Part shown: one piece after another, positions 1 through 62,220 of the stretch
Numbering within the stretch: position 1 is the first letter of the stretch
Layout of the letters: each line of letters begins with the position of its first letter
Origin: Pseudomonadota bacterium
GTDB taxonomy: Bacteria > Pseudomonadota > Alphaproteobacteria > Rhizobiales > JAKPQE01
DNA: 62,220 bases
Direction of reading: 5' to 3'
NCBI GenBank assembly: GCA_029572955.1
Contig: JAKPQE010000039.1
Span: 1 to 62,220, forward strand
The notes under the pieces: model-generated
Seen by the model: the letters and a program-made list of their open reading frames with translations, nothing else
Database searches by the model: none
Told to the model about the DNA's origin: nothing
Program-made: the position numbers and the translations under genes

Positions 1-221
1 AGCCAGACGCCGGCCTTCGCCCACCTGTTGTAACGGTTGTAGACGGTTGTATAGGGGCCGTAGCGTTCGGGCAGGTCGCGCCAGGGCGAACTGGTCCTCA
101 GAATGTAGAAGATGCCGTTCAGAACCCGACGATCATCCGTACGAGGAACCCCGCGCGGCTTGTTTGGCAATAGCGGCGCGATGAGCTCCCATTCCCTTTC
201 CGAGAGGTCGAAGCGAGCCAT
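1..221 (-). CDS. IS5-family transposase OrfA, N-terminal part (cut by window edge)
   Basis: This frame begins MARFDLSEREWELIAPLLP and continues with RTDDRRVLNGIFYILRT, SPWRDLPERYGPYTTVYNR and YNRWAKAGVW. That is the DUF4096 helix-turn-helix region that starts IS5/IS427-type transposases. The start codon at 221 is preceded by a strong AGGAGGAG ribosome site. Only 73 residues are visible; the gene runs off the left edge. In this group the DDE catalytic part is often in a second frame reached by programmed frameshifting, which cannot be checked here. Family assignment is secure; whether the element is intact is unknown. Confidence 0.8.
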   Translation of the reverse strand, partial: MARFDLSEREWELIAPLLPNKPRGVPRTDDRRVLNGIFYILRTSSPWRDLPERYGPYTTVYNRYNRWAKAGVW

Positions 222-294
222 GATCTCCTCCTGTCAGGAGGTTGAATCACACTTCGCCACCGCCGTGAATCCCTTTTATGAGTACAGAACCTAG
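1..294 (-). mobile_element. IS5-family insertion sequence, one end only
   Basis: The window opens inside an insertion sequence. The minus strand encodes the N-terminus of an IS5-type transposase, and the sequence between its start and position 290 has no other gene. The outer end read inward begins GTTCTGTACTCATAAAAGG, which resembles terminal repeats of IS427-like elements from memory. It directly abuts CTAG (291-294), which fits the YTAR target preference known for IS5 relatives. The other end lies outside the window, so neither the inverted repeats nor the target duplication can be confirmed. Confidence 0.7.
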
Positions 295-641
295 CGCTTT
301 AGCCGCCCGAGCAGGTCGTCGATCGCCGCCTCGTCGAGTTCGCCGATCCGTTCCGCGAGGCGATTGGCAAGCTCGGTCGCCTTCGGCGAGAGCCCGGCCG
401 TATCGACGACGACGCGCGGCGCCGACAGCTCGGCGAGGCGCTGCAGCTCCTCGGCCTCGTCCCAGATGACGTTGAAATACTGGATGATCCGCTGCACCAG
501 CTGGAACGTCGGCGTGCCCCGCCGGCCGTGTTCCAGTGCCGAGAGATAGGCGCTCGAAACGCCGATTCCGGCCGCCATCTGCTTGAGGCTCAGCCGCCGT
601 TCGGCGCGCATGCGCCGTAGTCGATCACCAAATGGGGTCAT
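291..641 (-). CDS. XRE-family helix-turn-helix transcriptional regulator
   Basis: A 116-residue protein with an N-terminal Cro/C1-type helix-turn-helix at about residues 5-60 (RLRRMRAERRLSLKQMA, then GIGVSSAYLSALEHGRRG). It is followed by a short helical tail. It probably binds DNA as a dimer; the target is unknown. It is the last gene of a tight minus-strand group: its ATG overlaps the stop of the Smr gene by 4 nt, so it is probably translationally coupled to smr, mltA and timA. Its TAG stop lies within the CTAG at 291-294 that borders the insertion sequence, so the C-terminus may be the native one or may have been set by the insertion. Confidence 0.85.
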   Translation of the reverse strand: MTPFGDRLRRMRAERRLSLKQMAAGIGVSSAYLSALEHGRRGTPTFQLVQRIIQYFNVIWDEAEELQRLAELSAPRVVVDTAGLSPKATELANRLAERIGELDEAAIDDLLGRLKR

Positions 642-1249
642 GTATGCTCAGTGCCCTTGCGCCTTCTGAGCCGCACATATAGGGCACCTTCGCCGCCATG
701 GGACACATGAGCGTCGTCAACTGACAAAACGATCGGGCGCAGGTCTGGCAACCGCAGCCATTTCGGCACGACCCGGCGCAGGACGCCGCGCTCGTGGTGC
801 AGGTCGAGGTGGTGGTGGACGTCGAGCGGCCGCCCCTTGCCGGTGATGACCAGCACGGTTCGGGCGCCGCGTGCCTGCGCCCCGAACAGGAAGCCGCGCA
901 GCGCCGCATGCGCCTCGTTCTGGGTCATGCCGTGCAGGTCGATGCGTTCGTCGATGGCGACCGTGCCGCGCACCAGCTTCTGCCGCGTGCGCCGGTCGAT
1001 CGGCGCGAGCGGCGTGAGTTTCGGGGCCGGCGTCTTCGGTGCCTGCACGGCAGTGCTCGGCCGCGCCGGTGCGGCCGGCGCCTCGGTTGCAAGGACGCTC
1101 GGCGGTGGCGCCGGATCGGGTTCCGGCTCGGCCGGTGGCAATGTCCGGCCGGGCAGGGGCGTCAGTTGCTCGGTGACCCGGCGCCAGAGCTTCAGGTCCT
1201 CTTCGGTCAGCCGGCCGCGCCGGCGCCGCTTCGAGCCGCCGCCGGTCAT
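638..1249 (-). CDS. Smr/MutS2-type domain protein
   Basis: A 203-residue protein. The first 90 or so residues are basic, then proline/alanine-rich and probably disordered. The C-terminal half is an Smr domain with the DLHGMT signature (around residue 104), ALRGFL and TGKG motifs. Smr domains are nuclease or nucleic-acid-binding modules acting in RNA turnover or DNA repair. Stand-alone Smr proteins next to mltA are common in rhizobia. It overlaps mltA upstream and the XRE gene downstream by 4 nt each, so it is in the middle of an operon. The precise substrate cannot be told from sequence. Confidence 0.88.
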   Translation of the reverse strand: MTGGGSKRRRRGRLTEEDLKLWRRVTEQLTPLPGRTLPPAEPEPDPAPPPSVLATEAPAAPARPSTAVQAPKTPAPKLTPLAPIDRRTRQKLVRGTVAIDERIDLHGMTQNEAHAALRGFLFGAQARGARTVLVITGKGRPLDVHHHLDLHHERGVLRRVVPKWLRLPDLRPIVLSVDDAHVSHGGEGALYVRLRRRKGTEHT

Positions 1250-2487
1250 CGGCTTTCCCCCGCAAGGAGATGCGCCGCCACAGCGTTCGGCACGAGGGCG
1301 GTGAAGCGCACCGGGTGACGGACGAGACCGGCGGTCGCTCCCGCTTCGGCGCCGCTGCCGAGGAAGACGTCGCCGCGCGCCGGCCCGACGATCGCCGAGC
1401 CGGTGTCCTGCGCGATCATCAGCCGGTCGAAGGGCTCGAGCGCGCCGCCCGGCCCGGTCGGCAGGGCGCCTTCGAGAAACACCGGCGTGCCGAAGGTGTG
1501 CAGCGTCCGGTCGACCGCGAGGCTGCGCCCGGCGGTGATCTGCACGCCGGCGGCGGCCACCGGCCCGAGGTCGGGATCGAGGCCGGTCATCTCGCGAAAG
1601 AAGATGTAGGAGCGGTTCTCCCGCATCAGCGCGCGGCCCTCGGCCGGGTTCGCCCTCAGCCAGGCGGCGAGCTTGTCGGCGGTCATCTCGGCCGGCGTGA
1701 TGCCGAGCCGCTGAACGAGGATGCGCGCGATCGAGGTGTAGGGATGGCCGGTCTTGGCGGCATAGGTCAGCCGCATCGTCTCGCCGTCGTCGAGGCGGAT
1801 CCGCGTCGAGCCCTGGACGTGGACGAAGAAGGCGTCGACCGGATCGGCGACATGGGCGAGCTCGAGGCCGCGCCCCGAAAGCGCCCCGTCCTCGATCGCC
1901 GGGCGGTCGAAATATTCGACGAGGCCGGCATCGCTGCGCCGCGCGAAGGCGAAGGTCGGATCGAAGCCTGCGGGCCGGTTGGCGTCGCGGATGTCGACGA
2001 GGTCGTCGGGCCGGGCAAGGAGCGGCACCGGATAGCGCGGATCGGGAAGGCGGGAGCCGGCGAGTTCCGGCTCGAAATAGCCGGTGACGAAACCGGGGCC
2101 GCCGTCGGGCGTGATTTCGAGCGGCGTGAAATGGGCCGCAAAGAAGTTGCGGGCAGCGTCGTCGCCGGGCATTGCCGGCAGCGCCTCGGCGCTCCGGCAG
2201 ATCTCGGCGAGGGCCGCGCCGTCGATGCCGAGACCGCGCGTCTTCGGCGGTCCGACCTCGGCGATGCGCCGGCAGCTGCGGGCAAAGGCGGCGAAGGCCT
2301 CGCCGAGCGCATCGGTTCGCCAGCCTTGCAGCGTCTCGAAGGGCCGGGGCGTGAGGCGGAGGCCGGACGGCGCCATAGGTCGGACGATCTCTTGCCCGTC
2401 GCGGCGGGCGGCAAGGACGACGATGACGAGTGCCAGGGCGATGGCCAGGGCGGCGAGCGCCAGCCCGGATCGCGCGCCGGCGGTCAT
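1246..2487 (-). CDS. mltA: Membrane-bound lytic murein transglycosylase A
   Basis: A 413-residue periplasmic enzyme that cleaves the MurNAc-GlcNAc bond of peptidoglycan, forming 1,6-anhydro-MurNAc ends. It begins with a signal or anchor segment (about residues 8-26). The MltA domain includes GFVTGYFEPEL near residue 130 and the RENRSYIFFRE motif. The C-terminal 3D barrel carries AQDTGSAIVGPARGDVF with conserved aspartates; the family uses a single catalytic Asp. I do not see a lipobox, so it may be anchored by the N-terminal helix rather than by lipid. It overlaps timA and smr by 4 nt on either side. Confidence 0.93.
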   Translation of the reverse strand: MTAGARSGLALAALAIALALVIVVLAARRDGQEIVRPMAPSGLRLTPRPFETLQGWRTDALGEAFAAFARSCRRIAEVGPPKTRGLGIDGAALAEICRSAEALPAMPGDDAARNFFAAHFTPLEITPDGGPGFVTGYFEPELAGSRLPDPRYPVPLLARPDDLVDIRDANRPAGFDPTFAFARRSDAGLVEYFDRPAIEDGALSGRGLELAHVADPVDAFFVHVQGSTRIRLDDGETMRLTYAAKTGHPYTSIARILVQRLGITPAEMTADKLAAWLRANPAEGRALMRENRSYIFFREMTGLDPDLGPVAAAGVQITAGRSLAVDRTLHTFGTPVFLEGALPTGPGGALEPFDRLMIAQDTGSAIVGPARGDVFLGSGAEAGATAGLVRHPVRFTALVPNAVAAHLLAGESR

Positions 2488-3209
2488 TCAGCCGATTCGG
2501 TCGCGATCAGCTTCCAGTTCGGATTGCGCGAGGCGAGCTCGCGGGCGAATGTCCAGATATCGGTGACTTCGGTGATCTTGTTCGGATCGCCGTCGACGAC
2601 CTCGCCGGCCTTGTCGCGGGTCGCGGTGATGAGCTGGCTGACGAAGCGCACGGTGATCTGGGCGACGCCGTCCTTCACCTCGGCCTCGACGATGTCGGCC
2701 TTGTCGATGCCGATGAAGGTCGATTCGATGCGCTCGCCGCGGCTCTCGCGGTCGGTGATCGCCGCCACGAAGCCGTCGAAGACGTCGCGCGCGAGGAGGT
2801 TCTTCAGCGCCTTGCGGTCGCCGTCGGCAAAGGCCGTGACGATCATCTCGTAGGCCATGCGGGCGCCGTCGAGGAACGGCTTGACCTCGAAGCTGCGGTC
2901 GGCGGCGAGCACCGTCTTCAGCGCGGCTTCGGCCGCCGAGCCCTTCTCCACCGCGCCGGCGAGACGGACCTCGGCCGCTTCCTCGCTCTCCGGCTCGTCG
3001 GCCTTGCGGGCGCGCTCGCCATTGGCGCGCGGCAGGGTGATGACGTTGTCACCCGGCTTCTGGCGCGGCTCTTCGGGCTGGTTGGCGAACGGATCGTAGG
3101 GCCGCTTCTCGTTGCCGGTGCGCTTGCCGAGCACGCTCCGCAGCTTCAGGAAAATGACCACCGCCAGGACGAGGAAGATGATCGAGTAGATGTCGAGAAA
3201 GTTGTTCAT
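2484..3209 (-). CDS. Tim44/TimA family putative adaptor protein
   Basis: A 241-residue protein with one N-terminal membrane helix (about residues 5-23), a charged linker with DPFANQPEEP, and a C-terminal Tim44-like domain (about residues 95-240). In alphaproteobacteria this family is related to the mitochondrial import motor subunit Tim44, and one member (TimA) is a membrane-associated adaptor. It is the first gene of a minus-strand operon timA-mltA-smr-xre with 4-nt overlaps, and diverges from fxsA across 258 bp. The conserved pairing of a Tim44-like protein with a cell-wall hydrolase suggests an envelope role, but that is inference. Confidence 0.9.
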   Translation of the reverse strand: MNNFLDIYSIIFLVLAVVIFLKLRSVLGKRTGNEKRPYDPFANQPEEPRQKPGDNVITLPRANGERARKADEPESEEAAEVRLAGAVEKGSAAEAALKTVLAADRSFEVKPFLDGARMAYEMIVTAFADGDRKALKNLLARDVFDGFVAAITDRESRGERIESTFIGIDKADIVEAEVKDGVAQITVRFVSQLITATRDKAGEVVDGDPNKITEVTDIWTFARELASRNPNWKLIATESAE

Positions 3210-3467
3210 CGAGCCTTACCGCACGTCCCGCTGACCTGCGCCGCCCGGCGCACGGAACCGCATTTCGTCAAAAAACCACGCTTTTGCCGATGGTATCCCC
3301 GGCAGCCATGCTTATGTAAGCGCTGTTGAAGCAACATCCACCCTGCGATGCAAGCTCCAACCGCCGCCTCGGACGAGAATACGGCGCCCGCAGCCAGTTC
3401 CGGGCGGTCATGCCGGCGGCGATGTTAGCACCAAACGGGCGCCTCGTCCGCCGCGCCCGTCGAAATC

Positions 3468-4034
3468 GTGGATACCATGCTGAGGCTTCTGCCCTTCCTG
3501 TTTCTCGCCGTGCCGATGGCCGAAATCGCCGTCTTCGTGCTCGTCGGCCAGCAGATCGGCGTCGCGGCGACCCTCGCCCTCGTCGTCGTGACCGCGATCC
3601 TCGGCTCGATCCTGTTGCGTCTCCAGGGCTTCGCGCTCCTCGCGAAGATCCGCGACGAGATCGCCGCCGACCGCATCCCCGGCGCCGAGCTCGGCCATGG
3701 CGTGATGCTGATCGTCGCCGGCCTGCTGCTGCTCACCCCCGGCTTCGTCACCGACACCATCGGCTTCCTGCTCTTCGTGCCGGCGGTGCGCGACGGCATC
3801 TGGCGCTGGTTCCGCGATCGCCTCGACGTCGAGGTGATTCGTCCCCATCGGGCCGAACATGCCGGTTTCGCCGGCCGCCGCGGGCCCCATGGCGCCGGTG
3901 CGCCCTTCGGCGGCGGCCGCGTCGTCGATCTCGACGAGGAGGAGTTCCATCGCGAGCCGCCGGCCGACGACGGCGCGCCGAAAGGCGGCGCCGGTCGCTC
4001 GCCCTGGGGCGGCGGATCCGGCCGGCTGCAGTGA
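3468..4034 (+). CDS. fxsA: FxsA family membrane protein
   Basis: A 188-residue inner-membrane protein. Hydrophobic segments lie at about residues 5-25, 28-48 and 73-105, with conserved FLAVPMAEIAVFVLVG at the N-terminus and LLLLTPGFVTDTIGFLL in the middle. That is the FxsA pattern; E. coli FxsA relieves exclusion of phage T7 by F plasmid when overproduced, and its normal role is not known. The C-terminal 70 residues are soluble and glycine/proline-rich. An alternative start is at 3477. It lies 117 bp before secB on the same strand. Confidence 0.88.
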   Translation: MDTMLRLLPFLFLAVPMAEIAVFVLVGQQIGVAATLALVVVTAILGSILLRLQGFALLAKIRDEIAADRIPGAELGHGVMLIVAGLLLLTPGFVTDTIGFLLFVPAVRDGIWRWFRDRLDVEVIRPHRAEHAGFAGRRGPHGAGAPFGGGRVVDLDEEEFHREPPADDGAPKGGAGRSPWGGGSGRLQ

Positions 4035-4151
4035 GCCGCCCGGCTTGCCACTCCCGCATCGACGTGCTAGCCAACCGCGCAACCGACACCGGCGGCCGGG
4101 GGCTGCCATCTCCGGCGCCGCAGCGGCGCCGCCAACAGGGATCAGGATAAC

Positions 4152-4643
4152 ATGGCCGACAACAACGAGACCGCCGGGTTCGATCCGAACAACCCGCCGC
4201 AGTTCCACATTCTCGCCCAGTATCTGAAGGACTTCTCCTTCGAGAACCCGAACGCGCCCGCCTCGCTGCAGCCCAAGCAGCAGCAGCCGCAGATCCAGAT
4301 CGGCGTCAACGTCAACGGCCAGCCGCGCTCCGAGACCGACTACGAGGTTTCGCTGAAGATCGAGGCCCGCGCCGGCGAGGGCAACGACATGCTGTTCAAC
4401 ATCGAGGTCGACTATGGCGGGCTCGTTCGCGTCCAGAACATCCCGGCCGAGCATGTCCACGCGACCGTCCTCATCGAAGGCCCGCGCCTGCTCTTCCCGT
4501 TCGTCCGCCAGATCGTCGCCGACGTGACCCGCAACGGCGGCTTCCCGCCGCTGATGATCGATCCGATCGACTTCTCCATGCTCTATCGCCAGCGCATGAT
4601 GCAGGCCGAGCAGGAGAACGGCGCGCAGGGTCCGGCCAACTGA
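4152..4643 (+). CDS. secB: Protein-export chaperone SecB
   Basis: A 163-residue acidic cytoplasmic chaperone that keeps preproteins unfolded and hands them to SecA. The FHILAQYLKDFSFENPN opening, the VSLKIEA strand, the EGPRLLFPFVRQIVADVTRN block and the FPPLMIDPIDFSMLY block are all diagnostic. Length is normal for alphaproteobacterial SecB. It is followed by a near-perfect 12-bp terminator stem at 4682-4712. The neighbours timA-mltA and fxsA form a conserved rhizobial neighbourhood. Confidence 0.96.
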   Translation: MADNNETAGFDPNNPPQFHILAQYLKDFSFENPNAPASLQPKQQQPQIQIGVNVNGQPRSETDYEVSLKIEARAGEGNDMLFNIEVDYGGLVRVQNIPAEHVHATVLIEGPRLLFPFVRQIVADVTRNGGFPPLMIDPIDFSMLYRQRMMQAEQENGAQGPAN

Positions 4644-4681
4644 TCCGACCCGGCAGCGCCGGCACAGGACGAGACCAAACG

Positions 4682-4712
4682 ATCCCCGGTCCCGCAAGGG
4701 ACCGGGGATTTT
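4682..4712 (+). terminator. Intrinsic terminator after secB
   Basis: ATCCCCGGTCCC (4682-4693) pairs perfectly with GGGACCGGGGAT (4698-4709) around a GCAA tetraloop, followed by TTT. It lies between the convergent secB and the membrane-protein gene at 4731, so it may serve both strands. Confidence 0.85.
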
Positions 4713-4730
4713 CGTTGGCCGGTCGCGGCC

Positions 4731-5321
4731 TCAAAGGCCGATCAGGCGGAAGAGGCCGATGTCGATGAGAATGCCGAGCTGCAGGTCGAGCACCGTGACG
4801 GCGATGGCCAGCGACATGCTGGCGCCGAGCGCGAGGCGGGCGACGCGGTAGCGCAGATAGGCCTCGAAGGCGAGGACGACGAGCGCGACGAACGAGAAGC
4901 CCGAGACCGACAGGAGCCCGACGAGGTAGAGCACCGCGGCGCCGGCGAACGGGATCGCCGGCAAGAGCGCCGTCCAGTTGTGCACGACGATGAACGGGAT
5001 GTAGCGATTGCCGAGGCCGAGCCATTTGGCGACCGGCACCATGATCGCCGGGAAGGCGATCCAGCCGAAAAGCAACGACGCCGCCTCGACCGCGTAGAAC
5101 GCGCTCGCCGTCGTCTGCGGCACGTCGTCGAGGCCGGCGACATAGAGCCGGTCGGCGACGACGATCGGCACGAGAAGCGGCACGAGCAGGAAGATCACGG
5201 CGAAGGAACGCCAGAAGCCGGCGAGCGAGACGTCGAAGAGGCGCAGGCCCTCCGGCCGGTTCTGCAGCACGAGGAGGCTGCCGGCGACCGATCGGCGGAT
5301 CTCGTCGAGAGGCGAGGCCAT
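4731..5321 (-). CDS. Hypothetical multi-pass membrane protein
   Basis: A 196-residue protein starting MASPLDEIRRSVAGSLLVLQ. A soluble N-terminus of about 35 residues is followed by about five hydrophobic segments: near residues 36-56, 70-95, 105-130, 135-160 and 170-190. I do not recognise a catalytic motif or named domain. It begins 8 bp after the dapE stop, so it is probably co-transcribed with dapD and dapE, a placement that recurs in rhizobia as far as I recall. The open frame continues upstream across dapE, but that part is a shadow; the ATG at 5321 is the sensible start. Confidence 0.75.
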   Translation of the reverse strand: MASPLDEIRRSVAGSLLVLQNRPEGLRLFDVSLAGFWRSFAVIFLLVPLLVPIVVADRLYVAGLDDVPQTTASAFYAVEAASLLFGWIAFPAIMVPVAKWLGLGNRYIPFIVVHNWTALLPAIPFAGAAVLYLVGLLSVSGFSFVALVVLAFEAYLRYRVARLALGASMSLAIAVTVLDLQLGILIDIGLFRLIGL

Positions 5322-5329
5322 GGCGCCGC

Positions 5330-6508
5330 TCACGCCCGGCGCGCGAAGAAGCGCTTCAGGAAATCGAGATAGATGGCGCCGAGCGCGTCGAGGTCGCTGA
5401 CCGCCACGCGCTCGTCGACCTTGTGCATGGTGGCGCCGACGAGGCCGAACTCGACGACCGGGCAATAATCCTTGATGAAGCGCGCGTCCGAGGTGCCGCC
5501 CGAGGTCGAGAGCTCCGGCTCGCGCCCGGTGACCGCCGCGATGGCGGCGACGAGGTCGCCGACGAAGGCGCCGGGCTCGGTGTGGAAGGCTTCGCCGACC
5601 GGCTGCTCGACGATCAGCGTGTAGCGCACCGCATCGCCCGCCGCCGCATCGAGCCGGCGCCGCAGCTCGGCCTCGAGGCTCGCCGGCGTCCAGGTGTCGT
5701 TGAAGCGCACGTTGAAACGGGCGCCGATCGCCGCCGGAATGACGTTGGTCGCCGGATTGCCGACGTCGATCGTGGTGATCTCGAGGTTCGAGGGCTGGAA
5801 GTGGTCCGTGCCGGCGTCGAGCGGTTCGGCGGCAAGGCCGCCGAGCAGCTTCAGCATGCCGGGGATCGGGTTCTCGGCCCGGTGCGGATAGGCGACATGG
5901 CCCTGCACGCCTTCGACCTCGAGGACGCCGTTGAGGCTGCCGCGCCGGCCGATCTTGATCATTTCGCCGAGCTCGCCCGGATTGGTCGGCTCGCCGACGA
6001 TGCAGGCGTCGAACCTCTCGCCGCGCGCCGCGCACCAGTCGAGCAGCTTGATCGTGCCGTTGATCGCCGGGCCTTCCTCGTCGCCGGTGATCAGCAGCGA
6101 GATCGAGCCGGAAAAGGCCTCACCCGCCTCGGCGAGGAAATCGCGCGCCGCGACGGCGAAGGCGGCGATGCCACCCTTCATGTCGGCGGTGCCGCGGCCG
6201 TGCACGTAGCCGTCCTCGATCTCGGCCGAGAACGGCGGATGGCGCCAGCGCGCCGCATCGCCCGGCGGCACCACGTCGGTGTGGCCGGCAAAGCAGAAAT
6301 GCGGCTCGCCGGTGCCGATCCTGGCAAAGAGGTTCGGGATGTCCGGCGTGCCCGGCGCCGCGAAGGTGACGGTCTCGACGGCAAAGCCGATGCGCTCGAG
6401 GAAGGCGCCGAGCGTCGCGAGCGCGCCGGCATCGGCCGGCGTGACGCTCTCGCAGCGGATGAGGTCGCGGAGCAGGCCGACGATGTCGTTCTTGGCGGGA
6501 TCGCTCAT
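5330..6508 (-). CDS. dapE: Succinyl-diaminopimelate desuccinylase
   Basis: A 392-residue M20-family zinc aminohydrolase that removes succinate from N-succinyl-LL-diaminopimelate in lysine and peptidoglycan synthesis. Visible motifs: [15 protein letters not shown] at the start, the metal motif [23 protein letters not shown] with a metal-ligand Asp, [11 protein letters not shown] with the catalytic and metal Glu pair, and [11 protein letters not shown] near the C-terminus. It lies downstream of dapD on the same strand; the 120-bp spacer has GC-rich inverted repeats but no obvious terminator. Full length. Confidence 0.96.
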
Positions 6509-6628
6509 CGCATGTCCTCGGATTGCGCGGGGCTCGACCGGGGCGGCGGCAACCGCCGTGCTCCCGCCTGCCCGAAGATGGGCCGCGCCCGGCCGTCCGG
6601 CAAGCGCGGCCGCGTCATGTCGCCCGCC

Positions 6629-7483
<855 letters not shown>

Positions 7484-7665
7484 TTTCGTTTCCGTCCGTG
7501 TGTTGCCTTGTCGCTCGGGCCGGACAATACGCGGTGCGTTTTCGCGGCGCAAACGAATGATGGCCGCACGGGGGCGGCCCCGGAACCCCGTCTTTAGGTT
7601 TTCGACAGGTTGCCGGGCTAGGCTCGGTGCGACGAGGGACCCGGCGGACGAGGGAGCAGCATCAG

Positions 7666-8505
7666 ATGAATCCCGGCGAAGACCCGTTTGAAAGCGTGCT
7701 GTCCTCGGCCGAGGACGATCTGGAAGCCTGGGCCCGGATACCGCATACCGCCCAGACCCTCTCCCCGGCCTATCGGCTGGCCTATGCCGATCGCGAATTC
7801 CTGCTGCGCGACGAGATGCGCGGCGTGCGCCTGCAGCTCGAACTGATGAAGCCGGCCCTCGAACTCGACGAGCGCGGCATCCGCTCCACCGTCGTCATTT
7901 TCGGCGGCGCGCGCATCCCCGAGCCCGGCGCCGCGCCGGAACGCGCCGCGACCGACGAGATCGCCTACCGCCTGCGCCAGAACGCGCGCTATTACGATGC
8001 CGCCCGCGCCTTCGCGCGGCTGTCGTCCGAGGCCTCGCTCGCCGCCGGCGGCTGCGAGTTCGTCGTCGTCTCCGGTGGCGGCCCCGGCATCATGGAAGCG
8101 GCCAATCGCGGCGCTGCCGACGTCGGCGCCCATTCGGTCGGCCTGTCGATCGTGCTGCCGCACGAGCAGCTGCCGAACCGCTTCGTGACGCCGGAGCTGT
8201 GCTTCCAGTTCCACTACTTCGCCATCCGCAAGATGCACTTCCTGATGCGCGCCAAGGCGCTCGCCTATTTCGCCGGCGGCTTCGGCACGCTCGACGAGCT
8301 GTTCGAGGCGCTCTGCCTGATCCAGACCGGCAAGATCGATCGTGTGCCGATTCTGCTCTTCGGCCGCGAATTCTGGCGCCGCGTGCTCAATCTCGATGCG
8401 CTCGTCGACGAGGGCACCATCTCGCCGGAAGATCTCGAGCTCTTCACCTATGTCGAATCGGCCGAGGAAGGCTGGCGCGAGATCGCCGAATTCTACGGGC
8501 TTTGA
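7666..8505 (+). CDS. TIGR00730/LOG-like Rossmann-fold protein
   Basis: A 279-residue protein of the LOG (lysine decarboxylase-like) family. It shows [13 protein letters not shown], the nucleotide-binding [15 protein letters not shown] and the signature [13 protein letters not shown], where the usual leading proline is alanine. Short members hydrolyse nucleoside 5'-monophosphates such as cytokinin ribotides to release the base. This longer type has an extra N-terminal helical region of about 90 residues, and its substrate is less certain. Start chosen at 7666, where AGGGAG precedes an ATG; an upstream frame lacks conservation. It lies upstream of the PHB depolymerase gene, which has its own promoter. 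Confidence 0.88.
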
Positions 8506-8600
8506 GGTTTGAAGCGGCGCCTGCCGGTCGATTTGCGGTGCCGAACGTGACCGGCTTTTGAAATTTCAGAACCGAAGACACTACAACTGCTTAAGCACTA

Positions 8601-8630
8601 TTGCGCAGCACCGAGTGCGACGCCTATTAT
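8601..8630 (+). promoter_or_regulatory. Candidate sigma-70-type promoter for the PHB depolymerase gene
   Basis: TTGCGC (8601-8606) and TATTAT (8625-8630) are separated by 18 bp in an AT-richer stretch. They lie upstream of the GAAGGAG (8678-8684) and TTG (8694) that look like the translation start. Seen in sequence; activity is inferred. Confidence 0.4.
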
Positions 8631-8693
8631 GTTGCACCGCGAAAAAAAGCGGGCAGACGACCGCGCAAACTCCGAGTGAAGGAGCGCCTGGCT

Positions 8694-10043
8694 TTGCCGA
8701 TCTATCACTTCTACGAGTTGAACCACGCCCTGCTGTCGCCGTTCCGCGCCATGGCGGACCTGACCAAGCTGGCGTTCTCCAATCCGCTCAATCCGTTGAC
8801 GCACACCGCGCTCGGCCGTGGCCTGGCTGCAACCGCGGAAGTTTTCGAACGCACGACGCGGCGTTACGGCAAGCCGGAATGGGAAATCGATTCGGTCGAG
8901 ATCGACGGCCACACCGAGGAAGTGCGGGTGCAGACCGTCTGGTCGCGGCCGTTCTGCAACCTGTTGCATTTCGAGAAGGCCTCGCTCGACCATACCCGCC
9001 GCGACCCGAAGATCCTGATGGTCGCGCCGATGTCCGGCCACTACGCGACGCTGCTGCGCGGCACGGTCGAGGGCATGCTGCCGACCCACGACGTCTACAT
9101 CACCGACTGGGTCGATGCGCGCATCGTGCCGGCCGCCGAAGGCCGCTTCGATCTCGACGACTACATCGACTACATCATCGCCATGCTGCACGCCCTCGGC
9201 GGCGACACCCACATCATGGCCGTCTGCCAGCCCTCGGTGCCGGTGCTCGCGGCGGTCGCGGTCATGGAAGGCATGGGTGACCGCTATGCGCCGCTGTCGA
9301 TGACGCTGATGGGCGGACCGATCGACACCCGCGCCAATCCGACCGCGGTCAACGATCTGGCCAGCAAACGCGACATGTCCTGGTTCAAGGGCAACGTCAT
9401 CATGAAGGTGCCGCTGCCCCATGCCGGCTTCATGCGCGAGGTCTATCCGGGCTTCCTGCAGCTCTCCGGCTTCATGGGCATGAACCTCGACCGTCATATC
9501 TCGGCTCACCACGAGTTCTTCAATCATCTCATCGAGGGCGACGGCGACTCGGCCGAAAAGCACCGCGATTTCTACGACGAATACCTCGCGGTCATGGACC
9601 TGACCGCCGAGTTCTACCTGCAGACTGTGGAGACCGTGTTCAAGACCCACGCCCTGCCGAAGGGCGAGATGATGCATCGCGGCGCCCTCGTCGACACCAC
9701 GGCGGTCCGCAACGTGGCGCTGATGACCGTCGAGGGCGAGAAGGACGACATCACCGGCATCGGCCAGACCGAGGCGGCGCACCACATCTGCTCGAACATT
9801 CCCGACGACATGCGCGTCCACTACGTCCAGGAAGGCGTCGGTCACTACGGCGTCTTCAACGGCAGCCGGTTCCGCAAGGAAATCGTGCCGCGCGTCGCCG
9901 CCTTCATCGAGGCCGCCGAGATCCGCTCGGGGCTCGGCAGCCCTGCCGCCGGCAGCAACGGCAAGACGCGGGCCAAGCGTGCCGTCGCGGCCGTGACCAA
10001 GGCCGCCGCCGCGGTCAAGGGGCGCAAGACGTCCAAGGCCTGA
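8694..10043 (+). CDS. phaZ: Intracellular polyhydroxyalkanoate depolymerase, TTG start
   Basis: A 449-residue alpha/beta-hydrolase-like enzyme that degrades stored polyhydroxybutyrate granules. It has MPIYHFYELNHALLSPFRAM at the N-terminus, VAPMSGHYATLLRGT, and AVCQPSVPVL around Cys178, where the usual lipase-box Ser is a Cys as in the Ralstonia PhaZ1 group. A C-terminal Asp (GEKDDITG) and His (GVGHYGVFNG) complete the likely triad. The best start is TTG at 8694: GAAGGAG lies 9 nt upstream and the protein then begins where the family does. A longer frame from TTG 8601 would run through the apparent promoter. The alanine/lysine-rich tail (last 40 residues) may bind granules or DNA. Confidence 0.9.
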   Translation: MPIYHFYELNHALLSPFRAMADLTKLAFSNPLNPLTHTALGRGLAATAEVFERTTRRYGKPEWEIDSVEIDGHTEEVRVQTVWSRPFCNLLHFEKASLDHTRRDPKILMVAPMSGHYATLLRGTVEGMLPTHDVYITDWVDARIVPAAEGRFDLDDYIDYIIAMLHALGGDTHIMAVCQPSVPVLAAVAVMEGMGDRYAPLSMTLMGGPIDTRANPTAVNDLASKRDMSWFKGNVIMKVPLPHAGFMREVYPGFLQLSGFMGMNLDRHISAHHEFFNHLIEGDGDSAEKHRDFYDEYLAVMDLTAEFYLQTVETVFKTHALPKGEMMHRGALVDTTAVRNVALMTVEGEKDDITGIGQTEAAHHICSNIPDDMRVHYVQEGVGHYGVFNGSRFRKEIVPRVAAFIEAAEIRSGLGSPAAGSNGKTRAKRAVAAVTKAAAAVKGRKTSKA

Positions 10044-10079
10044 ACGGCCGCGGGCGGGCGACATCGCCGGATTTCGAGG

Positions 10080-10114
10080 ATCGGACGGGGCCGCGGGCTC
10101 CGTCCGATTTTTTC
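10080..10114 (+). terminator. Intrinsic terminator after phaZ
   Basis: ATCGGACGG (10080-10088) pairs with CCGTCCGAT (10100-10108) across a GC-rich loop, followed by a run of six T. Classic rho-independent form. Confidence 0.85.
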
Positions 10115-10218
10115 TTGAAATGCCCCGCGACGGCCCCCACGTGCTTATCCGTCACGAAAATGGGGAACCGCACTCGATGACCTATTGCAACGTTGAAGCT
10201 CGCAGAAGGGGACGACAC

Positions 10219-10644
10219 ATGTCGCATCAAGCCCTCTTTCGCCCGGCCTGGACGCCGCTGACGATCGCCCTGATGGTGATCGGCTTCGTCGTCTTCTGGC
10301 CTCTCGGCCTGGGTATGCTCGCCTACATCCTGTGGGGCGACCGCTTCGAGGACATGCTCGCCGATGTGCGTGGCAGCGTCCGTCGCGCCGGTGCCGGCAA
10401 TACCGGCAATCACGCCTTCGACGACTATCGTCAGCGCGAGATCGCCCGTCTGGAAGAAGAGCGCCGTCGGCTCGACGCCGAGCGCGAGGAATTCGCCGAG
10501 TTCGTTCGTCAGCTGCGGCGCGCCAAGGACCAGGAAGAGTTCGACCGCTACATGGCCGAGCGTCGTACCCAGTCCCGCAACGCCCCGAGCGAGGCGGACA
10601 AGTCCGGCCCGGTGGCCGGCGAGCCGGGGACGGCCGGAGCCTGA
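10219..10644 (+). CDS. DUF2852 domain protein
   Basis: A 141-residue protein starting MSHQALFRPAWTPLTIALMV. One long hydrophobic stretch (about residues 13-39, with VVFWPLGLGMLAYILWG) may make a re-entrant hairpin or a single helix. A charged helical part follows (RQREIARLEEERRRLDAERE) and predicts a coiled coil, then a conserved QEEFDRYMAERR. This matches DUF2852, a family of unknown function widespread in Rhizobiales. The start at 10219 follows AGAAGGGG; the upstream frame is not conserved. It is bracketed by terminators on both sides, so it is probably monocistronic. Confidence 0.85.
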   Translation: MSHQALFRPAWTPLTIALMVIGFVVFWPLGLGMLAYILWGDRFEDMLADVRGSVRRAGAGNTGNHAFDDYRQREIARLEEERRRLDAEREEFAEFVRQLRRAKDQEEFDRYMAERRTQSRNAPSEADKSGPVAGEPGTAGA

Positions 10645-10670
10645 CCCGACCATCCTTCGGCGAAGAGTTG

Positions 10671-10715
10671 AAGGCGAGAGCGGCGCGCTTGAAAGGCGCG
10701 CCGTTCGCCTTTTTG
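10671..10715 (+). terminator. Intrinsic terminator after the DUF2852 gene
   Basis: AAGGCGAGAGCGGCGCGC pairs, with a 2-nt bulge, with GCGCGCCGTTCGCCTT around a short TTGAAAG loop, and is followed by TTTTT. Confidence 0.85.
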
Positions 10716-10821
10716 GGGGAGGGCCGGGCCAGTCGGAGCGACAATTTCGGCCTTCGATCGCCCGCCGATCTGCGCTAGAACGATTCCCCGAAACGTTGAG
10801 AGAATCTGCAACCTCTACCTG

Positions 10822-11574
10822 ATGTTCCTGCCGCTTCGCCTCAAACCCGCGCCCGAGCCCGATCGCATCGCCCTCCTCGTCGCCGGAGCCGAGGTCGACG
10901 TGGTGATCCGGCGTCATGCCGGCGCGCGCCGCCTGAAGCTGGCGGTCGATGCCGCCCGCGGCCGCTTCGTGCTGACCATCCCGCCGCGCATGGCGCTGAA
11001 GACGGCGCTCGCCTTTCTCGAGACGCATCGCGACTGGATCGCGGCGCGGCGCGGCCATCTCGTCGAGGCCCGGCCTTTCGTCGACGGCGCCGAGGTGCCG
11101 CTGCGCGGCATCGCCCATCGCGTCGCGCACCGGCCGGAGCGCCGCGGCACGGTCTGGCTGGAAGCGGATGCCGGACAGCCCGTTCTCGGCGTCGCCGGCG
11201 AGGCGCCCCACCTCAATCGCCGTCTCACCGATTTCCTGAAGCGCGAGGCGCGCCGCGACCTGAAGGTGGCGGTGGCGGTCCATGCCGCCGCGCTCGCGGT
11301 CGAGCCGCGCCAGATCCGCCTCAAGGACACCCGCAGCCGCTGGGGCTCGTGTTCGGCCGAGGGCGTGCTCAATTTCTCCTGGCGGCTGATCCTCGCCCCG
11401 CCGCAGGTGCTCGACTATGTCGCCGCCCACGAGGTCGCCCATCTCGTCGAGATGAACCATTCGCGCCGCTTCTGGCGGCTGGTCGACGGGCTCGTGCCGC
11501 AATGGGAGAATTCGCGCGCCTGGCTGCGCCATCACGGCGAGGGCCTGCACGGCTACGGCGCCGACCGTGACTGA
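10822..11574 (+). CDS. YgjP/M48-like zinc metallopeptidase domain protein
   Basis: A 250-residue protein of the YgjP (DUF45) family. The C-terminal half contains RLKDTRSRWGSCSAEGVLNF and the zinc site HEVAHLVEMNHSRRFW, in which HExxH is read as HEVAH with a third His seven residues on. The N-terminal half is a beta-rich extension. Family members resemble SprT/WSS1 minigluzincins, and one was reported as a UTP pyrophosphatase, so the reaction here is unsettled. The gene converges on the PBP gene with 77 bp between them. Confidence 0.87.
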   Translation: MFLPLRLKPAPEPDRIALLVAGAEVDVVIRRHAGARRLKLAVDAARGRFVLTIPPRMALKTALAFLETHRDWIAARRGHLVEARPFVDGAEVPLRGIAHRVAHRPERRGTVWLEADAGQPVLGVAGEAPHLNRRLTDFLKREARRDLKVAVAVHAAALAVEPRQIRLKDTRSRWGSCSAEGVLNFSWRLILAPPQVLDYVAAHEVAHLVEMNHSRRFWRLVDGLVPQWENSRAWLRHHGEGLHGYGADRD

Positions 11575-11651
11575 TACCAAGGGCCTTGGATTGTGACCCG
11601 TCCGATGGAGCCGGATCGGCCCCTCGGCTGCGTTGCGTCGCTCGCCCGATA

Positions 11652-13943
11652 TCAGCCGCCGAACAGCTTCTTGAAGAAGCCGCCGTCGGTGTTCTTGGCC
11701 GGCGGGATCCAGTCGTCGTTGCGGCGCGGCTTGGCCGGCGGCGCGGCATGGCCGTCGCCGGATGCGCCGAAGCCGAAGCCGGAGAGCCAGCCGCCGCTGT
11801 CCGAGGCGGTCGCCACCGTGTCGTGGTAGTCGCCGCCCGGCAGCGCCGCGACCGGCACGCCCTCGTGTGCCGCCGTCATGAAGCGGCTCCACACGATCGC
11901 CGGCAGGCTGCCGCCGGTCGCCCGCTTGGTGGCGCTCGAATCGTCGTTGCCGAGCCAGACGGCGGTCGTCAGGTTGGCGGTGTAGCCGACGAACCAGGCG
12001 TCGCGGAAATCCTGGCTGGTGCCGGTCTTGCCAGCGGCCTGCCAGCCGGCGATCTCGGCCTTGCGGCCGGTGCCCGCCACCAGCGTCTCGGCCATCATGT
12101 CGTTCATCATGGCGACGTAGCGCTGCTCGATCACCCGGCCGAGGCCGGAGCCCGTGCCGTCGTAGAGGATCTTGCCCTTGGCGGTGCGTACCCGCTGGAT
12201 GACGTGCGGGACGATGCCCCAGCCGCCATTGGCGAACGGCACGTAGGCGGCGGTCAGCTCGAGCGGCGAGACTTCGGAGGTGCCGAGGGCGATCGACGGT
12301 GTTGCCTGCAGCGGCGACTCGATGCCGAGCCGGTGGGCCGTCGCCACCACGGTCTTCGGGCCGACCTCGTCGGCGAGCCGCGCCGCGACCGTGTTGAGCG
12401 AGCGGGAAAGCGCCCGCTTCAGCGTCACCGGCCCCTCGTATTTCTTCGAGTAGTTCTTCGGCTTCCAGCCGCGGATCGAGATCGGCTCGTCGACGCGGAC
12501 GGTGTCGGGCGTCAGCCCGGCCTCGAGCGCCGAGAGATAGACGAACGGCTTGAACGCCGAGCCCGGCTGGCGCCTGGCGGTCACCGCCCGGTTGAACTGG
12601 CTCGCCGAATAGGACCGGCCGCCGACGAGCGCGCGCACCGCGCCGGTGCCGTCGATGGCGACGAGCGCGCCCTGGCCGACGCCCTGCTTCTCGCCTTCCT
12701 CGGCGAGCGCCTTGGAAAGAATGTCGCCGGCCGTCTGTTCCAGCGTCATGTCGATGGTCGTCTCGACGACGATGTCGCCCTCGAGCGAGCCGACATAGTT
12801 CGGCAGCTGTTCCATCACCCAGTCGGCGACGTAGTTCTCCGCGCCCGAGGCGCTGCGCACCGCGGTCTCGGCCGGATGGTCGAGCGCCGCTCGCGAATCC
12901 TCGGGCGTGATGAAGCCCTCCTCGGCCATCGCGGCGAGCACGAGCTTGGCCCGGTCGCGGGCGAGGTCCGGATTGGCGAGCGGCGAATAGCGCGACGGCG
13001 CCTTGAGCAGCCCGGCGAGAACGGTCGCTTCCGAAAGCGTGACGGCCCGCGCCGACTTGCCGAAATAGCGCCGCGCCGCCGCGTCGACGCCATAGGCGCC
13101 GGCGCCGAGATAGACGCGGTTGAGATACATCTCGAGGATCGCGTCCTTGGAATATTTGGTCTCCAGCCAGAGCGCCAGGATCACCTCCTGGATCTTGCGC
13201 TTCATCGTGCGGTCCGGCTCGAGGAAGAGGTTCTTGGCGAGCTGCTGGGTCAGCGTCGAGCCGCCCTGCACGAGGCGCCCGGCAACGAGATTGGTGACCG
13301 TGGCGCGGGCGAGACCGATGACGTCGACGCCGAAATGCGAGCGGAAGCGCCGGTCCTCGATGGCGATCACCGCCTCCGGCAGATAGTAGGGCAGGTGCTC
13401 GATGCGCACCGCCTCGCCGCCGGTATCGCCGCGATTGGCGAGCAGCTCGCCGTTGTTGGCGAGGATCTTCACGTTCGGCGGCCGGTCCGGCACTTTCCAT
13501 TCCGAGGTCGGCGGCAGATGCGCGGCGTAATAGGCAACGACGCCGGTGATCGCGATCATCGCCCAGACGGCGGCAACCGAGCCCCAGTAGACGAGCCGGC
13601 GAAGCCAGCGGGAGAAGCCGCCGCCCCCGCCATTGCCGCTACCGCCGTCGCCATTCGCGGTTTTGCCGTTGCCGCGCCGGCCGGCCTTTGTCCCGCGGGT
13701 CTTGCCGGATTTGGCTGGTTTGGCGGCCCTGGTCCCGGGCGCGTCCTTGCCGGCCTGCCGGGTCCGTCCGCGCTTGGCCCTGCCGGCGCCGGGCAGCGGG
13801 CCCGCCGCGCGGTCCGCGGGGTCGAGTCTGAGATCCATCTCGCCCATGTCGCTGTCGCGGGCCCCGTCCGTTCGCCGGCCCGCATCGCCCAAAAGGCGGG
13901 CGCGGCCCGACATGCGTCCATCGTCGGCGGCTCGCGCCGCCAC
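11652..13943 (-). CDS. Class A penicillin-binding protein (PBP1A type)
   Basis: A 763-residue bifunctional peptidoglycan synthase. A basic, glycine-rich cytoplasmic tail of about 115 residues precedes one membrane helix (about 118-140). The GT51 transglycosylase follows, with catalytic Glu196 in AVIAIEDRRFRSHFGVD and QGGSTLTQQLAKNLFL. The transpeptidase has SxxK at S462-AFK, SxN at S515-LN and KTGT at K639. The C-terminus is glycine-rich and ends GGFFKKLFGG. An alternative start lies at the 11th codon. It lies downstream of irr on the same strand, but a strong hairpin separates them. Confidence 0.95.
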   Translation of the reverse strand: MAARAADDGRMSGRARLLGDAGRRTDGARDSDMGEMDLRLDPADRAAGPLPGAGRAKRGRTRQAGKDAPGTRAAKPAKSGKTRGTKAGRRGNGKTANGDGGSGNGGGGGFSRWLRRLVYWGSVAAVWAMIAITGVVAYYAAHLPPTSEWKVPDRPPNVKILANNGELLANRGDTGGEAVRIEHLPYYLPEAVIAIEDRRFRSHFGVDVIGLARATVTNLVAGRLVQGGSTLTQQLAKNLFLEPDRTMKRKIQEVILALWLETKYSKDAILEMYLNRVYLGAGAYGVDAAARRYFGKSARAVTLSEATVLAGLLKAPSRYSPLANPDLARDRAKLVLAAMAEEGFITPEDSRAALDHPAETAVRSASGAENYVADWVMEQLPNYVGSLEGDIVVETTIDMTLEQTAGDILSKALAEEGEKQGVGQGALVAIDGTGAVRALVGGRSYSASQFNRAVTARRQPGSAFKPFVYLSALEAGLTPDTVRVDEPISIRGWKPKNYSKKYEGPVTLKRALSRSLNTVAARLADEVGPKTVVATAHRLGIESPLQATPSIALGTSEVSPLELTAAYVPFANGGWGIVPHVIQRVRTAKGKILYDGTGSGLGRVIEQRYVAMMNDMMAETLVAGTGRKAEIAGWQAAGKTGTSQDFRDAWFVGYTANLTTAVWLGNDDSSATKRATGGSLPAIVWSRFMTAAHEGVPVAALPGGDYHDTVATASDSGGWLSGFGFGASGDGHAAPPAKPRRNDDWIPPAKNTDGGFFKKLFGG

Positions 13944-13994
13944 ACTCTCGGTGGACGCTAAATGCGGCGATTTAAGGGGTGGTTAAGGATGCGT

Positions 13995-14021
13995 CGTCCG
14001 GCGGCGCGCCGCCGCCGGACG
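13995..14021 (-). terminator. Strong hairpin between irr and the PBP gene
   Basis: CGTCCGGCGGCG (13995-14006) pairs perfectly over 12 bp with CGCCGCCGGACG (14010-14021), loop of 3 nt. The T-run on the minus strand is weak (CATCCTTAACC), so it may attenuate rather than fully terminate irr transcription. Confidence 0.6.
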
Positions 14022-14047
14022 AGCGAATGACCGGAGCGTCCCGGGCC

Positions 14048-14503
14048 TCAGTGGCTGGCCCGGCGCACGCGGACGATGACGTCGACCCGCGTCACTTCCA
14101 TCCCTTCCGGGGCGATCGGCAGAACATCGAGCGCCGGCACCGTGCCGGGCACGTCGATGATGTCGCCGGTGTCCTCGACGAAGAAGTGATGGTGGTTCGA
14201 GGTGTTGGTGTCGAAATAGGTCTTCGAGCCGTCGACGATCACTTCCCTGAGGAAGCCCGCCGCCGTGAACTGATGCAGCGTGTTGTAGATGGTCGCGAGC
14301 GACACCGCGACCGGCTCACGCATCGCTTCCTCGTGCAGCTCCTCGGCCGTCAGATGTCGATCCCCGGAACCGAACAGCAATTCGGCGAGGGCGATCCGCT
14401 GCCGAGTCGGACGAAGGCCGGCCTTGCGCAACATCGTGGAGACGGATGCCGTCTCCTCGAACGCTTCGGTGGCTTCCATCCCGCTCATAACCTTCTGATC
14501 CAT
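14048..14503 (-). CDS. irr: Iron response regulator Irr (Fur family)
   Basis: A 151-residue Fur-superfamily regulator. It has the Irr-type winged helix (MLRKAGLRPTRQRIALAELL, EELHEEA, LATIYNTLHQFTAAGFLRE) and the characteristic SNHHHFFVEDTGDIIDVP, whose histidines correspond to the heme/metal region of Irr. The N-terminal GCPWH heme motif of Bradyrhizobium Irr is absent, as in Rhizobium-type Irr. Irr represses heme and iron-consuming genes when iron or heme is low. Start chosen at 14503 after GGAAGAGG. It diverges from fabA, the usual arrangement in Rhizobiales. Confidence 0.93.
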   Translation of the reverse strand: MDQKVMSGMEATEAFEETASVSTMLRKAGLRPTRQRIALAELLFGSGDRHLTAEELHEEAMREPVAVSLATIYNTLHQFTAAGFLREVIVDGSKTYFDTNTSNHHHFFVEDTGDIIDVPGTVPALDVLPIAPEGMEVTRVDVIVRVRRASH

Positions 14504-14807
14504 GACCTCTTCCGTGCGGCGATTGATTGGATTGCGACCAACTTGAGGGACAGGTCCGGCAAAGGCAATGTCCGAGGGTCGGCATGCGACAATCGGCATC
14601 GGTCGCGATTTCGCGCAATGCCGCCGCGGCGGGGCCGTTTGCGGGCGCCGATCCGGCCGTTCGCCCTTCGCCAAAGGATTGCTCCGGCGGGCTTTCGGGG
14701 CGTCGGTTCGTGTGTTAGGAAAGCTCGCATGTCCAGCTAACGGGGCGTCATGTGCGGCAGCGAGCCGCAACGGGTGCGCCCGCAGACGTGAAGGTTCGAC
14801 GAGACTG
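14504..14807. other. Divergent intergenic region irr/fabA
   Basis: About 300 bp without a convincing gene. It must hold the promoters for irr (leftward) and fabA (rightward). I see short AT-richer stretches (GATTGATTGGATTGCG near 14520 and GTGTGTTAGGAAAG near 14710) but no convincing -35/-10 pair or Irr/ICE operator. Confidence 0.5.
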
Positions 14808-15323
14808 ATGGAAGAGCGCAAGTCGAGTTACGAGTACGAGGACTTGTTGGCCTGCGGCCGGGGCGAACTGTTCGGCCCGGGCAATGCGCAGCTGCCGCTG
14901 CCGCCGATGCTGATGTTCGACCGGATCACCGCCATTTCCGAGGATGGCGGCGAGTTCGGCAAGGGCTTCGTGCGCGCCGAGTTCGACATCAAGCCCGACC
15001 TCTGGTTCTTCCCCTGTCACTTCAAGGGCAATCCGGTGATGCCGGGCTGCCTCGGCCTCGACGCTCTCTGGCAGCTCACCGGCTTCTTCCTCGGCTGGCT
15101 CGGCCTGCAGGGGCGCGGCATGGCGCTGTCGACCGGCGAGGTGAAGTTCCGTGGCATGGTGACGCCGTCGGTCCAGCTCGTCGAATACGGTGTCGACTTC
15201 AAGCGCGTCATGAAGGGCAAGCTCGTTCTCGGCATCGCCGACGGCTGGCTGAAAGCCGACGGCGAGACCATCTATTGGGCGACCGACCTGCGCGTCGGCC
15301 TCGCCCAGCAGGGCGCCGCCTGA
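14808..15323 (+). CDS. fabA: 3-hydroxydecanoyl-ACP dehydratase/isomerase
   Basis: A 171-residue hotdog-fold enzyme that dehydrates 3-hydroxydecanoyl-ACP and isomerises trans-2 to cis-3-decenoyl-ACP, the branch point to unsaturated fatty acids. The catalytic pair is visible as His71 ([20 protein letters not shown]) and Asp85 in the same block. Length is standard. The first gene of fabA-fabB-fabI; it acts with FabB, which elongates the cis product. The start at 14808 gives the conserved N-terminus; longer in-frame starts upstream run into the irr promoter region. Confidence 0.97.
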
Positions 15324-15409
15324 GCCGGACGGCAACAGCCGCCGGCCCAATCTGCCAACAACATCGCCGGGAACGGGTCCGGCGACTTCAGTCTAGCGGA
15401 GCGCAAGAG

Positions 15410-16627
15410 ATGAGACGGGTGGTCGTCACCGGGATGGGCATCGTTTCCTCGATCGGAAACAACACCCAGGAAGTGCTGGCGAGCCTGCGCGAGGCCAGGT
15501 CCGGCATCGTGCGCGCCGACCGCTATGCCGAGCTCGGCTTCCGCTGCCAGGTGCACGGCGCCCCGACCGTCGATCCGGACGAGGCCCTCGACCGGCGCAC
15601 GACCCGTTTCATGGGTGCCGGCGCGGCCTGGAACTACATCGCCATGGAACAGGCGATCCGCGACGCCGGCCTCGAGGAGAACGAGGTCTCCAACGAGCGC
15701 ACCGGCATCATCATGGGCTCGGGCGGCCCCTCGACGAAGGCGATCGTCGAGGCCGCCGACATCACCCGCGAGAAGGGGCCGAAGCGCGTCGGCCCGTTCG
15801 CGGTGCCGAAGGCCATGAGCTCGACCAATTCGGCGACGCTCGCCACGCCGTTCAAGATCCACGGCGTCAACTATTCGATCTCGGCCGCCTGCGCGACCAC
15901 CAACATCTGCATCGGCAACGCCGCCGAGCTGATCCAGTGGGGCAAGCAGGACATCGTCTTCGCCGGCGGCGGCGAGGAACTCGACTGGACCCTCTCGGTC
16001 CTGTTCGACGCGATGGGCGCCATGTCGTCGAAGTACAATGCGACGCCGGCGACCGCCTCGCGCGCCTACGACAAGAACCGCGACGGCTTCGTCATCGCCG
16101 GCGGTGCCGGCGTCCTCGTCCTCGAGGAACTCGAGCACGCCAGGGCGCGTGGCGCCAAGATCTATGCCGAGGTCGCCGGCTACGGCGCCACCTCGGACGG
16201 CTACGACATGGTCCAGCCCTCGGGCGAGGGCGCGGCGCGCTGCATGAAGCTGGCGCTGTCGACCGTCGGCTGCCCGGTGGACTACATCAATCCGCACGCC
16301 ACCTCGACGCCGATCGGCGACATCCGCGAGATCGAGGCGATCCGGGCCGTGTTCGGCGACAAGTGCCCGCCGATCTCGGCGACCAAGTCGCTCACCGGCC
16401 ACTCGCTCGGCGCCGCCGGCGTGCAGGAGGCGATCTACTCGCTGTTGATGATGAACAACGGCTTCATCTGCGAGTCGGCTCATATCGAGGAGCTCGATCC
16501 GGATTTTGCCGACATGCCGATCGTCCGCAAGCGCATCGACAATGCCGAGATCGGCTGCGCGCTTTCCAACGGCTTCGGCTTCGGCGGTACCAACGCGACG
16601 GTCGTCTTCAAGCATCTCGACGCCTGA
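15410..16627 (+). CDS. fabB: 3-oxoacyl-ACP synthase I
   Basis: A 405-residue condensing enzyme that elongates cis-3-decenoyl-ACP with malonyl-ACP. The thiolase-fold triad is seen: Cys161 ([16 protein letters not shown]), a His in [11 protein letters not shown] and a His in [13 protein letters not shown]. The start at 15410 ([14 protein letters not shown]) follows GGAGCGCAAGAG. It lies 86 bp after fabA and 39 bp before fabI on the same strand, so the three are probably one transcript. Confidence 0.97.
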
Positions 16628-16666
16628 CCTTGAAGAACGCCTCGATAGTCATCGGAGAAGAATGAG

Positions 16667-17491
16667 ATGACCGGTCTCATGAGCGGCAAGCGCGGCCTCG
16701 TGATGGGTGTCGCCAACGATCATTCCATCGCCTGGGGCATCGCCAAGCGCCTCGCCGACGAGGGCGCCGAGCTCGCCTTCACCTATCAGGGCGACGCCTT
16801 CGGCCGCCGCGTCCGACCGCTCGCCGAGTCGGTCGGCTCGTCGCTGCTGATGCCCTGCGACGTCGAGGACATCGCGACGGTCGATGCGGTCTTTGCCGAG
16901 CTGAAGGAGAAGTGGGGCAGGCTCGACTTCCTCGTCCACGCCATCGCCTTTTCCGACAAGAACGAGCTGAAGGGCCGCTACGCCGATACCAGCCGCGACA
17001 ACTTCGTGCGCACCATGGTGATCTCGTGCTTCTCCTTCACCGAGGTCGCCCGCCGCGCCGCCGATCTGATGACCGACGGCGGCTCGATGATCACGCTGAC
17101 CTATGCCGGCTCGACCCGCGTCATGCCGAACTACAACGTGATGGGCGTCGCCAAGGCGGCGCTCGAATCCTCGGTGCGCTATCTCGCCATGGACTTCGGC
17201 GACAAGAACATCCGCGTCAACTCGCTGTCGGCGGGCCCGGTGCGCACCCTCGCCGGCGCCGGCGTCGCCGATGCCCGCTACATGTACAATTTCCAGGCCC
17301 GCAATGCGCCGCTGATGCGCACCGTGACCCTCGACGAGATCGGCGGCACGGCGCTCTACCTGCTCAGCGACCTGTCGACCGGCGTCACCGGCGACGTCCA
17401 CTTCGTCGATTCCGGCTACAACATCTTCGCCATGCCGCGCATCGAGGACCTGAAGCGCCAGGACAAGGGCAACGGCAACGGCGGCGACTGA
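16667..17491 (+). CDS. fabI: Enoyl-ACP reductase (NADH)
   Basis: A 274-residue short-chain dehydrogenase-type enoyl-ACP reductase, the last step of each elongation round and the triclosan target in other bacteria. It shows the FabI-type nucleotide motif GLVMGVANDHSIAWGIA, the catalytic Tyr156 and Lys163 spaced as Y-x6-K (MPNYNVMGVAK), and NSLSAGPVRTLAG. It ends with a glycine/asparagine-rich tail. Third gene after fabA-fabB. A strong symmetrical hairpin follows. Confidence 0.96.
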   Translation: MTGLMSGKRGLVMGVANDHSIAWGIAKRLADEGAELAFTYQGDAFGRRVRPLAESVGSSLLMPCDVEDIATVDAVFAELKEKWGRLDFLVHAIAFSDKNELKGRYADTSRDNFVRTMVISCFSFTEVARRAADLMTDGGSMITLTYAGSTRVMPNYNVMGVAKAALESSVRYLAMDFGDKNIRVNSLSAGPVRTLAGAGVADARYMYNFQARNAPLMRTVTLDEIGGTALYLLSDLSTGVTGDVHFVDSGYNIFAMPRIEDLKRQDKGNGNGGD

Positions 17492-17530
17492 CCGGACCGA
17501 TCCGGGTCGGGCGCAAGGTCCCGCAAACGA

Positions 17531-17559
17531 CGAAGGGCCCGGCATTGCCGGGCCCTTCG
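17531..17559. terminator. Bidirectional hairpin between fabI and the Usp gene
   Basis: CGAAGGGCCCGGC (17531-17543) pairs perfectly over 13 bp with GCCGGGCCCTTCG (17547-17559), loop ATT. It lies between convergent genes. No long T-run on either side, so this is inferred from the stem and position. Confidence 0.65.
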
Positions 17560-17582
17560 CATGTCCGGGGCGGTGCTTTCGC

Positions 17583-18431
17583 TCAGGCGCCCTTGGCGAC
17601 GAGCACCGGGCACTTCGAGCCGTTGATCACCCGCTCGGCCTTGCTGCCGAACAGCACCCGGCCGATGCCGGTGCGGCCATGGCTGCCGAGGATGATGAGG
17701 TTGTCGCCGCGCGCTTCCGACACCGCCAGGATGACGTCGTCGGCGACGCCGCCCTCGACGATCGCGGTGGCCTCGACGCCCTCGCTCCTGAGATAGGCGA
17801 CGGCACGCTCGACGATCGAGTCGGTTTCAGCCTGGCGCCGCTCGCTGTGGCTCGGCACCTTGACCGAGAGGACGTCGACCGCCACGTCGCAGCACTTGGC
17901 GATGCGCGACGCCATCACCACGGCGGCGTCCGAGGAGCGCGAACCGTCGGTCGAGACGAGCACCCGCCCCCACATCTCCGAGGCTTCCGGCACCACCATC
18001 ACCGCGCAGGGCGCATAGCCCATCACCTTGGCGGTGGCGTCGCCGAGCATCAGCCGGGCAAGGCCGCGCCGGCCGCGCCGGCCCATCACGATCATGTCGG
18101 TCTGGGTGTCGCGCGAGGCATCGACGATCACCGTGTAGGGGTCGTTGCCCGTGCGTACCGAAAGCGTGCAGTCGACGCCGGCCGCAACGGCGCGCTCCTT
18201 GACGCTTTCGAGCTGGGCGAGCGCTTCCTCGGCCAGCTTCTTGTCGGCTTCCGGCGCCAGATGGCCGAGGTCGGTACCCTGCAGGACGATCCGCAGCGCC
18301 TCCAGCTTGCTGCCCGCCTTGGCCGCCATGGCGATGGCGACCCGCTCGGCACCGGCGCTGAATTCGGAACCATCGGTCGGCAGCAGGATGTGTTTCATCC
18401 GCCCGATCGGTGACATCTCGAGATCGTTCAT
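17583..18431 (-). CDS. Universal stress protein with two tandem Usp domains
   Basis: A 282-residue protein made of two UspA repeats: residues about 12-145 (MKHILLPTDGSEFSAGAE to CAVMVVPEA) and about 150-282 (GRVLVSTDGSRSSDAAV to KCPVLVAKG). Both end in ATP-type loops: GRRGRRGLARLMLGDATAKV, and GSHGRTGIGRVLFGSKAERV of the G-2x-G-9x-G(S/T) kind. It probably binds ATP and acts in stress or energy-starvation responses. It begins 124 bp after the TauE gene on the same strand. The start at 18431 follows GGGAGGC; the Met at codon 12 is an alternative. Confidence 0.93.
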   Translation of the reverse strand: MNDLEMSPIGRMKHILLPTDGSEFSAGAERVAIAMAAKAGSKLEALRIVLQGTDLGHLAPEADKKLAEEALAQLESVKERAVAAGVDCTLSVRTGNDPYTVIVDASRDTQTDMIVMGRRGRRGLARLMLGDATAKVMGYAPCAVMVVPEASEMWGRVLVSTDGSRSSDAAVVMASRIAKCCDVAVDVLSVKVPSHSERRQAETDSIVERAVAYLRSEGVEATAIVEGGVADDVILAVSEARGDNLIILGSHGRTGIGRVLFGSKAERVINGSKCPVLVAKGA

Positions 18432-18555
18432 CTGGCGTAGCCTCCCTTATTGCCCCTTGGGTCAAACAGTGACCACCTGTCAGCCTAGCATGTAATCTTC
18501 CGGGGCGAGCCGCGTCCGAGCGGCGCAATCCGGATCCGCACCGATGATGCTGGCT

Positions 18556-19626
18556 TTACGGGGTCCCTGCCAATGCTGAAATTTCCTGTTGGTGGGCGAT
18601 CATGCCTTTGACGAGCGCCCCGAGAATGAACACCGCGCCGGAGACGAGCGCGACGACCATCAGCCAGAAGCTGATCTGGCGCAGCGAATGCATCACCACC
18701 TCGCCGATCGGCTCGATGAGATCGAGCATCGAGAGATAGACCGGGATGACGAACAGCCGGCTGACCAGCACCTGGATCATGATCATGCCCATCACGACCT
18801 TGATGATGTAGGGCTTCACATAGGTGGTGCCGATCGCGCCGATCTGGATGCCGAACAGCGAGCCGGCGAGGATGATCATCGCCAGGCGGATGTCGACATA
18901 GTTGCTCATGGCGAATTTGATGGTGCCGCCGAGCCCCATCACGAACGCGATGACGAGTTCGGTGGCCGAGGCCATCAGGCTCGGCACGCCGAGGATGTAG
19001 ATCATCGAGGGCACACCGACGAAGCCGCCGACGGCGATGGTCGCGGCCAGCATGCCGGTGGCAAAGCCGAGCGGCAGCGTCACGAGGAACGACACCTTGG
19101 CGTCGATGCTCTTGAAATAGACCATGGTGTAGGGGATGTGGATCCGCCGGATCGCGAGGGCGAGACTGGACGGTTTCTCCTCGGCGTCGGCCGCCCCGGC
19201 CTTGTAGATCTTCCAGGAATCGAACAGCACGTAGCTGCCGACGATACCGAGCACCACGACGAAGGCGACGCTCACATAAAGGTTCGAGCCGGCATCGCCG
19301 AAGGCCTCCTTGATGCCCTCCTGAAGGTGGGCGCCGTAGAGCACCCCGGCTTCGGCCGAGGCGCCCATGACCAGGCCGAGCTTGAGGTCCACCTGGCCGT
19401 AGCGCGCCCGCTTGATCGAGCCGACGAGGGCCTTGGGGAACTTGTGGCACATGTTGCTGGCCACGGCGACGATGCCCGAGGCGCCCATGGTCATCATCGC
19501 CGGCGTCAGCACGAAGGCGCCGCCCGAGCCGATGAACCCGCTGACCATGCCGCCGACCATGCCGACGAGGAAAAGGCCGATCACGCCGAGCGGCGTGAGG
19601 GTGATGAAATGGGAGAGATCTTCCAT
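18556..19626 (-). CDS. TauE/SafE family sulfite (anion) exporter
   Basis: A 356-residue integral membrane protein with about eight or nine hydrophobic helices in two halves. The first half has GMVGGMVSGFIGSGGAFVLTP, the second ATGMLAATIAVGGFVGVPSM, the paired glycine-rich motifs of the TauE/SafE (DUF81) family. A soluble loop between the halves holds DAEEKPSSLALAIRRIH. Members export sulfite, sulfonate-derived or other small anions, or take up sulfur compounds; direction and substrate are not decided by sequence. Its place after dsrE2-tusA suggests handling of sulfite or thiosulfate from sulfur oxidation. Confidence 0.92.
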   Translation of the reverse strand: MEDLSHFITLTPLGVIGLFLVGMVGGMVSGFIGSGGAFVLTPAMMTMGASGIVAVASNMCHKFPKALVGSIKRARYGQVDLKLGLVMGASAEAGVLYGAHLQEGIKEAFGDAGSNLYVSVAFVVVLGIVGSYVLFDSWKIYKAGAADAEEKPSSLALAIRRIHIPYTMVYFKSIDAKVSFLVTLPLGFATGMLAATIAVGGFVGVPSMIYILGVPSLMASATELVIAFVMGLGGTIKFAMSNYVDIRLAMIILAGSLFGIQIGAIGTTYVKPYIIKVVMGMIMIQVLVSRLFVIPVYLSMLDLIEPIGEVVMHSLRQISFWLMVVALVSGAVFILGALVKGMIAHQQEISALAGTP

Positions 19627-19690
19627 GGCGGGTTCCGATCCGGTCCGGTTTTCGCGGCCGATCCGCCGCGTCGCTCTTCTTTTCGGCGCG

Positions 19691-19945
19691 CTACTTCTTG
19701 ATCACCACCGACTTCGGCTTGATGCCGACCGCGTCCCAGAAGGCCGAGGTGAAATTGCCGTGGATGATGGAGAAGGCGAAGGCGATCGTGATCGGCACGA
19801 CCGGCGACCACCACGCGCTGACGCTGAGCTCGAGGATCTGTCGCGAATAAAGGTAGAGCAGCCAGTAGAGCAGGCCGGAAAAGGCGCCCCAGCCGGCGGC
19901 TTTCCAGAACCGCGGCCAGCGCAGGATGATGCTTCTGATCGACAT
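19691..19945 (-). CDS. Small two-helix membrane protein of the sulfur cluster
   Basis: An 84-residue protein starting MSIRSIILRWPRFWKAAGWG. Two hydrophobic stretches are visible, about residues 16-34 (GWGAFSGLLYWLLYLYS) and 44-62 (WWSPVVPITIAFAFSIIHG), with a lysine-rich C-terminus. I do not recognise the family. It ends 64 bp before the TauE gene on the same strand, so it could be an accessory subunit of that transporter, which is inference. GC3 and codon use are normal for the window. Confidence 0.7.
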   Translation of the reverse strand: MSIRSIILRWPRFWKAAGWGAFSGLLYWLLYLYSRQILELSVSAWWSPVVPITIAFAFSIIHGNFTSAFWDAVGIKPKSVVIKK

Positions 19946-20437
19946 GACCCGTACCCCCGACCTTTCGGCGGCGTCGAGCTGTCGTGAGCGACGCCGTCCA
20001 GCCTCGCATCCGGCCGAACGGCCGCATGAAAATCAGCCGCGTCCGGTGCTGAAGCCGAACGGGACCTTGCGAAAGCCGGTCGTGGAAAGGTCGGGCGCGA
20101 ACGGCCCGGCGTTGGCGTAGCCTGTCACGCTGACGGTGATGCCGCGCACGGCTTCCCTCGGGAAGCGAACGGATGCGTCGTGCACACCGCAACAACACAT
20201 TGCCGGCCGATGATCGAGGCCGGCATTTCCCCACCTGGTCGACGGCTGGCGATGTTTCGCTTTGCCGTCGGTTCCCTCCGCTTTCGCGTGCCGCTGGGAT
20301 TCTGTCCGGCTGCCCGGTCCCCCGACCGGTGCTTGCCGCCGACCCCATTCGGCCTTTCCTGCCGCCCGGTGCCGCCGGGTGGCGATCCTGCCCGGAACGC
20401 CGCCCCGCAGGCGGCGTTCCGGACCGGGAAGTCGCAA
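19946..20437. other. 492-bp gap inside the sulfur cluster
   Basis: This separates tusA from the small membrane protein. The left half holds a weak minus-strand ORF (20033-20200, listed separately). The right half (20201-20437) is GC-rich, with several short inverted repeats such as GCCGGC..GCCGGC near 20210-20235 and no frame with convincing codon bias. It may contain a terminator for dsrE2-tusA and a promoter for the downstream genes. Confidence 0.4.
20033..20200 (-). CDS. Possible 55-residue protein (uncertain)
   Basis: The frame begins MCCCGVHDASVRFPREAVRG and ends GFRKVPFGFSTGRG. Its last 40 codons are strongly G/C-ending in the third position (for example GGC ATC ACC GTC AGC GTG), as in real genes here. 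But the start lacks a Shine-Dalgarno, and I recognise no family. It could be a genuine small gene, the remnant 3' end of a lost gene in the sulfur cluster, or chance. Confidence 0.3.
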   Translation of the reverse strand: MCCCGVHDASVRFPREAVRGITVSVTGYANAGPFAPDLSTTGFRKVPFGFSTGRG

Positions 20438-20665
20438 TCAGGCGACGTGCTTGATGAGGAAGCGATAGACGCCGCCGTCGTTGCCCGACTCCAGAAGCTC
20501 GTTGCCGGTGGTGCGGCAGAACGCTTCGAAGTCCGCGGCCGAACCCGGATCGGTGGCCAGAACTTCGAGGGTACCGCCGGCCGGAACCGCCTTCAGGGCC
20601 TTCTTCGCCTTCAGAATCGGCAGCGGGCAGTTGAGCCCCTTCGCGTCGAGAACCTGATCAGCCAT
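20438..20665 (-). CDS. tusA: TusA-family sulfur carrier protein
   Basis: A 75-residue cytoplasmic protein with the N-terminal CPxP motif at Cys13 (DAKGLNCPLPILKAKKAL), the site that carries a persulfide in TusA/SirA proteins. The rest fits the two-layer alpha/beta fold (LEVLATDPGSAADFEAFC). In sulfur oxidisers TusA passes sulfane sulfur between DsrE-type proteins, rhodanese and heterodisulfide-reductase-like enzymes; in others it serves tRNA thiolation or molybdenum cofactor. Being 61 bp downstream of dsrE2 points to the sulfur-transfer type. Confidence 0.93.
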   Translation of the reverse strand: MADQVLDAKGLNCPLPILKAKKALKAVPAGGTLEVLATDPGSAADFEAFCRTTGNELLESGNDGGVYRFLIKHVA

Positions 20666-20726
20666 TGCTGTTTCCCTACCTTTCTCGTTTCACTTCTTTT
20701 GTTTTCTTGCCCCGTCTTGCGCCGGG

Positions 20727-21227
20727 TCAGATGTACAGATTGATGTCGCTCTTCAGCGCGTTTTCCATGTAGGTGGCCGCGCCGCCGAGGGTCACGCCGT
20801 CGATGAGGTCTTCCTTCTTGTACTCGAAGAGGTCGAGCGTCATCTGGCAGGCGATGATCTTGACGTCGCTGAGGATGGCCGCTTCGCGCAGCTCCTCGAT
20901 CGAGGCGACGCCCTTCTTCTTGATGAGGTTCTTCATCATCGTCGTGCAGGCCGCGTCGACGCCCGGGATCATGTTGACGATGTTCGGCATCTTGAAGTGC
21001 ATGCCCATCATCGGCATTTCCATGGCGGCGTTGCCGAACGGCGTGATCTGCAGGTCGAGATCCTTCTTCAGCAGCGTGAGGCCGTAGAAGGTGAAAAACA
21101 GGGTGACGTCAACATCCATCGCAGCGGCCGTCGTGGCCAGGATGAACGGGGGGTATGCCCAGTCGAGGGTCCCCTTGGTGACGATGATCGACATGCTTTT
21201 CGCATTGTCGGTCGTGGCTTCGGCCAT
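20727..21227 (-). CDS. DsrE2-like sulfurtransferase family protein
   Basis: A 166-residue protein of the DsrE/DsrF/DrsH superfamily, DsrE2 subgroup. It has an N-terminal strand with a hydrophobic stretch (WAYPPFILATTAAAMDVDVT), a GLTLLKKD motif, a methionine-rich loop (AMEMPMMGMHFKMPNIVNM) and a conserved Cys127 in IIACQMTLDLF; Cys94 is a second candidate. DsrE2 proteins are linked with TusA and carry sulfane sulfur, often at the membrane. First gene of the cluster, with GGGAGG before its ATG and repeated ATATTG elements upstream. No dsrAB, sox or hdr genes are in the window. Confidence 0.88.
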   Translation of the reverse strand: MAEATTDNAKSMSIIVTKGTLDWAYPPFILATTAAAMDVDVTLFFTFYGLTLLKKDLDLQITPFGNAAMEMPMMGMHFKMPNIVNMIPGVDAACTTMMKNLIKKKGVASIEELREAAILSDVKIIACQMTLDLFEYKKEDLIDGVTLGGAATYMENALKSDINLYI

Positions 21228-21250
21228 CTCGTGATCCTCCCTTTGCCCGA

Positions 21251-21302
21251 ATATTGGCGGCGCAATATATCAGAAAATTCTCATAGATCGAGCGGATATT
21301 GC
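21251..21302 (-). promoter_or_regulatory. Repeated ATATTG/CAATAT elements upstream of dsrE2
   Basis: The 75 bp upstream of dsrE2 is AT-rich and holds three copies of the same 6-mer: ATATTG at 21251-21256, CAATAT at 21263-21268 and ATATTG at 21296-21301. The last two extend to a 7-bp inverted repeat, GCAATAT (21262-21268) and ATATTGC (21296-21302). This looks like an operator region. ArsR-type persulfide sensors (BigR/SqrR) use ATATTC-like sites, so a similar regulator is possible, but the assignment is inference. Confidence 0.4.
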
Positions 21303-21488
21303 ATCGTCCCGGCCGCCCTGGAACGATGTCCTCAGCTTTCGCCGCCCGCGTTTTTGGCCAGATACTTGAACGCCGGAACCCGCCGAGCGGCGACCTTTCG
21401 CCCTCGTTGCGAGCCTCAGCATACACCCGAATCGGGGCCGGTGAAACGCGCCGCGCCGCTACGGTTGACGCGGTCATGCACGAACGCG

Positions 21489-21513
21489 AAAAGCCCCGCC
21501 GGAGGGCGGGGCT
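21489..21513 (-). terminator. Intrinsic terminator of the wcaJ-like gene
   Basis: On the minus strand AGCCCCGCC (complement of 21505-21513) pairs with GGCGGGGCT (complement of 21492-21500), followed by TTTT. It lies 20 bp past the stop of the sugar-phosphate transferase gene. Confidence 0.85.
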
Positions 21514-21533
21514 CGCCAGGCGCGACGGCCGCC

Positions 21534-22982
21534 TCAGTAGGCGTTGCGGTAGCCCTGCGACGACAGGACCGTCGCCGCGATGATGTAGAGGTCGAGCCAG
21601 ACCGACCAGTTGTCGATGTAGTAGAGGTCGTGCAGGACGCGGCCGCGGATCTTCTCGTCCGTATCGGTTTCGCCGCGCCAGCCGTTGATCTGGGCCCAGC
21701 CGGTGATGCCCGGCTTGACGTTGGAGCGGCGGGCGTAGCGGGCGATGCGCTCCTCGAAGTCGCGGTCGTGGGCGAGGGCGTGCGGCCGCGGGCCGACCAG
21801 CGACATGTCGCCGGCGAGCACGTTGAGCAGTTGCGGCACCTCGTCGATGTTCCAGCGGCGCAGCAGCCGGCCGACGCGGGTGATGCGGGCGTCGCCCTGG
21901 GTCGCCTGGGCGACGTGGTCGCCGTCCTCGAGCACGCTCATCGTTCGGAACTTGTAGATCCGGAACGGCTTCTGGTTGAAGCCGAGGCGGCGCTGGAAGA
22001 AGAACACCGGGCCGGGGCCTTCGAGGCGGATGATGATCGCCACGATCACGAAGAGCGGGCTGAGCGCGACGAGGCCGACCGCCGACAGCACGATGTCGAG
22101 GGTCCGCTTGGCGGCGCGCTCGACCAGCGTCAGCGGCGGGCGCATCACTTCCAGGCTGGCCAGCGGGCCGACGCGGGCGATGCGCACGTCCTCGAAGCGC
22201 TCGAGGATCCGTTCCGGGCCGAGGTGGATGGTCACCGGCAGGGCGGTGAAGGCTTCGATGCAGCGGTCGATGACCTCCTTCTCGGACCACGGCACGAGGA
22301 TGAACACCTCGTCGAGGTCGAGCTGGCGGACCCGGGCGATCACCCGCTTCAGGCCGGCATCGAAGCGCTGGAAGCGTTCGCCGCCCGGCCGCTCGGTGAA
22401 GATCACCGCGTCGACCACCTCGAAACCGAGGCGGGACGGCTGGAACCGGCGCTCGAAGGCGTGCACGTCGGCATCGGTGCCGATCAGCAGGATGCGTCGC
22501 GCTGCCACGCGGCCGACCGCCGTCGCGGTCTGGATCACCCGGACATAGACGACCCGGAGCGCCAGCACGCCGAGCAGGCCGACGACGTAGAACACGCCGA
22601 CGCCGCCGCGCGAGAAGATGTCGCTCGTCTTGGTCAGGAAGCCGATGGCGAAAAGCCCGAGGAACGCCGCGTTCCACATGGTGAAGGCGATCCGCATGTG
22701 GCCCTTGCGCGACAGATAGGAAAAGACGTCGTAGCGCTTGGCGCCGACATTGCCGGCGACGAAGAGGAGCGCCACCACGGCGCCGATCCAGATGGTCCTG
22801 AGGGCCGGCCAGGGGTCGCCGTAGACGGCGAGATGGTAGGCGAGGCTCGACAGGGCCGCCAAGGCCAGGATCGAGAGGATGTCGGTGGCGACGGCGGCGA
22901 AGGCGAAGCCGGACGCCGTGATGCGGAATTCACCCGGCTGGACCGCCAGGTCGTTCATTGTTCGATGCGACACGTCGATCAT
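21534..22982 (-). CDS. Undecaprenyl-phosphate glycosyl-1-phosphate transferase (WcaJ/ExoY type)
   Basis: A 482-residue polyisoprenyl-phosphate hexose-1-phosphate transferase that starts an exopolysaccharide repeat by moving sugar-1-phosphate to undecaprenyl phosphate. About four N-terminal helices and a CoA-binding-like domain (RRILLIGTDADVHAF) precede another helix and the catalytic domain: KRTLDIVLSAVGLVALSPLF, KFRTMSVLEDGD, RRWNIDEVPQLLNVLAGDMS, GPRPHALAHD and NVKPGITGWAQINGWRGE. I start at 22982, where GGAG precedes the ATG; a longer frame exists to 23060 through the promoter region. It diverges from the copolymerase gene. Confidence 0.93.
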   Translation of the reverse strand: MIDVSHRTMNDLAVQPGEFRITASGFAFAAVATDILSILALAALSSLAYHLAVYGDPWPALRTIWIGAVVALLFVAGNVGAKRYDVFSYLSRKGHMRIAFTMWNAAFLGLFAIGFLTKTSDIFSRGGVGVFYVVGLLGVLALRVVYVRVIQTATAVGRVAARRILLIGTDADVHAFERRFQPSRLGFEVVDAVIFTERPGGERFQRFDAGLKRVIARVRQLDLDEVFILVPWSEKEVIDRCIEAFTALPVTIHLGPERILERFEDVRIARVGPLASLEVMRPPLTLVERAAKRTLDIVLSAVGLVALSPLFVIVAIIIRLEGPGPVFFFQRRLGFNQKPFRIYKFRTMSVLEDGDHVAQATQGDARITRVGRLLRRWNIDEVPQLLNVLAGDMSLVGPRPHALAHDRDFEERIARYARRSNVKPGITGWAQINGWRGETDTDEKIRGRVLHDLYYIDNWSVWLDLYIIAATVLSSQGYRNAY

Positions 22983-23312
22983 TGGTCGCTCCATTCTGCA
23001 GGTCCACTGCAGAGTCATAGGATTTGCCGATATATTTCGGTAAACTTGCCTCAAATTCAAACAACTTCCGGGAAAGTAGTTAATTGTTAATCATTAATTT
23101 CGATAGCGCATAATAAACAAAATCAAATGTATTTTATCGATACACACGGTTTCATTTGAATACACATATCAATGCTTGATGTATCGAAACGGAACGGCGG
23201 ATCGATAGCGGTCGGGCGGGCGTTCGGCACGGCCTTTGCTAATACGCGTTAGGCGTCGCAGTGCCGGCAGTGCGATGTCCCGGAATGACCTGCCGGCACC
23301 GGAGGATCGAAG
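22983..23312. other. AT-rich divergent control region of the exopolysaccharide locus
   Basis: 330 bp between the initiating transferase (leftward) and the copolymerase (rightward). Positions 23020-23190 are strikingly AT-rich for this genome, with many TA steps (TTAATTGTTAATCATTAATT near 23080). A weak rightward promoter TTGTTA-N19-CATAAT lies at 23084-23114. The right third returns to high GC and ends in CCGGAGG before the copolymerase ATG. In rhizobia such AT-rich exo promoters are bound by the MucR/Ros family; no MucR gene is in the window. Confidence 0.55.
23137..23187. repeat. Inverted repeat TCGATACA / TGTATCGA
   Basis: TCGATACA (23137-23144) and its exact complement TGTATCGA (23180-23187) are separated by 35 bp in the AT-rich exopolysaccharide control region. 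A third partial copy, ATACACA, sits at 23160-23166. This may be a bipartite operator that allows looping between the divergent promoters. Confidence 0.5.
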
Positions 23313-25568
23313 ATGTTGCACACCCGCGAAACGCTCGACTGGTATCGGGACGGCGAGCCCATGACCGGGCGCGGCGCTCCGGCGGCCGAGACCGGTCCGG
23401 TCGGCCGCACCGATCTGCGCGGCCTGTTCCGCATCCTCCGCTCGCGCATCCTGTTCATCGCGGTGACGACGGCGCTGCTCGTGGCCATCGCCGTCGCCTA
23501 CGTTATGCTCGCCATCCCGAAATACGCCTCCTCGGCCAGCATCCTCATCGACCCGCGCCGCCGCCAAGTGGTCAATTCCGAGGTCGTGCCGTCCGGTCTC
23601 GGCACCGACATGGCCGTCGTCCAGAATCTCGTGCAGAGCCAGCTCGAGGTGATCCGCTCCGAGGCGGTGCTGCGCCGCGTCGTCGAAAGCGAGGGGCTGG
23701 CGAGCGATCCCGATTTCGTCGGCGACGGCCGCGTCGATCCGCTGACGGCGGTTCGCGCCGCGATCGGCCGGCTCTTGTCCTTCGGTGCCGCGCCGGCCGC
23801 CGCGCCGGCCGCCGGGGACCCGGCCGCCGCCGCGTTGCGCACCCTCGGCGAGAGCCTGAAGGTGAAGCGCGCCCAGCAGACCTATGTCATCGAGGTCTCG
23901 GTCGAGGCCCGCAGCCCGGAAAAGGCGGCGCGCCTGACCCAGGCGATCGCCGAGGCCTATCTCGCCGATCTCCTGCAGGTGAAGGCCGACGCCAACCGCC
24001 AGGCCAACAGCTGGCTCACCGCCCGCCTCGACGAGCTGCGCGATCGCATGCTCGCCGCCGAGAGGGCCGTCGTCGACTACAAGGCGGCCAACGACATCGT
24101 TTCGATCGAAGGCGGGCTCGTCAGCGAAAAGCAGCTGGCCCGCATCAACGAGCAGCTCATCTCGGCCCGCACCAACCGCGCCGAGGCGGAAGCGCGCTTC
24201 GACCAGGCCCGCCGCCTCAGCGCCGCCGGCGCCGGCCTCGACACGATCGCCAGCGCGATCGGCTCGGAAAGCATCCTGAAGCTGCGCCAGCAATATGCCG
24301 ATATCGCGCGCGAGGAGTCCGAGCAGGCCCTGCTGCTCGGCCCGCGCCATCCGCGCCTGCAGGCGATCCGCGCCCAGCTCGCCAACACCCGCGTCCTCAT
24401 CGACGCCGAGCTCGAGCGCGTCGCCGCCGCCGCCAAGGCCGATTTCGAGGTCGCCAGGAGCCGCGAGATCGCGCTCGAGAAGGACCTCGAGGCGGCCCAG
24501 CGCCAGGCCAAGACCAGCACCAGGGCGGAAGTCCGCCTGCGCGAACTGGTCAGCGAGGCCGACACCAGCCGCGCCGTCTATACCGAGTTCCTGTCGCGCG
24601 CCAAGGAAACCAGCGAGCAGGACGGTCTCGACACCGTCGAGGCGCGGATCATCTCGCCGGCCGCCGTGCCGCTGCGCCCGGTCTCGCCGCGCAAGCTGAT
24701 CGCCCTCACCCTGGCGCTGACCGCCGGCCTCGGCCTCGGCATCGGCGGTGCCCTGATGCGCGAGCACTTCTCCGAGGAAGCGGCCCGCATGCGCCGCCGC
24801 CCGGCGCGGCCGCAGCCGGTGCGCCGCACCGCCGTCGGCTGGTCGTCGCTCGCCGCCGCCGACCGCACATCGGGCAATCCGGGCCTGCCCGATCGCCTCG
24901 CCACCCTGCCGCGGCTCGCCGCCGGCGGCCACTCGCCGCTCGCTGCCTTCACCGAGATCGTCAATCACCCGGTCGGCGCCTTCGCCGCCGCCTGCCGTGA
25001 TCTTTCCGACCGCCTCGCCGCGCCGTTCGGCACCGGCGGGCCGCGCATCGTCCTCGTCGCCTCGGCCCGGCCGGGCGAGGGGCGCTCGACGGTCGCCGCC
25101 GGCCTTGCCATGACCGCCGCCCTTGCCGGCGAGCGCGTGCTGCTCGTCGACGGCGATACCCGCCGGGCGAGCCTTGCCGCGGCGATCAACCCCGCCGCCG
25201 CCGCCGGCATCGCCGATCTCGCCGACGGCCGCGCCGACTTCGAGGAAGTCGCCGTCCACGATCCCGAGAGCGGTCTCGTCTTCGCCCCGCTCGCCGCGAG
25301 CGACGCCGGCCCGCTCGACTGGTCGCGCGGTCTTGCCGCCGTGCGCGTGCTGGCCCGCGAGGCGCGCGGCTACGGTCTCGTCGTCGTCGACAGCGCGCCG
25401 GTGCTGACCGACGCCTCGGCGCGCCTCCTGGCCGACGCCGCCGACCAGGTGGTCCTCGTCTCCGCCGAGCCGGCCGTGCCCGGCCGCGACACCGCCGATG
25501 CCATCGCCGCGCTGCATCTGCCGGCCGGCCGGCTCAGCGGCGTCGTCACCATCGAGGCCGGCAAATGA
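23313..25568 (+). CDS. Wzz/GNVR polysaccharide copolymerase with degenerate BY-kinase domain (ExoP-like)
   Basis: A 751-residue protein controlling polymer length and export. A Wzz domain begins near residue 33, with membrane helices at about 46-66 and 461-481. The large periplasmic coiled-coil part lies between them, and its end carries a GNVR-type motif. The cytoplasmic part (about 575-750) has the bacterial tyrosine-kinase fold: SARPGEGRST at 584-593, LLVDGDTRR at 610-618 and VVVDSAPVL at 690-698. The Walker A lysine is Arg591, and no tyrosine cluster ends the protein (LSGVVTIEAGK). It may bind nucleotide poorly and act as a scaffold. Start at 23313 follows CCGGAGG. Confidence 0.9.
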   Translation: MLHTRETLDWYRDGEPMTGRGAPAAETGPVGRTDLRGLFRILRSRILFIAVTTALLVAIAVAYVMLAIPKYASSASILIDPRRRQVVNSEVVPSGLGTDMAVVQNLVQSQLEVIRSEAVLRRVVESEGLASDPDFVGDGRVDPLTAVRAAIGRLLSFGAAPAAAPAAGDPAAAALRTLGESLKVKRAQQTYVIEVSVEARSPEKAARLTQAIAEAYLADLLQVKADANRQANSWLTARLDELRDRMLAAERAVVDYKAANDIVSIEGGLVSEKQLARINEQLISARTNRAEAEARFDQARRLSAAGAGLDTIASAIGSESILKLRQQYADIAREESEQALLLGPRHPRLQAIRAQLANTRVLIDAELERVAAAAKADFEVARSREIALEKDLEAAQRQAKTSTRAEVRLRELVSEADTSRAVYTEFLSRAKETSEQDGLDTVEARIISPAAVPLRPVSPRKLIALTLALTAGLGLGIGGALMREHFSEEAARMRRRPARPQPVRRTAVGWSSLAAADRTSGNPGLPDRLATLPRLAAGGHSPLAAFTEIVNHPVGAFAAACRDLSDRLAAPFGTGGPRIVLVASARPGEGRSTVAAGLAMTAALAGERVLLVDGDTRRASLAAAINPAAAAGIADLADGRADFEEVAVHDPESGLVFAPLAASDAGPLDWSRGLAAVRVLAREARGYGLVVVDSAPVLTDASARLLADAADQVVLVSAEPAVPGRDTADAIAALHLPAGRLSGVVTIEAGK

Positions 25569-26731
25569 GAGGGTCCGCCATGACCATCGGCCAGCTCGCC
25601 CGCACCGCCACCGCCACGGCGCCCGCCCGCACCGCCGCCGAGACCGCCGGCGCCGCGCCCGCCGCCGCCGCGCATCTGCCCAGGCTCGTCGTCGATCACA
25701 GCCATGTCGGGCGCCACGTCACCGGCATCGAGCGCATCGCCCTCGAACTCTTCTCGGCCGAGGCGCTGGCGCCGTTCCCGGTCGAGATCGTCGGCGCCGC
25801 CAGCCGCCGCGACATGATCGTCGCCCAGAACATCGGCCTGCCGGCGCGCGCCATCGCCGACCGCGAGGCGATCGTCCTTTGCCCCGGCTTTCCGCCCTCG
25901 CTCGCCCTGTCCGCCTTCGGCGGCCGGGTGCTGCCCTACATTCACGACCTCTTCCTCCTGACCCGGCCGCAGGACCTCAACATCCGCGCCAGGCTCTACA
26001 TGGTCGCGCCGTTCCGCGCGGCGGTGCGCCGCCTGCCGCGCTTCCTCGTCAATTCCCATGCGACCGAGACCGAGCTGCGCGCCTTCTGCCGGCCGGACGC
26101 CGAGATCGTTCTCTACCGGCCGAAGGTCCGCAACGTGTTCGGCCTCGACGCGGCGGTGCGCGAGTGGCACCCCGAGCCGACCACCGGCCTGCGCCTCGTC
26201 GCGCTCGGCACCGTCGAGCCGCGTAAGAACCTGATGGCCGCCGCCGACATCGTCGATGCGCTGCGTGAGGGCGGCTTCCCGACGAGCCGCCTCGACATCG
26301 TCGGTCGCGTCGGCTGGGGCGAGGACGCCGAGCGCCTCGCCACCCGGCCCGGCGTGACGCTGCACGGCTATCGCTCGGCCGAAGAGATCCGCGCCATCGT
26401 CGATGCCGCCGACATCTTCATCAACACCTCGCACGACGAAGGCCTCGGCCTGCCGCTGCTCGAGGCGCAATATGCCGGCCTGCCGGTGGTCGCGCCGCAA
26501 AAGCCGGTCTTTGCCGAAGTGCTGGCCGAGAGCGGCCTGCTCGTCGATCCCGCCGACCCGCGCGCCGCCGCCGGGCGGATCGCGGCGATGGTCGCCGAAC
26601 CGGGCTGGCGCAAGGCCGCCGCCGCCGGCGCCGCCGCCAACCTCACCCGCTGGAACGCCGCCGCCGAAGGCGACCATGCCGGCGTCATCGATCTGCTGAT
26701 GCGGCTCGCCGCAGGGCGCATCCGCGCCTGA
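25565..26731 (+). CDS. GT4-type glycosyltransferase
   Basis: A 388-residue GT-B glycosyltransferase, overlapping the copolymerase stop by 4 nt (ATGA). The N-terminal half has DHSHVGRHVTGIERIALELF. The C-terminal half has ALGTVEPRKNLMAAADI, LDIVGRVGWGEDAERL, FINTSHDEGLGLPLLEAQYAG and PVFAEVLAESGLLVDP, matching GT4 retaining enzymes. An internal ATG at 25580 with GAGAGG upstream is an equally good start. It likely adds one sugar of the exopolysaccharide repeat on the cytoplasmic face; donor and acceptor are unknown. Confidence 0.9.
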   Translation: MRGSAMTIGQLARTATATAPARTAAETAGAAPAAAAHLPRLVVDHSHVGRHVTGIERIALELFSAEALAPFPVEIVGAASRRDMIVAQNIGLPARAIADREAIVLCPGFPPSLALSAFGGRVLPYIHDLFLLTRPQDLNIRARLYMVAPFRAAVRRLPRFLVNSHATETELRAFCRPDAEIVLYRPKVRNVFGLDAAVREWHPEPTTGLRLVALGTVEPRKNLMAAADIVDALREGGFPTSRLDIVGRVGWGEDAERLATRPGVTLHGYRSAEEIRAIVDAADIFINTSHDEGLGLPLLEAQYAGLPVVAPQKPVFAEVLAESGLLVDPADPRAAAGRIAAMVAEPGWRKAAAAGAAANLTRWNAAAEGDHAGVIDLLMRLAAGRIRA

Positions 26732-26751
26732 CCGGCTCACGAGGACCCGCG

Positions 26752-28200
26752 ATGCTCTTCCGTCAAACGCTCCTGTACCTGCCGGCCCAGCTTCTGGGCC
26801 CGCTGGCGCAGTTCGTGGCGGTGATCGCCTGGACCCATTTCCTGTCGCCGACCGGCTACGGCAATTTCACGCTGATCACGGCGAGCCAGGACTTCGCCTA
26901 TCTCGTCGGCATGGGCTGGTTCACCTTCTATGCCCTGCGCTACTACGGCGACATCACCGACCCGGAGGAGCAGACCCGCTTCCGCAACACCGAGGTGGTG
27001 GCGCTCGCCGCCGGTTCCGTCGTTCAGGCGGTGGTCGGCATCGGCCTGCTCGTCTTCATCGTCGACATCCCGCTGACGCCCTTCGTGATCGCCGCGACGG
27101 TCGTCTACATGATCAGCCGGATGGCCAACACGCATTTCGCCGAGCGTGCCCGCTCGGCCCAGGCGATCCGCGCCTATTCGATCCTGCAGACCGTCGGCCC
27201 GGTGGTCGGCCTGATGCTCGGCCTTGCCGCGACGTCGATGATCCACGCCTCGGCCGCGACCGCGCTCGCCGGCTATGCCGTCGCCCAGATCGCCGCGATC
27301 GGCCTCGTCGCGCCGCTGCTCGGCATCGGCCGTCATCCGCGCCGCCTCGAGCACGGCCTCGTGCGGCGCGCCATGACCTACGGCCTGCCGCTGCTCGTCT
27401 CCGGCCTCTTCGACTGGATCGGCCTCAACGGCATCCGCTTCATCGTCGAGTGGGAAATGGGCGCCAAGGGCGTCGGCCTGCTCGGCGTCGGCTGGGGTCT
27501 CGGTCAGCGCGGCGCCGCCGTCGCGGCCATGCTGGTCACCGCGGCCGCCTTCCCGCTGGCCCTTGCCCAGGCCCGCCGTGGCGGCCACAAGGACGGTTTC
27601 GCCCAGCTCTCGCGCAACGGCGCGCTGCTCGTCGCCGCCCTCGCGCCGGCCGTCGCCGGCCTCCACGCCATCAGCCAGCCGCTGGTCGAGCTGCTCGTCG
27701 CCGAGCCGTTCCACGACGCGACGATGGCGATCCTGCCGCTCGCCGTCCTCGCCGGCGCCCTGCGCAATCTGCGCCTGCATTTCGCCGACCAGACCTTCCT
27801 CATCGCCGAACGGCCGGGCCTCGTTGCCGTCGTCGATGGCGCCGAGGCCGTCGTCGCCGTCGTCTCGGCCTGGATCGGCCTTCGCTACGGCGGGCTCGTC
27901 GGCGCCGCCATGGGGGCCGCGATCGGTACCGCGATCAGCGCCATCGTCAGCTTCCTCATCGCGACGCTGAAATTCGGCCTCGTCATCCCGATCGGCGCCA
28001 TTGCCCGCATCGTCGCCGCGAGCGGCGTGATGTGGCTGGCGCTGCATCTCGTGCCGCAGCCGGGCTCGGTCGTCGGCCTCGTCGCCGAGATCGTGCTCGG
28101 CGCCCTGATCTACGGCGTCCTGCTCGCCGCGCTGCATCCGCGCATCGTCGCCGAGACGGCGCGCACCCTGATGGCACGCGGTGCCATGCCGGGCGAGTGA
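26752..28200 (+). CDS. Oligosaccharide flippase (Wzx-like) membrane protein
   Basis: A 482-residue protein with about 12 to 14 hydrophobic segments, starting MLFRQTLLYLPAQLLGPLAQ. The N-terminal half has HFLSPTGYGNFTLITASQDF, typical of the polysaccharide biosynthesis (MATE-like) flippase family. It would move undecaprenyl-linked repeats to the periplasm for polymerisation. It starts 20 bp after the GT4 gene. I see no separate Wzy polymerase gene in the window, so that step is encoded elsewhere or in an unrecognised form. Confidence 0.88.
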   Translation: MLFRQTLLYLPAQLLGPLAQFVAVIAWTHFLSPTGYGNFTLITASQDFAYLVGMGWFTFYALRYYGDITDPEEQTRFRNTEVVALAAGSVVQAVVGIGLLVFIVDIPLTPFVIAATVVYMISRMANTHFAERARSAQAIRAYSILQTVGPVVGLMLGLAATSMIHASAATALAGYAVAQIAAIGLVAPLLGIGRHPRRLEHGLVRRAMTYGLPLLVSGLFDWIGLNGIRFIVEWEMGAKGVGLLGVGWGLGQRGAAVAAMLVTAAAFPLALAQARRGGHKDGFAQLSRNGALLVAALAPAVAGLHAISQPLVELLVAEPFHDATMAILPLAVLAGALRNLRLHFADQTFLIAERPGLVAVVDGAEAVVAVVSAWIGLRYGGLVGAAMGAAIGTAISAIVSFLIATLKFGLVIPIGAIARIVAASGVMWLALHLVPQPGSVVGLVAEIVLGALIYGVLLAALHPRIVAETARTLMARGAMPGE

Positions 28201-28425
28201 GGCCGCGTCCGTCAACGAAACAGAGAGACTGTGCCGAAACGGGACGAAGTGACGGCAAGTCCCCGGCAGCCTTCGATCGAACGGAGCAACAAATTGAAAC
28301 ATTTGGGGTTTTCAGACCGTTGGCGGGATTGGGCGCCGGTACGCGCGACTGGCATGGCCCTCGCACCGTTCGGCCGAAGGCCCGTCCCGCATCGGGGCAG
28401 TGCCAGAACCGAAGGGATTGGAACC

Positions 28426-29199
28426 GTGGCCAGGAACCCGAAACTCGCCACCCTTGCCGTCGTCGACGGTTGCCCGATCAACGTGGCGACCCTTGGCGAG
28501 GCCTGCGACCGCCTCGCCGACACCGCCGAGGCCGGCGAGGGCTTCACCTTCTTCACCCTCAACCTCGACCATCTCGTCAAGCTGCGCCGCGACCCCGCCT
28601 TCCACGGGGCCTACGGCCGGGCGACCTTCGTGTCGGCCGACGGTGCGCCGGTGGTCCATCTCGCCCGCCGCCAGGGCGCGCGCCTCGAGCGCACAACGGG
28701 CGCCGACATCGTGCTGCCGCTCGCGGCCGAAGCGGCCCGCCGTCGCCTGCCGGTCTATCTCTTCGGCTCGACCCGGGAATCGCTTGCCGGCGCGGCGCGC
28801 GAACTCGTCGCCCGCTATCCCGGCCTCGAGATCGCCGGCCTCGAATCGCCGCCCCAGGGCTTCGATCCGGCCTCGCCCGAGGCCGACGCGGTGATCGAGC
28901 GCATCGCCGCCTCGGGTGCGAAGTTCTGCTTCATCGCCCTCGGCGCTCCGAAGCAGGAGATCTTCGCCGACCGTGCCCTGCAGCGCTCCGCCGGCGTCGG
29001 CTATCTGTGCATCGGCGCCGCCCTCGATTTCATCTCCGGCCACCAGACGCGGGCGCCGCGCTTCTTCCAGACCGCCGGCATCGAATGGCTGTGGCGCCTC
29101 ATGACCAATCCGCGCCGCATGGCGTCGCGCTATGCCAGCTGCGCCGTCGTCTATGCCGAGATGCTGGCATCGCCGCCGCGCCGTGCGGCGGACGGCTGA
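28426..29199 (+). CDS. WecG/TagA/CpsF-family glycosyltransferase, GTG start
   Basis: A 257-residue GT26 enzyme. Motifs: GEGFTFFTLNLDHLVKLRRD, TFVSADGAPVVHLARRQG, RTTGADIVLPLAAEA, LPVYLFGSTRESLAGAARE and FIALGAPKQEIFADRAL, then FISGHQTRAPRFFQTAGIEW. GT26 enzymes add ManNAc or other sugars to lipid-linked acceptors. The best start is the GTG at 28426, with GAAGGG 9 nt upstream and a length normal for the family. A longer open frame to 28231 has no conserved residues. About 225 bp of apparently non-coding DNA precedes it. Confidence 0.88.
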   Translation: MARNPKLATLAVVDGCPINVATLGEACDRLADTAEAGEGFTFFTLNLDHLVKLRRDPAFHGAYGRATFVSADGAPVVHLARRQGARLERTTGADIVLPLAAEAARRRLPVYLFGSTRESLAGAARELVARYPGLEIAGLESPPQGFDPASPEADAVIERIAASGAKFCFIALGAPKQEIFADRALQRSAGVGYLCIGAALDFISGHQTRAPRFFQTAGIEWLWRLMTNPRRMASRYASCAVVYAEMLASPPRRAADG

Positions 29200-29243
29200 T
29201 CGCTGCCGACCGCCGACAAGGACCCCGAACCGGGAACACCGAA

Positions 29244-30584
29244 ATGACCGATATTGCCACCACCACCGACACCCGCTGGATCGACCCGCACGCCACCGGC
29301 GCCGCCGTGCTTGCCCGCCGCGCCGAGACCGAGCGCCGGACACCGGGCCTTGTCGAGGCCGGCACCGGCACCGCGGCTCGCGCCGGGCACCGGCTGGTGC
29401 TCATCCATCCGATCGATCCGCGCGGCAACAAGGTCGGCGGCATCGAGACCCATGTCCGCGTCATGCTGCAGCGCCATCCCGAGGACTTCTCGGTCCTCCT
29501 CGTCGGCGTCGACGGCCGCGGCGACCTCGCGATCGGCGAGCCGGTGAAGATCGACGTCGGCGGCCGCGTCATCGACTTCCTTCCCGTCGTTCACGTTCCC
29601 GACGACGAGATCCACCAGGCCGCGACCAGCATCGGCCGGTCGATCACCTTTCGCGTCGCGACCGCCCTGCTGCGCCACTACCGGACGATCCGCCGGCTGA
29701 TCGGCAAGGGACCGGCGACCGTCGAGCTGCAGCGCTTCGAGTTCGCTCCCTTCGCCCGCGCGCTCGGGCTGCCGGTCGTGCAGATCGTTCATGGCGAGGG
29801 CTCGAAGGACCAGAAGATGGATTCGCTCATCAAGCGGTTCTGGTTCGTCCATGCCGCCGCCGAGCGCATCGCCCTCGCGCTCGCCGACCGCATCGTCGGC
29901 GTCAATCCGAACATCGTGAAGCGCATCGAGGCGCAGTTCCCGGCCCATGCGAAGAAGGCCTCGTTCATGACCGTCTCGGTCGACACCGGGATCTTCCCGC
30001 CGGTGCCGTTCGACGTCTCCGACGACGTGCTGCGCATCGTCTTCACCGGCCGGCTCGACGCGTTCAAGGATCCGCCGCTGATGTTCCGCGTCATCGAGCG
30101 CCTCGGCCGCGCCCTCGATGGCCGCGTCGAATTCCACTATGTCGGCACCAGCGATCCGCATCGCTATGGCGAGTTCGCGGCGATCGAGCACCTGACCGTG
30201 CGCCACGGCTTCAAGGACGCCCGCGGCGTCCACGAGGTGCTGACCCGCTGCCATGCCGGCATCCTCACCTCCTATTTCGAGGGCATGCCCTGCTTCCTCC
30301 TCGAGACGATGTCGACCGGCCGGCCGATGGGCGCGATCCGCCTGCCGCAATACGATCCGCTGGTCGAGACCGGCAGCACCGGCTTCCTCGTCGAGCGTCT
30401 CGACGACACCGAGGCGACCGTCGAGGCGATGGCCGCGGCCTGGCTCGATCTCTGGGCCGGCATCAAGTCCGGGACGATCCGCACCGAGGCCGTGCACGAG
30501 CGCGTCGTTCCCTATTCGGTGAATACGCAGCTGCCGCGCCTGTTCGATATCCATCGCGCCCTCGCGGCGCCCAGGCACGGGTGA
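29244..30584 (+). CDS. GT4-type glycosyltransferase
   Basis: A 446-residue GT-B glycosyltransferase. After a variable 45-residue lead it has RLVLIHPIDPRGNKVGGIET, PVVQIVHGEGSKDQKMDSL, ADRIVGVNPNIVKRIEAQF, RIVFTGRLDAFKDPPLMF, VEFHYVGTSDPHRYGEF and GILTSYFEGMPCFLLETMS, the family-4 nucleotide-sugar motifs. Start at 29244. It sits between the WecG-like gene and the GINT1-like gene, all on the plus strand, and is probably part of the same exopolysaccharide transcript. Sugar specificity is unknown. Confidence 0.9.
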   Translation: MTDIATTTDTRWIDPHATGAAVLARRAETERRTPGLVEAGTGTAARAGHRLVLIHPIDPRGNKVGGIETHVRVMLQRHPEDFSVLLVGVDGRGDLAIGEPVKIDVGGRVIDFLPVVHVPDDEIHQAATSIGRSITFRVATALLRHYRTIRRLIGKGPATVELQRFEFAPFARALGLPVVQIVHGEGSKDQKMDSLIKRFWFVHAAAERIALALADRIVGVNPNIVKRIEAQFPAHAKKASFMTVSVDTGIFPPVPFDVSDDVLRIVFTGRLDAFKDPPLMFRVIERLGRALDGRVEFHYVGTSDPHRYGEFAAIEHLTVRHGFKDARGVHEVLTRCHAGILTSYFEGMPCFLLETMSTGRPMGAIRLPQYDPLVETGSTGFLVERLDDTEATVEAMAAAWLDLWAGIKSGTIRTEAVHERVVPYSVNTQLPRLFDIHRALAAPRHG

Positions 30585-30591
30585 CGGCGGG

Positions 30592-32139
30592 ATGCTGGAT
30601 CGTCAGACAGCACAGCGAAGCGGGGAGACGTCGGGAACGACGGCCCTCCGTCGCGTGCTGTTCGTCGTCGATCCGGCGCGCCTGTGGCGCTGGCAGGTCG
30701 AACTCGTTTCCGAATTCGCCGGCGACAACGGCTATCGCGTCGCCGTCGCCAAGGCGCCCGAGAGCCGCTCCCTGCCGCGCGGCCTGACGACGCTCTTCGC
30801 CTTCGAGCGCCTCGTCTACGGCCAGCGGTCGAGCTCGGCCGACATCACCGATCTTGCCGCGCTCGCCGCGCCGATCGTCACCATGCGTCCCGGCGAGCAC
30901 GACGTCGTCGTCGATTTCGCCGGCATCGATCTGGCGAGCGCGCTCGGCGACATGCCCGCGCTCATTCTTCTCTACGACGGCGTTGCCGACGACACCGCCG
31001 CCATTGCCGCGATCGTCGACGGTCGCCGCCCGCGCCTCACCCTTGCCGGCTGCGACGACAGCGGCCTCGGCGATGCCCTGCCGGCGGTCGAGGAGCCGCG
31101 CATCCTCTCCCAGGCGCTCGAGCCGGTGTTCGCGACCGGCGCCGAGCTGGTGCGCCGGGCGCTCCGCGAAGGCACCATCTGCGCCGGCACCGACTGGCAG
31201 GTGACGCCGCAGCAGGTGACGCTCGCCCGCCGCCCGCTCACCTTCGGTCTGCAGGCACTCGTCGCCAAGATCGGCGCCCGCCTCGACCGTCACGTCCGCA
31301 CCGCGCCGCGCTGGGCGATCGGCTGGCGCCCGGTCGTCGCCGGCGACACCATCGCCGACCGGCTGGCGATGCCCGATGCGCGCTATTTCCGCCTCCCCGA
31401 CGACGGCCGGCGCTATTTCGCCGATCCCTTCGTGATCGTCCGCGACGGCCGGCGCTACGTCTTCTGCGAGGAATACCCCTACGCGACGGGCAAGGGCGTC
31501 ATCTCGGTCTTCACCATCGAGGCCGACGGCCGCGTGACGAGCCCGCGTGTCGTGCTCGAGCGCCCCTATCACTTGTCCTACCCGTTCGTCTTCGAGCGCG
31601 GCGGCGAGGTCTTCATGATCCCCGAGACGCTCGGCAACCGCGCCATCGAACTCTACCGCGCCGTCACCTTCCCGGACCGCTGGGAGAAGGTCGCGACCCT
31701 CGTCGACGGCGTCGAGGCGTCCGACGCGACGCTGCTCGAACGCGACGGCCGGCTCTGGCTCTTTGCCGCCATTTCCGACGGCGGCCGCTCGACCTGGGAC
31801 GGCCTCGGCCTCTTCCATGCCGACGATCTGTTCGGCGAGTGGCGCGCGTTGCCGGCCAATCCGGTGCTCGCCGATGCCGGCGCCGCCCGGCCCGGCGGCG
31901 AGATGTTCGTCCGCGACGGCGCGCTCTATCGTCCGGCCCAGGACTGCCGCGAATTCTACGGCGGCGGCCTTGCCATCGCCCGCGTCGACCGTCTCGATCT
32001 CGACGGCTACGCCCAGACCGTCGTTGCCCGGATCAAGCCCGACCCGCGGCGCGCCGATGTCGGCATGCACACCGTCAACACCGGCGGTGGCATCGAGGTG
32101 ATCGACATTTTCGGCGATTTCGCCTGGCGGCAAGACTGA
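30592..32139 (+). CDS. GINT1-like (glucosamine inositolphosphorylceramide transferase N-domain) family protein
   Basis: A 515-residue protein in two parts. The N-terminal 220 residues look like a divergent formyl- or glycosyltransferase-type Rossmann domain (RVLFVVDPARLWRWQVELV). The C-terminal 270 residues are a beta-propeller-like domain with YFADPFVIVRDGRRYVFCEE, PYHLSYPFVFERGGEVFMIP and VEASDATLLERDGRLWLFAA. That matches the N-terminal domain of plant GINT1 and its bacterial relatives, frequent in capsule and exopolysaccharide loci. The reaction is not established in bacteria; sugar addition or modification is the likely role. It begins 7 bp after the GT4 gene. Confidence 0.78.
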   Translation: MLDRQTAQRSGETSGTTALRRVLFVVDPARLWRWQVELVSEFAGDNGYRVAVAKAPESRSLPRGLTTLFAFERLVYGQRSSSADITDLAALAAPIVTMRPGEHDVVVDFAGIDLASALGDMPALILLYDGVADDTAAIAAIVDGRRPRLTLAGCDDSGLGDALPAVEEPRILSQALEPVFATGAELVRRALREGTICAGTDWQVTPQQVTLARRPLTFGLQALVAKIGARLDRHVRTAPRWAIGWRPVVAGDTIADRLAMPDARYFRLPDDGRRYFADPFVIVRDGRRYVFCEEYPYATGKGVISVFTIEADGRVTSPRVVLERPYHLSYPFVFERGGEVFMIPETLGNRAIELYRAVTFPDRWEKVATLVDGVEASDATLLERDGRLWLFAAISDGGRSTWDGLGLFHADDLFGEWRALPANPVLADAGAARPGGEMFVRDGALYRPAQDCREFYGGGLAIARVDRLDLDGYAQTVVARIKPDPRRADVGMHTVNTGGGIEVIDIFGDFAWRQD

Positions 32140-32239
32140 ACGACAGGTCGTCCTCGCAACCGATCGCTTTCGGGGGTTGCCGGACCGCGGGACGCCGACT
32201 ACGTTCGCCGTGCTGCATCCGCCGAAGGACCGCGCCCGC

Positions 32240-32587
32240 GTGCCCCCCAATCGCGTCTACAAGATCGTGCCCGAACAGCTCTGGCGCGCCGCCGAAGCGG
32301 CGGGCGCCTTCGCCGGTGCGCCGGTCGATCTCGCCGACGGCTTCATCCATTTCTCGGCCGCCGACCAGGTCCGCGAGACGGCGGCGAAGCACTTTGCCGG
32401 CCTCCGCGACCTGCTCCTCGTCGCCATCGACGGCGACCGGCTCGCTCCGGCGCTGAAGTGGGAGCCCTCGCGCGGTGGCGCGCTGTTCCCGCATCTCTAC
32501 GGCCCGCTCGGCCTCGATGCGGTCGTCTCGGTGCGGCCGCTGCCGCTCGGAGCCGACGGCCGCCACCTCTTTCCGGAGGATCTTTAG
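32240..32587 (+). CDS. DUF952 domain protein
   Basis: A 115-residue protein of the DUF952 family, with VYKIVPEQLWRAAEAAGAF, DGFIHFSAADQVRETAAKHF and LKWEPSRGGALFPHLYGPL. Relatives are often encoded just before pyrD in rhizobia, and here the stop TAG is followed directly by the pyrD ATG. The function is unknown; the fold resembles glutathione-transferase-like or ADP-ribosyl-like proteins in some annotations, and I do not commit to either. The GTG at 32240 with GAAGGA upstream gives the family length; an upstream TTG at 32177 would add 21 residues. Confidence 0.82.
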   Translation: MPPNRVYKIVPEQLWRAAEAAGAFAGAPVDLADGFIHFSAADQVRETAAKHFAGLRDLLLVAIDGDRLAPALKWEPSRGGALFPHLYGPLGLDAVVSVRPLPLGADGRHLFPEDL

Positions 32588-33679
32588 ATGCTCGCCGGCC
32601 TTTTCGATCTTGCCCGGCCGCTCGTGCTGTCGCTCGATGCCGAGCGCGCCCACAACCTCACCGTCAAGGCGCTGGCCAGCGGCCTTCATCCGCGCTGCGC
32701 CGCGCCCGACGACCCGCTGCTCGCCCGTCGCCTCTTCGATCTCGATTTTCCGAATCCGCTCGGCATGGCCGCCGGCTTCGACAAGAACGGCGAAGTGCCG
32801 GACGCGCTCCTTGCCCTCGGCTTCGGCTTTGCCGAAATCGGCACGGTGACGCCGCGCCCGCAGCCGGGCAATCCGCGCCCGCGCCTGTTCCGGCTGCCGG
32901 CCGACAACGCCGTCATCAATCGCTTCGGCTTCAACAATGACGGCCATGCCCGGGTGCTGTCGCGGCTGGAGCGCCGGCGCGGCCGGCCCGGCGTCGTCGG
33001 CGTCAATGTCGGCGCCAACAAGGATTCGGCCGACCGGGTCTTCGACTATGTCACCGGCATCGCCGTCTTCGCCCATGTGGCGAGCTATTTCACGATCAAC
33101 GTCTCCTCGCCGAACACGCCCGGCCTCAGGGACCTGCAGGCGCGCGATGCTCTGGCCGAACTGCTGACCGCGGCGCTCGTTGCCCGCGACGAGGCCGCCG
33201 CGCGGATCGGCCGGCGCGTGCCGGTGTTCCTGAAGATCGCGCCCGATCTCGACGACGGCCACCTCGAGGAAATCGTCGACGAGGCGACGGCGCGCGGCAT
33301 CGACGGCATGGTCGTCTCCAACACGACGATTGCCCGCGACGGCCTCACCGACGGGACAACCGCCCGCGAGGCCGGCGGCCTCTCCGGCCGGCCGCTGTTC
33401 CGCCGCTCGACGCGGATGCTGGCGCGGGTCCGCCGCCAGGTCGGTCAGGACATGCCGCTGATCGGTGTCGGCGGTGTCGATTCGCCCGAATCCGCCTTCG
33501 CCAAGATCGCCGCCGGCGCCGACCTCGTGCAGATCTATACCGGGCTCGTCTTCGGCGGTCTCGGCCTCGTCGATGCCATCAAGCGGCATCTGGCGCGCCG
33601 CGCGCGCGCCGAGGGCATGGCCACTATCGCCGAGGCGGTCGGCACCAATGTCGCCGCCTGGGCCGACAGCAATCCGTGA
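32588..33679 (+). CDS. pyrD: Quinone-dependent dihydroorotate dehydrogenase (class 2)
   Basis: A 363-residue membrane-associated flavoenzyme that oxidises dihydroorotate to orotate and reduces ubiquinone, the fourth step of pyrimidine synthesis. It has the N-terminal amphipathic quinone-binding helices of class 2, NPLGMAAGFDKNGEVPDAL, FGFNNDG, GVNVGANKDSADRV, the catalytic-serine motif NVSSPNTPGLRDLQ and the FMN-phosphate site GVGGVDSPESAFAKIAAGAD. It abuts the DUF952 gene and lies 11 bp before the ArsC-like gene. Confidence 0.97.
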   Translation: MLAGLFDLARPLVLSLDAERAHNLTVKALASGLHPRCAAPDDPLLARRLFDLDFPNPLGMAAGFDKNGEVPDALLALGFGFAEIGTVTPRPQPGNPRPRLFRLPADNAVINRFGFNNDGHARVLSRLERRRGRPGVVGVNVGANKDSADRVFDYVTGIAVFAHVASYFTINVSSPNTPGLRDLQARDALAELLTAALVARDEAAARIGRRVPVFLKIAPDLDDGHLEEIVDEATARGIDGMVVSNTTIARDGLTDGTTAREAGGLSGRPLFRRSTRMLARVRRQVGQDMPLIGVGGVDSPESAFAKIAAGADLVQIYTGLVFGGLGLVDAIKRHLARRARAEGMATIAEAVGTNVAAWADSNP

Positions 33680-33690
33680 GGAAGGAAGCG

Positions 33691-34035
33691 ATGACCGTCA
33701 CCATCTGGCACAATCCGCGCTGTTCGAAGTCGCGCCAGGCGCTCGGGCTCCTGGAGGAGAAGGGCGAGACGCCGGCGGTCGTCGAATATCTGAAGACCCC
33801 GCCGAGCGCCGACGAGCTGCGTGCCGTGCTGAAGCAGCTTGGCCTCAAGCCGCGCGAGCTGATGCGCACCAAGGAAGCGGTCTACAAGGAGCTGGGGCTC
33901 GCCGCCGTCACCGACGACGAGGCGCTGATCGCGGCGATGGCCGCCAATCCGGTGCTGATCGAGCGCCCGGTGGTCATCTCCGGCGGCAAGGCCGCGCTCG
34001 GACGTCCGCCCGAGCGCGTTCTCGACGTTCTCTGA
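33691..34035 (+). CDS. arsC: ArsC-family reductase (glutaredoxin type)
   Basis: A 114-residue thioredoxin-fold protein. The active site is HNPRCSKSRQAL with Cys11, followed by VVEYLKTPPSADELRAVLKQ, MRTKEAVYKELGL and a final RPVVIS with GRPPERVLDVL. This matches the glutaredoxin-dependent arsenate reductases (HNPxCxxSR). No arsenite exporter or ArsR lies beside it, so it could be a housekeeping YffB/ArsC-like protein rather than a resistance gene. The start at 33691 has GAGGAAGGA upstream. Confidence 0.88.
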   Translation: MTVTIWHNPRCSKSRQALGLLEEKGETPAVVEYLKTPPSADELRAVLKQLGLKPRELMRTKEAVYKELGLAAVTDDEALIAAMAANPVLIERPVVISGGKAALGRPPERVLDVL

Positions 34036-34045
34036 GATCGGCCGG

Positions 34046-34348
34046 TCAGGATTCCGGCGGCGGCAGCTGCTTGGCCGTCGCCTTGCCGACCTTCATCACC
34101 CGGACGATGAACCAGACCGGGAAGACGACCATGGCGCCGATCACGAAATAGCGGATCGCCCAGTCGATCGCCTCGAAGCCCATGTCGTAGATGCGCACGA
34201 TCAGGCGACGGAAGCTGTCGAGGATTTCGTGCGGGCTGATCCCGAGCGCCGACAGGATCACGCCGACGACGAAGGACAGGAACACGAGCCGGACCAGCAC
34301 CCAGCCGGGAGGCCCACCGAAGAAACGGGTGATGAGGTTCGAGTCCAT
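34046..34348 (-). CDS. DUF6460 membrane protein
   Basis: A 100-residue protein starting MDSNLITRFFGGPPGWVLVR. Two hydrophobic segments, about residues 18-38 and 62-84, flank ALGISPHEILDSFRRLIVRI. This matches DUF6460, small inner-membrane proteins of unknown function in Rhizobiales. It lies 113 bp after the start region of nadE's 3' end on the same strand, so co-transcription with nadE is possible. The start at 34348 is preferred; codons further upstream lack conservation. Confidence 0.78.
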   Translation of the reverse strand: MDSNLITRFFGGPPGWVLVRLVFLSFVVGVILSALGISPHEILDSFRRLIVRIYDMGFEAIDWAIRYFVIGAMVVFPVWFIVRVMKVGKATAKQLPPPES

Positions 34349-34460
34349 CGTTTGCCGGCACCCTCCGTTGCAGCGTCGCTCGCCGTGAGCCGTCCTTAGA
34401 TAGGAACGATGTTCGGCGATTGCAGGGCAAAATCGCAAGTCGCCGGGGACCGCGGCCGGC

Positions 34461-36134
34461 TCAGCCGCGGTCGCGGAACCGGTTGGTGATCGGATAGCGC
34501 CGGTCGCGGCCGAAATTGCGCCGGGTCAGCTTCACGCCCGGCGCCGCCTGCCGCCGCTTGTATTCGGCGATGTAGAGCAGATGCTCGATGCGCCGCACCG
34601 TCGCTTCCTCGAAGCCCTCGGCGATGATCTCGGCAACCCCCTTCTCGTCCTCGACGAGGCGTTCGAGGATCCCGTCGAGAATGTCGTAGGGCGGCAGCGA
34701 ATCCTGGTCGGTCTGGTTCTCGCGCAGTTCCGCCGAGGGCGGCTTGTCGATGATCCGCTCCGGAATGACGACCCCGGTCGGGCCGAGCACGTCCGCCGGC
34801 CGGTTGGCGTTGCGCCAGCGCGCGAGGCGGAACACCTCGGTCTTGTAGAGATCCTTGATCGGATTGAAGCCGCCGTTCATGTCGCCGTAGAGCGTCGCGT
34901 AGCCGACCGACATCTCCGACTTGTTGCCGGTCGTCACCACCATCGGCCCGAACTTGTTGGAGACCGCCATCAGCACCGTGCCGCGCACCCGCGACTGCAG
35001 GTTCTCCTCGGTGATGTCCGGCGCGTGCTGCTCGAAGAGCGGCCCCAGCATGTGCTCGAGCGCGTCGACCGCCGGGCCGATCGGCACCGTGTCGTAACGG
35101 ATGCCGAGCGCGTCGGCGCAGGCCGCCGCGTCCTCGAGCGAGGTCTGCGAGGTGTAGCGGTAGGGCAGCATGATCGCGTGCACCCGCGACGGGCCGAGGG
35201 CGTCGACGGCGATCGCCGCGCAGACGGCCGAGTCGATGCCGCCCGAAAGGCCGAGCACGATGCCGGGAAAGCGGTTCTTGTCGACATAGTCGCGCAGCCC
35301 GACGACGCAGGCCATCCAGTCGGCGGCATCATGGTCGGGCAGCGTCGCGGCCGGGCCCTCGCCGGGCCGCCAGACCTCGTCCGCGCCCTTTTCCCAGACG
35401 CTGAGCTCGACCGTCTCCTCGTAGGCCGGCATCTGGAAGGCGAGCCGCCGGTCGGCGGCGAGGCCGAACGAGCCGCCGTCGAAGACGAGTTCGTCCTGGC
35501 CGCCGACCTGGTTGAGGTAGACGAGCGGCAGGCCGCTCTCGACCACCCGCTCGACCGCGACGTTGAGCCGGAGCGCGGCCTTGTCGTGCCAGTACGGCGA
35601 GCCGTTCGGCACGACGAGGATCTCCGCCCCGGTCTCGACGAGGCATTCGACGACGTCGGGCACCCAGATGTCCTCGCAGATCGGCACGCCGAGGCGGATG
35701 CCGCGAAAGCCGATCGGGCCGGGGAAGGGGCCGGCATCGAACACCCGCTTCTCGTCGAAGACGCCGTAGTTCGGCAGCTCGACCTTGTGCCGCACCGCCT
35801 CGATCCGGCCGCCGTCGAGCAGCGCCATCGAATTGTAGAGCTTGCCGTCCTCGGCGAAGGGCGCGCCGATCAGCAGCGCCGGCCCGCCGTCGCCGGTCTC
35901 GGCGGCGAGGCTTTCGAGCGCCCGCCGGCACGCCTCGATGAAGGCCGGCTTCTTGACGAGGTCCTCGGGCGGATAGCCGGCGAGGAAGAGTTCGGGAAAA
36001 ACGACGAGGTCGGCGCCGAGGCGGGCGCCCTCGGCGCGCATGGCCCGCGCCTTCTCGGTATTGCCGGCGATGTCGCCGACGACCGGATTGGCCTGGGCGA
36101 GGGCGAGGCGAAGGGTCTCTGGCCGGTCGGTCAT
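34461..36134 (-). CDS. nadE: Glutamine-dependent NAD+ synthase
   Basis: A 557-residue two-domain enzyme making NAD+ from deamido-NAD+, ATP and glutamine. The N-terminal nitrilase-type glutaminase shows the Glu48-Lys118-Cys153 triad (VVFPELFLAGYPPEDL, RHKVELPNYGVFDE, GVPICEDIW). The C-terminal synthetase has the ATP PP-loop SGGIDS at 297-302 and TTGNKSEMSVGYATLYGDMN. I start at 36134 (MTDRPETLRL); an ATG six codons upstream is possible. It diverges from def. Confidence 0.96.
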   Translation of the reverse strand: MTDRPETLRLALAQANPVVGDIAGNTEKARAMRAEGARLGADLVVFPELFLAGYPPEDLVKKPAFIEACRRALESLAAETGDGGPALLIGAPFAEDGKLYNSMALLDGGRIEAVRHKVELPNYGVFDEKRVFDAGPFPGPIGFRGIRLGVPICEDIWVPDVVECLVETGAEILVVPNGSPYWHDKAALRLNVAVERVVESGLPLVYLNQVGGQDELVFDGGSFGLAADRRLAFQMPAYEETVELSVWEKGADEVWRPGEGPAATLPDHDAADWMACVVGLRDYVDKNRFPGIVLGLSGGIDSAVCAAIAVDALGPSRVHAIMLPYRYTSQTSLEDAAACADALGIRYDTVPIGPAVDALEHMLGPLFEQHAPDITEENLQSRVRGTVLMAVSNKFGPMVVTTGNKSEMSVGYATLYGDMNGGFNPIKDLYKTEVFRLARWRNANRPADVLGPTGVVIPERIIDKPPSAELRENQTDQDSLPPYDILDGILERLVEDEKGVAEIIAEGFEEATVRRIEHLLYIAEYKRRQAAPGVKLTRRNFGRDRRYPITNRFRDRG

Positions 36135-36267
36135 GGCGGGTCGGCGCCTCATCTTGGCTTGTCGGTCGATCCGACAAGGGGTCTAGCGTGCGCGATGCGG
36201 TCCGGCAATCGCAATATGACGAACGTGCCTGTTGACCGCCGACCCGGCATTTTCTATCTCACCGGCC

Positions 36268-36798
36268 ATGGCCAAGCTCGAAATCCTCACCGTTCCCGAT
36301 CCGCGTCTCCGCCAGCAGTGCCAGCGCGTCGAGGTCGTCGACGACGGCATCCGCCAGCTCATGGACGACATGCTGGAGACCATGTACGCGGCGCCGGGCA
36401 TCGGGCTGGCCGCGATCCAGGTCGGTGTCGCCAAGCAGATCGTCGTCATCGACCTCTCCAAGGACGACGAGGCGCGCAAGCCGCTGTTCCTCGTCAACCC
36501 GGAAGTCGTGTGGACGTCCGAGGAGGCGCGCGTCTACGAGGAAGGCTGCCTGTCGGTGCCGGAATACTACGACGAGGTCGAGCGGCCCGAGCGTTGCCGG
36601 GTGCGTCATCTCGATCGCGACGGCAAGGTGCAGGAACTCGAGGCCGACGGCCTGCTCTCTGTCTGTGTGCAGCACGAGATCGATCATCTCAACGGCCGCC
36701 TGTTCATCGACCATCTGTCGAAGCTGAAGCGCGATCGTGTCGTGAAAAAATTCAGCAAACAGGCGAAATTCTCCGGCAAGGCACCGGCCGCGCTCTAG
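36268..36798 (+). CDS. def: Peptide deformylase
   Basis: A 176-residue metalloenzyme that removes formyl from nascent proteins. All three family motifs are present: GIGLAAIQ at 44-51, EGCLSVP with metal-ligand Cys94, and HEIDH with His136, Glu137 and His140. The start at 36268 gives [15 protein letters not shown], the standard N-terminus. In many rhizobia def is followed directly by fmt and truA; here a chemoreceptor gene and a 370-bp AT-rich stretch intervene. Confidence 0.96.
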
Positions 36799-37168
36799 CG
36801 CAATTCCGGAAGTATCTTTCCCGAACCGCATCGAATTGGCACCGGCAACGCTCCGGTGCGTCCGCTCGTCTCCTCGGTAATTGTCGCAAGGGGGCGCCGG
36901 ACGGCGGGCCGTTGTTGCGAGAGTTGTTTTTCTATCCGGAAACATGACTGCGAAACGACTCTCGTCACTCAATAAAGACTGTCATAAATCGGCGTGTGTT
37001 TTGAGTCGATCCACGGGAAAACTCAAGAGATATAGAAGAAAATGAATTTATCGACAATTTGCGCAAATATTTATTTGAGATATCCGGTCAAAAACACTCG
37101 ATATTAACGGCAATTTTACCTGGACCAATGCAGCGTTGCTCAGGACGCAAAAGCGGAGAACAACAAGA
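36799..37168. other. 370-bp AT-rich leader between def and the chemoreceptor gene
   Basis: The region from about 36940 to 37130 is clearly richer in A and T than the flanks (for example ATTTATTTGAGATATCC and CTCAATAAAGACTGTCATAAATC). It has no convincing gene on either strand. A possible promoter is TTGAGA (37075-37080) with TCGATA 17 bp downstream (37098-37103), about 65 bp before the chemoreceptor ATG. TTGAGT (37001) and ACTCAA (37021) form a small inverted repeat. No clear terminator for def is visible. Confidence 0.45.
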
Positions 37169-38845
37169 ATGCGTTGGACCATTGGAGCACGTCTTGGTGC
37201 TTTGGTGGGCCTGATCCTCGTCGGGCTCACCGTATTGACCGCAGCGCAGGTCAGCATCAGCCGCAACCGGCTTTTCGAACAGCGCCAGCACGAATTGCAG
37301 CAGATGGTCGACGCGGTCGTCGACGTCTTCGCCTTCCAGCAGGCCGAAGTCGATGCCGGCCGCAAGACGCTGGCGGCCGCCCAGGCCGAGGCCAAGTCGA
37401 TCGTGCGCACGCTCCGCTACAGCGGCTCGGAGTATTTCTGGATCAACGACATGCAGCCCCGCATGGTCATGCATCCGATCAAGCCCGAGCTCGACGGCAA
37501 GGATCTCGCCGATCTCGCCGATCCCACCGGCAAGAAACTGTTCCTGGCCATGGTCGCGAAGGTGAAGGCGGAAAAGGGCGGCATCGTCGACTATCACTGG
37601 CCGAAGCCCGGCTCGCCCGATCCGGTACTCAAATACTCCTACGTCGAGGGCTTCGCCCCCTGGGGCTGGATCGTCGGCACCGGCGTCTATGTCGACGATG
37701 TCGATGCCCTGGTGATGAGGCAGACCCTGCGTGCCGCGCTTCTGGCGCTCGCCGTTCTGGCCGTCTGCGGCGTCGCGGCGCTGTTCATCATGCGCTCGAT
37801 CACCCGGCCGGTGGCGAACCTCGTTGCCCGCATGTCGGCGCTGCGCGAGGGCGACACCGCGACGGCGGTGCCCGGCCTCGGCCGTGGCGACGAACTCGGC
37901 CAGATGGCCGCCGCGGTCGAGAGCTTCCGCGAGGGTGCGATCGAGCGGGCCCATCTCGAGGTGCGGCAGGTCGAGCAGAGCCGGGCGCTCGAGACACGCC
38001 AGCGGGCCGTCGAGCAACTGATCGATCGCTTCCGCGACGTGACCGGGAGCCTCATCCATCAGGTCGAGGAGACCAATGCCGACCTGAACCGGACGGCAGA
38101 TCGCCTGTCGAGCGTTGCCGCCGAGAGCACGAAGCGCGCCGGCAGCGCCGCCGGCGCCTCGCGCGATGCCTCGAGCAACGTGCAGTCGGTCGCCGGCGCG
38201 GCCGAGGAGCTTTCCGCCTCGATCGGCGAAATCTCCCGCCAGGTCGCGAGCACCACCGAGATCGTCACCGGCGCCACCAGCGGCGCCCATCGCTCCAACG
38301 AGAAGGTCGCCGGTCTCGCCGCCGCCGCCAACAAGATCGGCGAGGTCGTCTCGCTGATCCAGGCGATCGCCGAGCAGACCAACCTTCTCGCCCTCAACGC
38401 CACCATCGAGGCGGCGCGGGCGGGCGAGGCGGGCCGCGGCTTCGCCGTGGTCGCCGCCGAAGTCAAGGAACTCGCCAACCAGACCTCGAAGGCGACCGAG
38501 GAGATCGGCGCCCAGGTGACCGCGATCCAGGCCTCGACCGCCGAGGCCGTCGAGGCCATCGCCGCGATCGCCGAGACGATGAACGACGTCAACGGCTACA
38601 CCGCCGCCATCGCCACGGCGGTCGAGCAGCAGGGCGCCGCCACCGGCGAGATCTCGCAGAACATCCAGCAGGCGGCGGGGCGCACCCGCGTTGTCGTCGG
38701 CGACATGGAAACGCTCAACGGCTCGATCGAGGAGACCGGCCGTTCGGCGGAGACCGTGCTGGCCGCCGCCGGGCGGGTCGGCGAGACCTCGGCCCGCCTC
38801 AAGGAGGAAGTCGACCGCTTCCTGACCGACGTCGCCGCGGCGTGA
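37169..38845 (+). CDS. Methyl-accepting chemotaxis protein with single Cache domain
   Basis: A 558-residue chemoreceptor. A first membrane helix at about residues 8-30 precedes a periplasmic sCache_2-type sensor ([50 protein letters not shown]). The second helix is at about 190-212, then HAMP ([19 protein letters not shown]), a coiled coil and the signalling tip ([40 protein letters not shown]). Such Cache domains often sense small carboxylates. No C-terminal CheR-binding pentapeptide is visible. Start at 37169, after AGCGGAGAAC. It is followed by a terminator, so it is a self-contained unit inside the def-fmt region. Confidence 0.94.
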
Positions 38846-38865
38846 CGTCTTCGGCAGGGACTTCG

Positions 38866-38899
38866 GGACGCCGGCCTCGTTAGCCGGCGTCCTGCTTTC
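38866..38899 (+). terminator. Intrinsic terminator after the chemoreceptor gene
   Basis: GGACGCCGGC (38866-38875) pairs perfectly with GCCGGCGTCC (38883-38892) across a CTCGTTA loop, followed by TGCTTTC. Confidence 0.75.
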
Positions 38900-38982
38900 G
38901 TCGCACACCGTCCGGCAGACTTGACCTTCGCCTCGCCATCCCGCAAAGCAGGGCCGTTGCCGAACGGTCGGGGGAAGGATCG

Positions 38983-39915
38983 ATGGCGCTTCGCGTCGCT
39001 TTCATGGGCACGCCGGACTTCGCCGTCGCGACACTCGTCGCCGTCTGCGAAGCCGGACACGACGTCGTCGCCGTCTATACCCGGGCGCCGCGCCCGGCCG
39101 GACGCGGCATGGCCGAGCGCCGTTCGCCGGTCCATGTCGAGGCCGAGCGCCGCGGCATTCCCGTGCTCACCCCGAAGACCTTGCGCACCGCCGAGGCCGA
39201 AGCCGGGCTCGCGGCCTTTGCGCCCGACGTCGTCGTCGTCGTCGCCTACGGCCTCATCCTGCCGCCCGCGATCCTCGCCGTGCCGCGCCATTGCTGCCTC
39301 AACCTGCACGGCTCGCTGTTGCCGCGCTGGCGCGGCGCCGCGCCGATCCAGCGCGCGGTGATGGCCGGCGACCCGGAGACCGGCGTCATGGTGATGAAGA
39401 TGGAGGAAGGGCTCGATACCGGCCCGGTCGCAATGACCGCGGCAACGCCGATCGGCCCCGACGAGACCGCCGGCGAGCTGCACGATCGCCTCGCCGCCCT
39501 CGGCGCCGGCCTGGTGGCGAGCGCGCTCGATCGCCTCGAGGCCGGCGGGCTCGCCTTCGTCGCCCAGGGCGCGGCGGGCGTCACCTACGCCGCCAAGATC
39601 GACAAGGGCGAGACCCGGATCGATTGGTCGCAGCCGGCCCGCGCCGTGCACGATCACATTCGCGGCCTGTCGCCGTTTCCCGGTGCCTGGTGCGAGATGG
39701 AGCTTGCCGGCAAGGCCGAGCGCGTCAAGGTGCTCGCATCGCGCCTCGCCGATGGCGCCGGCCGGCCGGGCGAGGTGCTCGACGACGCCCTGACGATCGC
39801 CTGCAGCGAGGGCGCGGTACGCCTCGTCGTGTTGCAGCGGGCCGGCAAACAGGCGATGGATGCCGCCGTGTTCCTCCGCGGTGCCTCTGTTGCTGGAGGC
39901 GCCGTCCTGGCGTAA
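38983..39915 (+). CDS. fmt: Methionyl-tRNA formyltransferase
   Basis: A 310-residue enzyme that formylates initiator Met-tRNA using 10-formyl-THF. The N-terminal catalytic domain has [15 protein letters not shown], the [20 protein letters not shown] block and [16 protein letters not shown]. The C-terminal OB-type tRNA-binding domain includes [11 protein letters not shown] and [23 protein letters not shown] precedes the ATG. It pairs functionally with def, 2.2 kb upstream. The GNAT gene follows after 10 bp. Confidence 0.96.
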
Positions 39916-39925
39916 CCATAGCGCG

Positions 39926-40465
39926 ATGACCAACCCTCCCGCTATCACCATCCGGCCGGAACAGCCGGGCGACGCGCCGGCGATCGCCGCCGTGCTGCGC
40001 GCCGCGTTCGGCCACGACGCCGAGGCGCGGCTCGTCGAGACGCTGCGCCGCGACGGCGATCTGTCGCTCTCGCTCGTCGCGCTCGGCGGCGACCGCATCG
40101 TCGGTCATATCGCCTTCAGCCGGATCTCGATCCTCGACAAGGGGCGGGAGACGACGGCCGTCTCGCTCGCCCCGCTCGCCGTTTTGCCGGGCGCCCAGCA
40201 CGGCGGCATCGGCTCGGCGCTGGTCGAGGAGGGCCTGCGCCGCATCGCCGAGAGCGGTGTCCGTCTCGCCTTCGTGATCGGCGATCCGGCCTTCTATCGC
40301 GGCTTCGGTTTCGCCGTCGAACCGGCGCAGCCGTTCCGCTCGCTCTGGACCAAGGCACCGGGCGCGACCCACATGGTCCGTGCCCTGCGGCCCGGCGGGC
40401 TCGAGGGCCTTGCCGGTACGGTTCGCTATCCGGCGGCCTTCGCCGATCTGCCGCGAACCGCGTAG
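39926..40465 (+). CDS. GNAT-family N-acetyltransferase
   Basis: A 179-residue acetyltransferase (YhbS-like). The acetyl-CoA site is visible as [20 protein letters not shown], with [18 protein letters not shown] before it and [20 protein letters not shown] after it. The substrate is unknown. It sits 10 bp after fmt and 17 bp before truA, so it is probably co-transcribed with both; an insertion of a GNAT between fmt and truA is seen in some relatives as far as I recall. Start at 39926. Confidence 0.9.
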
Positions 40466-40482
40466 GTGGCGGCGCCCGGGCC

Positions 40483-41223
40483 ATGCCACGCTATCGTCTG
40501 ACCATCGAATATGACGGCACACCCTTCGTCGGCTGGCAGCGCCAGGCCGTCGGCGACAGCGTGCAGGGCGCGATCGAGGCGGCGATCCGCGGCTTCTGCG
40601 GCGAGGACGTCGCGGTGCGCGGCGCCGGCCGGACCGATGCCGGCGTCCACGCCACCGGGCAGGTCGCCCATATCGACCTGTCGCGGCACTGGAAGACGGA
40701 TACGATCCGCGACGCCGTCAACGCCCATCTGCGCCCGGCACCGGTCGCCATCCTTGCCGCCGAGCGGGTCGGCGACGACTTCGACGCCCGTTTTTCCGCG
40801 AAGCGCCGCCACTACCTCTACCGGATCCTCGATCGCCGCGCCCCGCCGGTGCTCGAGCGCGATCGCGTCTGGTCGGTGCCGCGCCGGCTCGACGCCGCGG
40901 CGATGGCCGAGGCCGCGCGGGTGCTGCTCGGCCGCCACGACTTCACCACCTTCCGCGCCGCCCAGTGCCAGGCCGACAGCCCGATCCGCACCCTCGACCG
41001 CCTCGACGTTGCCCGCAACGGCGACATCGTCGAGCTCTCCGTCTCGGCCCGCTCCTTCCTGCACAATCAGGTGCGCTCGATGGCCGGAACGCTGAAGCTG
41101 GTCGGCGCCGGCCAGTGGACGGCGGCCGACGTGCGCGCCGCCCTCGAGGCACGCGACCGCGCCGCCTGCGGCCCGGTGGCGCCGGCCTGCGGCCTCTATC
41201 TCGTCGCCGTCGACTACGAATGA
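40483..41223 (+). CDS. truA: tRNA pseudouridine(38-40) synthase
   Basis: A 246-residue enzyme that isomerises uridines 38-40 in the tRNA anticodon stem. It opens [19 protein letters not shown], has the catalytic Asp52 in [15 protein letters not shown], and later [20 protein letters not shown]. Full length. It ends directly before a strong hairpin and converges on hemN. Confidence 0.97.
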
Positions 41224-41227
41224 AAAA

Positions 41228-41250
41228 GGGGGGCCGCGGTGCGGCCCCCC
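41228..41250 (-). terminator. Terminator between truA and hemN
   Basis: GGGGGGCCGC (41228-41237) pairs perfectly with GCGGCCCCCC (41241-41250), loop GGT. On the minus strand it is followed by TTTTT, so it fits best as the hemN terminator. It starts 5 nt after the truA stop. Confidence 0.8.
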
Positions 41251-41275
41251 GAACTCCCGTCCCTGCGGCCTGCCG

Positions 41276-42625
41276 TCAGACGGCGACCGAGTGACGCGCC
41301 GCCTCGGCATTGAGATAGGCGTCGAATGCCGCCGCGGCGATCCGCACGAACGGCCGGCCCGCCGGCTTCATCGTCACCGTCCAGCCCTCGACCGTCGCAA
41401 GTCCGTCGCGCACCAGCTCGACGAGCGCATCGAACGAGGCATCGAGCGCCTTCGGGTCGACGCCGTAGCGGCCGCAGACCTCTTCGACGTCGACCGTGAA
41501 GCCGGTCATCAGCGCCTCGATGATGTCGGCCCGCAGGCGGTCGTCGTCGCTGAGCGTCTTGAAGCGCGCGATCGGCAGCCCGCCTTCCAGCACCGCCCGC
41601 TTGTAGCCGCCGACATCCGGCGCATTCTGCACGTAGCCTTGCGGCAGCTTGCCGATCGCCGAGGCGCCGAAGCCGATGAGGGCCGGTGCCGTGTCGGTGG
41701 TGTAGCCCTGGAAATTGCGCTTCAGCGTGCCCTCGCGGACGGCCTTAGCCATGCTGTCGTCGGGATGGGCGAAATGGTCGAAACCGACCGTGACGTAGCC
41801 GAGTTCCTCGAGCGCCATGCGCGCCCGTTCCGCCTGCTCCATGCGCTCGACGGCGCCGGGCAGGGCGCTGACGTCGATCAGCCGCTGATGCACCTTGAAC
41901 CAGGGCACGTGGGCATAGCCGAAGATGGCGATGCGCGACGGCTTCAGCTCGGCCGACTTGCGCGTCGTGCGCTCGACGTCGTCGCCGGTCTGGAACGGCA
42001 GGCCGTACATCAGGTCGAAATTGATCGCCTCGATGCCGACGGCCCTGAGGCGGGCGACCGCATCGGCGACCACCTCGTAGGGCTGGATGCGGCCGATCGC
42101 CTCCATCACCTTCGGCGTGAAGTCCTGAACGCCGAGGCTGGCGCGGTTGATGCCGGCCTCGACGAGGCGTGCCGCGAGATCCTCGGTGACCGTGCGCGGA
42201 TCGAGCTCCATCGCGTGCTCGGCGTCCGGACCGATGTCGAAGGCCGCGTTGAGGTGCTGCACCACGAGGCGCAGTGATTCGGCCGGCAACAGGCTCGGCG
42301 TGCCGCCGCCCCAGTGAATATGCGTGGCGCGGCGCCGGCCCTTCAGGTGGCGGGCGAGAAGATCGATCTCGGCGGCCAGCACCTCGGCGTAGTCGACAAC
42401 CGGGTCGTCGCGCACCGCCGCCTTGGTGTGGCAGCCGCAATAGCGGCAGATCGAGCGGCAGTAGGGGACGTGGAGATAGAGCGAAACCGGAGTTGTTTCA
42501 GGCAGTTGCCCGAGCCACTCGGCATAAGTCGCGCCATCCGTGGCGGCCTCGAAATGCGGCGCCGTCGGATAGGACGTGTAGCGCGGAACGGTTCGCGTCG
42601 CGTAGGTCGTCAGCTTCTGATCCAT
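41276..42625 (-). CDS. hemN: Oxygen-independent coproporphyrinogen III dehydrogenase
   Basis: A 449-residue radical SAM enzyme that decarboxylates coproporphyrinogen III to protoporphyrinogen IX without oxygen. The 4Fe-4S motif is YCRSICRYCGC (Cys56, 60, 63, plus Cys65). It also has RYTSYPTAPHF, HIHWGGGTPSLL, ELDPRTVTEDL and INFDLMYGLPFQ. The start at 42625 begins MDQKLTTYATRTVPRY; an open frame further upstream crosses the FNR-like box and is not conserved. The ATG has no Shine-Dalgarno. It diverges from the cbb3 operon; both have FNR/FixK-type boxes, which fits microaerobic heme supply. Confidence 0.95.
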   Translation of the reverse strand: MDQKLTTYATRTVPRYTSYPTAPHFEAATDGATYAEWLGQLPETTPVSLYLHVPYCRSICRYCGCHTKAAVRDDPVVDYAEVLAAEIDLLARHLKGRRRATHIHWGGGTPSLLPAESLRLVVQHLNAAFDIGPDAEHAMELDPRTVTEDLAARLVEAGINRASLGVQDFTPKVMEAIGRIQPYEVVADAVARLRAVGIEAINFDLMYGLPFQTGDDVERTTRKSAELKPSRIAIFGYAHVPWFKVHQRLIDVSALPGAVERMEQAERARMALEELGYVTVGFDHFAHPDDSMAKAVREGTLKRNFQGYTTDTAPALIGFGASAIGKLPQGYVQNAPDVGGYKRAVLEGGLPIARFKTLSDDDRLRADIIEALMTGFTVDVEEVCGRYGVDPKALDASFDALVELVRDGLATVEGWTVTMKPAGRPFVRIAAAAFDAYLNAEAARHSVAV

Positions 42626-42661
42626 GGCCGGGACATTCGCTTTTTCGTCAATCGGGTGTCC

Positions 42662-42675
42662 TTGATGTTGGTCAA
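42662..42675 (-). promoter_or_regulatory. FNR/FixK-type box upstream of hemN
   Basis: TTGATGTTGGTCAA keeps the perfect TTGA-N6-TCAA core of the FNR/FixK consensus (TTGAT-N4-ATCAA). Its centre lies only about 43 bp from the hemN ATG, so activation from the usual -41.5 position would start transcription almost at the start codon. Confidence 0.65.
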
Positions 42676-42958
42676 TGTCGAAGTTGCCCGAGGATGGGAT
42701 TTTTGCCACATCGGCGGCAAATCGCGGCCGGGTTGCTTGGGTTTTCGTCCCTCGCCCGTGCCGGGAGATCGTCCGCCGATCCGGCTTCCACAGCCTCGTC
42801 TCGTCCCCGAGGGAAGCCGAAAGCGCAGGGATTCCAAGTCGTTGTCGGCAGAAGCATTTCGCCGGCAAGACTGATCGTCGCATGCGCCCAATGGGGACAT
42901 GATTTTCCGCGCGTGATCTTTAGACTGCGCATCCTCAGCCGTGCCCCTACTTGTGCCG

Positions 42959-42972
42959 TTGACATATGTCAT
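42959..42972 (+). promoter_or_regulatory. FNR/FixK-type box upstream of ccoN
   Basis: TTGACATATGTCAT contains the perfect palindrome TGACATATGTCA and fits the FNR/FixK consensus except at the last base. The centre is about 87 bp before the ccoN ATG, which would leave a leader of roughly 45 nt if the box sits at -41.5. Confidence 0.7.
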
Positions 42973-43052
42973 TGCGCCCAAACGGGACCCGGTCTGATGG
43001 TGCACTGTGATCCCGTGTGGGGGATATCGTTCAAATAGACGGGGCGGAACCA

Positions 43053-44696
43053 ATGGCAGTCCAAACCAAATCTCTGACGCTCGAGGAAGGCGGCTTTGCG
43101 GCGTTTCTCGTGCTGTTGGCCCTGGTCTGCATTCTGATTGCAGCCAAGGCCGTTGATGGCGTCATGCAGTTTCATGCCGCTATCGGCGCCGTTTTCTCGG
43201 TGCTCGGCATCTATCTGATCTTCCGCGGATACTCGAACCGGCCCGCCGGTCCGATCCCGCAGGAGATCGACGGTCGACCGAACTATCAGTACGGTCCGAT
43301 CAAATTCGGCATTCTGGCGGCGGTGTTCTGGGGCGTCGCCGGCTTCCTCATCGGCGATTATGTCGCGTTTGAGCTCGCCTTCCCGGCACTCAACCTCGAC
43401 CTGCCGTGGACCAACTTCGGCCGCCTGCGGCCGCTGCACACCTCCGCGGTGATTTTCGCCTTCGGCGGCAACGTGCTTCTGGCGACGTCTCTTTACGTCG
43501 TGCAGCGCACCAACCGCACCCGCGTCTTCGGCACCGTGGCGCCGTGGTTCGTGATCCTGGGCTACAATGCCTTCATCGTGATCGCGGGCACGGGCTATCT
43601 GCTCGGCGCGACCCATGGCAAGGAATATGCCGAGCCGGAGTGGTACTCCGACCTCTGGCTGACCGTCGTCTGGGTGATGTACCTGCTGGTTTACCTGGGC
43701 ACGCTGATCAAGCGTAAGGAATCGCACATCTACGTGGCGAACTGGTTCTACCTGTCGTTCATCGTCACGATCGCGATGCTTCACCTTGGCAACAACGTGT
43801 CGCTGCCGGTGTCGGTCTTCGGTTCGAAGTCCTACATCGCCTGGTCCGGCGTCCAGGACGCCATGACCCAGTGGTGGTATGGCCACAACGCGGTGGGCTT
43901 CTTCCTGACCGCCGGCTTCCTCGGCCTGATGTACTACTTCATCCCGAAGCGCGCTGGTCGCCCGGTGTACTCCTACCGGCTGTCCATCGTTCACTTCTGA
44001 GCTCTGATCTTCCTGTACATCTGGGCGGGCCCGCATCATCTGCACTACACCGCTCTCCCGGATTGGGCACAGACCCTCGGCATGACCTTCTCGATCATCC
44101 TCTGGATGCCTTCGTGGGGTGGCATGATCAACGGCCTGATGACCCTGTCGGGTGCTTGGGACAAGCTCCGTACCGACCCCGTGCTGCGCATGCTGGTCGT
44201 GTCGGTCGCTTTCTACGGCATGTCGACCTTCGAAGGTCCGATGATGTCGATCAAGGCCGTGAACTCGCTGTCGCACTACACCGACTGGACCGTCGGCCAC
44301 GTGCACTCGGGCGCTCTCGGCTGGGTCGGCGACATTTCCTTCGGCGCGATCTACTGCCTCGTCCCGTGGCTGTGGGGTCGCAAGGAGATGTACTCCCTCA
44401 AGCTCGTCAACTGGCACTTCTGGCTCTCGACCATCGGCATCGTGCTGTACATCACCGCGATGTGGGTGTCGGGCATCATGCAGGGCCTGATGTGGCGTGC
44501 TTACACCAAGCTCGGTTTCCTCGAGTACTCGTTCATCGAGACCGTCGAGGCGATGCATCCGTTCTACCTGATCCGTGCGATCGGCGGCGCTCTGTTCGTC
44601 CTCGGTGGCGTGATCATGGCCTACAACGTCTGGATGACGATCGCCCGCGGCGAACCGGCCGAAGCCCGCGAAGCGGCGCTGCAGCCCGCCGAGTGA
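43053..44696 (+). pseudogene. ccoN: cbb3 oxidase subunit I with in-frame TGA at codon 316
   Basis: The frame encodes the heme-copper catalytic subunit of cbb3 oxidase, 547 codons, but codon 316 (43998-44000) is TGA. Reading SIVHF[20 protein letters not shown] shows that it replaces the Trp expected in the conserved HFWALIF; one base (A for G at 44000) explains it. Before it lie His129 (heme ligand) and the CuB ligand His278 (GHNAVGFFL). After it lie Tyr322, His328 and His329, needed for CuB and the His-Tyr link. Frame and residues beyond it are intact, and an ATG at 44082 could only restart a fragment. It may be a sequencing error, a recent nonsense mutation or, less likely, readthrough. GGGGCGGAAC precedes the start. 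Confidence 0.9.
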
Positions 44697-44709
44697 GGGA
44701 GGACAGATC

Positions 44710-45438
44710 ATGTCGAACAAGCATGAAATCTTCGAAAAGAACTCGATCCTCCTTCTCGTGGCCATCCTCGTGGTGGTTGCGATCGGCGGTCTCGTCGAGA
44801 TCGTGCCCCTCTACTACCTGAAGGGCACGATCGAGAAGGTCGACGGTGTGCGTCCGTACTCTCCGCTCGAGCTGATGGGCCGGAACATCTACGTTCGTGA
44901 AGGTTGCTACACCTGTCACAGCCAGATGGTCCGTCCGTTCCGCGACGAGCTGGAGCGCTACGGTCATTACAGCCTCGCGGCTGAGAGCATGTACGACCAT
45001 CCCTTCCAGTGGGGTTCGAAGCGCACTGGTCCGGACCTTGCCCGCCTCGGCGGCAAGTACTCGGACGAGTGGCATCGCGCCCACCTGAAGGACCCCCGGG
45101 CGGTGGTGCCCGAGTCGGTCATGCCGGGCTATCCTTTCCTGGCGACGACCGAACTGAGCACCAAGATGATCGCCGATCATCTCAAGACCAACCGGATGGT
45201 AGGCGTTCCCTATACGGATGAGCAGATCGCGGCGGCCGCTGAGGACGTCATGGTTCAGGCGAATCCGGACAAGGGCGACGTCGACGCGCTGCTGGCGCGT
45301 TATCCGAAGGCGGTCGCCCGTGACTTCGACGGCAATCCGGAGAAGGTCACGGAAATGGATGCGCTCATCGCATATCTCCAGATGCTCGGCACGCTCGTGG
45401 ATTTCACGATCTACGACAACAAGGCCGACTTCCGGTGA
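44710..45438 (+). CDS. ccoO: cbb3 oxidase subunit II (monoheme cytochrome c)
   Basis: A 242-residue subunit with one N-terminal membrane anchor (about residues 11-35) and a periplasmic c-type heme domain. The heme motif is CYTCH (Cys66, Cys69, His70) in [19 protein letters not shown], with the distal Met probably in [12 protein letters not shown]. It passes electrons from CcoP to CcoN. It begins 13 bp after ccoN with GGGAGGA upstream. Its intact sequence argues that the cluster was functional recently. Confidence 0.96.
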
Positions 45439-45442
45439 TGTC

Positions 45443-45592
45443 ATGACGTACGAGACCGTATCGGAATTCGCTCAGCAATACGGCCTGGTCTACTTCGTGA
45501 TCTTGTTCGCGGGCGCAGTGGTGTACGCCCTGTGGCCCAAGAACAAGGAGAAGTTCGATCGGGCCAGCCGGGTCCCCTTGAGGGAGGATTGA
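45443..45592 (+). CDS. ccoQ: cbb3 oxidase small subunit (FixQ/CcoQ)
   Basis: A 49-residue single-helix protein, MTYETVSEFAQQYGLVYFVI followed by a basic tail with WPKNKEKFDRASRVPLRED. This is the FixQ pattern. CcoQ stabilises the cbb3 complex and is involved in signal transfer in some species. It lies 4 bp after ccoO and 3 bp before ccoP, as expected for ccoNOQP. Confidence 0.93.
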   Translation: MTYETVSEFAQQYGLVYFVILFAGAVVYALWPKNKEKFDRASRVPLRED

Positions 45593-45595
45593 CAC

Positions 45596-46474
45596 ATGGC
45601 TGAAAGGCACATCGACGAGCTGTCCGGGACCGAAACCACCGGTCACGAATGGGACGGCCTTAGGGAACTGAATACGCCGCTTCCGCGGTGGTGGCTGTGG
45701 ATCTTCTATGTCACCATCGTCTGGAGCATCCTGTACTGGATCGCCTATCCGGCGTGGCCGATGGTGTCGAGCTACACCAAGGGCATGTTCGCCTACTCGG
45801 CGCGCGAAGAGGGCCTCAAGGCCTTCGAGGCCGGCAAGGCCGCTCGTGCCGAGGTCGGTGGCGCGTTGCAGAACGCGTCGCTCGACCAGATCCAGTCGAC
45901 TCCTGCCCTCCTCGAGTTCGCTCAGGGTCAGGGCAAGGCGTCGTTCGGCGACAACTGCGCCCCGTGCCACGGCCTCGGCGCAACCGGTGGTCCGGGCTAC
46001 CCGAACCTGAACGATGACGACTGGATGTGGGGTGGTACGCTCGACGACATCTACACCACGCTCCAGTACGGCATTCGCTCCGGTCACGACGACGCCCGTG
46101 ACTCCGGCATCACCGGCATGACCGCGTTCGGCGCGGACGGCATTCTGGAAACCGACCAGATCGCCTCCGTCGTCAACTACGTGCGGTCGCTGTCGGGCCT
46201 CGAGACCGACTCCGGCCTCGACCTGGCTGCCGGTCAGACCCTGTTCATCGACAATTGCTCCGCCTGCCACGGTGAGGACGGCAAGGGCATGCTCGAGCTC
46301 GGGGCACCCAACCTGACGGACGGCATCTGGCTGTACGGCTCCTCGCCGGCGGCCATGATCGAGACGGTCACCAACGGCCGCAAGGGCGTCATGCCCGCGT
46401 GGTCCGGCCGCCTCGACGACGTGACTGTGAAGTCGCTTGCCGTCTACGTGCACAACCTCGGAGGTGGCAAGTAA
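45596..46474 (+). CDS. ccoP: cbb3 oxidase subunit III (diheme cytochrome c)
   Basis: A 292-residue membrane-anchored diheme cytochrome. A cytoplasmic N-terminus with GHEWDGLRELNTPLPRWW is followed by one membrane helix (about 33-52) and two heme c motifs: CAPCH (Cys121, Cys124, His125) and CSACH (Cys221, Cys224, His225). It receives electrons from bc1 or a soluble cytochrome and passes them to CcoO. GGGAGGA precedes the ATG. The ccoG ATG follows one base after the stop. Confidence 0.97.
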   Translation: MAERHIDELSGTETTGHEWDGLRELNTPLPRWWLWIFYVTIVWSILYWIAYPAWPMVSSYTKGMFAYSAREEGLKAFEAGKAARAEVGGALQNASLDQIQSTPALLEFAQGQGKASFGDNCAPCHGLGATGGPGYPNLNDDDWMWGGTLDDIYTTLQYGIRSGHDDARDSGITGMTAFGADGILETDQIASVVNYVRSLSGLETDSGLDLAAGQTLFIDNCSACHGEDGKGMLELGAPNLTDGIWLYGSSPAAMIETVTNGRKGVMPAWSGRLDDVTVKSLAVYVHNLGGGK

Positions 46475-46475
46475 T

Positions 46476-47939
46476 ATGCGTGTAGATACCGGTGATAGCG
46501 GCAGCGGTGGCGGTTCCAGCCAAGAAAAGTCGCTGTGGGCCAAAGCCAACAACATCTACCCTCAGTCGATATCCGGCACTTTCCGGAACATCAAATGGGC
46601 GTTGATGGTCGTTACTCTCGGTGTCTACTACTTCTTGCCATTCGTACGCTGGGATCGGGGGCCTAACGCCCCCGATCAAGCGGTGCTCATCGACTTCCCG
46701 AGCCGCCGCTTCTACTTCTTCTTCATCGAAATCTGGCCGCAGGAAGTCTACTACCTGACCGGCCTGCTGATCATCGCGGCCATGACGCTGTTCCTGATGA
46801 ACGCCGTCGCCGGCCGTATCTGGTGCGGCTATCTGTGCTGGCAGACCGTCTGGACCGACCTCTTCTACGCGGTCGAGAACTGGGTCGAAGGCTCCCGCCG
46901 CGATCGCCTGATGAAGGAAAAGCAGGGCTGGACCTTCCGCCGTGTGCGCGAGAAGGCGGTCAAGCACTTCATCTGGCTGCTGATCGCCTGGTGGACCGGC
47001 GGTGCCTGGGTCCTCTACTTCTCCGACGCGCCGACCCTGGTGAAGGATCTCGCCACGTTCCAGGCGCCGTTCGTCGCCTATCTGTGGATCGGCATCCTCA
47101 CCTTCACGACCTATATCTTCGCCGGTTTCGGCCGCGAGCAGGTGTGCATCTACATGTGCCCCTGGCCGCGCATCCAGGCCTCGCTGACCGACGAATGGGC
47201 CCTCAACATCGAGTATCGGACCGACCGCGGCGAACCGCGCGGCTCTCTGAAAAAGATGAAGGAGCTGGCCGCCAAGGGCGAGCCGAGCGGTGACTGTATC
47301 GATTGCGGCCAGTGCATCGCGGTCTGCCCGACCGGCACCGACATCCGCAACGGCGTCCAGCTGAGCTGCATCCAGTGCGGCCTGTGCATCGACGCCTGCG
47401 ACGCGGTGATGAAGAAGATCGGCAAGCCGACCGGCCTCATCGCCTACGACACCGACATCAACATCAACCGCCGCCGGCAGGGCCTGCACGACATCTACAA
47501 GTTGGTGCGGCCGCGCACGTTGATCTACGTGGCGATCATCCTCGCGGTGTCGGGCTTCATGGTGTTCACCTTCTCGACCCGCTCCATGTCGGGCATGAAC
47601 GTGTTGCACGACCGCAATCCGCTCTACGTCCAGCTTTCGGAAGGCGGTGTCCGCAACGGCTTCACGGTGCGCATGCTCAACAAGCACACCGAGCCGGGCG
47701 AGTTCGTCCTCTCCGTCGAGGGTATCGACGGCCTCAAGATCGAGGCCATCGGCGTCGAGGGGACCGAGAACGGCAACCCGGTCGTTTCGGTCGACCGCGA
47801 CACCACCCGCGAAGTCCGCGTGCTGGTGTTCTCGCCGAAGGGCCTTCAGCTCGGCCAGTCGACGCCGATCACCTTCCGCCTCGTCTCGAAGGCGGACGGT
47901 GAGACGACGACGGTGAACGACTACTTCAAGGCGCCGTGA
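46476..47939 (+). CDS. ccoG: cbb3 oxidase assembly protein CcoG (FixG)
   Basis: A 487-residue membrane protein with about five helices and two ferredoxin-type 4Fe-4S sites: Cys274, 277, 280, 284 (CIDCGQCIAVCP) and Cys298, 301, 304, 308 (CIQCGLCIDAC). A WCGYLCWQTVW motif lies near residue 116. CcoG has been shown elsewhere to reduce Cu(II) for insertion into the oxidase. The C-terminal 120 residues form an Ig-like periplasmic domain. It follows ccoP by 1 nt and precedes ccoH by 2 nt. Confidence 0.96.
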   Translation: MRVDTGDSGSGGGSSQEKSLWAKANNIYPQSISGTFRNIKWALMVVTLGVYYFLPFVRWDRGPNAPDQAVLIDFPSRRFYFFFIEIWPQEVYYLTGLLIIAAMTLFLMNAVAGRIWCGYLCWQTVWTDLFYAVENWVEGSRRDRLMKEKQGWTFRRVREKAVKHFIWLLIAWWTGGAWVLYFSDAPTLVKDLATFQAPFVAYLWIGILTFTTYIFAGFGREQVCIYMCPWPRIQASLTDEWALNIEYRTDRGEPRGSLKKMKELAAKGEPSGDCIDCGQCIAVCPTGTDIRNGVQLSCIQCGLCIDACDAVMKKIGKPTGLIAYDTDININRRRQGLHDIYKLVRPRTLIYVAIILAVSGFMVFTFSTRSMSGMNVLHDRNPLYVQLSEGGVRNGFTVRMLNKHTEPGEFVLSVEGIDGLKIEAIGVEGTENGNPVVSVDRDTTREVRVLVFSPKGLQLGQSTPITFRLVSKADGETTTVNDYFKAP

Positions 47940-47941
47940 CC

Positions 47942-48454
47942 ATGTCGGATATGTCGGGCCGGGCGGGGCCGGGTTTTCGGCTGACCGGCCCGAAGGTACT
48001 CCTGATCCTCGTCGCCTTCTTCGTGACGATCTTCGCGGCCAATGCGGCGCTCATCTATCTGGCGCTCGACAGCTGGCCGGGGCTCGACACCAAGAGCGCC
48101 TACAAGGAAGGTCTCGTCTACGATCAGGAGATCGAGGCCGCCCACGCCCAGGACGCGCGCGCCTGGCAGGTTGAGGCGACCGTGGGACGCGAGGGCGAGG
48201 ATCTGGTGATCATGCGCCTCGATATCCACGACAAGGATGGCCATCCTGTCAGCGGCCTCGAGGTGACGGCGGCCTTCAAGCGGCCGACCGACACCGCCGA
48301 AGACATGACGATGACGTTCAAGGACGCCGGCTTCGGCGGCTATGTCGGCCAGCTGGCCGGCGTTCCGGCCGGCGCCTGGACCGTGGTCATCGACATGCTG
48401 GACCAGGCGGGCCAGCGGGTGTATCGCTCGCGGAACCGCGTCTCGCTGCATTAA
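47942..48454 (+). CDS. ccoH: cbb3 oxidase maturation protein CcoH (FixH)
   Basis: A 170-residue protein with one N-terminal helix (about residues 21-42, LILVAFFVTIFAANAALIY) and a periplasmic beta domain with SAYKEGLVYDQEIEAAHAQ, VTAAFKRPTDTAEDM and PAGAWTVVIDMLDQ. That is the FixH pattern; FixH acts late in cbb3 assembly and may handle copper with CcoI. The ATG at 47942 follows the ccoG stop by 2 nt; an in-frame GTG at 47936 is less likely. Confidence 0.93.
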   Translation: MSDMSGRAGPGFRLTGPKVLLILVAFFVTIFAANAALIYLALDSWPGLDTKSAYKEGLVYDQEIEAAHAQDARAWQVEATVGREGEDLVIMRLDIHDKDGHPVSGLEVTAAFKRPTDTAEDMTMTFKDAGFGGYVGQLAGVPAGAWTVVIDMLDQAGQRVYRSRNRVSLH

Positions 48455-48472
48455 CCGATGGAGGACGGCGCC

Positions 48473-50695
48473 ATGAACGCGCATGCGCGTGATTGGTCCG
48501 CTTTCGTGACCCCGTCCGAGGAGGACGGCGTCTGCCGGCTCGACCTTGCAGTCGAGGGCATCACCTGTGCCGCCTGCATGGTGCAGATCGAAAAGGGGCT
48601 CGGCGCCCAGCCCGGCGTCAAGCGCGCCCGGCTGAACCTGACGAGCCACCGCCTCGCCCTCGAATGGCGCGACACCGAGACCGACGCCGGCACCGTCATC
48701 GACGTCCTCGAGAGCCTCGGCTATCGCGCCCACCCGTTCGATCCCGGCCGCGTCGACGAGGTCGAGAAGGCGGAATCGCAGAAGCTCCTGCGGGCGCTCG
48801 CCGTCGCCGCCTTCTCCTCGATGAACATCATGCTCCTGTCGGTCTCGGTCTGGGCTGGCAATGCCTCGGACATCACGCCGGAAACGCGCGACCTCTTTCA
48901 CTGGATTTCGGCGCTGCTCGCCCTGCCGGCGGCAGCCTATTCCGGCCAGACCTTCTATCGCAGCGCCTATCACGCCGTGCGCACCGGCCGCCTCAACATG
49001 GACGTGCCGATCACCATCGGCGTGACGCTCGCCCTGGCGCTGTCGATCGTCGAGACCATCAACCACGCCGACCATGCCTATTACGAGTCGGCGATGATGC
49101 TGCTGTTCTTCCTGCTGATCGGGCGCTGGCTCGATCACAACATGCGCCGCCGCACCCGGTCTTTCGCCGAGAACCTCGCCGCCCTCCGGGCCGAGGCGGC
49201 GACCCAGATCCTCGCCGACGGCAGCCTGCGCGAAGTACCGGTGTCGGCCGTTGCCGCCGGCGACCGTGTCCTCGTGCGCCCCGGCGAGCGCGTGTCGGTC
49301 GACGGCCGCGTCGAGGAAGGCACCTCGGAGATCGACCAGAGCCTCGTCACCGGCGAGACGGCAATGGCCGCGATCACAGCCGGCGACGAGGTCTTCGCCG
49401 GAACGCTCAACGGCCCGGGCCAGCTCGTCGTCCGGGTCGTTGCCGCCGGCAGCGGCACGCTTCTCGACGACGTCAACCGGCTGCTCGACAACGCGCTCGA
49501 GGCGAAGTCGCGCTACATGCATCTCGCCGACCGCGCCGCCAGCCTCTATGCCCCGCTCGTCCATGGCGCGGCGGCGGCGGCCTTCCTCGGCTGGTGGCTC
49601 GCCGGCATCGGCTGGCAGCCGGCGCTGGTCATCGCCATCTCGGTGCTGATCATCACCTGCCCCTGCGCCCTCGGCCTCGCCATTCCCGCCGTGCAGGTGG
49701 TGGCGAGCGGCACGCTCTTCCGCCACGGCCTGCTCCTCAACAATGGCGACGGCATCGAACGGCTGGCCGGGGCCGATACCGTCGTCTTCGACAAGACCGG
49801 CACGCTGACGAGCCCCGATCAGGCGCTCACCAACGCCGCCGAATGTGCGCCCGGCACGCTCGCCTCGGCGGCGCGCCTCGCCCTCTCCAGCCGCCATCCG
49901 ATCGCCGCCGTCATCGCCGCCCATGCCGGCAAGGTCGAGCCCTTCGCCGGCGCCGAGGAGGTTCCCGGCCAGGGCGTGCGGGTGCTGATCGACGGCACCG
50001 AGCTGCGCCTCGGCTCGCCGGCCTTCTGCGGCGCCGAGACGGAAGCTGCGGCGCTCGCCGCCCGTCATCCGCTCGCCTCGCTCGTTGCCTGGCGCGCCGG
50101 CGACCGGCCGCCGACGGTCTTTGCCGTCGAACAGACGGTGCGCCCGGACGCCGCCGCCGTCGTCGAGGCGTTGAAGGCGCGCGGATTTGCCATCGAGATC
50201 CTCTCCGGCGATCGGCCGTCGGCCGTCGGCGAGGTCGCCGGCCGGCTCGGCATCGAGACCTGGAAGGCCGGTCAGCGCCCGGCCGACAAGATCGCCCATA
50301 TCGACGGCCTGAGGCGCGCCGGCCGCCGCGTCCTGATGATCGGCGACGGTCTCAACGACGCCCCCTCGCTCGCCGCCGCGGACGTCTCGATCTCGCCGGT
50401 GACGGCGGTCCACGTCAGTCAGGCCGCGGCCGACTTCGTCTTCCTCGGCGAGCGTCTCGCGCCGGTCGTCGCGGCCATCGACCTCTCGCGCCGGGCCCAT
50501 CGCGTCATGCGCGAGAACCTCTGGATCGCCGCCGGCTACAACGCCGTCGCCGTGCCGCTGGCGATCGCCGGCTACGTGACGCCGCTGATCGCCGCCGGGG
50601 CGATGTCCGGATCCTCGATCATCGTGACGCTCAACGCCTGGCGCACGCGCCTCGGCAGGGTGGGTCTGCCGGGCCGCATTGACGAAGCCGATTGA
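48473..50695 (+). CDS. ccoI: Copper-transporting P1B-type ATPase CcoI (FixI)
   Basis: A 740-residue heavy-metal pump needed for copper supply to cbb3 oxidase. It has an N-terminal HMA domain with CxxC (EGITCAACM), eight predicted helices, TGE (SLVTGETAM), the metal-binding CPC (ITCPCALGLAIP), phosphorylation motif DKTGTLTSP, a HP-type motif (SSRHPIAAV) and GDGLNDAPSL. I choose the ATG at 48473, which has GGAGG 8 nt upstream, over the one at 48458. It follows ccoH by 18 bp. Confidence 0.94.
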   Translation: MNAHARDWSAFVTPSEEDGVCRLDLAVEGITCAACMVQIEKGLGAQPGVKRARLNLTSHRLALEWRDTETDAGTVIDVLESLGYRAHPFDPGRVDEVEKAESQKLLRALAVAAFSSMNIMLLSVSVWAGNASDITPETRDLFHWISALLALPAAAYSGQTFYRSAYHAVRTGRLNMDVPITIGVTLALALSIVETINHADHAYYESAMMLLFFLLIGRWLDHNMRRRTRSFAENLAALRAEAATQILADGSLREVPVSAVAAGDRVLVRPGERVSVDGRVEEGTSEIDQSLVTGETAMAAITAGDEVFAGTLNGPGQLVVRVVAAGSGTLLDDVNRLLDNALEAKSRYMHLADRAASLYAPLVHGAAAAAFLGWWLAGIGWQPALVIAISVLIITCPCALGLAIPAVQVVASGTLFRHGLLLNNGDGIERLAGADTVVFDKTGTLTSPDQALTNAAECAPGTLASAARLALSSRHPIAAVIAAHAGKVEPFAGAEEVPGQGVRVLIDGTELRLGSPAFCGAETEAAALAARHPLASLVAWRAGDRPPTVFAVEQTVRPDAAAVVEALKARGFAIEILSGDRPSAVGEVAGRLGIETWKAGQRPADKIAHIDGLRRAGRRVLMIGDGLNDAPSLAAADVSISPVTAVHVSQAAADFVFLGERLAPVVAAIDLSRRAHRVMRENLWIAAGYNAVAVPLAIAGYVTPLIAAGAMSGSSIIVTLNAWRTRLGRVGLPGRIDEAD

Positions 50696-50857
50696 CGGAA
50701 CGATATCTGAGGCGACACGACGACGGGACCCGCCACAGCGTTTCCATGCGAAACGGACGCCGGTTCGCCGTCGCAACCGCGAAAAGACCAAGGCCCGGCC
50801 CCGCGCATCGCATCGATCCCGTGCGTCGACGACCGGTCTCAGGAAGAAAGCCGCACG

Positions 50858-51043
50858 ATGAACATCCTGCTTCTGACCATTCCGGTCGCCCTCGCCCTCG
50901 GCCTCATCTTCCTCGTTCTCTTCATGTGGGCGCTGAAGACCGGCCAGTTCGAGGATCTCGACGGCGCCGCCCACCGGGTGCTCCTCAACGACGACGTCGA
51001 GGACGAAGACAACGAGACCAAGCCGGACTTCCTGAAGGAGTGA
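50858..51043 (+). CDS. ccoS: cbb3 oxidase assembly protein CcoS (FixS)
   Basis: A 61-residue single-helix protein, MNILLLTIPVALALGLIFLV followed by FMWALKTGQFEDLDGAAHRV and an acidic tail (NDDVEDEDNETKPD). This is the standard FixS signature. CcoS is required for insertion of heme b and copper into CcoN. AGGAAG precedes the ATG. It lies 162 bp after ccoI; no other gene fits in that spacer. It converges on the DUF6064 gene. Confidence 0.94.
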   Translation: MNILLLTIPVALALGLIFLVLFMWALKTGQFEDLDGAAHRVLLNDDVEDEDNETKPDFLKE

Positions 51044-51055
51044 CGGTCGCCGCGG

Positions 51056-51697
51056 CTATGGCGCCTTGCCGCCACGTTGCGCGACAAGCAGCCAGGGCAC
51101 CGCGACGAGGCCGCTCGCAAGCAGCATCCAGTCCTGCGGCACGGCCAGCAGGAACGCGGCCGAGCCGCCGATCGCCGCCCACACGGCCGGTATGATCAGC
51201 AGGCGGCGCGGCACGCCCGGCCCGGCCATGAGCAGAAGCCCGAACGTGAAGATCGTCACGGGACAGGGGGCGGTGCCGAACATCGGTGCCGCCGGCCAGG
51301 TGAGGCCGAACATTCGACCGATCAGCGGATAAAGGACGATCGCGTAGAGGGCGAACCCGAGGCCGGCGAGGCCCGCCGCGCGCGCCTTCGGTCGAAACGA
51401 CAGTCGCCCCGCATGGCTCGCCTCGGCCAGGAGCAGCCCCTCGATGACGAACAGGCCGGCAAAGAGCCAGGCCGCCTTGTTGATCCCGGTGAAGAACAGG
51501 CCGTGATAGACGACGCCGTTCCAGAGCCACATCAGCGCGAGGATCGCCGCCACGATGCGGCCCGCCGCCGCGCCCCGCACGAAAGGCAGCGCCAGGGCCG
51601 CGAGCCCGAGCACCAGCGCGACGACCTGCACCGGCCAGATGGCGAGATTGTAGTCCCGGAAGACGTCGAGGAACTGCGCGTGGGTGAAGGGCAGCAT
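51056..51697 (-). CDS. DUF6064 family membrane protein
   Basis: A 213-residue integral membrane protein with about seven hydrophobic segments, starting MLPFTHAQFLDVFRDYNLAI. Conserved-looking parts are WLWNGVVYHGLFFTGINKAA and MFGTAPCPVTIFTFGLLLM. This matches DUF6064, of unknown function. It lies downstream of hemA on the same strand, with an inverted repeat between them, and converges on ccoS. No link to heme or respiration can be claimed beyond position. Confidence 0.8.
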   Translation of the reverse strand: MLPFTHAQFLDVFRDYNLAIWPVQVVALVLGLAALALPFVRGAAAGRIVAAILALMWLWNGVVYHGLFFTGINKAAWLFAGLFVIEGLLLAEASHAGRLSFRPKARAAGLAGLGFALYAIVLYPLIGRMFGLTWPAAPMFGTAPCPVTIFTFGLLLMAGPGVPRRLLIIPAVWAAIGGSAAFLLAVPQDWMLLASGLVAVPWLLVAQRGGKAP

Positions 51698-51796
51698 GGC
51701 CGGCCTCGCGGCTCCGAAGCGATCGCCGAACGAGCCTGCGACAGGTCTCGGACGCCGTCAATCCCGCCTATGCCGGCCAATCGCCGGAAAACCGAA

Positions 51797-51822
51797 CGGC
51801 CGTCGCCCGAAGACGACGGCCG
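51797..51822 (-). terminator. Hairpin after hemA
   Basis: CGGCCGTCG (51797-51805) and CGACGGCCG (51814-51822) form a 9-bp perfect stem, 31 bp past the hemA stop. On the minus strand it is followed by TTCGGTTTTCC, a weak T-rich tail. Confidence 0.6.
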
Positions 51823-51852
51823 CCAGGAATTTCAGGCGATGGCGCCGTCAGA

Positions 51853-53133
51853 TCAGCCGCCGGCCGCCGGGAACACCTCGACACCCGCGGGGGCCTTCGG
51901 CTCGGCCGGCGCGTGGGTCTTCGGACCCTCGAGCGGCAGATCGAGGACTTCCCAGATCTTCAGCAGGGAGTCGCGCAGCTTCTCGATCATCGCGTCGTCG
52001 TGATAGGGCGACGGCGTGATGCGCAGCCGCTCCGTGCCGCGCGGCACGGTCGGGTAGTTGATCGGCTGGATGTAGATGTCGTGGTACTCGAGCAGGAGGT
52101 CGCTGGCCTTCTTGCAGCGATCCGGATCGCCGACGAGCACCGGCACGATGTGGGTCTCGGACGGCATCACCGGCAGGCCGGCGGCCGACAGGATCTCCTT
52201 GGTGCGGGCCGCCTGACGCTGATGCATCTCGCGCTCGACCTGGCTCTCCTTGAGATGGCGGATCGAGGCGGTCGCCGCAGCGCAGAGCCCCGGCGGCAGG
52301 GCGGTCGTGAAGATGAAGCCCGGCGCATAGGAACGCACCGCGTCCACCACGGCCGAGGTCGAAGTGATGTAGCCGCCGAGCGTGCCGAACGCCTTGGCGA
52401 GCGTGCCCTCGATCACGTCGATGCGCTCCATCAGGCCTTCGCGGTCGCAGATGCCGCCGCCACGCGGGCCGTACATGCCGACCGCATGGACCTCGTCGAT
52501 ATAGGTCATGGCGTTGTATTCGTCGGCGAGATCGGCGATCCGCTCGATCGGGCCGACGTCGCCGTCCATCGAATAGACGGACTCGAAGACGATCAGCTTG
52601 GCCCGCTCCTTGCCGGCCTTCTTCAGGAGTTCTTCGAGGTGCTCGGTGTCGTTGTGACGGAACACCTGCTTGTGGACGCCCGAATGGCGCACGCCCTCGA
52701 TCATCGAGGCGTGGTTGAGGGCGTCGGAAAGGATGAGGCAGTCGGGCAGCAGCTTGGCGATGGTCGAGATCGCCGCCTCGTTGGACACGAAGCCCGAGGT
52801 GAAGACGAGGCCGGATTCCTTGTTGTGCAGGTCGGCGAGCTCACGCTCCAGCATGACCAGCGGATGGTTGGTGCCCGAGATGTTGCGCGTGCCGCCGGCG
52901 CCGGCGCCCATGCGCTCCACCGTCTCCATCATCGCCGCAACGACCTTGGGGTGCTGGCCCATGCCGAGGTAGTCGTTGGAACACCAGATGGTGATCTCGC
53001 GCTCGACGCCGTCCTTGCGAAAGATCGCGCGCGGAAAACGCCCGGTCATCCGCTCGAGATCGGCGAATACCCGATAGCGCTTTTCCTGCCTCAGCGCAGA
53101 AATGGCGTCCTCGAAGATCGACTGATACTTCAT
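51853..53133 (-). CDS. hemA: 5-aminolevulinate synthase
   Basis: A 426-residue PLP enzyme that condenses glycine with succinyl-CoA, the first step of heme synthesis in alphaproteobacteria (C4 route). Visible features: [94 protein letters not shown], the PLP-lysine motif EGTLAKAFG and [14 protein letters not shown] proline/alanine-rich tail ends the protein. The start at 53133 follows GGAGG. An FNR/FixK-type box lies about 110 bp upstream. Confidence 0.97.
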
Positions 53134-53238
53134 CCCGCGATCACCTCCGGTGCTATTCTTGTCGCAAGAGCCGAGCACACTACCGACCCATCGGGTCTGT
53201 GTCCAACGTCACATTGCCGCGTATTCCCCTTTCCGGCC

Positions 53239-53252
53239 TTGAGCTTGGTCAA
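53239..53252 (-). promoter_or_regulatory. FNR/FixK-type box upstream of hemA
   Basis: TTGAGCTTGGTCAA has the TTGA-N6-TCAA core of FNR/FixK sites, with mismatches only at the two less conserved positions. Its centre is about 112 bp before the hemA ATG, leaving a leader of about 70 nt if used at -41.5. FNR/FixK control of hemA is known in other rhizobia. Confidence 0.6.
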
Positions 53253-53354
53253 GGTCGGCAGAGTGGAGACTGACGAGCCGGCGGCCCTCAGTCAAGTTGC
53301 CATGATGGCAGTTCGCAGCGTCATCCCGCCCCAGACCGGGGCGTCGCCGGGGGC

Positions 53355-54449
53355 TCAGACGACGCCGGAAAGGACCGCCTCGAGCCGGCCGAGGTCGACG
53401 AGCGAGGATGCGAAGGCGGGCTTGCCGATCGGCTCGAGGTTCATCAGGCAGCGGTAGCCGTGCCCGAGATAGCGCGCATACATGAAGTAGTGCGGCGAGC
53501 CGAGGGTCGGGTTGAAGAGCTCGACGAGGGTCAGCGGCGCCCGCCGCCGCCAGATGATGTTGGTGAGGCCCGCGCCATGCGCGCCGATCACCAGCCGCGA
53601 GGCACCGAAAAGGGCGATCTGGTCGGCGAGCTTCAGGCCCTGCGGATCGACCGTGTCGACGCCGAAGCGGGCAAGCAGGGCGTCGACCTCGTCCTGATTG
53701 CGGAAGGCGCGAAGGTTCGGGGCATTGGCGCCGCGCCGGATGAAGATCATCCGCCCGCCCTCGGGCCTTTCGGGAATGGCGAAACGGTCGAGCACGTCCT
53801 CGAGGGCGGCCGGATCGGGGTCGTGCGCCTTGAGCGTGAAGACCGTGCCGGCGGAGATGACCTCGCGCGGACCCTGAACGACGACCTCGCGCCGGCCGAA
53901 GACGCCGAGCGCCACCGCGTCGCGGAAATAGGGCTGGGCACCGAGCCGCGCCGAGACGACGACCGGCAGGTCGCGGTCGAGGCCGAGCCGGTCGGCCAGC
54001 CAGAGCTTGGCGAGCACGTTGTTGTAGAAGTGGAAGTAGTTGGTGTCGAACTTGTGGTGCAGGCTGAGCACCGCGTCGAAGCGCCGCCCGCCGGGGAGCC
54101 GGTGGTAGAGGAACTTCGGCGAGCGCTCGCGGCCGCGGTCGGTCAGATAGTCGGTCGAGCCCCAGACGACGCGCCCGCGGCTGAAGATGTGGCCGGACCA
54201 CGGATCGATGCCGATATCGCCGTCGAAGCGCCGGGCAAAGGCGACGTCGACGCCGTCGAGCCAGCGCTCGTACTCGCGGGCGAGACAGTCCGGCACCTCG
54301 CCGGCAAAGCGCGGATCGGCCCAGGGCTGGCGGCTCTCGTGCAGGAGCCGCGAAGCCTCCTCGAGCGGGACGGACGGGTAGAGGCCCTCCATCGACCGCA
54401 CCAGCGACTGGCGGGCATGCACGATGCGGCGGCGAAAGCTCTTTTCCAT
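53355..54449 (-). CDS. GT61-family (DUF563) glycosyltransferase
   Basis: A 364-residue protein with the GT61 pattern: SLHHKFDTNYFHFYNNVLAK for the conserved F-HF-H-like segment, MIFIRRGANAPNLRAFRNQD, and ASRLVIGAHGAGLTNIIWRR, the hallmark HGAGLTN. GT61 includes plant xylosyltransferases and EOGT; bacterial members sit in polysaccharide loci. The start at 54449 (MEKSFRRRIVHARQ) is preferred; a longer open frame crosses the divergent promoter region. It diverges from an ABC exporter gene with 280 bp between them, so they may make and export one product. Confidence 0.85.
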   Translation of the reverse strand: MEKSFRRRIVHARQSLVRSMEGLYPSVPLEEASRLLHESRQPWADPRFAGEVPDCLAREYERWLDGVDVAFARRFDGDIGIDPWSGHIFSRGRVVWGSTDYLTDRGRERSPKFLYHRLPGGRRFDAVLSLHHKFDTNYFHFYNNVLAKLWLADRLGLDRDLPVVVSARLGAQPYFRDAVALGVFGRREVVVQGPREVISAGTVFTLKAHDPDPAALEDVLDRFAIPERPEGGRMIFIRRGANAPNLRAFRNQDEVDALLARFGVDTVDPQGLKLADQIALFGASRLVIGAHGAGLTNIIWRRRAPLTLVELFNPTLGSPHYFMYARYLGHGYRCLMNLEPIGKPAFASSLVDLGRLEAVLSGVV

Positions 54450-54729
54450 CTGGTCCGACGTCCCGGGATCAGGCTTTCGTTGAGTAGCGAAATCGCGACC
54501 GGGCGACAAGCCGAAACGCAGTCGGTTTCCCCGCCGATCGGCGCCGGGGCCGCGCGGCCGCGGCCGCCGGAACGCGGCATCGCCCGCCTCGGCGCGGCCG
54601 AACCGCAAAAGCCGTTCCCACTTTTCGGCAAAACGCATTATGTTGCGGCGCGCTTTTCCGGTTGGCAGGGATCCGCCCGCCGGACGCCGTCGCGGTCCGC
54701 CGCGCCAACACCAGTCGAGACCGAGCCGC

Positions 54730-56562
54730 GTGACGACCGAGACACTGCCAAAGACCGAACCGGCGCCGACGGCGCCCGACGATCCCTATCTGCTGAGCTA
54801 TCTGTCGACCAAGGGCGCGGCCGCCGGCTCCCGGCTGCGCTGGGGGCTGATGCGCCGCTTCGTCGGCGATTTCATCGTCAAGTACTGGCGGCGCTATGCG
54901 CTCGCCGCGGTGATGATGGCGCTCTATTCGGCGAGCGTCGTCGCGCTGCCCTGGCTGTTCGAGAACCTCGTCAACAAGGTCTTCGTCGACCGCGACGCCG
55001 CGGCGCTGCCGATGCTGATCGGGGCGATCGTGCTGATCTTCTCGGTGCGCGCGGTCTCCAGCTTCGGCCAGCGCTACCTGCTCGCCATGGCCAGCCTCGA
55101 CCTCACCGTCGACCTGCAGCGCCGCACCGGGCGCCACATCCTGACCCTCGACCTCGCCTTCTTCCAGAAGAACCCGGTCGGCCAGATCATCGCCCGCATC
55201 GCCGACGACGTCGCGGTGCTCGACCGCGTCGCCTCCAACATGGTGGTGACGCTGGTGCGCGACATCGCCACCATGATCGGCCTCGTCATCTATGTCGCCT
55301 GGACCAACCCGGTCTGGTTCGGCCTCGCGCTGACCGCCGGCCCGGCGATCGCGGTGCCCGCCATCGTCGCCAATCGCAAGCTGCGCCGCCTCGCCCACCG
55401 CATGCGCGAGAACTGGGGCGAGACGCTGACCTCCTACGAGGAGTGCTTCCACGGCATCCGCGGCATCAAGGCCGAGCACAACGAGCCGCTCGAGGAAAAG
55501 CGCCTCGACCGCGTCATCGACCAGCGCTGGCGCGTCGGCATGAAGGCGGCACGCACCGGCGCGCTGATGACGCCGGTCGTCGACGTCGTCACCTGCATCG
55601 CCCTCGTCGGCGTCATCCTCGTCGGCGGCCGCGAGGTCATCGACGGCGAGGTGCAGGCCGGCACGCTGATGGCCTTCGTCGCCGCGCTGATGCTGCTCTA
55701 CGAGCCGCTGAAGCGCATCGTCCAGCTCAACGCCCTCATCCAGATGTGCGTCGCCTCGATCCAACGCATCTACGAGGTGCTGGAAATGCGCCCGCGCATC
55801 CTCGACCGGCCCGACGCCCGCCCGCTCGCCGATCCCGGCGGCGAGATCCTTTTCGAGAACGTCTCGTTCTCCTACGACGACGGCCACAAGGTGCTCGACG
55901 GCTTCTCGGCCGTCGTGCCGAAGGGCTCGACCGTCGCCTTCGTCGGCTCGTCGGGCTCGGGCAAGACGACCCTCTTCAACCTCATCGCCCGGCTCTACGA
56001 GGTCGGCGACGGCGCCATCCGCATCGCCGGCGAGGACATCCGCGACATCACCATCTCGAGTCTGAGGTCGTCGATCGCCCTCGTCACCCAGGACGTGCTG
56101 CTGTTCGACGCCTCGATCCGCGACAACATCGCCTATGGCACGCCGGATGCGAGCCCGGCGGCGATCGCCGAGGCGGCGCGCCTCGCCGCCGTCGACGATT
56201 TCGTCGGCCGCCTGCCGGAAGGCTACGACTTCCGCGTCGGCCCGCGCGGCACGCGCCTTTCCGGCGGCCAGCGCCAGCGCGTCGCGATCGCCCGCGCCAT
56301 CCTGCGCGATGCCCCGCTGCTGCTCCTCGACGAGGCGACCTCGAGCCTCGACGTCGCCACCGAGGCCCGCGTCCACCAGAACGTCATGACACTGCGGCGC
56401 GGCCGCACGACCGCGATCATCGCCCACCGCCTGTCGACGGTCATGGGTGCCGACCGCATCTACTTCCTCGACCAGGGCCGCATCGTCGAGAGCGGCACCC
56501 ACGAGGAACTGATGTCCCGCGCCGGGCGCTATCGCTCCTACGTGATGGAGCAGGTGGAATAG
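54730..56562 (+). CDS. ABC exporter, fused permease and ATPase (MsbA-like)
   Basis: A 610-residue half-transporter. Six helices (about residues 55-325) precede the ATPase: Walker A GSSGSGKTTL, Q-loop VTQDVLLFD, signature LSGGQRQRVAIARAIL, Walker B LLLLDEAT and an H-loop in IAHRLS. Such proteins export lipid-linked sugars, lipid A, glucans or peptides. Its divergent GT61 neighbour suggests a glycoconjugate. The start is uncertain: the GTG at 54730 gives VTTETLPKTEPAP and a normal length, though the ribosome site is weak; longer frames upstream reach 54640. Confidence 0.92.
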   Translation: MTTETLPKTEPAPTAPDDPYLLSYLSTKGAAAGSRLRWGLMRRFVGDFIVKYWRRYALAAVMMALYSASVVALPWLFENLVNKVFVDRDAAALPMLIGAIVLIFSVRAVSSFGQRYLLAMASLDLTVDLQRRTGRHILTLDLAFFQKNPVGQIIARIADDVAVLDRVASNMVVTLVRDIATMIGLVIYVAWTNPVWFGLALTAGPAIAVPAIVANRKLRRLAHRMRENWGETLTSYEECFHGIRGIKAEHNEPLEEKRLDRVIDQRWRVGMKAARTGALMTPVVDVVTCIALVGVILVGGREVIDGEVQAGTLMAFVAALMLLYEPLKRIVQLNALIQMCVASIQRIYEVLEMRPRILDRPDARPLADPGGEILFENVSFSYDDGHKVLDGFSAVVPKGSTVAFVGSSGSGKTTLFNLIARLYEVGDGAIRIAGEDIRDITISSLRSSIALVTQDVLLFDASIRDNIAYGTPDASPAAIAEAARLAAVDDFVGRLPEGYDFRVGPRGTRLSGGQRQRVAIARAILRDAPLLLLDEATSSLDVATEARVHQNVMTLRRGRTTAIIAHRLSTVMGADRIYFLDQGRIVESGTHEELMSRAGRYRSYVMEQVE

Positions 56563-56597
56563 ACGAAAAGGGCAGGGAGGACTTACGGTAGCCGGGA

Positions 56598-57107
56598 TCA
56601 GAGGCCGCGCACGCGGATCGCCCGGGCGAGGTCCTCGAAGGCCTCGGCGACGCCCGCGCCGGTGAGGGCGCTGGTGCGCACGAAGAAATCCGGCGCGGCC
56701 GCGAACTCGGGATCCCGCTGTGCCGCCGGATCGACGAGGTCCATCTTGTTGAGCAGTGCGACGACCGGCCGGCCGGGCTTCGATTCGGCGAACTGCGCGA
56801 CGAGTTCGACCATCTTGGCGACCGAGTTCGGCCGCTGCACGTCGGCGACGATGAGGGCGCCCGCCGCCCCGCGCAGATAGACGGTCGAGAAGATCGACAG
56901 GCCGAAATCGCCGTCCGTGTCCCAGAGCACGAAGCGGATCGTCTCCTTGTGGCCTTCCCAGTCGTAGACGCAATCGTGCGTGTAGATGTCGACGCCGATC
57001 GTCGCCTTGTAGTCGGCATCGAAGGTGTCGAAGACGAAGCGGTTGGCGATCGAGGTTTTGCCGACGCCGATGTCGCCGAGGATCATGATCTTGCGGGCAA
57101 TCGTCAT
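56598..57107 (-). CDS. Ras-like small GTPase
   Basis: A 169-residue single-domain GTPase of the Ras/Rab/MglA superfamily. G1 is GDIGVGKTS at 11-19, the switch I threonine is Thr36 (YKATIGVDIYTHD), G3 is WDTDG with Asp63 and Gly66, G4 is NKMD at 120-123 and G5 is TSALTG at 145-150. The residue after the G3 glycine, Gln61 in Ras, is Asp67, so intrinsic hydrolysis is probably slow. No C-terminal prenylation cysteine (ends AIRVRGL). It is the last gene of a three-gene set, 6 bp after the roadblock/OmpA gene, and that protein is the obvious partner. Confidence 0.9.
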   Translation of the reverse strand: MTIARKIMILGDIGVGKTSIANRFVFDTFDADYKATIGVDIYTHDCVYDWEGHKETIRFVLWDTDGDFGLSIFSTVYLRGAAGALIVADVQRPNSVAKMVELVAQFAESKPGRPVVALLNKMDLVDPAAQRDPEFAAAPDFFVRTSALTGAGVAEAFEDLARAIRVRGL

Positions 57108-57113
57108 TCGGCG

Positions 57114-59030
57114 TCATTCCCCCTCGAAGGCGAGCTCGAAATCGACCCGCCGGTTGGCGCTCGTCGGCCCGGTCAGAGCCGATATCTCGGGCGAGTCGGG
57201 ACGCCCGATCGCGATCAGCTGCCCGGCCGGCACGCCGAGCGCGACGAGATCCTCGACGACCTGGGCGGCTCGATTGTCGGAGGCCGCGATGCTGGCCTCC
57301 CGGCTTCCCGTGCCGTCGGCGTGACCGACGACCCGAAGGCGCACGCCGGGCGCCGCCTTCAGGGCCTTGGCGATCGCGGCAAGATCGGTCGCAGCGATCG
57401 CTTTGTCCCGATAGACGATTCCGTCCGCGAAGAATATGGCTTTCGTCAAGATTTCGGCGTGCAGCCGGCCAACCGGCGTGGCGAGCCGCCCCTCGACTTC
57501 GGCGAGCGCGCGCGCGAGCCGCGCTTCGAGAGCGGCGATTCGGGCCAGCGCCTCGGCCTGTCCTTTCGCGGTCTCGCTCGCTCCCTGCTGCACCTCGTCG
57601 AAACGCAGAGCGATGTCGTCGGGGTCGACGACGGGGGCGGCGGCGACGCGCTCCTGCAGCGCCGACAGCCGGGCGTCGACGCCGGCGGCCCGGCGCGCCG
57701 TCTCCGAGGCGCCCTGCCGCAATTCCTCGAGCCGCACGGCGATGTCCTTCGGATCGACGACCGGCGCGGCGGCGACCCGTTCCTGCAGCACCGACAGTCG
57801 GGCATCGACGCCGGCGACCTGCCGCGCCGTGTCGCTGATCCGCGCCGTATCCACCACGACGAGTTCGGCCTCGACCTTGGCGTCGCCGGAAATGGCCCTG
57901 GTCCGCTCGATGATCACGTCGCGGGCCGGGCCGTTCGGCACGAGGCCGCGCAGATGGACGACATTGGCGTCCCAGTCGCGATTGGCGATCAGCGGGTAGC
58001 CTGCGAGTTCGGGGCTCGCCTCGATGACGGCGAGCTTGGCGTCGAAGGCCGCCTCGATGCGCGACTGCCAGACCTGGTAGCCGACGACGCCGGCAAAGGC
58101 GAGGGCGAGGGCGCCGAGGACGAAATAGGCGATCTTGGGCTGGCGCGAGGTCTCGATCTGCGACAGCTCGTCGAGGATCGCGTCGTGCAGCTCCTCGAGG
58201 GAGCGGTCGGCATCGTTCCGCTCGAGCGGGCCGGCGTCGCCGCCGCCGAGATCCTCGAGAAACGGCAGGAAGGCTTGATCGATCGCGTCCTCGATCTGCG
58301 GTGCGGTCGAGCCCTGGCCGATGGTCGCCAGCACGAAGCGCGGCGAGGCGCTGATCAGCGCCTTGGCGCCGCCGAGATCGAGCGACCGGAGGCCGCCGCT
58401 CTTGGCGTGCAGCGCCTCCTCGGCAAATCCGAGGATCGCCGAGAGCATGCCGCCGACGAGATCGAGGTTCTCGCCGCCCTCGGCGCCCTCCGCGACGCTC
58501 GGCCAGGCGCCGATCAGCGTGCCGCTCTGGTGGTCGAGAAGCAACATCTGCTGCGGCCGGAAGGCCGTCGCCTCGGCCAGCACCAGCTCGCCATAGGAGC
58601 GGCCGGTGAGGAGCGCCTTCAGCCGCAGCCGCCAGCGACCGAGCGACATGGCGGATTCGAGCCGGGCGTTGATGTCGGCGACGAGGCGCTGGAACGCCTT
58701 GGCGACCGCCGTCGTCACCAGCCGGCCGGTGATCGGATAGAGCGCCTCGACCATCAGGTCGCGCGACTGGGCGATCTCGTTGCGAATGCCGGCGACGACG
58801 AGCGGCGCGATCGCCCCGGCGAGGCGACGATGATCCTCGACGTCCGCCTGCTTGAGGGCGGTCGCCAGCGACTTCGCCATGGCGTGCTCGAACTTGTCGG
58901 GCGTGCCGTAGCGGTCCGATAGTGTGTTGACGTCCCGGTCCAGCCTTTCGAGGGTCTTCTGCTCGTCCGCGAACAGCAGACGCTTCAGTTCGTCGAAATG
59001 GCCGTCCTTCGGGTCAGTCTCGTGCAGCAT
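57114..59030 (-). CDS. Trans-envelope protein: roadblock-like domain, membrane helix, BON-like domain, OmpA domain
   Basis: A 638-residue protein. Residues 1-140 are helical. About 145-260 resemble a roadblock/LC7 domain (QQMLLLDHQSGTLIGAW, GGMLSAILGFAEEALHA, SLDLGGAKALISASPRFVLA). One membrane helix spans about 299-320. Residues 340-393 resemble a BON domain (VVHLRGLVPNGPARDVIIE). Two exact-length 43-residue repeats fill 401-486. The C-terminal OmpA domain (about 530-635) keeps the diaminopimelate-binding Asp572 and Arg587 and the final NRRVDFEL. The topology would tie a cytoplasmic GTPase-interaction domain to peptidoglycan. The roadblock call is by pattern, not search. It overlaps the upstream coiled-coil gene by 17 bp. 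Confidence 0.82.
   Translation of the reverse strand: MLHETDPKDGHFDELKRLLFADEQKTLERLDRDVNTLSDRYGTPDKFEHAMAKSLATALKQADVEDHRRLAGAIAPLVVAGIRNEIAQSRDLMVEALYPITGRLVTTAVAKAFQRLVADINARLESAMSLGRWRLRLKALLTGRSYGELVLAEATAFRPQQMLLLDHQSGTLIGAWPSVAEGAEGGENLDLVGGMLSAILGFAEEALHAKSGGLRSLDLGGAKALISASPRFVLATIGQGSTAPQIEDAIDQAFLPFLEDLGGGDAGPLERNDADRSLEELHDAILDELSQIETSRQPKIAYFVLGALALAFAGVVGYQVWQSRIEAAFDAKLAVIEASPELAGYPLIANRDWDANVVHLRGLVPNGPARDVIIERTRAISGDAKVEAELVVVDTARISDTARQVAGVDARLSVLQERVAAAPVVDPKDIAVRLEELRQGASETARRAAGVDARLSALQERVAAAPVVDPDDIALRFDEVQQGASETAKGQAEALARIAALEARLARALAEVEGRLATPVGRLHAEILTKAIFFADGIVYRDKAIAATDLAAIAKALKAAPGVRLRVVGHADGTGSREASIAASDNRAAQVVEDLVALGVPAGQLIAIGRPDSPEISALTGPTSANRRVDFELAFEGE
57573..57701 (-). 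repeat. Tandem repeat copy 2 (129 bp, 43 codons) in the OmpA-like gene
   Basis: Encodes residues 444-486, TARRAAGVDARLSALQERVA and onward to QQGASE. It directly follows copy 1 with no spacer; about 33 of 43 residues are identical between the copies. Confidence 0.85.
57702..57830 (-). repeat. Tandem repeat copy 1 (129 bp, 43 codons) in the OmpA-like gene
   Basis: Encodes residues 401-443, TARQVAGVDARLSVLQERVA and onward to RQGASE, in the periplasmic stalk between the BON-like and OmpA domains. Both copies share AAPVVDP. Exact 129-bp length suggests a recent in-frame duplication. Confidence 0.85.
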
Positions 59031-59418
59031 CGTCGGACGCCTGGCCGGCGCCGAGCGCCGTGATCTGCCGGCCGACCTCCTCGATGGCGGCGCCGACCGA
59101 CCTGAGGGCGCTGGCCTGGTCGGCCTTCGTGCTCTGGCTGAGCTCGTCGATGCGCCGGTCGATGCCGTCGAGCCGCTCGATCAGGCGCAGTTCCATCGCG
59201 CGCATCGCGCCGTCGAGGGTGGCGATGCGGTTGTCGTTGGTCCGCTGCGCGTCGCCGAACAGGAGTTCGCGCACCTGGTCGATGGGATTGCCGCGAAGGG
59301 CTGCCTGCGACACGGCCTTGAGGGTGTCGTCGGCCGCCTCCGGTCGGTCCTGGTGTTTCGGTTCGGCGGGGTTCGGCTGTCCGCCTCCGTTCATCGAACG
59401 GACATTGTCGTCGGCCAT
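59014..59418 (-). CDS. Small soluble coiled-coil protein of the GTPase/OmpA set
   Basis: A 134-residue acidic protein. The first 40 residues are polar and likely disordered. Residues about 45-125 are predicted coiled coil (ATLDGAMRAMELRLIERLDG and IDRRIDELSQSTKADQ). It carries ELLFGDAQRT at 51-60, almost the same as RLLFADEQKT at residues 17-26 of the next gene's product, so both may dock to one surface. Its 3' end overlaps that gene by 17 bp. First gene of the set, preceded by GGGAG. No known family recognised. Confidence 0.75.
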   Translation of the reverse strand: MADDNVRSMNGGGQPNPAEPKHQDRPEAADDTLKAVSQAALRGNPIDQVRELLFGDAQRTNDNRIATLDGAMRAMELRLIERLDGIDRRIDELSQSTKADQASALRSVGAAIEEVGRQITALGAGQASDDAARD

Positions 59419-59609
59419 GGTGATACGCTCCCGGCTACTCTGGCATTAATGATTGAGTAAGGTTCTACCAAATTTGCCGGGACGGCGGAACAGGCCGGAA
59501 ACATTGCGTTTTGTTAACGTTGACGGCGCTGCCGGAAAGCCGGCCGCCGCCGTGGCGCGCGACGGCCGGGCAATGCCCCGGCGATGCCGGCCCGCCTCCG
59601 GAAAGGGGC

Positions 59610-60056
59610 TCAGACGAAGCAGACCGCTTCGTCGCCGTCCGTCTTTCCCTCGCCGGCCGCGATCGCGTCGCGCATCCCGATGTCGTCTTTGAGGATATGG
59701 TCGACGAGCCAGGTCCGCAGCACGTTGGTCGTTGCCTGGACGAGGCCGGGCAACTCGGCGATCGGCGCGTATTCGAGCTTGTCGACGATCTGGTCGAGGC
59801 GCTGGTTGAGCCGCCGGTGCTCGTCGGCATGCTCGGCGCGCGGCTCGAAGCCGATCGACTTCTGGAAATGCTCCTCGCGCTGGCAGTGGCGGCGCATGTG
59901 CAGGCGCAGCGCATCGATCACCTCGATCGCCCGCTCCCGCGTCATCTCGTGCCTCTTCATGCGGATGAAATCGTTGGCGATGAAGATCGCGAGGCGGTGG
60001 TCGTCGTCGATGACGCCGTTGTCGATCGCCAGCTTGTCGTTCCAGTGGATCTCCAT
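59610..60056 (-). CDS. Bacteriohemerythrin
   Basis: A 148-residue single-domain hemerythrin. All di-iron ligands are in place: His20 (IDDDHR), His57 and Glu61 (HCQREEHF), His76 and His80 (EHADEHRRL), and His120 with Asp125 (HILKDD). The domain opens IHWNDKLAIDNGVIDDDH. It would bind oxygen reversibly, as a store, sensor or carrier to oxidases; a role with the nearby microaerobic respiration genes is possible but not shown. A 9-bp perfect inverted repeat lies about 100 bp upstream. Confidence 0.93.
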   Translation of the reverse strand: MEIHWNDKLAIDNGVIDDDHRLAIFIANDFIRMKRHEMTRERAIEVIDALRLHMRRHCQREEHFQKSIGFEPRAEHADEHRRLNQRLDQIVDKLEYAPIAELPGLVQATTNVLRTWLVDHILKDDIGMRDAIAAGEGKTDGDEAVCFV

Positions 60057-60153
60057 GACGCCGCCCTTCCTGTCCGCCTCTCTTTCTCGGAGACATGGAA
60101 AAAGGTGTCAGTCGAATCTGAACCTGGCGTTAAGAAATCAAAGCATTACGCCT

Positions 60154-60176
60154 CCGATCAAACAGTATTTGATCGG
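60154..60176. promoter_or_regulatory. Perfect 9-bp inverted repeat upstream of the hemerythrin gene
   Basis: CCGATCAAA (60154-60162) and TTTGATCGG (60168-60176) flank CAGTA. It lies between the stop of the gene at 60207 and the start of the hemerythrin gene. There is no T-run on the minus strand, so an operator is at least as likely as a terminator. Confidence 0.5.
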
Positions 60177-60206
60177 TTAATTGTATTGCCGGCGAAACAG
60201 ATTGTC

Positions 60207-60560
60207 TCAGTCGAGCGGTTTTTGCTGCGAGCTGGCACAAAACACCCGCTCTTTTTCCGTCTCGGACGGGGTGCAACCATCGGTCCCGACCGGCGCGGCG
60301 GCAAATCCGTCCGGCGTGACCACGACGCGATAGTCGTAGCGCGGCGCGTCCTTCGGGGCGTTGCGATCGTATTTCTCGACCTTGATGTCGCTCGGCGCGC
60401 AGCGGCTGTCGACGATCGTGTAGCCGGCCTTCACGAGGATCGGACTGATCTGGGCAACGCGCGCCGTGCAGGCCTCGACGCTGTCGGATTCGCCGAAGCT
60501 GACATGGGTCGCGCCATCGGCGGCAAGGGTCAGCAGCAGCATCACGATCGTGGCGGACAT
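60207..60560 (-). CDS. Small secreted protein of unknown function
   Basis: A 117-residue protein starting MSATIVMLLLTLAADGATHV, a signal peptide with cleavage probably after the second or third alanine. The mature part has three or four cysteines (EACTARVAQ, SRCAPSDIK, DGCTPSET, VFCASS) that could form disulfides. I do not recognise the family. The start at 60560 follows GAGAGG; codons upstream are not conserved-looking. It lies 87 bp after the ArsR gene on the same strand. Confidence 0.7.
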   Translation of the reverse strand: MSATIVMLLLTLAADGATHVSFGESDSVEACTARVAQISPILVKAGYTIVDSRCAPSDIKVEKYDRNAPKDAPRYDYRVVVTPDGFAAAPVGTDGCTPSETEKERVFCASSQQKPLD

Positions 60561-60647
60561 GGGTGGGCCTCTCGAGCTGTTTCGGGACGGCGCGACCATC
60601 ACGCCGCCGGATGCATTCCCACCCTGTACGAAAATCCGGCTCCCGGC

Positions 60648-61133
60648 TCAACCGGCGAGGTCGCGGCCGGCCGCCGCGCCGCGCCGGGACGCCGATTTCA
60701 TGGCGCAATCGTCCTGGTCGCAGCCGTCGTGGCAGAACATGCCGTGGACGAGGTCGAGCACGGCGCGGACCCGCGGGTTGGTGAGCGAGTAGATGACGTT
60801 CTTGCCGTCCCGGCGCGGCGTCACGATGCGCTCGGCCCGCAGCCGCGCGAGGTGCTGCGAGAGGGCCGACTGACGGATGCCGAGCAGGCGCTCCATCTCG
60901 CCGACGGTCCGTTCGCCCTCGGCCAGCACGGAGAGCACCTGCAGCCGGCCCTCGTTGCCGAAGACCTTGAGGAAGTCGCAGGCCTGCTGCGGGTCGGCGA
61001 CGAGCCCGCCGAGGCTGCGCCTGGCGCCGCGTGCCGTCGCCGGCGCGATGGTGCCGCGCCGCTCGGCCGCGACATCGAGGGCAATGTCGCCGCGCGAACG
61101 GGCGGTATCGGCGGTGGCGGTCGCGGTGGTCAT
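60648..61133 (-). CDS. ArsR-family regulator with Cys/His-rich C-terminus
   Basis: A 161-residue winged-helix repressor. After a 48-residue extension it has DFLKVFGNEGRLQVLSVLAE, LGIRQSALSQHLARLRAERI and RRDGKNVIYSLTNPRVRAVL. Cysteines sit at 52 (QACDFLK), 134, 138 and 143 (MFCHDGCDQDDC). One Cys before helix 2 and one after the wing suggests a thiol/persulfide sensor of BigR/SqrR type. The Cys-His-Asp tail could instead bind metal. A 20-bp inverted repeat lies upstream, as for an autoregulated repressor. The P-type ATPase gene precedes it on the same strand. Confidence 0.9.
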   Translation of the reverse strand: MTTATATADTARSRGDIALDVAAERRGTIAPATARGARRSLGGLVADPQQACDFLKVFGNEGRLQVLSVLAEGERTVGEMERLLGIRQSALSQHLARLRAERIVTPRRDGKNVIYSLTNPRVRAVLDLVHGMFCHDGCDQDDCAMKSASRRGAAAGRDLAG

Positions 61134-61244
61134 CGGGGCTGCTCCTCTTCGTCGTCCGGCGGCGGCGATGCCGTGCCGCGCGGGCGAAAATCATCCTCGC
61201 CGCTGGCGGGGTGCGAGATTCGCCGTCCCGGCCACCGCGGCGCT

Positions 61245-61264
61245 GTTGCAGTGCAAGATGCAAC
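61245..61264 (-). promoter_or_regulatory. Likely operator of the ArsR gene
   Basis: GTTGCA (61245-61250) and its exact complement TGCAAC (61259-61264) are separated by 8 bp (GTGCAAGA). It lies 112-131 bp upstream of the ArsR ATG. On the minus strand TTGCTA with CATCTT 17 bp later would place the repeat over the -10 region. Confidence 0.5.
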
Positions 61265-61299
61265 AAATGAGAATGACTAGCAATAGCGAAGTTCTTGCA

Positions 61300-62220
61300 T
61301 CACGGCAGGCGCCGGCCGAGCCAGTCGCGGGCAAAGAGGCCGCGCCGCACCACCTTCTCGATCTCCAGCAGCACCATCATGGCGACCCCGACCGCGACGA
61401 TGACCAGCCCGTCGACGAGGCCGACATTGCGGGTGTCGAACAGGAACTGCATGACCGGCAGATAGGTGAAGGCGAACTGCAGCGCGACGATGCTGCCGAC
61501 GCCGATCAGCACCGACGGCGTTCCGAGCATCCCGCGCCAGGTGATCGAGCCGCCGTGCAGGTAGCGCACCGAGAACAGGTAGAAGATCTCCATCACGACG
61601 ACCGTGTTGACGACCAGCGTGCGGCCGACCTCGATCGGCAGGCCCCGCGTCTCGGCCCAGAAGAACATGCCGAAGGCGCCGATCGCGACGAGCAGCGAGA
61701 CGAGGCCGACGCGCCAGACGAGGAAGCCGGAGAGCAGCGCTTCGTTGGCCTGCCGCGGCGGCCGCGTCATGATGTTCGGCTCCGCCGGCTCGAAGGCGAG
61801 CACGAGGCCGAGCCCGACGGCCGTGAGCATGTTGACCCACAGCACCTGCGCCGGCGTGATCGGCATCGTGATACCGGACAGGAGCGCAATGAAGATGATG
61901 AATGTCTCGCCGAAGCTCGTCGGCAGGGTCCAGGCGATCACCTTCGTGAGGTTGTCGTAGACGATCCGGCCCTCGCGCACGGCTGCGACGATCGATGCGA
62001 AATTGTCGTCGGCGAGCACAATGGGGGCAGCGCCTTTCGCGGCCTCCGTGCCCTTGCCTCCCATGGCCACGCCGACGTCGGCACGCTTCAGGGCCGGCGC
62101 ATCGTTGACACCGTCGCCGGTCATGGCGACGACGCCGCCGCCGGCCTGGATCGCCTCGATCAGACGCAGCTTGTGCTCGGGTGTCGTGCGGGCGAAGACG
62201 TTGGTCTCGGCGGCGAGGCG
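61300..62220 (-). CDS. Cation-transporting P-type ATPase, C-terminal part (cut by window edge)
   Basis: The visible 306 residues are the end of a P2-type (Ca2+/Mg2+-like) ATPase. It has TTPEHKLRLIEAIQ, the hinge motif MTGDGVNDAPALKRADVGVA, then GKGTEAAKGAAPIVLADDNF and six C-terminal helices including PITPAQVLWVNMLTAVGLGL. The phosphorylation site and N-terminus lie beyond the window. The ion is unresolved. It precedes the ArsR gene by 166 bp, so ArsR might control it or be controlled with it. Confidence 0.92.
   Translation of the reverse strand, partial: RLAAETNVFARTTPEHKLRLIEAIQAGGGVVAMTGDGVNDAPALKRADVGVAMGGKGTEAAKGAAPIVLADDNFASIVAAVREGRIVYDNLTKVIAWTLPTSFGETFIIFIALLSGITMPITPAQVLWVNMLTAVGLGLVLAFEPAEPNIMTRPPRQANEALLSGFLVWRVGLVSLLVAIGAFGMFFWAETRGLPIEVGRTLVVNTVVVMEIFYLFSVRYLHGGSITWRGMLGTPSVLIGVGSIVALQFAFTYLPVMQFLFDTRNVGLVDGLVIVAVGVAMMVLLEIEKVVRRGLFARDWLGRRLP

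Follow-up and report, generated by a model that had tools for sequence, protein, structure and literature searches.

The locus studied here raises the question of whether a Ras-like GTPase and a neighbouring trans-envelope protein of an alphaproteobacterium form an anchor or a signalling switch. In the window, the whole stretch of 62,220 nucleotides that was analysed, the minus strand, on which all features given below lie, carries gene A (59014–59418; 134 aa), the first gene of the operon, encoding a coiled-coil-like cytoplasmic protein, followed by gene B (57114–59030; 638 aa), encoding a trans-envelope protein, and gene C (56598–57107; 169 aa), encoding a Rup/Rab-like small GTPase. Genes A and B share 17 bp (59014–59030), and a gap of 6 bp (57108–57113) separates genes B and C, exactly as described in an earlier note on this DNA. 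The interpretation offered there, a GTPase-controlled envelope anchor, agrees with the present results in its gene set and in the predicted fold of B, while its emphasis on the anchor and its remark on the lack of precedent need correction. Of the two outcomes named there as refuting it, a fold of residues 140–265 foreign to roadblock/longin and the absence of joint occurrence of the three genes elsewhere, neither was obtained. A promoter and terminator scan returned nothing useful. A bacteriohemerythrin gene lies upstream of the operon in the window; as a candidate partner it was dropped, since the sister locus L039 carries a different upstream gene.

Gene C matches Pfam Ras (8.8e-27), as expected from its earlier description as a Ras-like GTPase, and its closest PDB relative is Rab22A (1.1e-20). 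Its motifs are GDIGVGKT (G1), WDTDGDF (G3), which is without the Gln, and NKMD (G4), and the G3 Gln was absent from all 92 readable motifs at 95 loci. Catalytic help from a partner is thus plausible, and partner-supplied help was likewise argued for Rup GTPases by the authors of the 2014 paper (PMC4316618). Apart from C, no single-domain Ras-like GTPase turned up in the genome, three weaker matches lying within frames of 498–908 aa. Wuichet and Sogaard-Andersen described in 2014 the Group 1 Rup GTPases, prokaryotic proteins characterised as very similar to Rab, Ran, Ras and Rho, with these same neighbours: a coiled-coil gene, a gene that joins an unknown domain to a membrane helix and an OmpA domain, and a gene for a signalling output (PMC4316618). 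The window shares with this group a GTPase without the G3 Gln, the coiled-coil gene and the gene for a domain joined to an inner-membrane helix and an OmpA domain, and differs from it in having no fourth signalling gene at the locus or detected in the genome. Judged by its motifs, its neighbourhood and the Mesorhizobium loti member named in the published Group 1 list (PMC4316618), C is a GTPase of the Rup/Rab-like type and not an MglA.

The first 142 residues of B (58605–59030) are all-helical in the AF2 model (pLDDT 59–88 in 10-residue blocks) and contain the motif ALYPITG at residues 96–102, whose P99 is shared by all 118 distinct aligned rows, a set that includes three proteins in two pieces and was drawn up after a fuller alignment of 124 rows had proved to contain repeats. 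The region that follows had been claimed to be roadblock/LC7-like, and AF2, VIA and Foldseek all returned a longin/roadblock fold for residues 140–265. The predicted domain extends over residues 146–295 (58146–58595; block pLDDT 79–96) and comprises a five-stranded sheet with flanking helices, together with two C-terminal helices typical of longin. In the VIA comparison, the best match was the Lokiarchaeal longin domain 8yqg_B (Z 13.1); 2j3t_D reached Z 12.4, and MglB scored lower, at Z 9.5. The 50 VIA matches listed (Z 9.3–13.1), judged by their titles, were longin, roadblock, TRAPP, Mon1-Ccz1, adaptin-sigma and similar proteins. The model thus supports membership of residues 146–295 in the longin/roadblock superfamily, and the modelled topology seems closer to longin than to the classical roadblock.

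At the level of sequence, similarity to roadblock proteins was weak: hhalign comparisons of the B domain with Robl_LC7 gave a best P of 0.006 with the broad set, and 0.15 both with the first set and under forced global alignment. Pfam scans listed no roadblock match in the B protein of the window, among 25 of the 27 matched families listed for 38 aligned members, or in ten relatives, and PF03259 had no match in the whole genome of the window. Searching B against the PDB with phmmer returned OmpA-domain relatives and one chance stalk match and no roadblock relative, and a profile search returned one chance ferritin match and no sequence-level match to eukaryotic longin regulators. The Pfam roadblock model also misses some MglB homologues (PMC4316618). 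Given this weak profile similarity, and that longin domains share a PAS-like fold (PMC3521125), the structural match could reflect only the broad PAS-like superfamily (profilin, GAF and PAS), with B being a cytoplasmic ligand sensor that lies beside a GTPase by chance. This reading is very unlikely, however, in view of the longin/roadblock-type titles of the 50 listed matches, the two longin-typical C-terminal helices in the AF2 model and the Rab-like GTPase adjoining B across phyla. As a separate observation, longin-profile matches turned up in additional B proteins.

The longin/roadblock domain is followed by a membrane helix, as noticed earlier; a hydrophobic stretch starts at residue 300 (Kyte-Doolittle mean of 2.07 across 19 residues). 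AF2 modelled a helix at residues 300–337, and hydropathy and the model together place the inner-membrane helix at residues 301–321 (58068–58130). Residues 347–392 (57855–57992) may form a periplasmic domain resembling BON domains and ring-building motifs. The earlier claim of a BON-like domain fared unevenly: the Pfam BON match in the window is sub-threshold (E 0.022, 15.5 bits against a cut-off of 27), but a Nostoc homologue scores above the cut-off (2.5e-8, 34.5 bits), and AF2 predicts for residues 294–420 (pLDDT 90.7) a long helix followed by a strand–strand–helix–strand arrangement. The best Z score of this fold was 7.8, with DolP at 6.5 and type III secretion (T3SS) ring motifs at least equally close. 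The repeat stalk claimed earlier is also present at residues 395–540 (57411–57848) as a tandem 43-aa duplication, encoded by a 129-nt direct repeat (57567–57695 and 57696–57824; 78% identity); its residues 395–419 are helical in the AF2 model, which ends at residue 420. The OmpA domain, likewise proposed earlier, occupies residues 546–625 (57156–57395; Pfam PF00691, 8.5e-9). Its D and R stand at what we take to be the spacing of the peptidoglycan-binding motif, and this spacing is preserved in 79 of 92 B proteins. On the profile and these two positions, the domain appears to be of the peptidoglycan-binding type.

The product of gene A is probably a coiled-coil protein, as suggested by its own sequence and by the description of its homologue in the 2014 paper (PMC4316618). 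Its motif IDQVRELLFG (residues 46–55; 59254–59283) has a counterpart at the start of B, FDELKRLLFA (residues 12–21; 58968–58997), in which, among 111 distinct aligned rows, 109 keep L15 and 105 keep L19. A profile–profile comparison of 75 A proteins, unselected and untrimmed, with the N-terminus of B gave P 3.4e-5, against 0.066–0.74 for three control stretches of B. With a pattern-selected subset of 38 of the 75, in which the A of the window is absent, P was 1.6e-5, though such selection favours the match. These comparisons omit L048 and L118, whose A proteins come from genomes already represented.

The three genes occur widely together. In the search from gene C, they stood in the order A-B-C at 67 of 77 fetched loci; L058 fails the test since its ORF, called mechanically, begins upstream of gene A, and L122 and L123, counted against the 67, had been considered as GTPase fusions and were rejected because their GTPases are unrelated by sequence, being presumably Obg- and HflX-like. 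The median gap between B and C was −4 bp (68 loci). In the search from gene B, C adjoined it in 14 of 15 long stretches, the exception being L163, where A and B are present and no C was detected within 14 kb. The B profile matched 50 of 398 sampled Pseudomonadota genomes, including that of the window, and 11 of 247 Bacteroidota genomes, including the centre; among these 11 loci, C was seen at seven, once on the other strand (L202), and the remaining loci have short flanks. The set also occurs on a Nostoc plasmid. It is conserved across genera and phyla in both search directions, and no fewer than three bacterial phyla encode the pairing within a single gene cluster. The B proteins of three Bacteroidota loci (L119, L121 and L200) are 283–287 aa long and have neither membrane helix nor OmpA domain, and A and C are kept; the short B of L131, which ends with its stretch, was excluded from these forms. 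The GTPase and the longin domain thus look like the core of the system, with the wall anchor optional.

At 62 of 82 loci the operon had a kinase or response-regulator gene in its vicinity, an approximate count that includes generic matches as far away as about 3.5 kb and that missed at least one fourth gene, recovered by the profile A3 (G451). The kinase or regulator was on the downstream side in 23 of the 62, with seven downstream pairs of a HisKA_3 kinase and a regulator on the opposite strand, and at L155, L157 and L164 the GTPase gene is followed by one for a cyclase-domain protein. These neighbours point to signal transduction, and in our reading the system is less an anchor than a signalling switch linked to the envelope; together with the anchor-less B proteins, they suggest that the emphasis on a GTPase-controlled envelope anchor is probably wrong. 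In that anchor reading, B would be the effector and GTP-bound C would alter the grip of B on peptidoglycan, giving a regulated envelope tether. The preserved D and R of the OmpA domain are in keeping with it, as is the window, where no output gene stands beside the operon or was detected in the genome and B is the sole visible effector. The Bacteroidota gene sets that stay intact around a B without helix or OmpA domain, and the kinase, regulator and cyclase genes that suggest that the GTPase feeds signalling in many relatives, nevertheless make it rather unlikely.

No kinase or cyclase output gene was found beside the operon in the window, and profile A3 detected no fourth protein in its genome or in G001, although it had matches in the other eight of ten genomes, four of which had contributed to the profile. 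The lineage of the window is thus a variant without a fourth gene at the locus and with none detected in the genome. This bears on a further explanation, in which the longin domain serves only for scaffolding or dimerisation and C docks there for localisation, as in Ragulator, with catalysis supplied by another protein, for instance by a Gln of the fourth gene product. Ragulator roadblocks do serve as a scaffold, and the 2014 paper, besides suggesting that a Gln is supplied in trans, notes that the fourth protein carries an invariant Gln (PMC4316618). However, the genome of the window keeps the operon though the fourth protein was not detected in it, and a rough 13-row alignment of fourth-protein N-termini has no invariant Gln column, making this explanation quite improbable.

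Several known systems resemble the preferred switch in part. Like the Myxococcus MglA/MglB polarity switch, it combines a small GTPase with a predicted member of the roadblock/longin superfamily. C keeps the G3 Asp (WDTDG), unlike the MglA type, and B differs from MglB in spanning the membrane, in a predicted topology nearer to longin and in showing no Pfam-level match to the Robl_LC7/MglB family. The actinobacterial conservons CvnA-D are likewise operons for a GTPase, a roadblock-fold protein and an extra protein, and conservons share a histidine kinase with the relatives of the present locus; their GTPase is of the MglA type (Group 2), their roadblock homologue CvnB is a separate protein, and a wall-binding part goes unmentioned in the available text of PMC4316618. 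As in TRAPP, Mon1-Ccz1 and CPLANE, which are among the top structural matches, the predicted longin domain would offer a Rab-type GTPase a platform on which to dock. The eukaryotic longin regulators of Rabs differ from B in their partners, and B is operon-encoded, presumably tied to peptidoglycan and without a sequence-level match to them.

Considering these results, we propose the following scenario, which we regard as fairly probable as a whole, for this three-gene variant of the Group 1 Rup system, in which the longin domain of B docks and controls C and information runs from the wall through C to an output. B would sit in the inner membrane, its outer part, a BON-like domain and a stalk tipped by the OmpA domain, gripping peptidoglycan. 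The cytoplasmic longin-type domain, probably dimeric, would dock C and set its nucleotide state, as MglB, TRAPP and Mon1-Ccz1 do with their GTPases, and A may assemble with B, perhaps via the LLFG motif present in both. The signal would likely start at the wall or in the periplasm, pass along the stalk to the longin domain, alter whether C carries GTP or GDP and so reach the output. In many relatives a nearby gene for a histidine kinase, response regulator or nucleotide cyclase would provide that output; the lineage of the window has no such partner at the locus and none detected in its genome, and there the output may lie elsewhere or be B itself. The computations give the gene set with its order and conservation, the predicted folds and the motifs; the dimerisation of B, its binding of C, the GAP or GEF activity and the direction of the signal we infer. 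Longin domains are also found in SNAREs and other proteins with no role in GTPase regulation (PMC10933270).

The remark in the earlier note that its author knew of no characterised system with this architecture holds in part, since the architecture and gene set were listed in 2014 and are uncharacterised there (PMC4316618). Within the literature searched, the names of Group 1 Rup GTPases matched this paper alone, further searches added no paper on the system, and no report was found naming the domain of B as longin or roadblock; what appears to be new is the assignment, from the predicted structure, of the published ‘unknown domain’ to the longin/roadblock fold. In the 2014 account, Group 1 Rup GTPases had no known regulator, MglB partner or experiment, and none of 121 Rup GTPases lay beside MglB (PMC4316618). 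The longin assignment thus provides these GTPases with a definite candidate for a regulator, and with a surface that can be targeted by mutation. The assignment, with the pairing held in a single gene cluster in several phyla, also bears on how eukaryotes came by their Rab–longin pairing. It is possible, and we put it forward tentatively, that bacteria own a Rab–longin module consisting of a Group 1 Rup GTPase and an operon-encoded longin regulator, usually membrane-bolted to peptidoglycan. If so, the GTPase-on-longin platform of eukaryotic membrane traffic would be matched in bacteria by a relay that informs the cytoplasm of the condition of the cell wall.

The three minus-strand genes at 56598-59418 encode A (134 aa, coiled-coil-like), B (638 aa) and C (169 aa), and the coordinates and spacing proposed in the earlier note, where one pair of neighbours overlaps by 17 bp and the other is 6 bp apart, were borne out. 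Pfam assigned C to the Ras-superfamily GTPases (8.8e-27) and the end of B to OmpA (8.5e-9), placed BON in B below threshold (0.022), and listed no family for the cytoplasmic part of B; the NCBIfam matches were OmpA-type and small-GTPase. Rab proteins were the best PDB relatives of C, which was the sole single-domain Ras-like GTPase found in the window's genome, where three weaker PF00071 matches lay in frames of 498-908 aa. A bacteriohemerythrin-like gene (59610-60056, minus strand; Pfam Hemerythrin, 1.6e-6) lies 191 bp directly upstream of A, and a different gene precedes A in the sister locus L039. We take the plus-strand gene at 54640-56562, which is convergent with the GTPase gene and ends 35 bp from its stop, to be ABC transporter-like; the minus-strand genes at 60648-61133 and 61300-62220 are presumably an ArsR-like regulator and, adjoining it, a cation P-type ATPase fragment that is cut by the end of the window.

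An AF2 model of B residues 1-300, built on an alignment of 38 sequences (A1), had a pLDDT of 81.6 and a pTM of 0.58, and residues 146-295 (pLDDT 79-96 by block) were modelled as helix-strand-strand-helix-strand-strand-strand-helix-helix. The top Foldseek matches included adaptin, coatomer, Ragulator, TRAPP and MglB chains (E 4e-4 to 4e-3). In VIA-align, this region matched the longin domain of a Lokiarchaeal Roadblock-Longin protein at Z 13.1 (rmsd 2.9, 128 residues), the TRAPP-subcomplex chain 2j3t_D at Z 12.4, Mon1-Ccz1 chains at Z about 11, and roadblock proteins at Z 10.2, 10.1 and 9.5, the last being MglB. The top longin matches took in all of the second C-terminal helix, as far as about residue 294, and the roadblock rows compared ended between residues 263 and 269. 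Sequence profiles gave weak support: against 30 Robl_LC7 sequences, P was 0.006 for a broad set of B proteins, and 0.15 both for a smaller set and for the broad one when global alignment was forced.

The model of B residues 294-420 (pLDDT 90.7) shows a long helix spanning 300-337 and, at 347-392, a domain built as strand-strand-helix-strand. Foldseek gave no match to this model at E <= 0.001, and its highest Z score, 7.8, was with a ring protein of type III secretion; this score, like those to the BON protein DolP (6.5) and BonA (5.8), fell in the tool's possible-chance range; the Nostoc homologue of B passed the Pfam BON cut-off. The stalk contains a tandem 129-nt duplication. The D and R of the OmpA motif were in place in 79 of 92 B proteins and the pattern was missing in 13, including the two Flavobacterial ones and that of Nostoc, in which Pfam detected the OmpA domain despite the missing pattern.

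The IDQVRELLFG stretch of A matched the start of B in a profile comparison using all 75 A proteins (P 3.4e-5; P 1.6e-5 with 38 of the 75 selected by motif), and three other stretches of B used as controls gave P 0.066-0.74. Across 118 distinct aligned rows of B from 115 loci of alphaproteobacteria, other Pseudomonadota, Nostoc and Bacteroidota, P99 was invariant (118/118), and G170 and A198 were each kept in 114 of 115.

The B query matched 38 of 61 genomes (the window's own and 60 relatives), mostly via the OmpA domain only, and rows from nine, the window's included, covered the cytoplasmic part. A scan of named genomes for C yielded 77 loci, mostly in genomes named as Hyphomicrobiales genera and including two Flavobacteria, and 67 carried A, B and C in that order on one strand; a further locus, L058, has all three genes and failed the order test owing to a mechanical ORF start. 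B and C without A were seen at five loci, and C alone at four, two of which lie at contig ends; the other two (L122 and L123) were rejected as family members, their GTPases being unrelated. In L099 and L104, both among these five B-C loci, the sole visible portion of B was its OmpA end, an open frame that lies upstream of C; the front of the protein is either broken or has diverged too far for detection. The median B-C gap was -4 bp (68 loci).

From the B side, profile A1, representing the cytoplasmic part, had matches in 50 of the 398 Pseudomonadota genomes sampled (counting the window's own), in 11 of 247 from Bacteroidota (counting the centre) and in four plasmid records (Nostoc, Mesorhizobium and two Rhizobium). 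C adjoined B in 14 of the 15 stretches from this search that were read at length, 12 coming from the Pseudomonadota genomes and three from the plasmids; L163 has A and B, with no C detected in 14 kb. Among the Bacteroidota loci, where available flanks were short, C was seen in 7 of 11, once on the other strand (L202). Two rhizobial plasmids (L155 and L156, 7145-12494) carry a second, diverged operon form with a B of 1021 aa; in each a further gene starts 3 bp after the GTPase, annotated as nucleotide cyclase in L155 and closely related to that gene in L156. The genome of Mesorhizobium loti UFLA 01-765 (G454, locus L084) gave two B-profile matches, a strong one in a 632-aa frame and a diverged one in a 1019-aa frame.

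According to PMC4316618, Group 1 Rup GTPases, among which a Mesorhizobium loti member is named, occur with a coiled-coil gene, a gene for an unknown domain, a helix and OmpA, and an output gene; they lack the G3 Gln, MglB coupling was seen in 0 of 121 Rup sequences, and the paper reports no experimental characterisation of them. That paper was the sole match to a literature search on Rup names. Literature searches on longin/roadblock together with bacteria and GTPases brought up no title or abstract opening that gives this system a longin domain; longin/roadblock is listed as occurring in bacteria generally (PMC4917890), and MglB-type domains are argued to be the source of longins (PMC3521125).

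In a homology census of 82 loci, a kinase or regulator gene lay within about 3.5 kb in 62 (39 upstream, 23 downstream) and none in 20, the window among them. Beside the operon, Nostoc has a gene for a hybrid histidine kinase, L168 has one for a HisKA kinase, and L155, L157 and L164 have genes for proteins with a nucleotide-cyclase domain; in L077, HisKA_3 kinase and LuxR-type regulator genes lie upstream. A profile of the N-terminal region of this fourth protein (A3, 13 sequences) matched 8 of 10 genomes tested, each time on the operon's contig within about 4.5 kb of B; four had contributed to the profile (G115, G019, G031 and G452) and four were independent of it (G453, G455, G451 and G449). 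Neither the window's genome nor G001, its sister in the family, gave a match.

In three loci (L119, L121 and L200), B is 283-287 aa and no strongly hydrophobic helix was found in it. Because the GTPase, the coiled-coil gene and the longin-bearing protein persist there, we regard these three as the core, to which the wall anchor was added. The analysis shows the gene set, its conservation and the predicted folds, and the scenario that we lean towards is as follows. B may offer a longin platform to C and tie that platform to the wall, A may assemble with B, and in many relatives a kinase, regulator or cyclase may read the nucleotide state of C; the docking of C, catalysis and the direction of the signal are inferred within this scenario.
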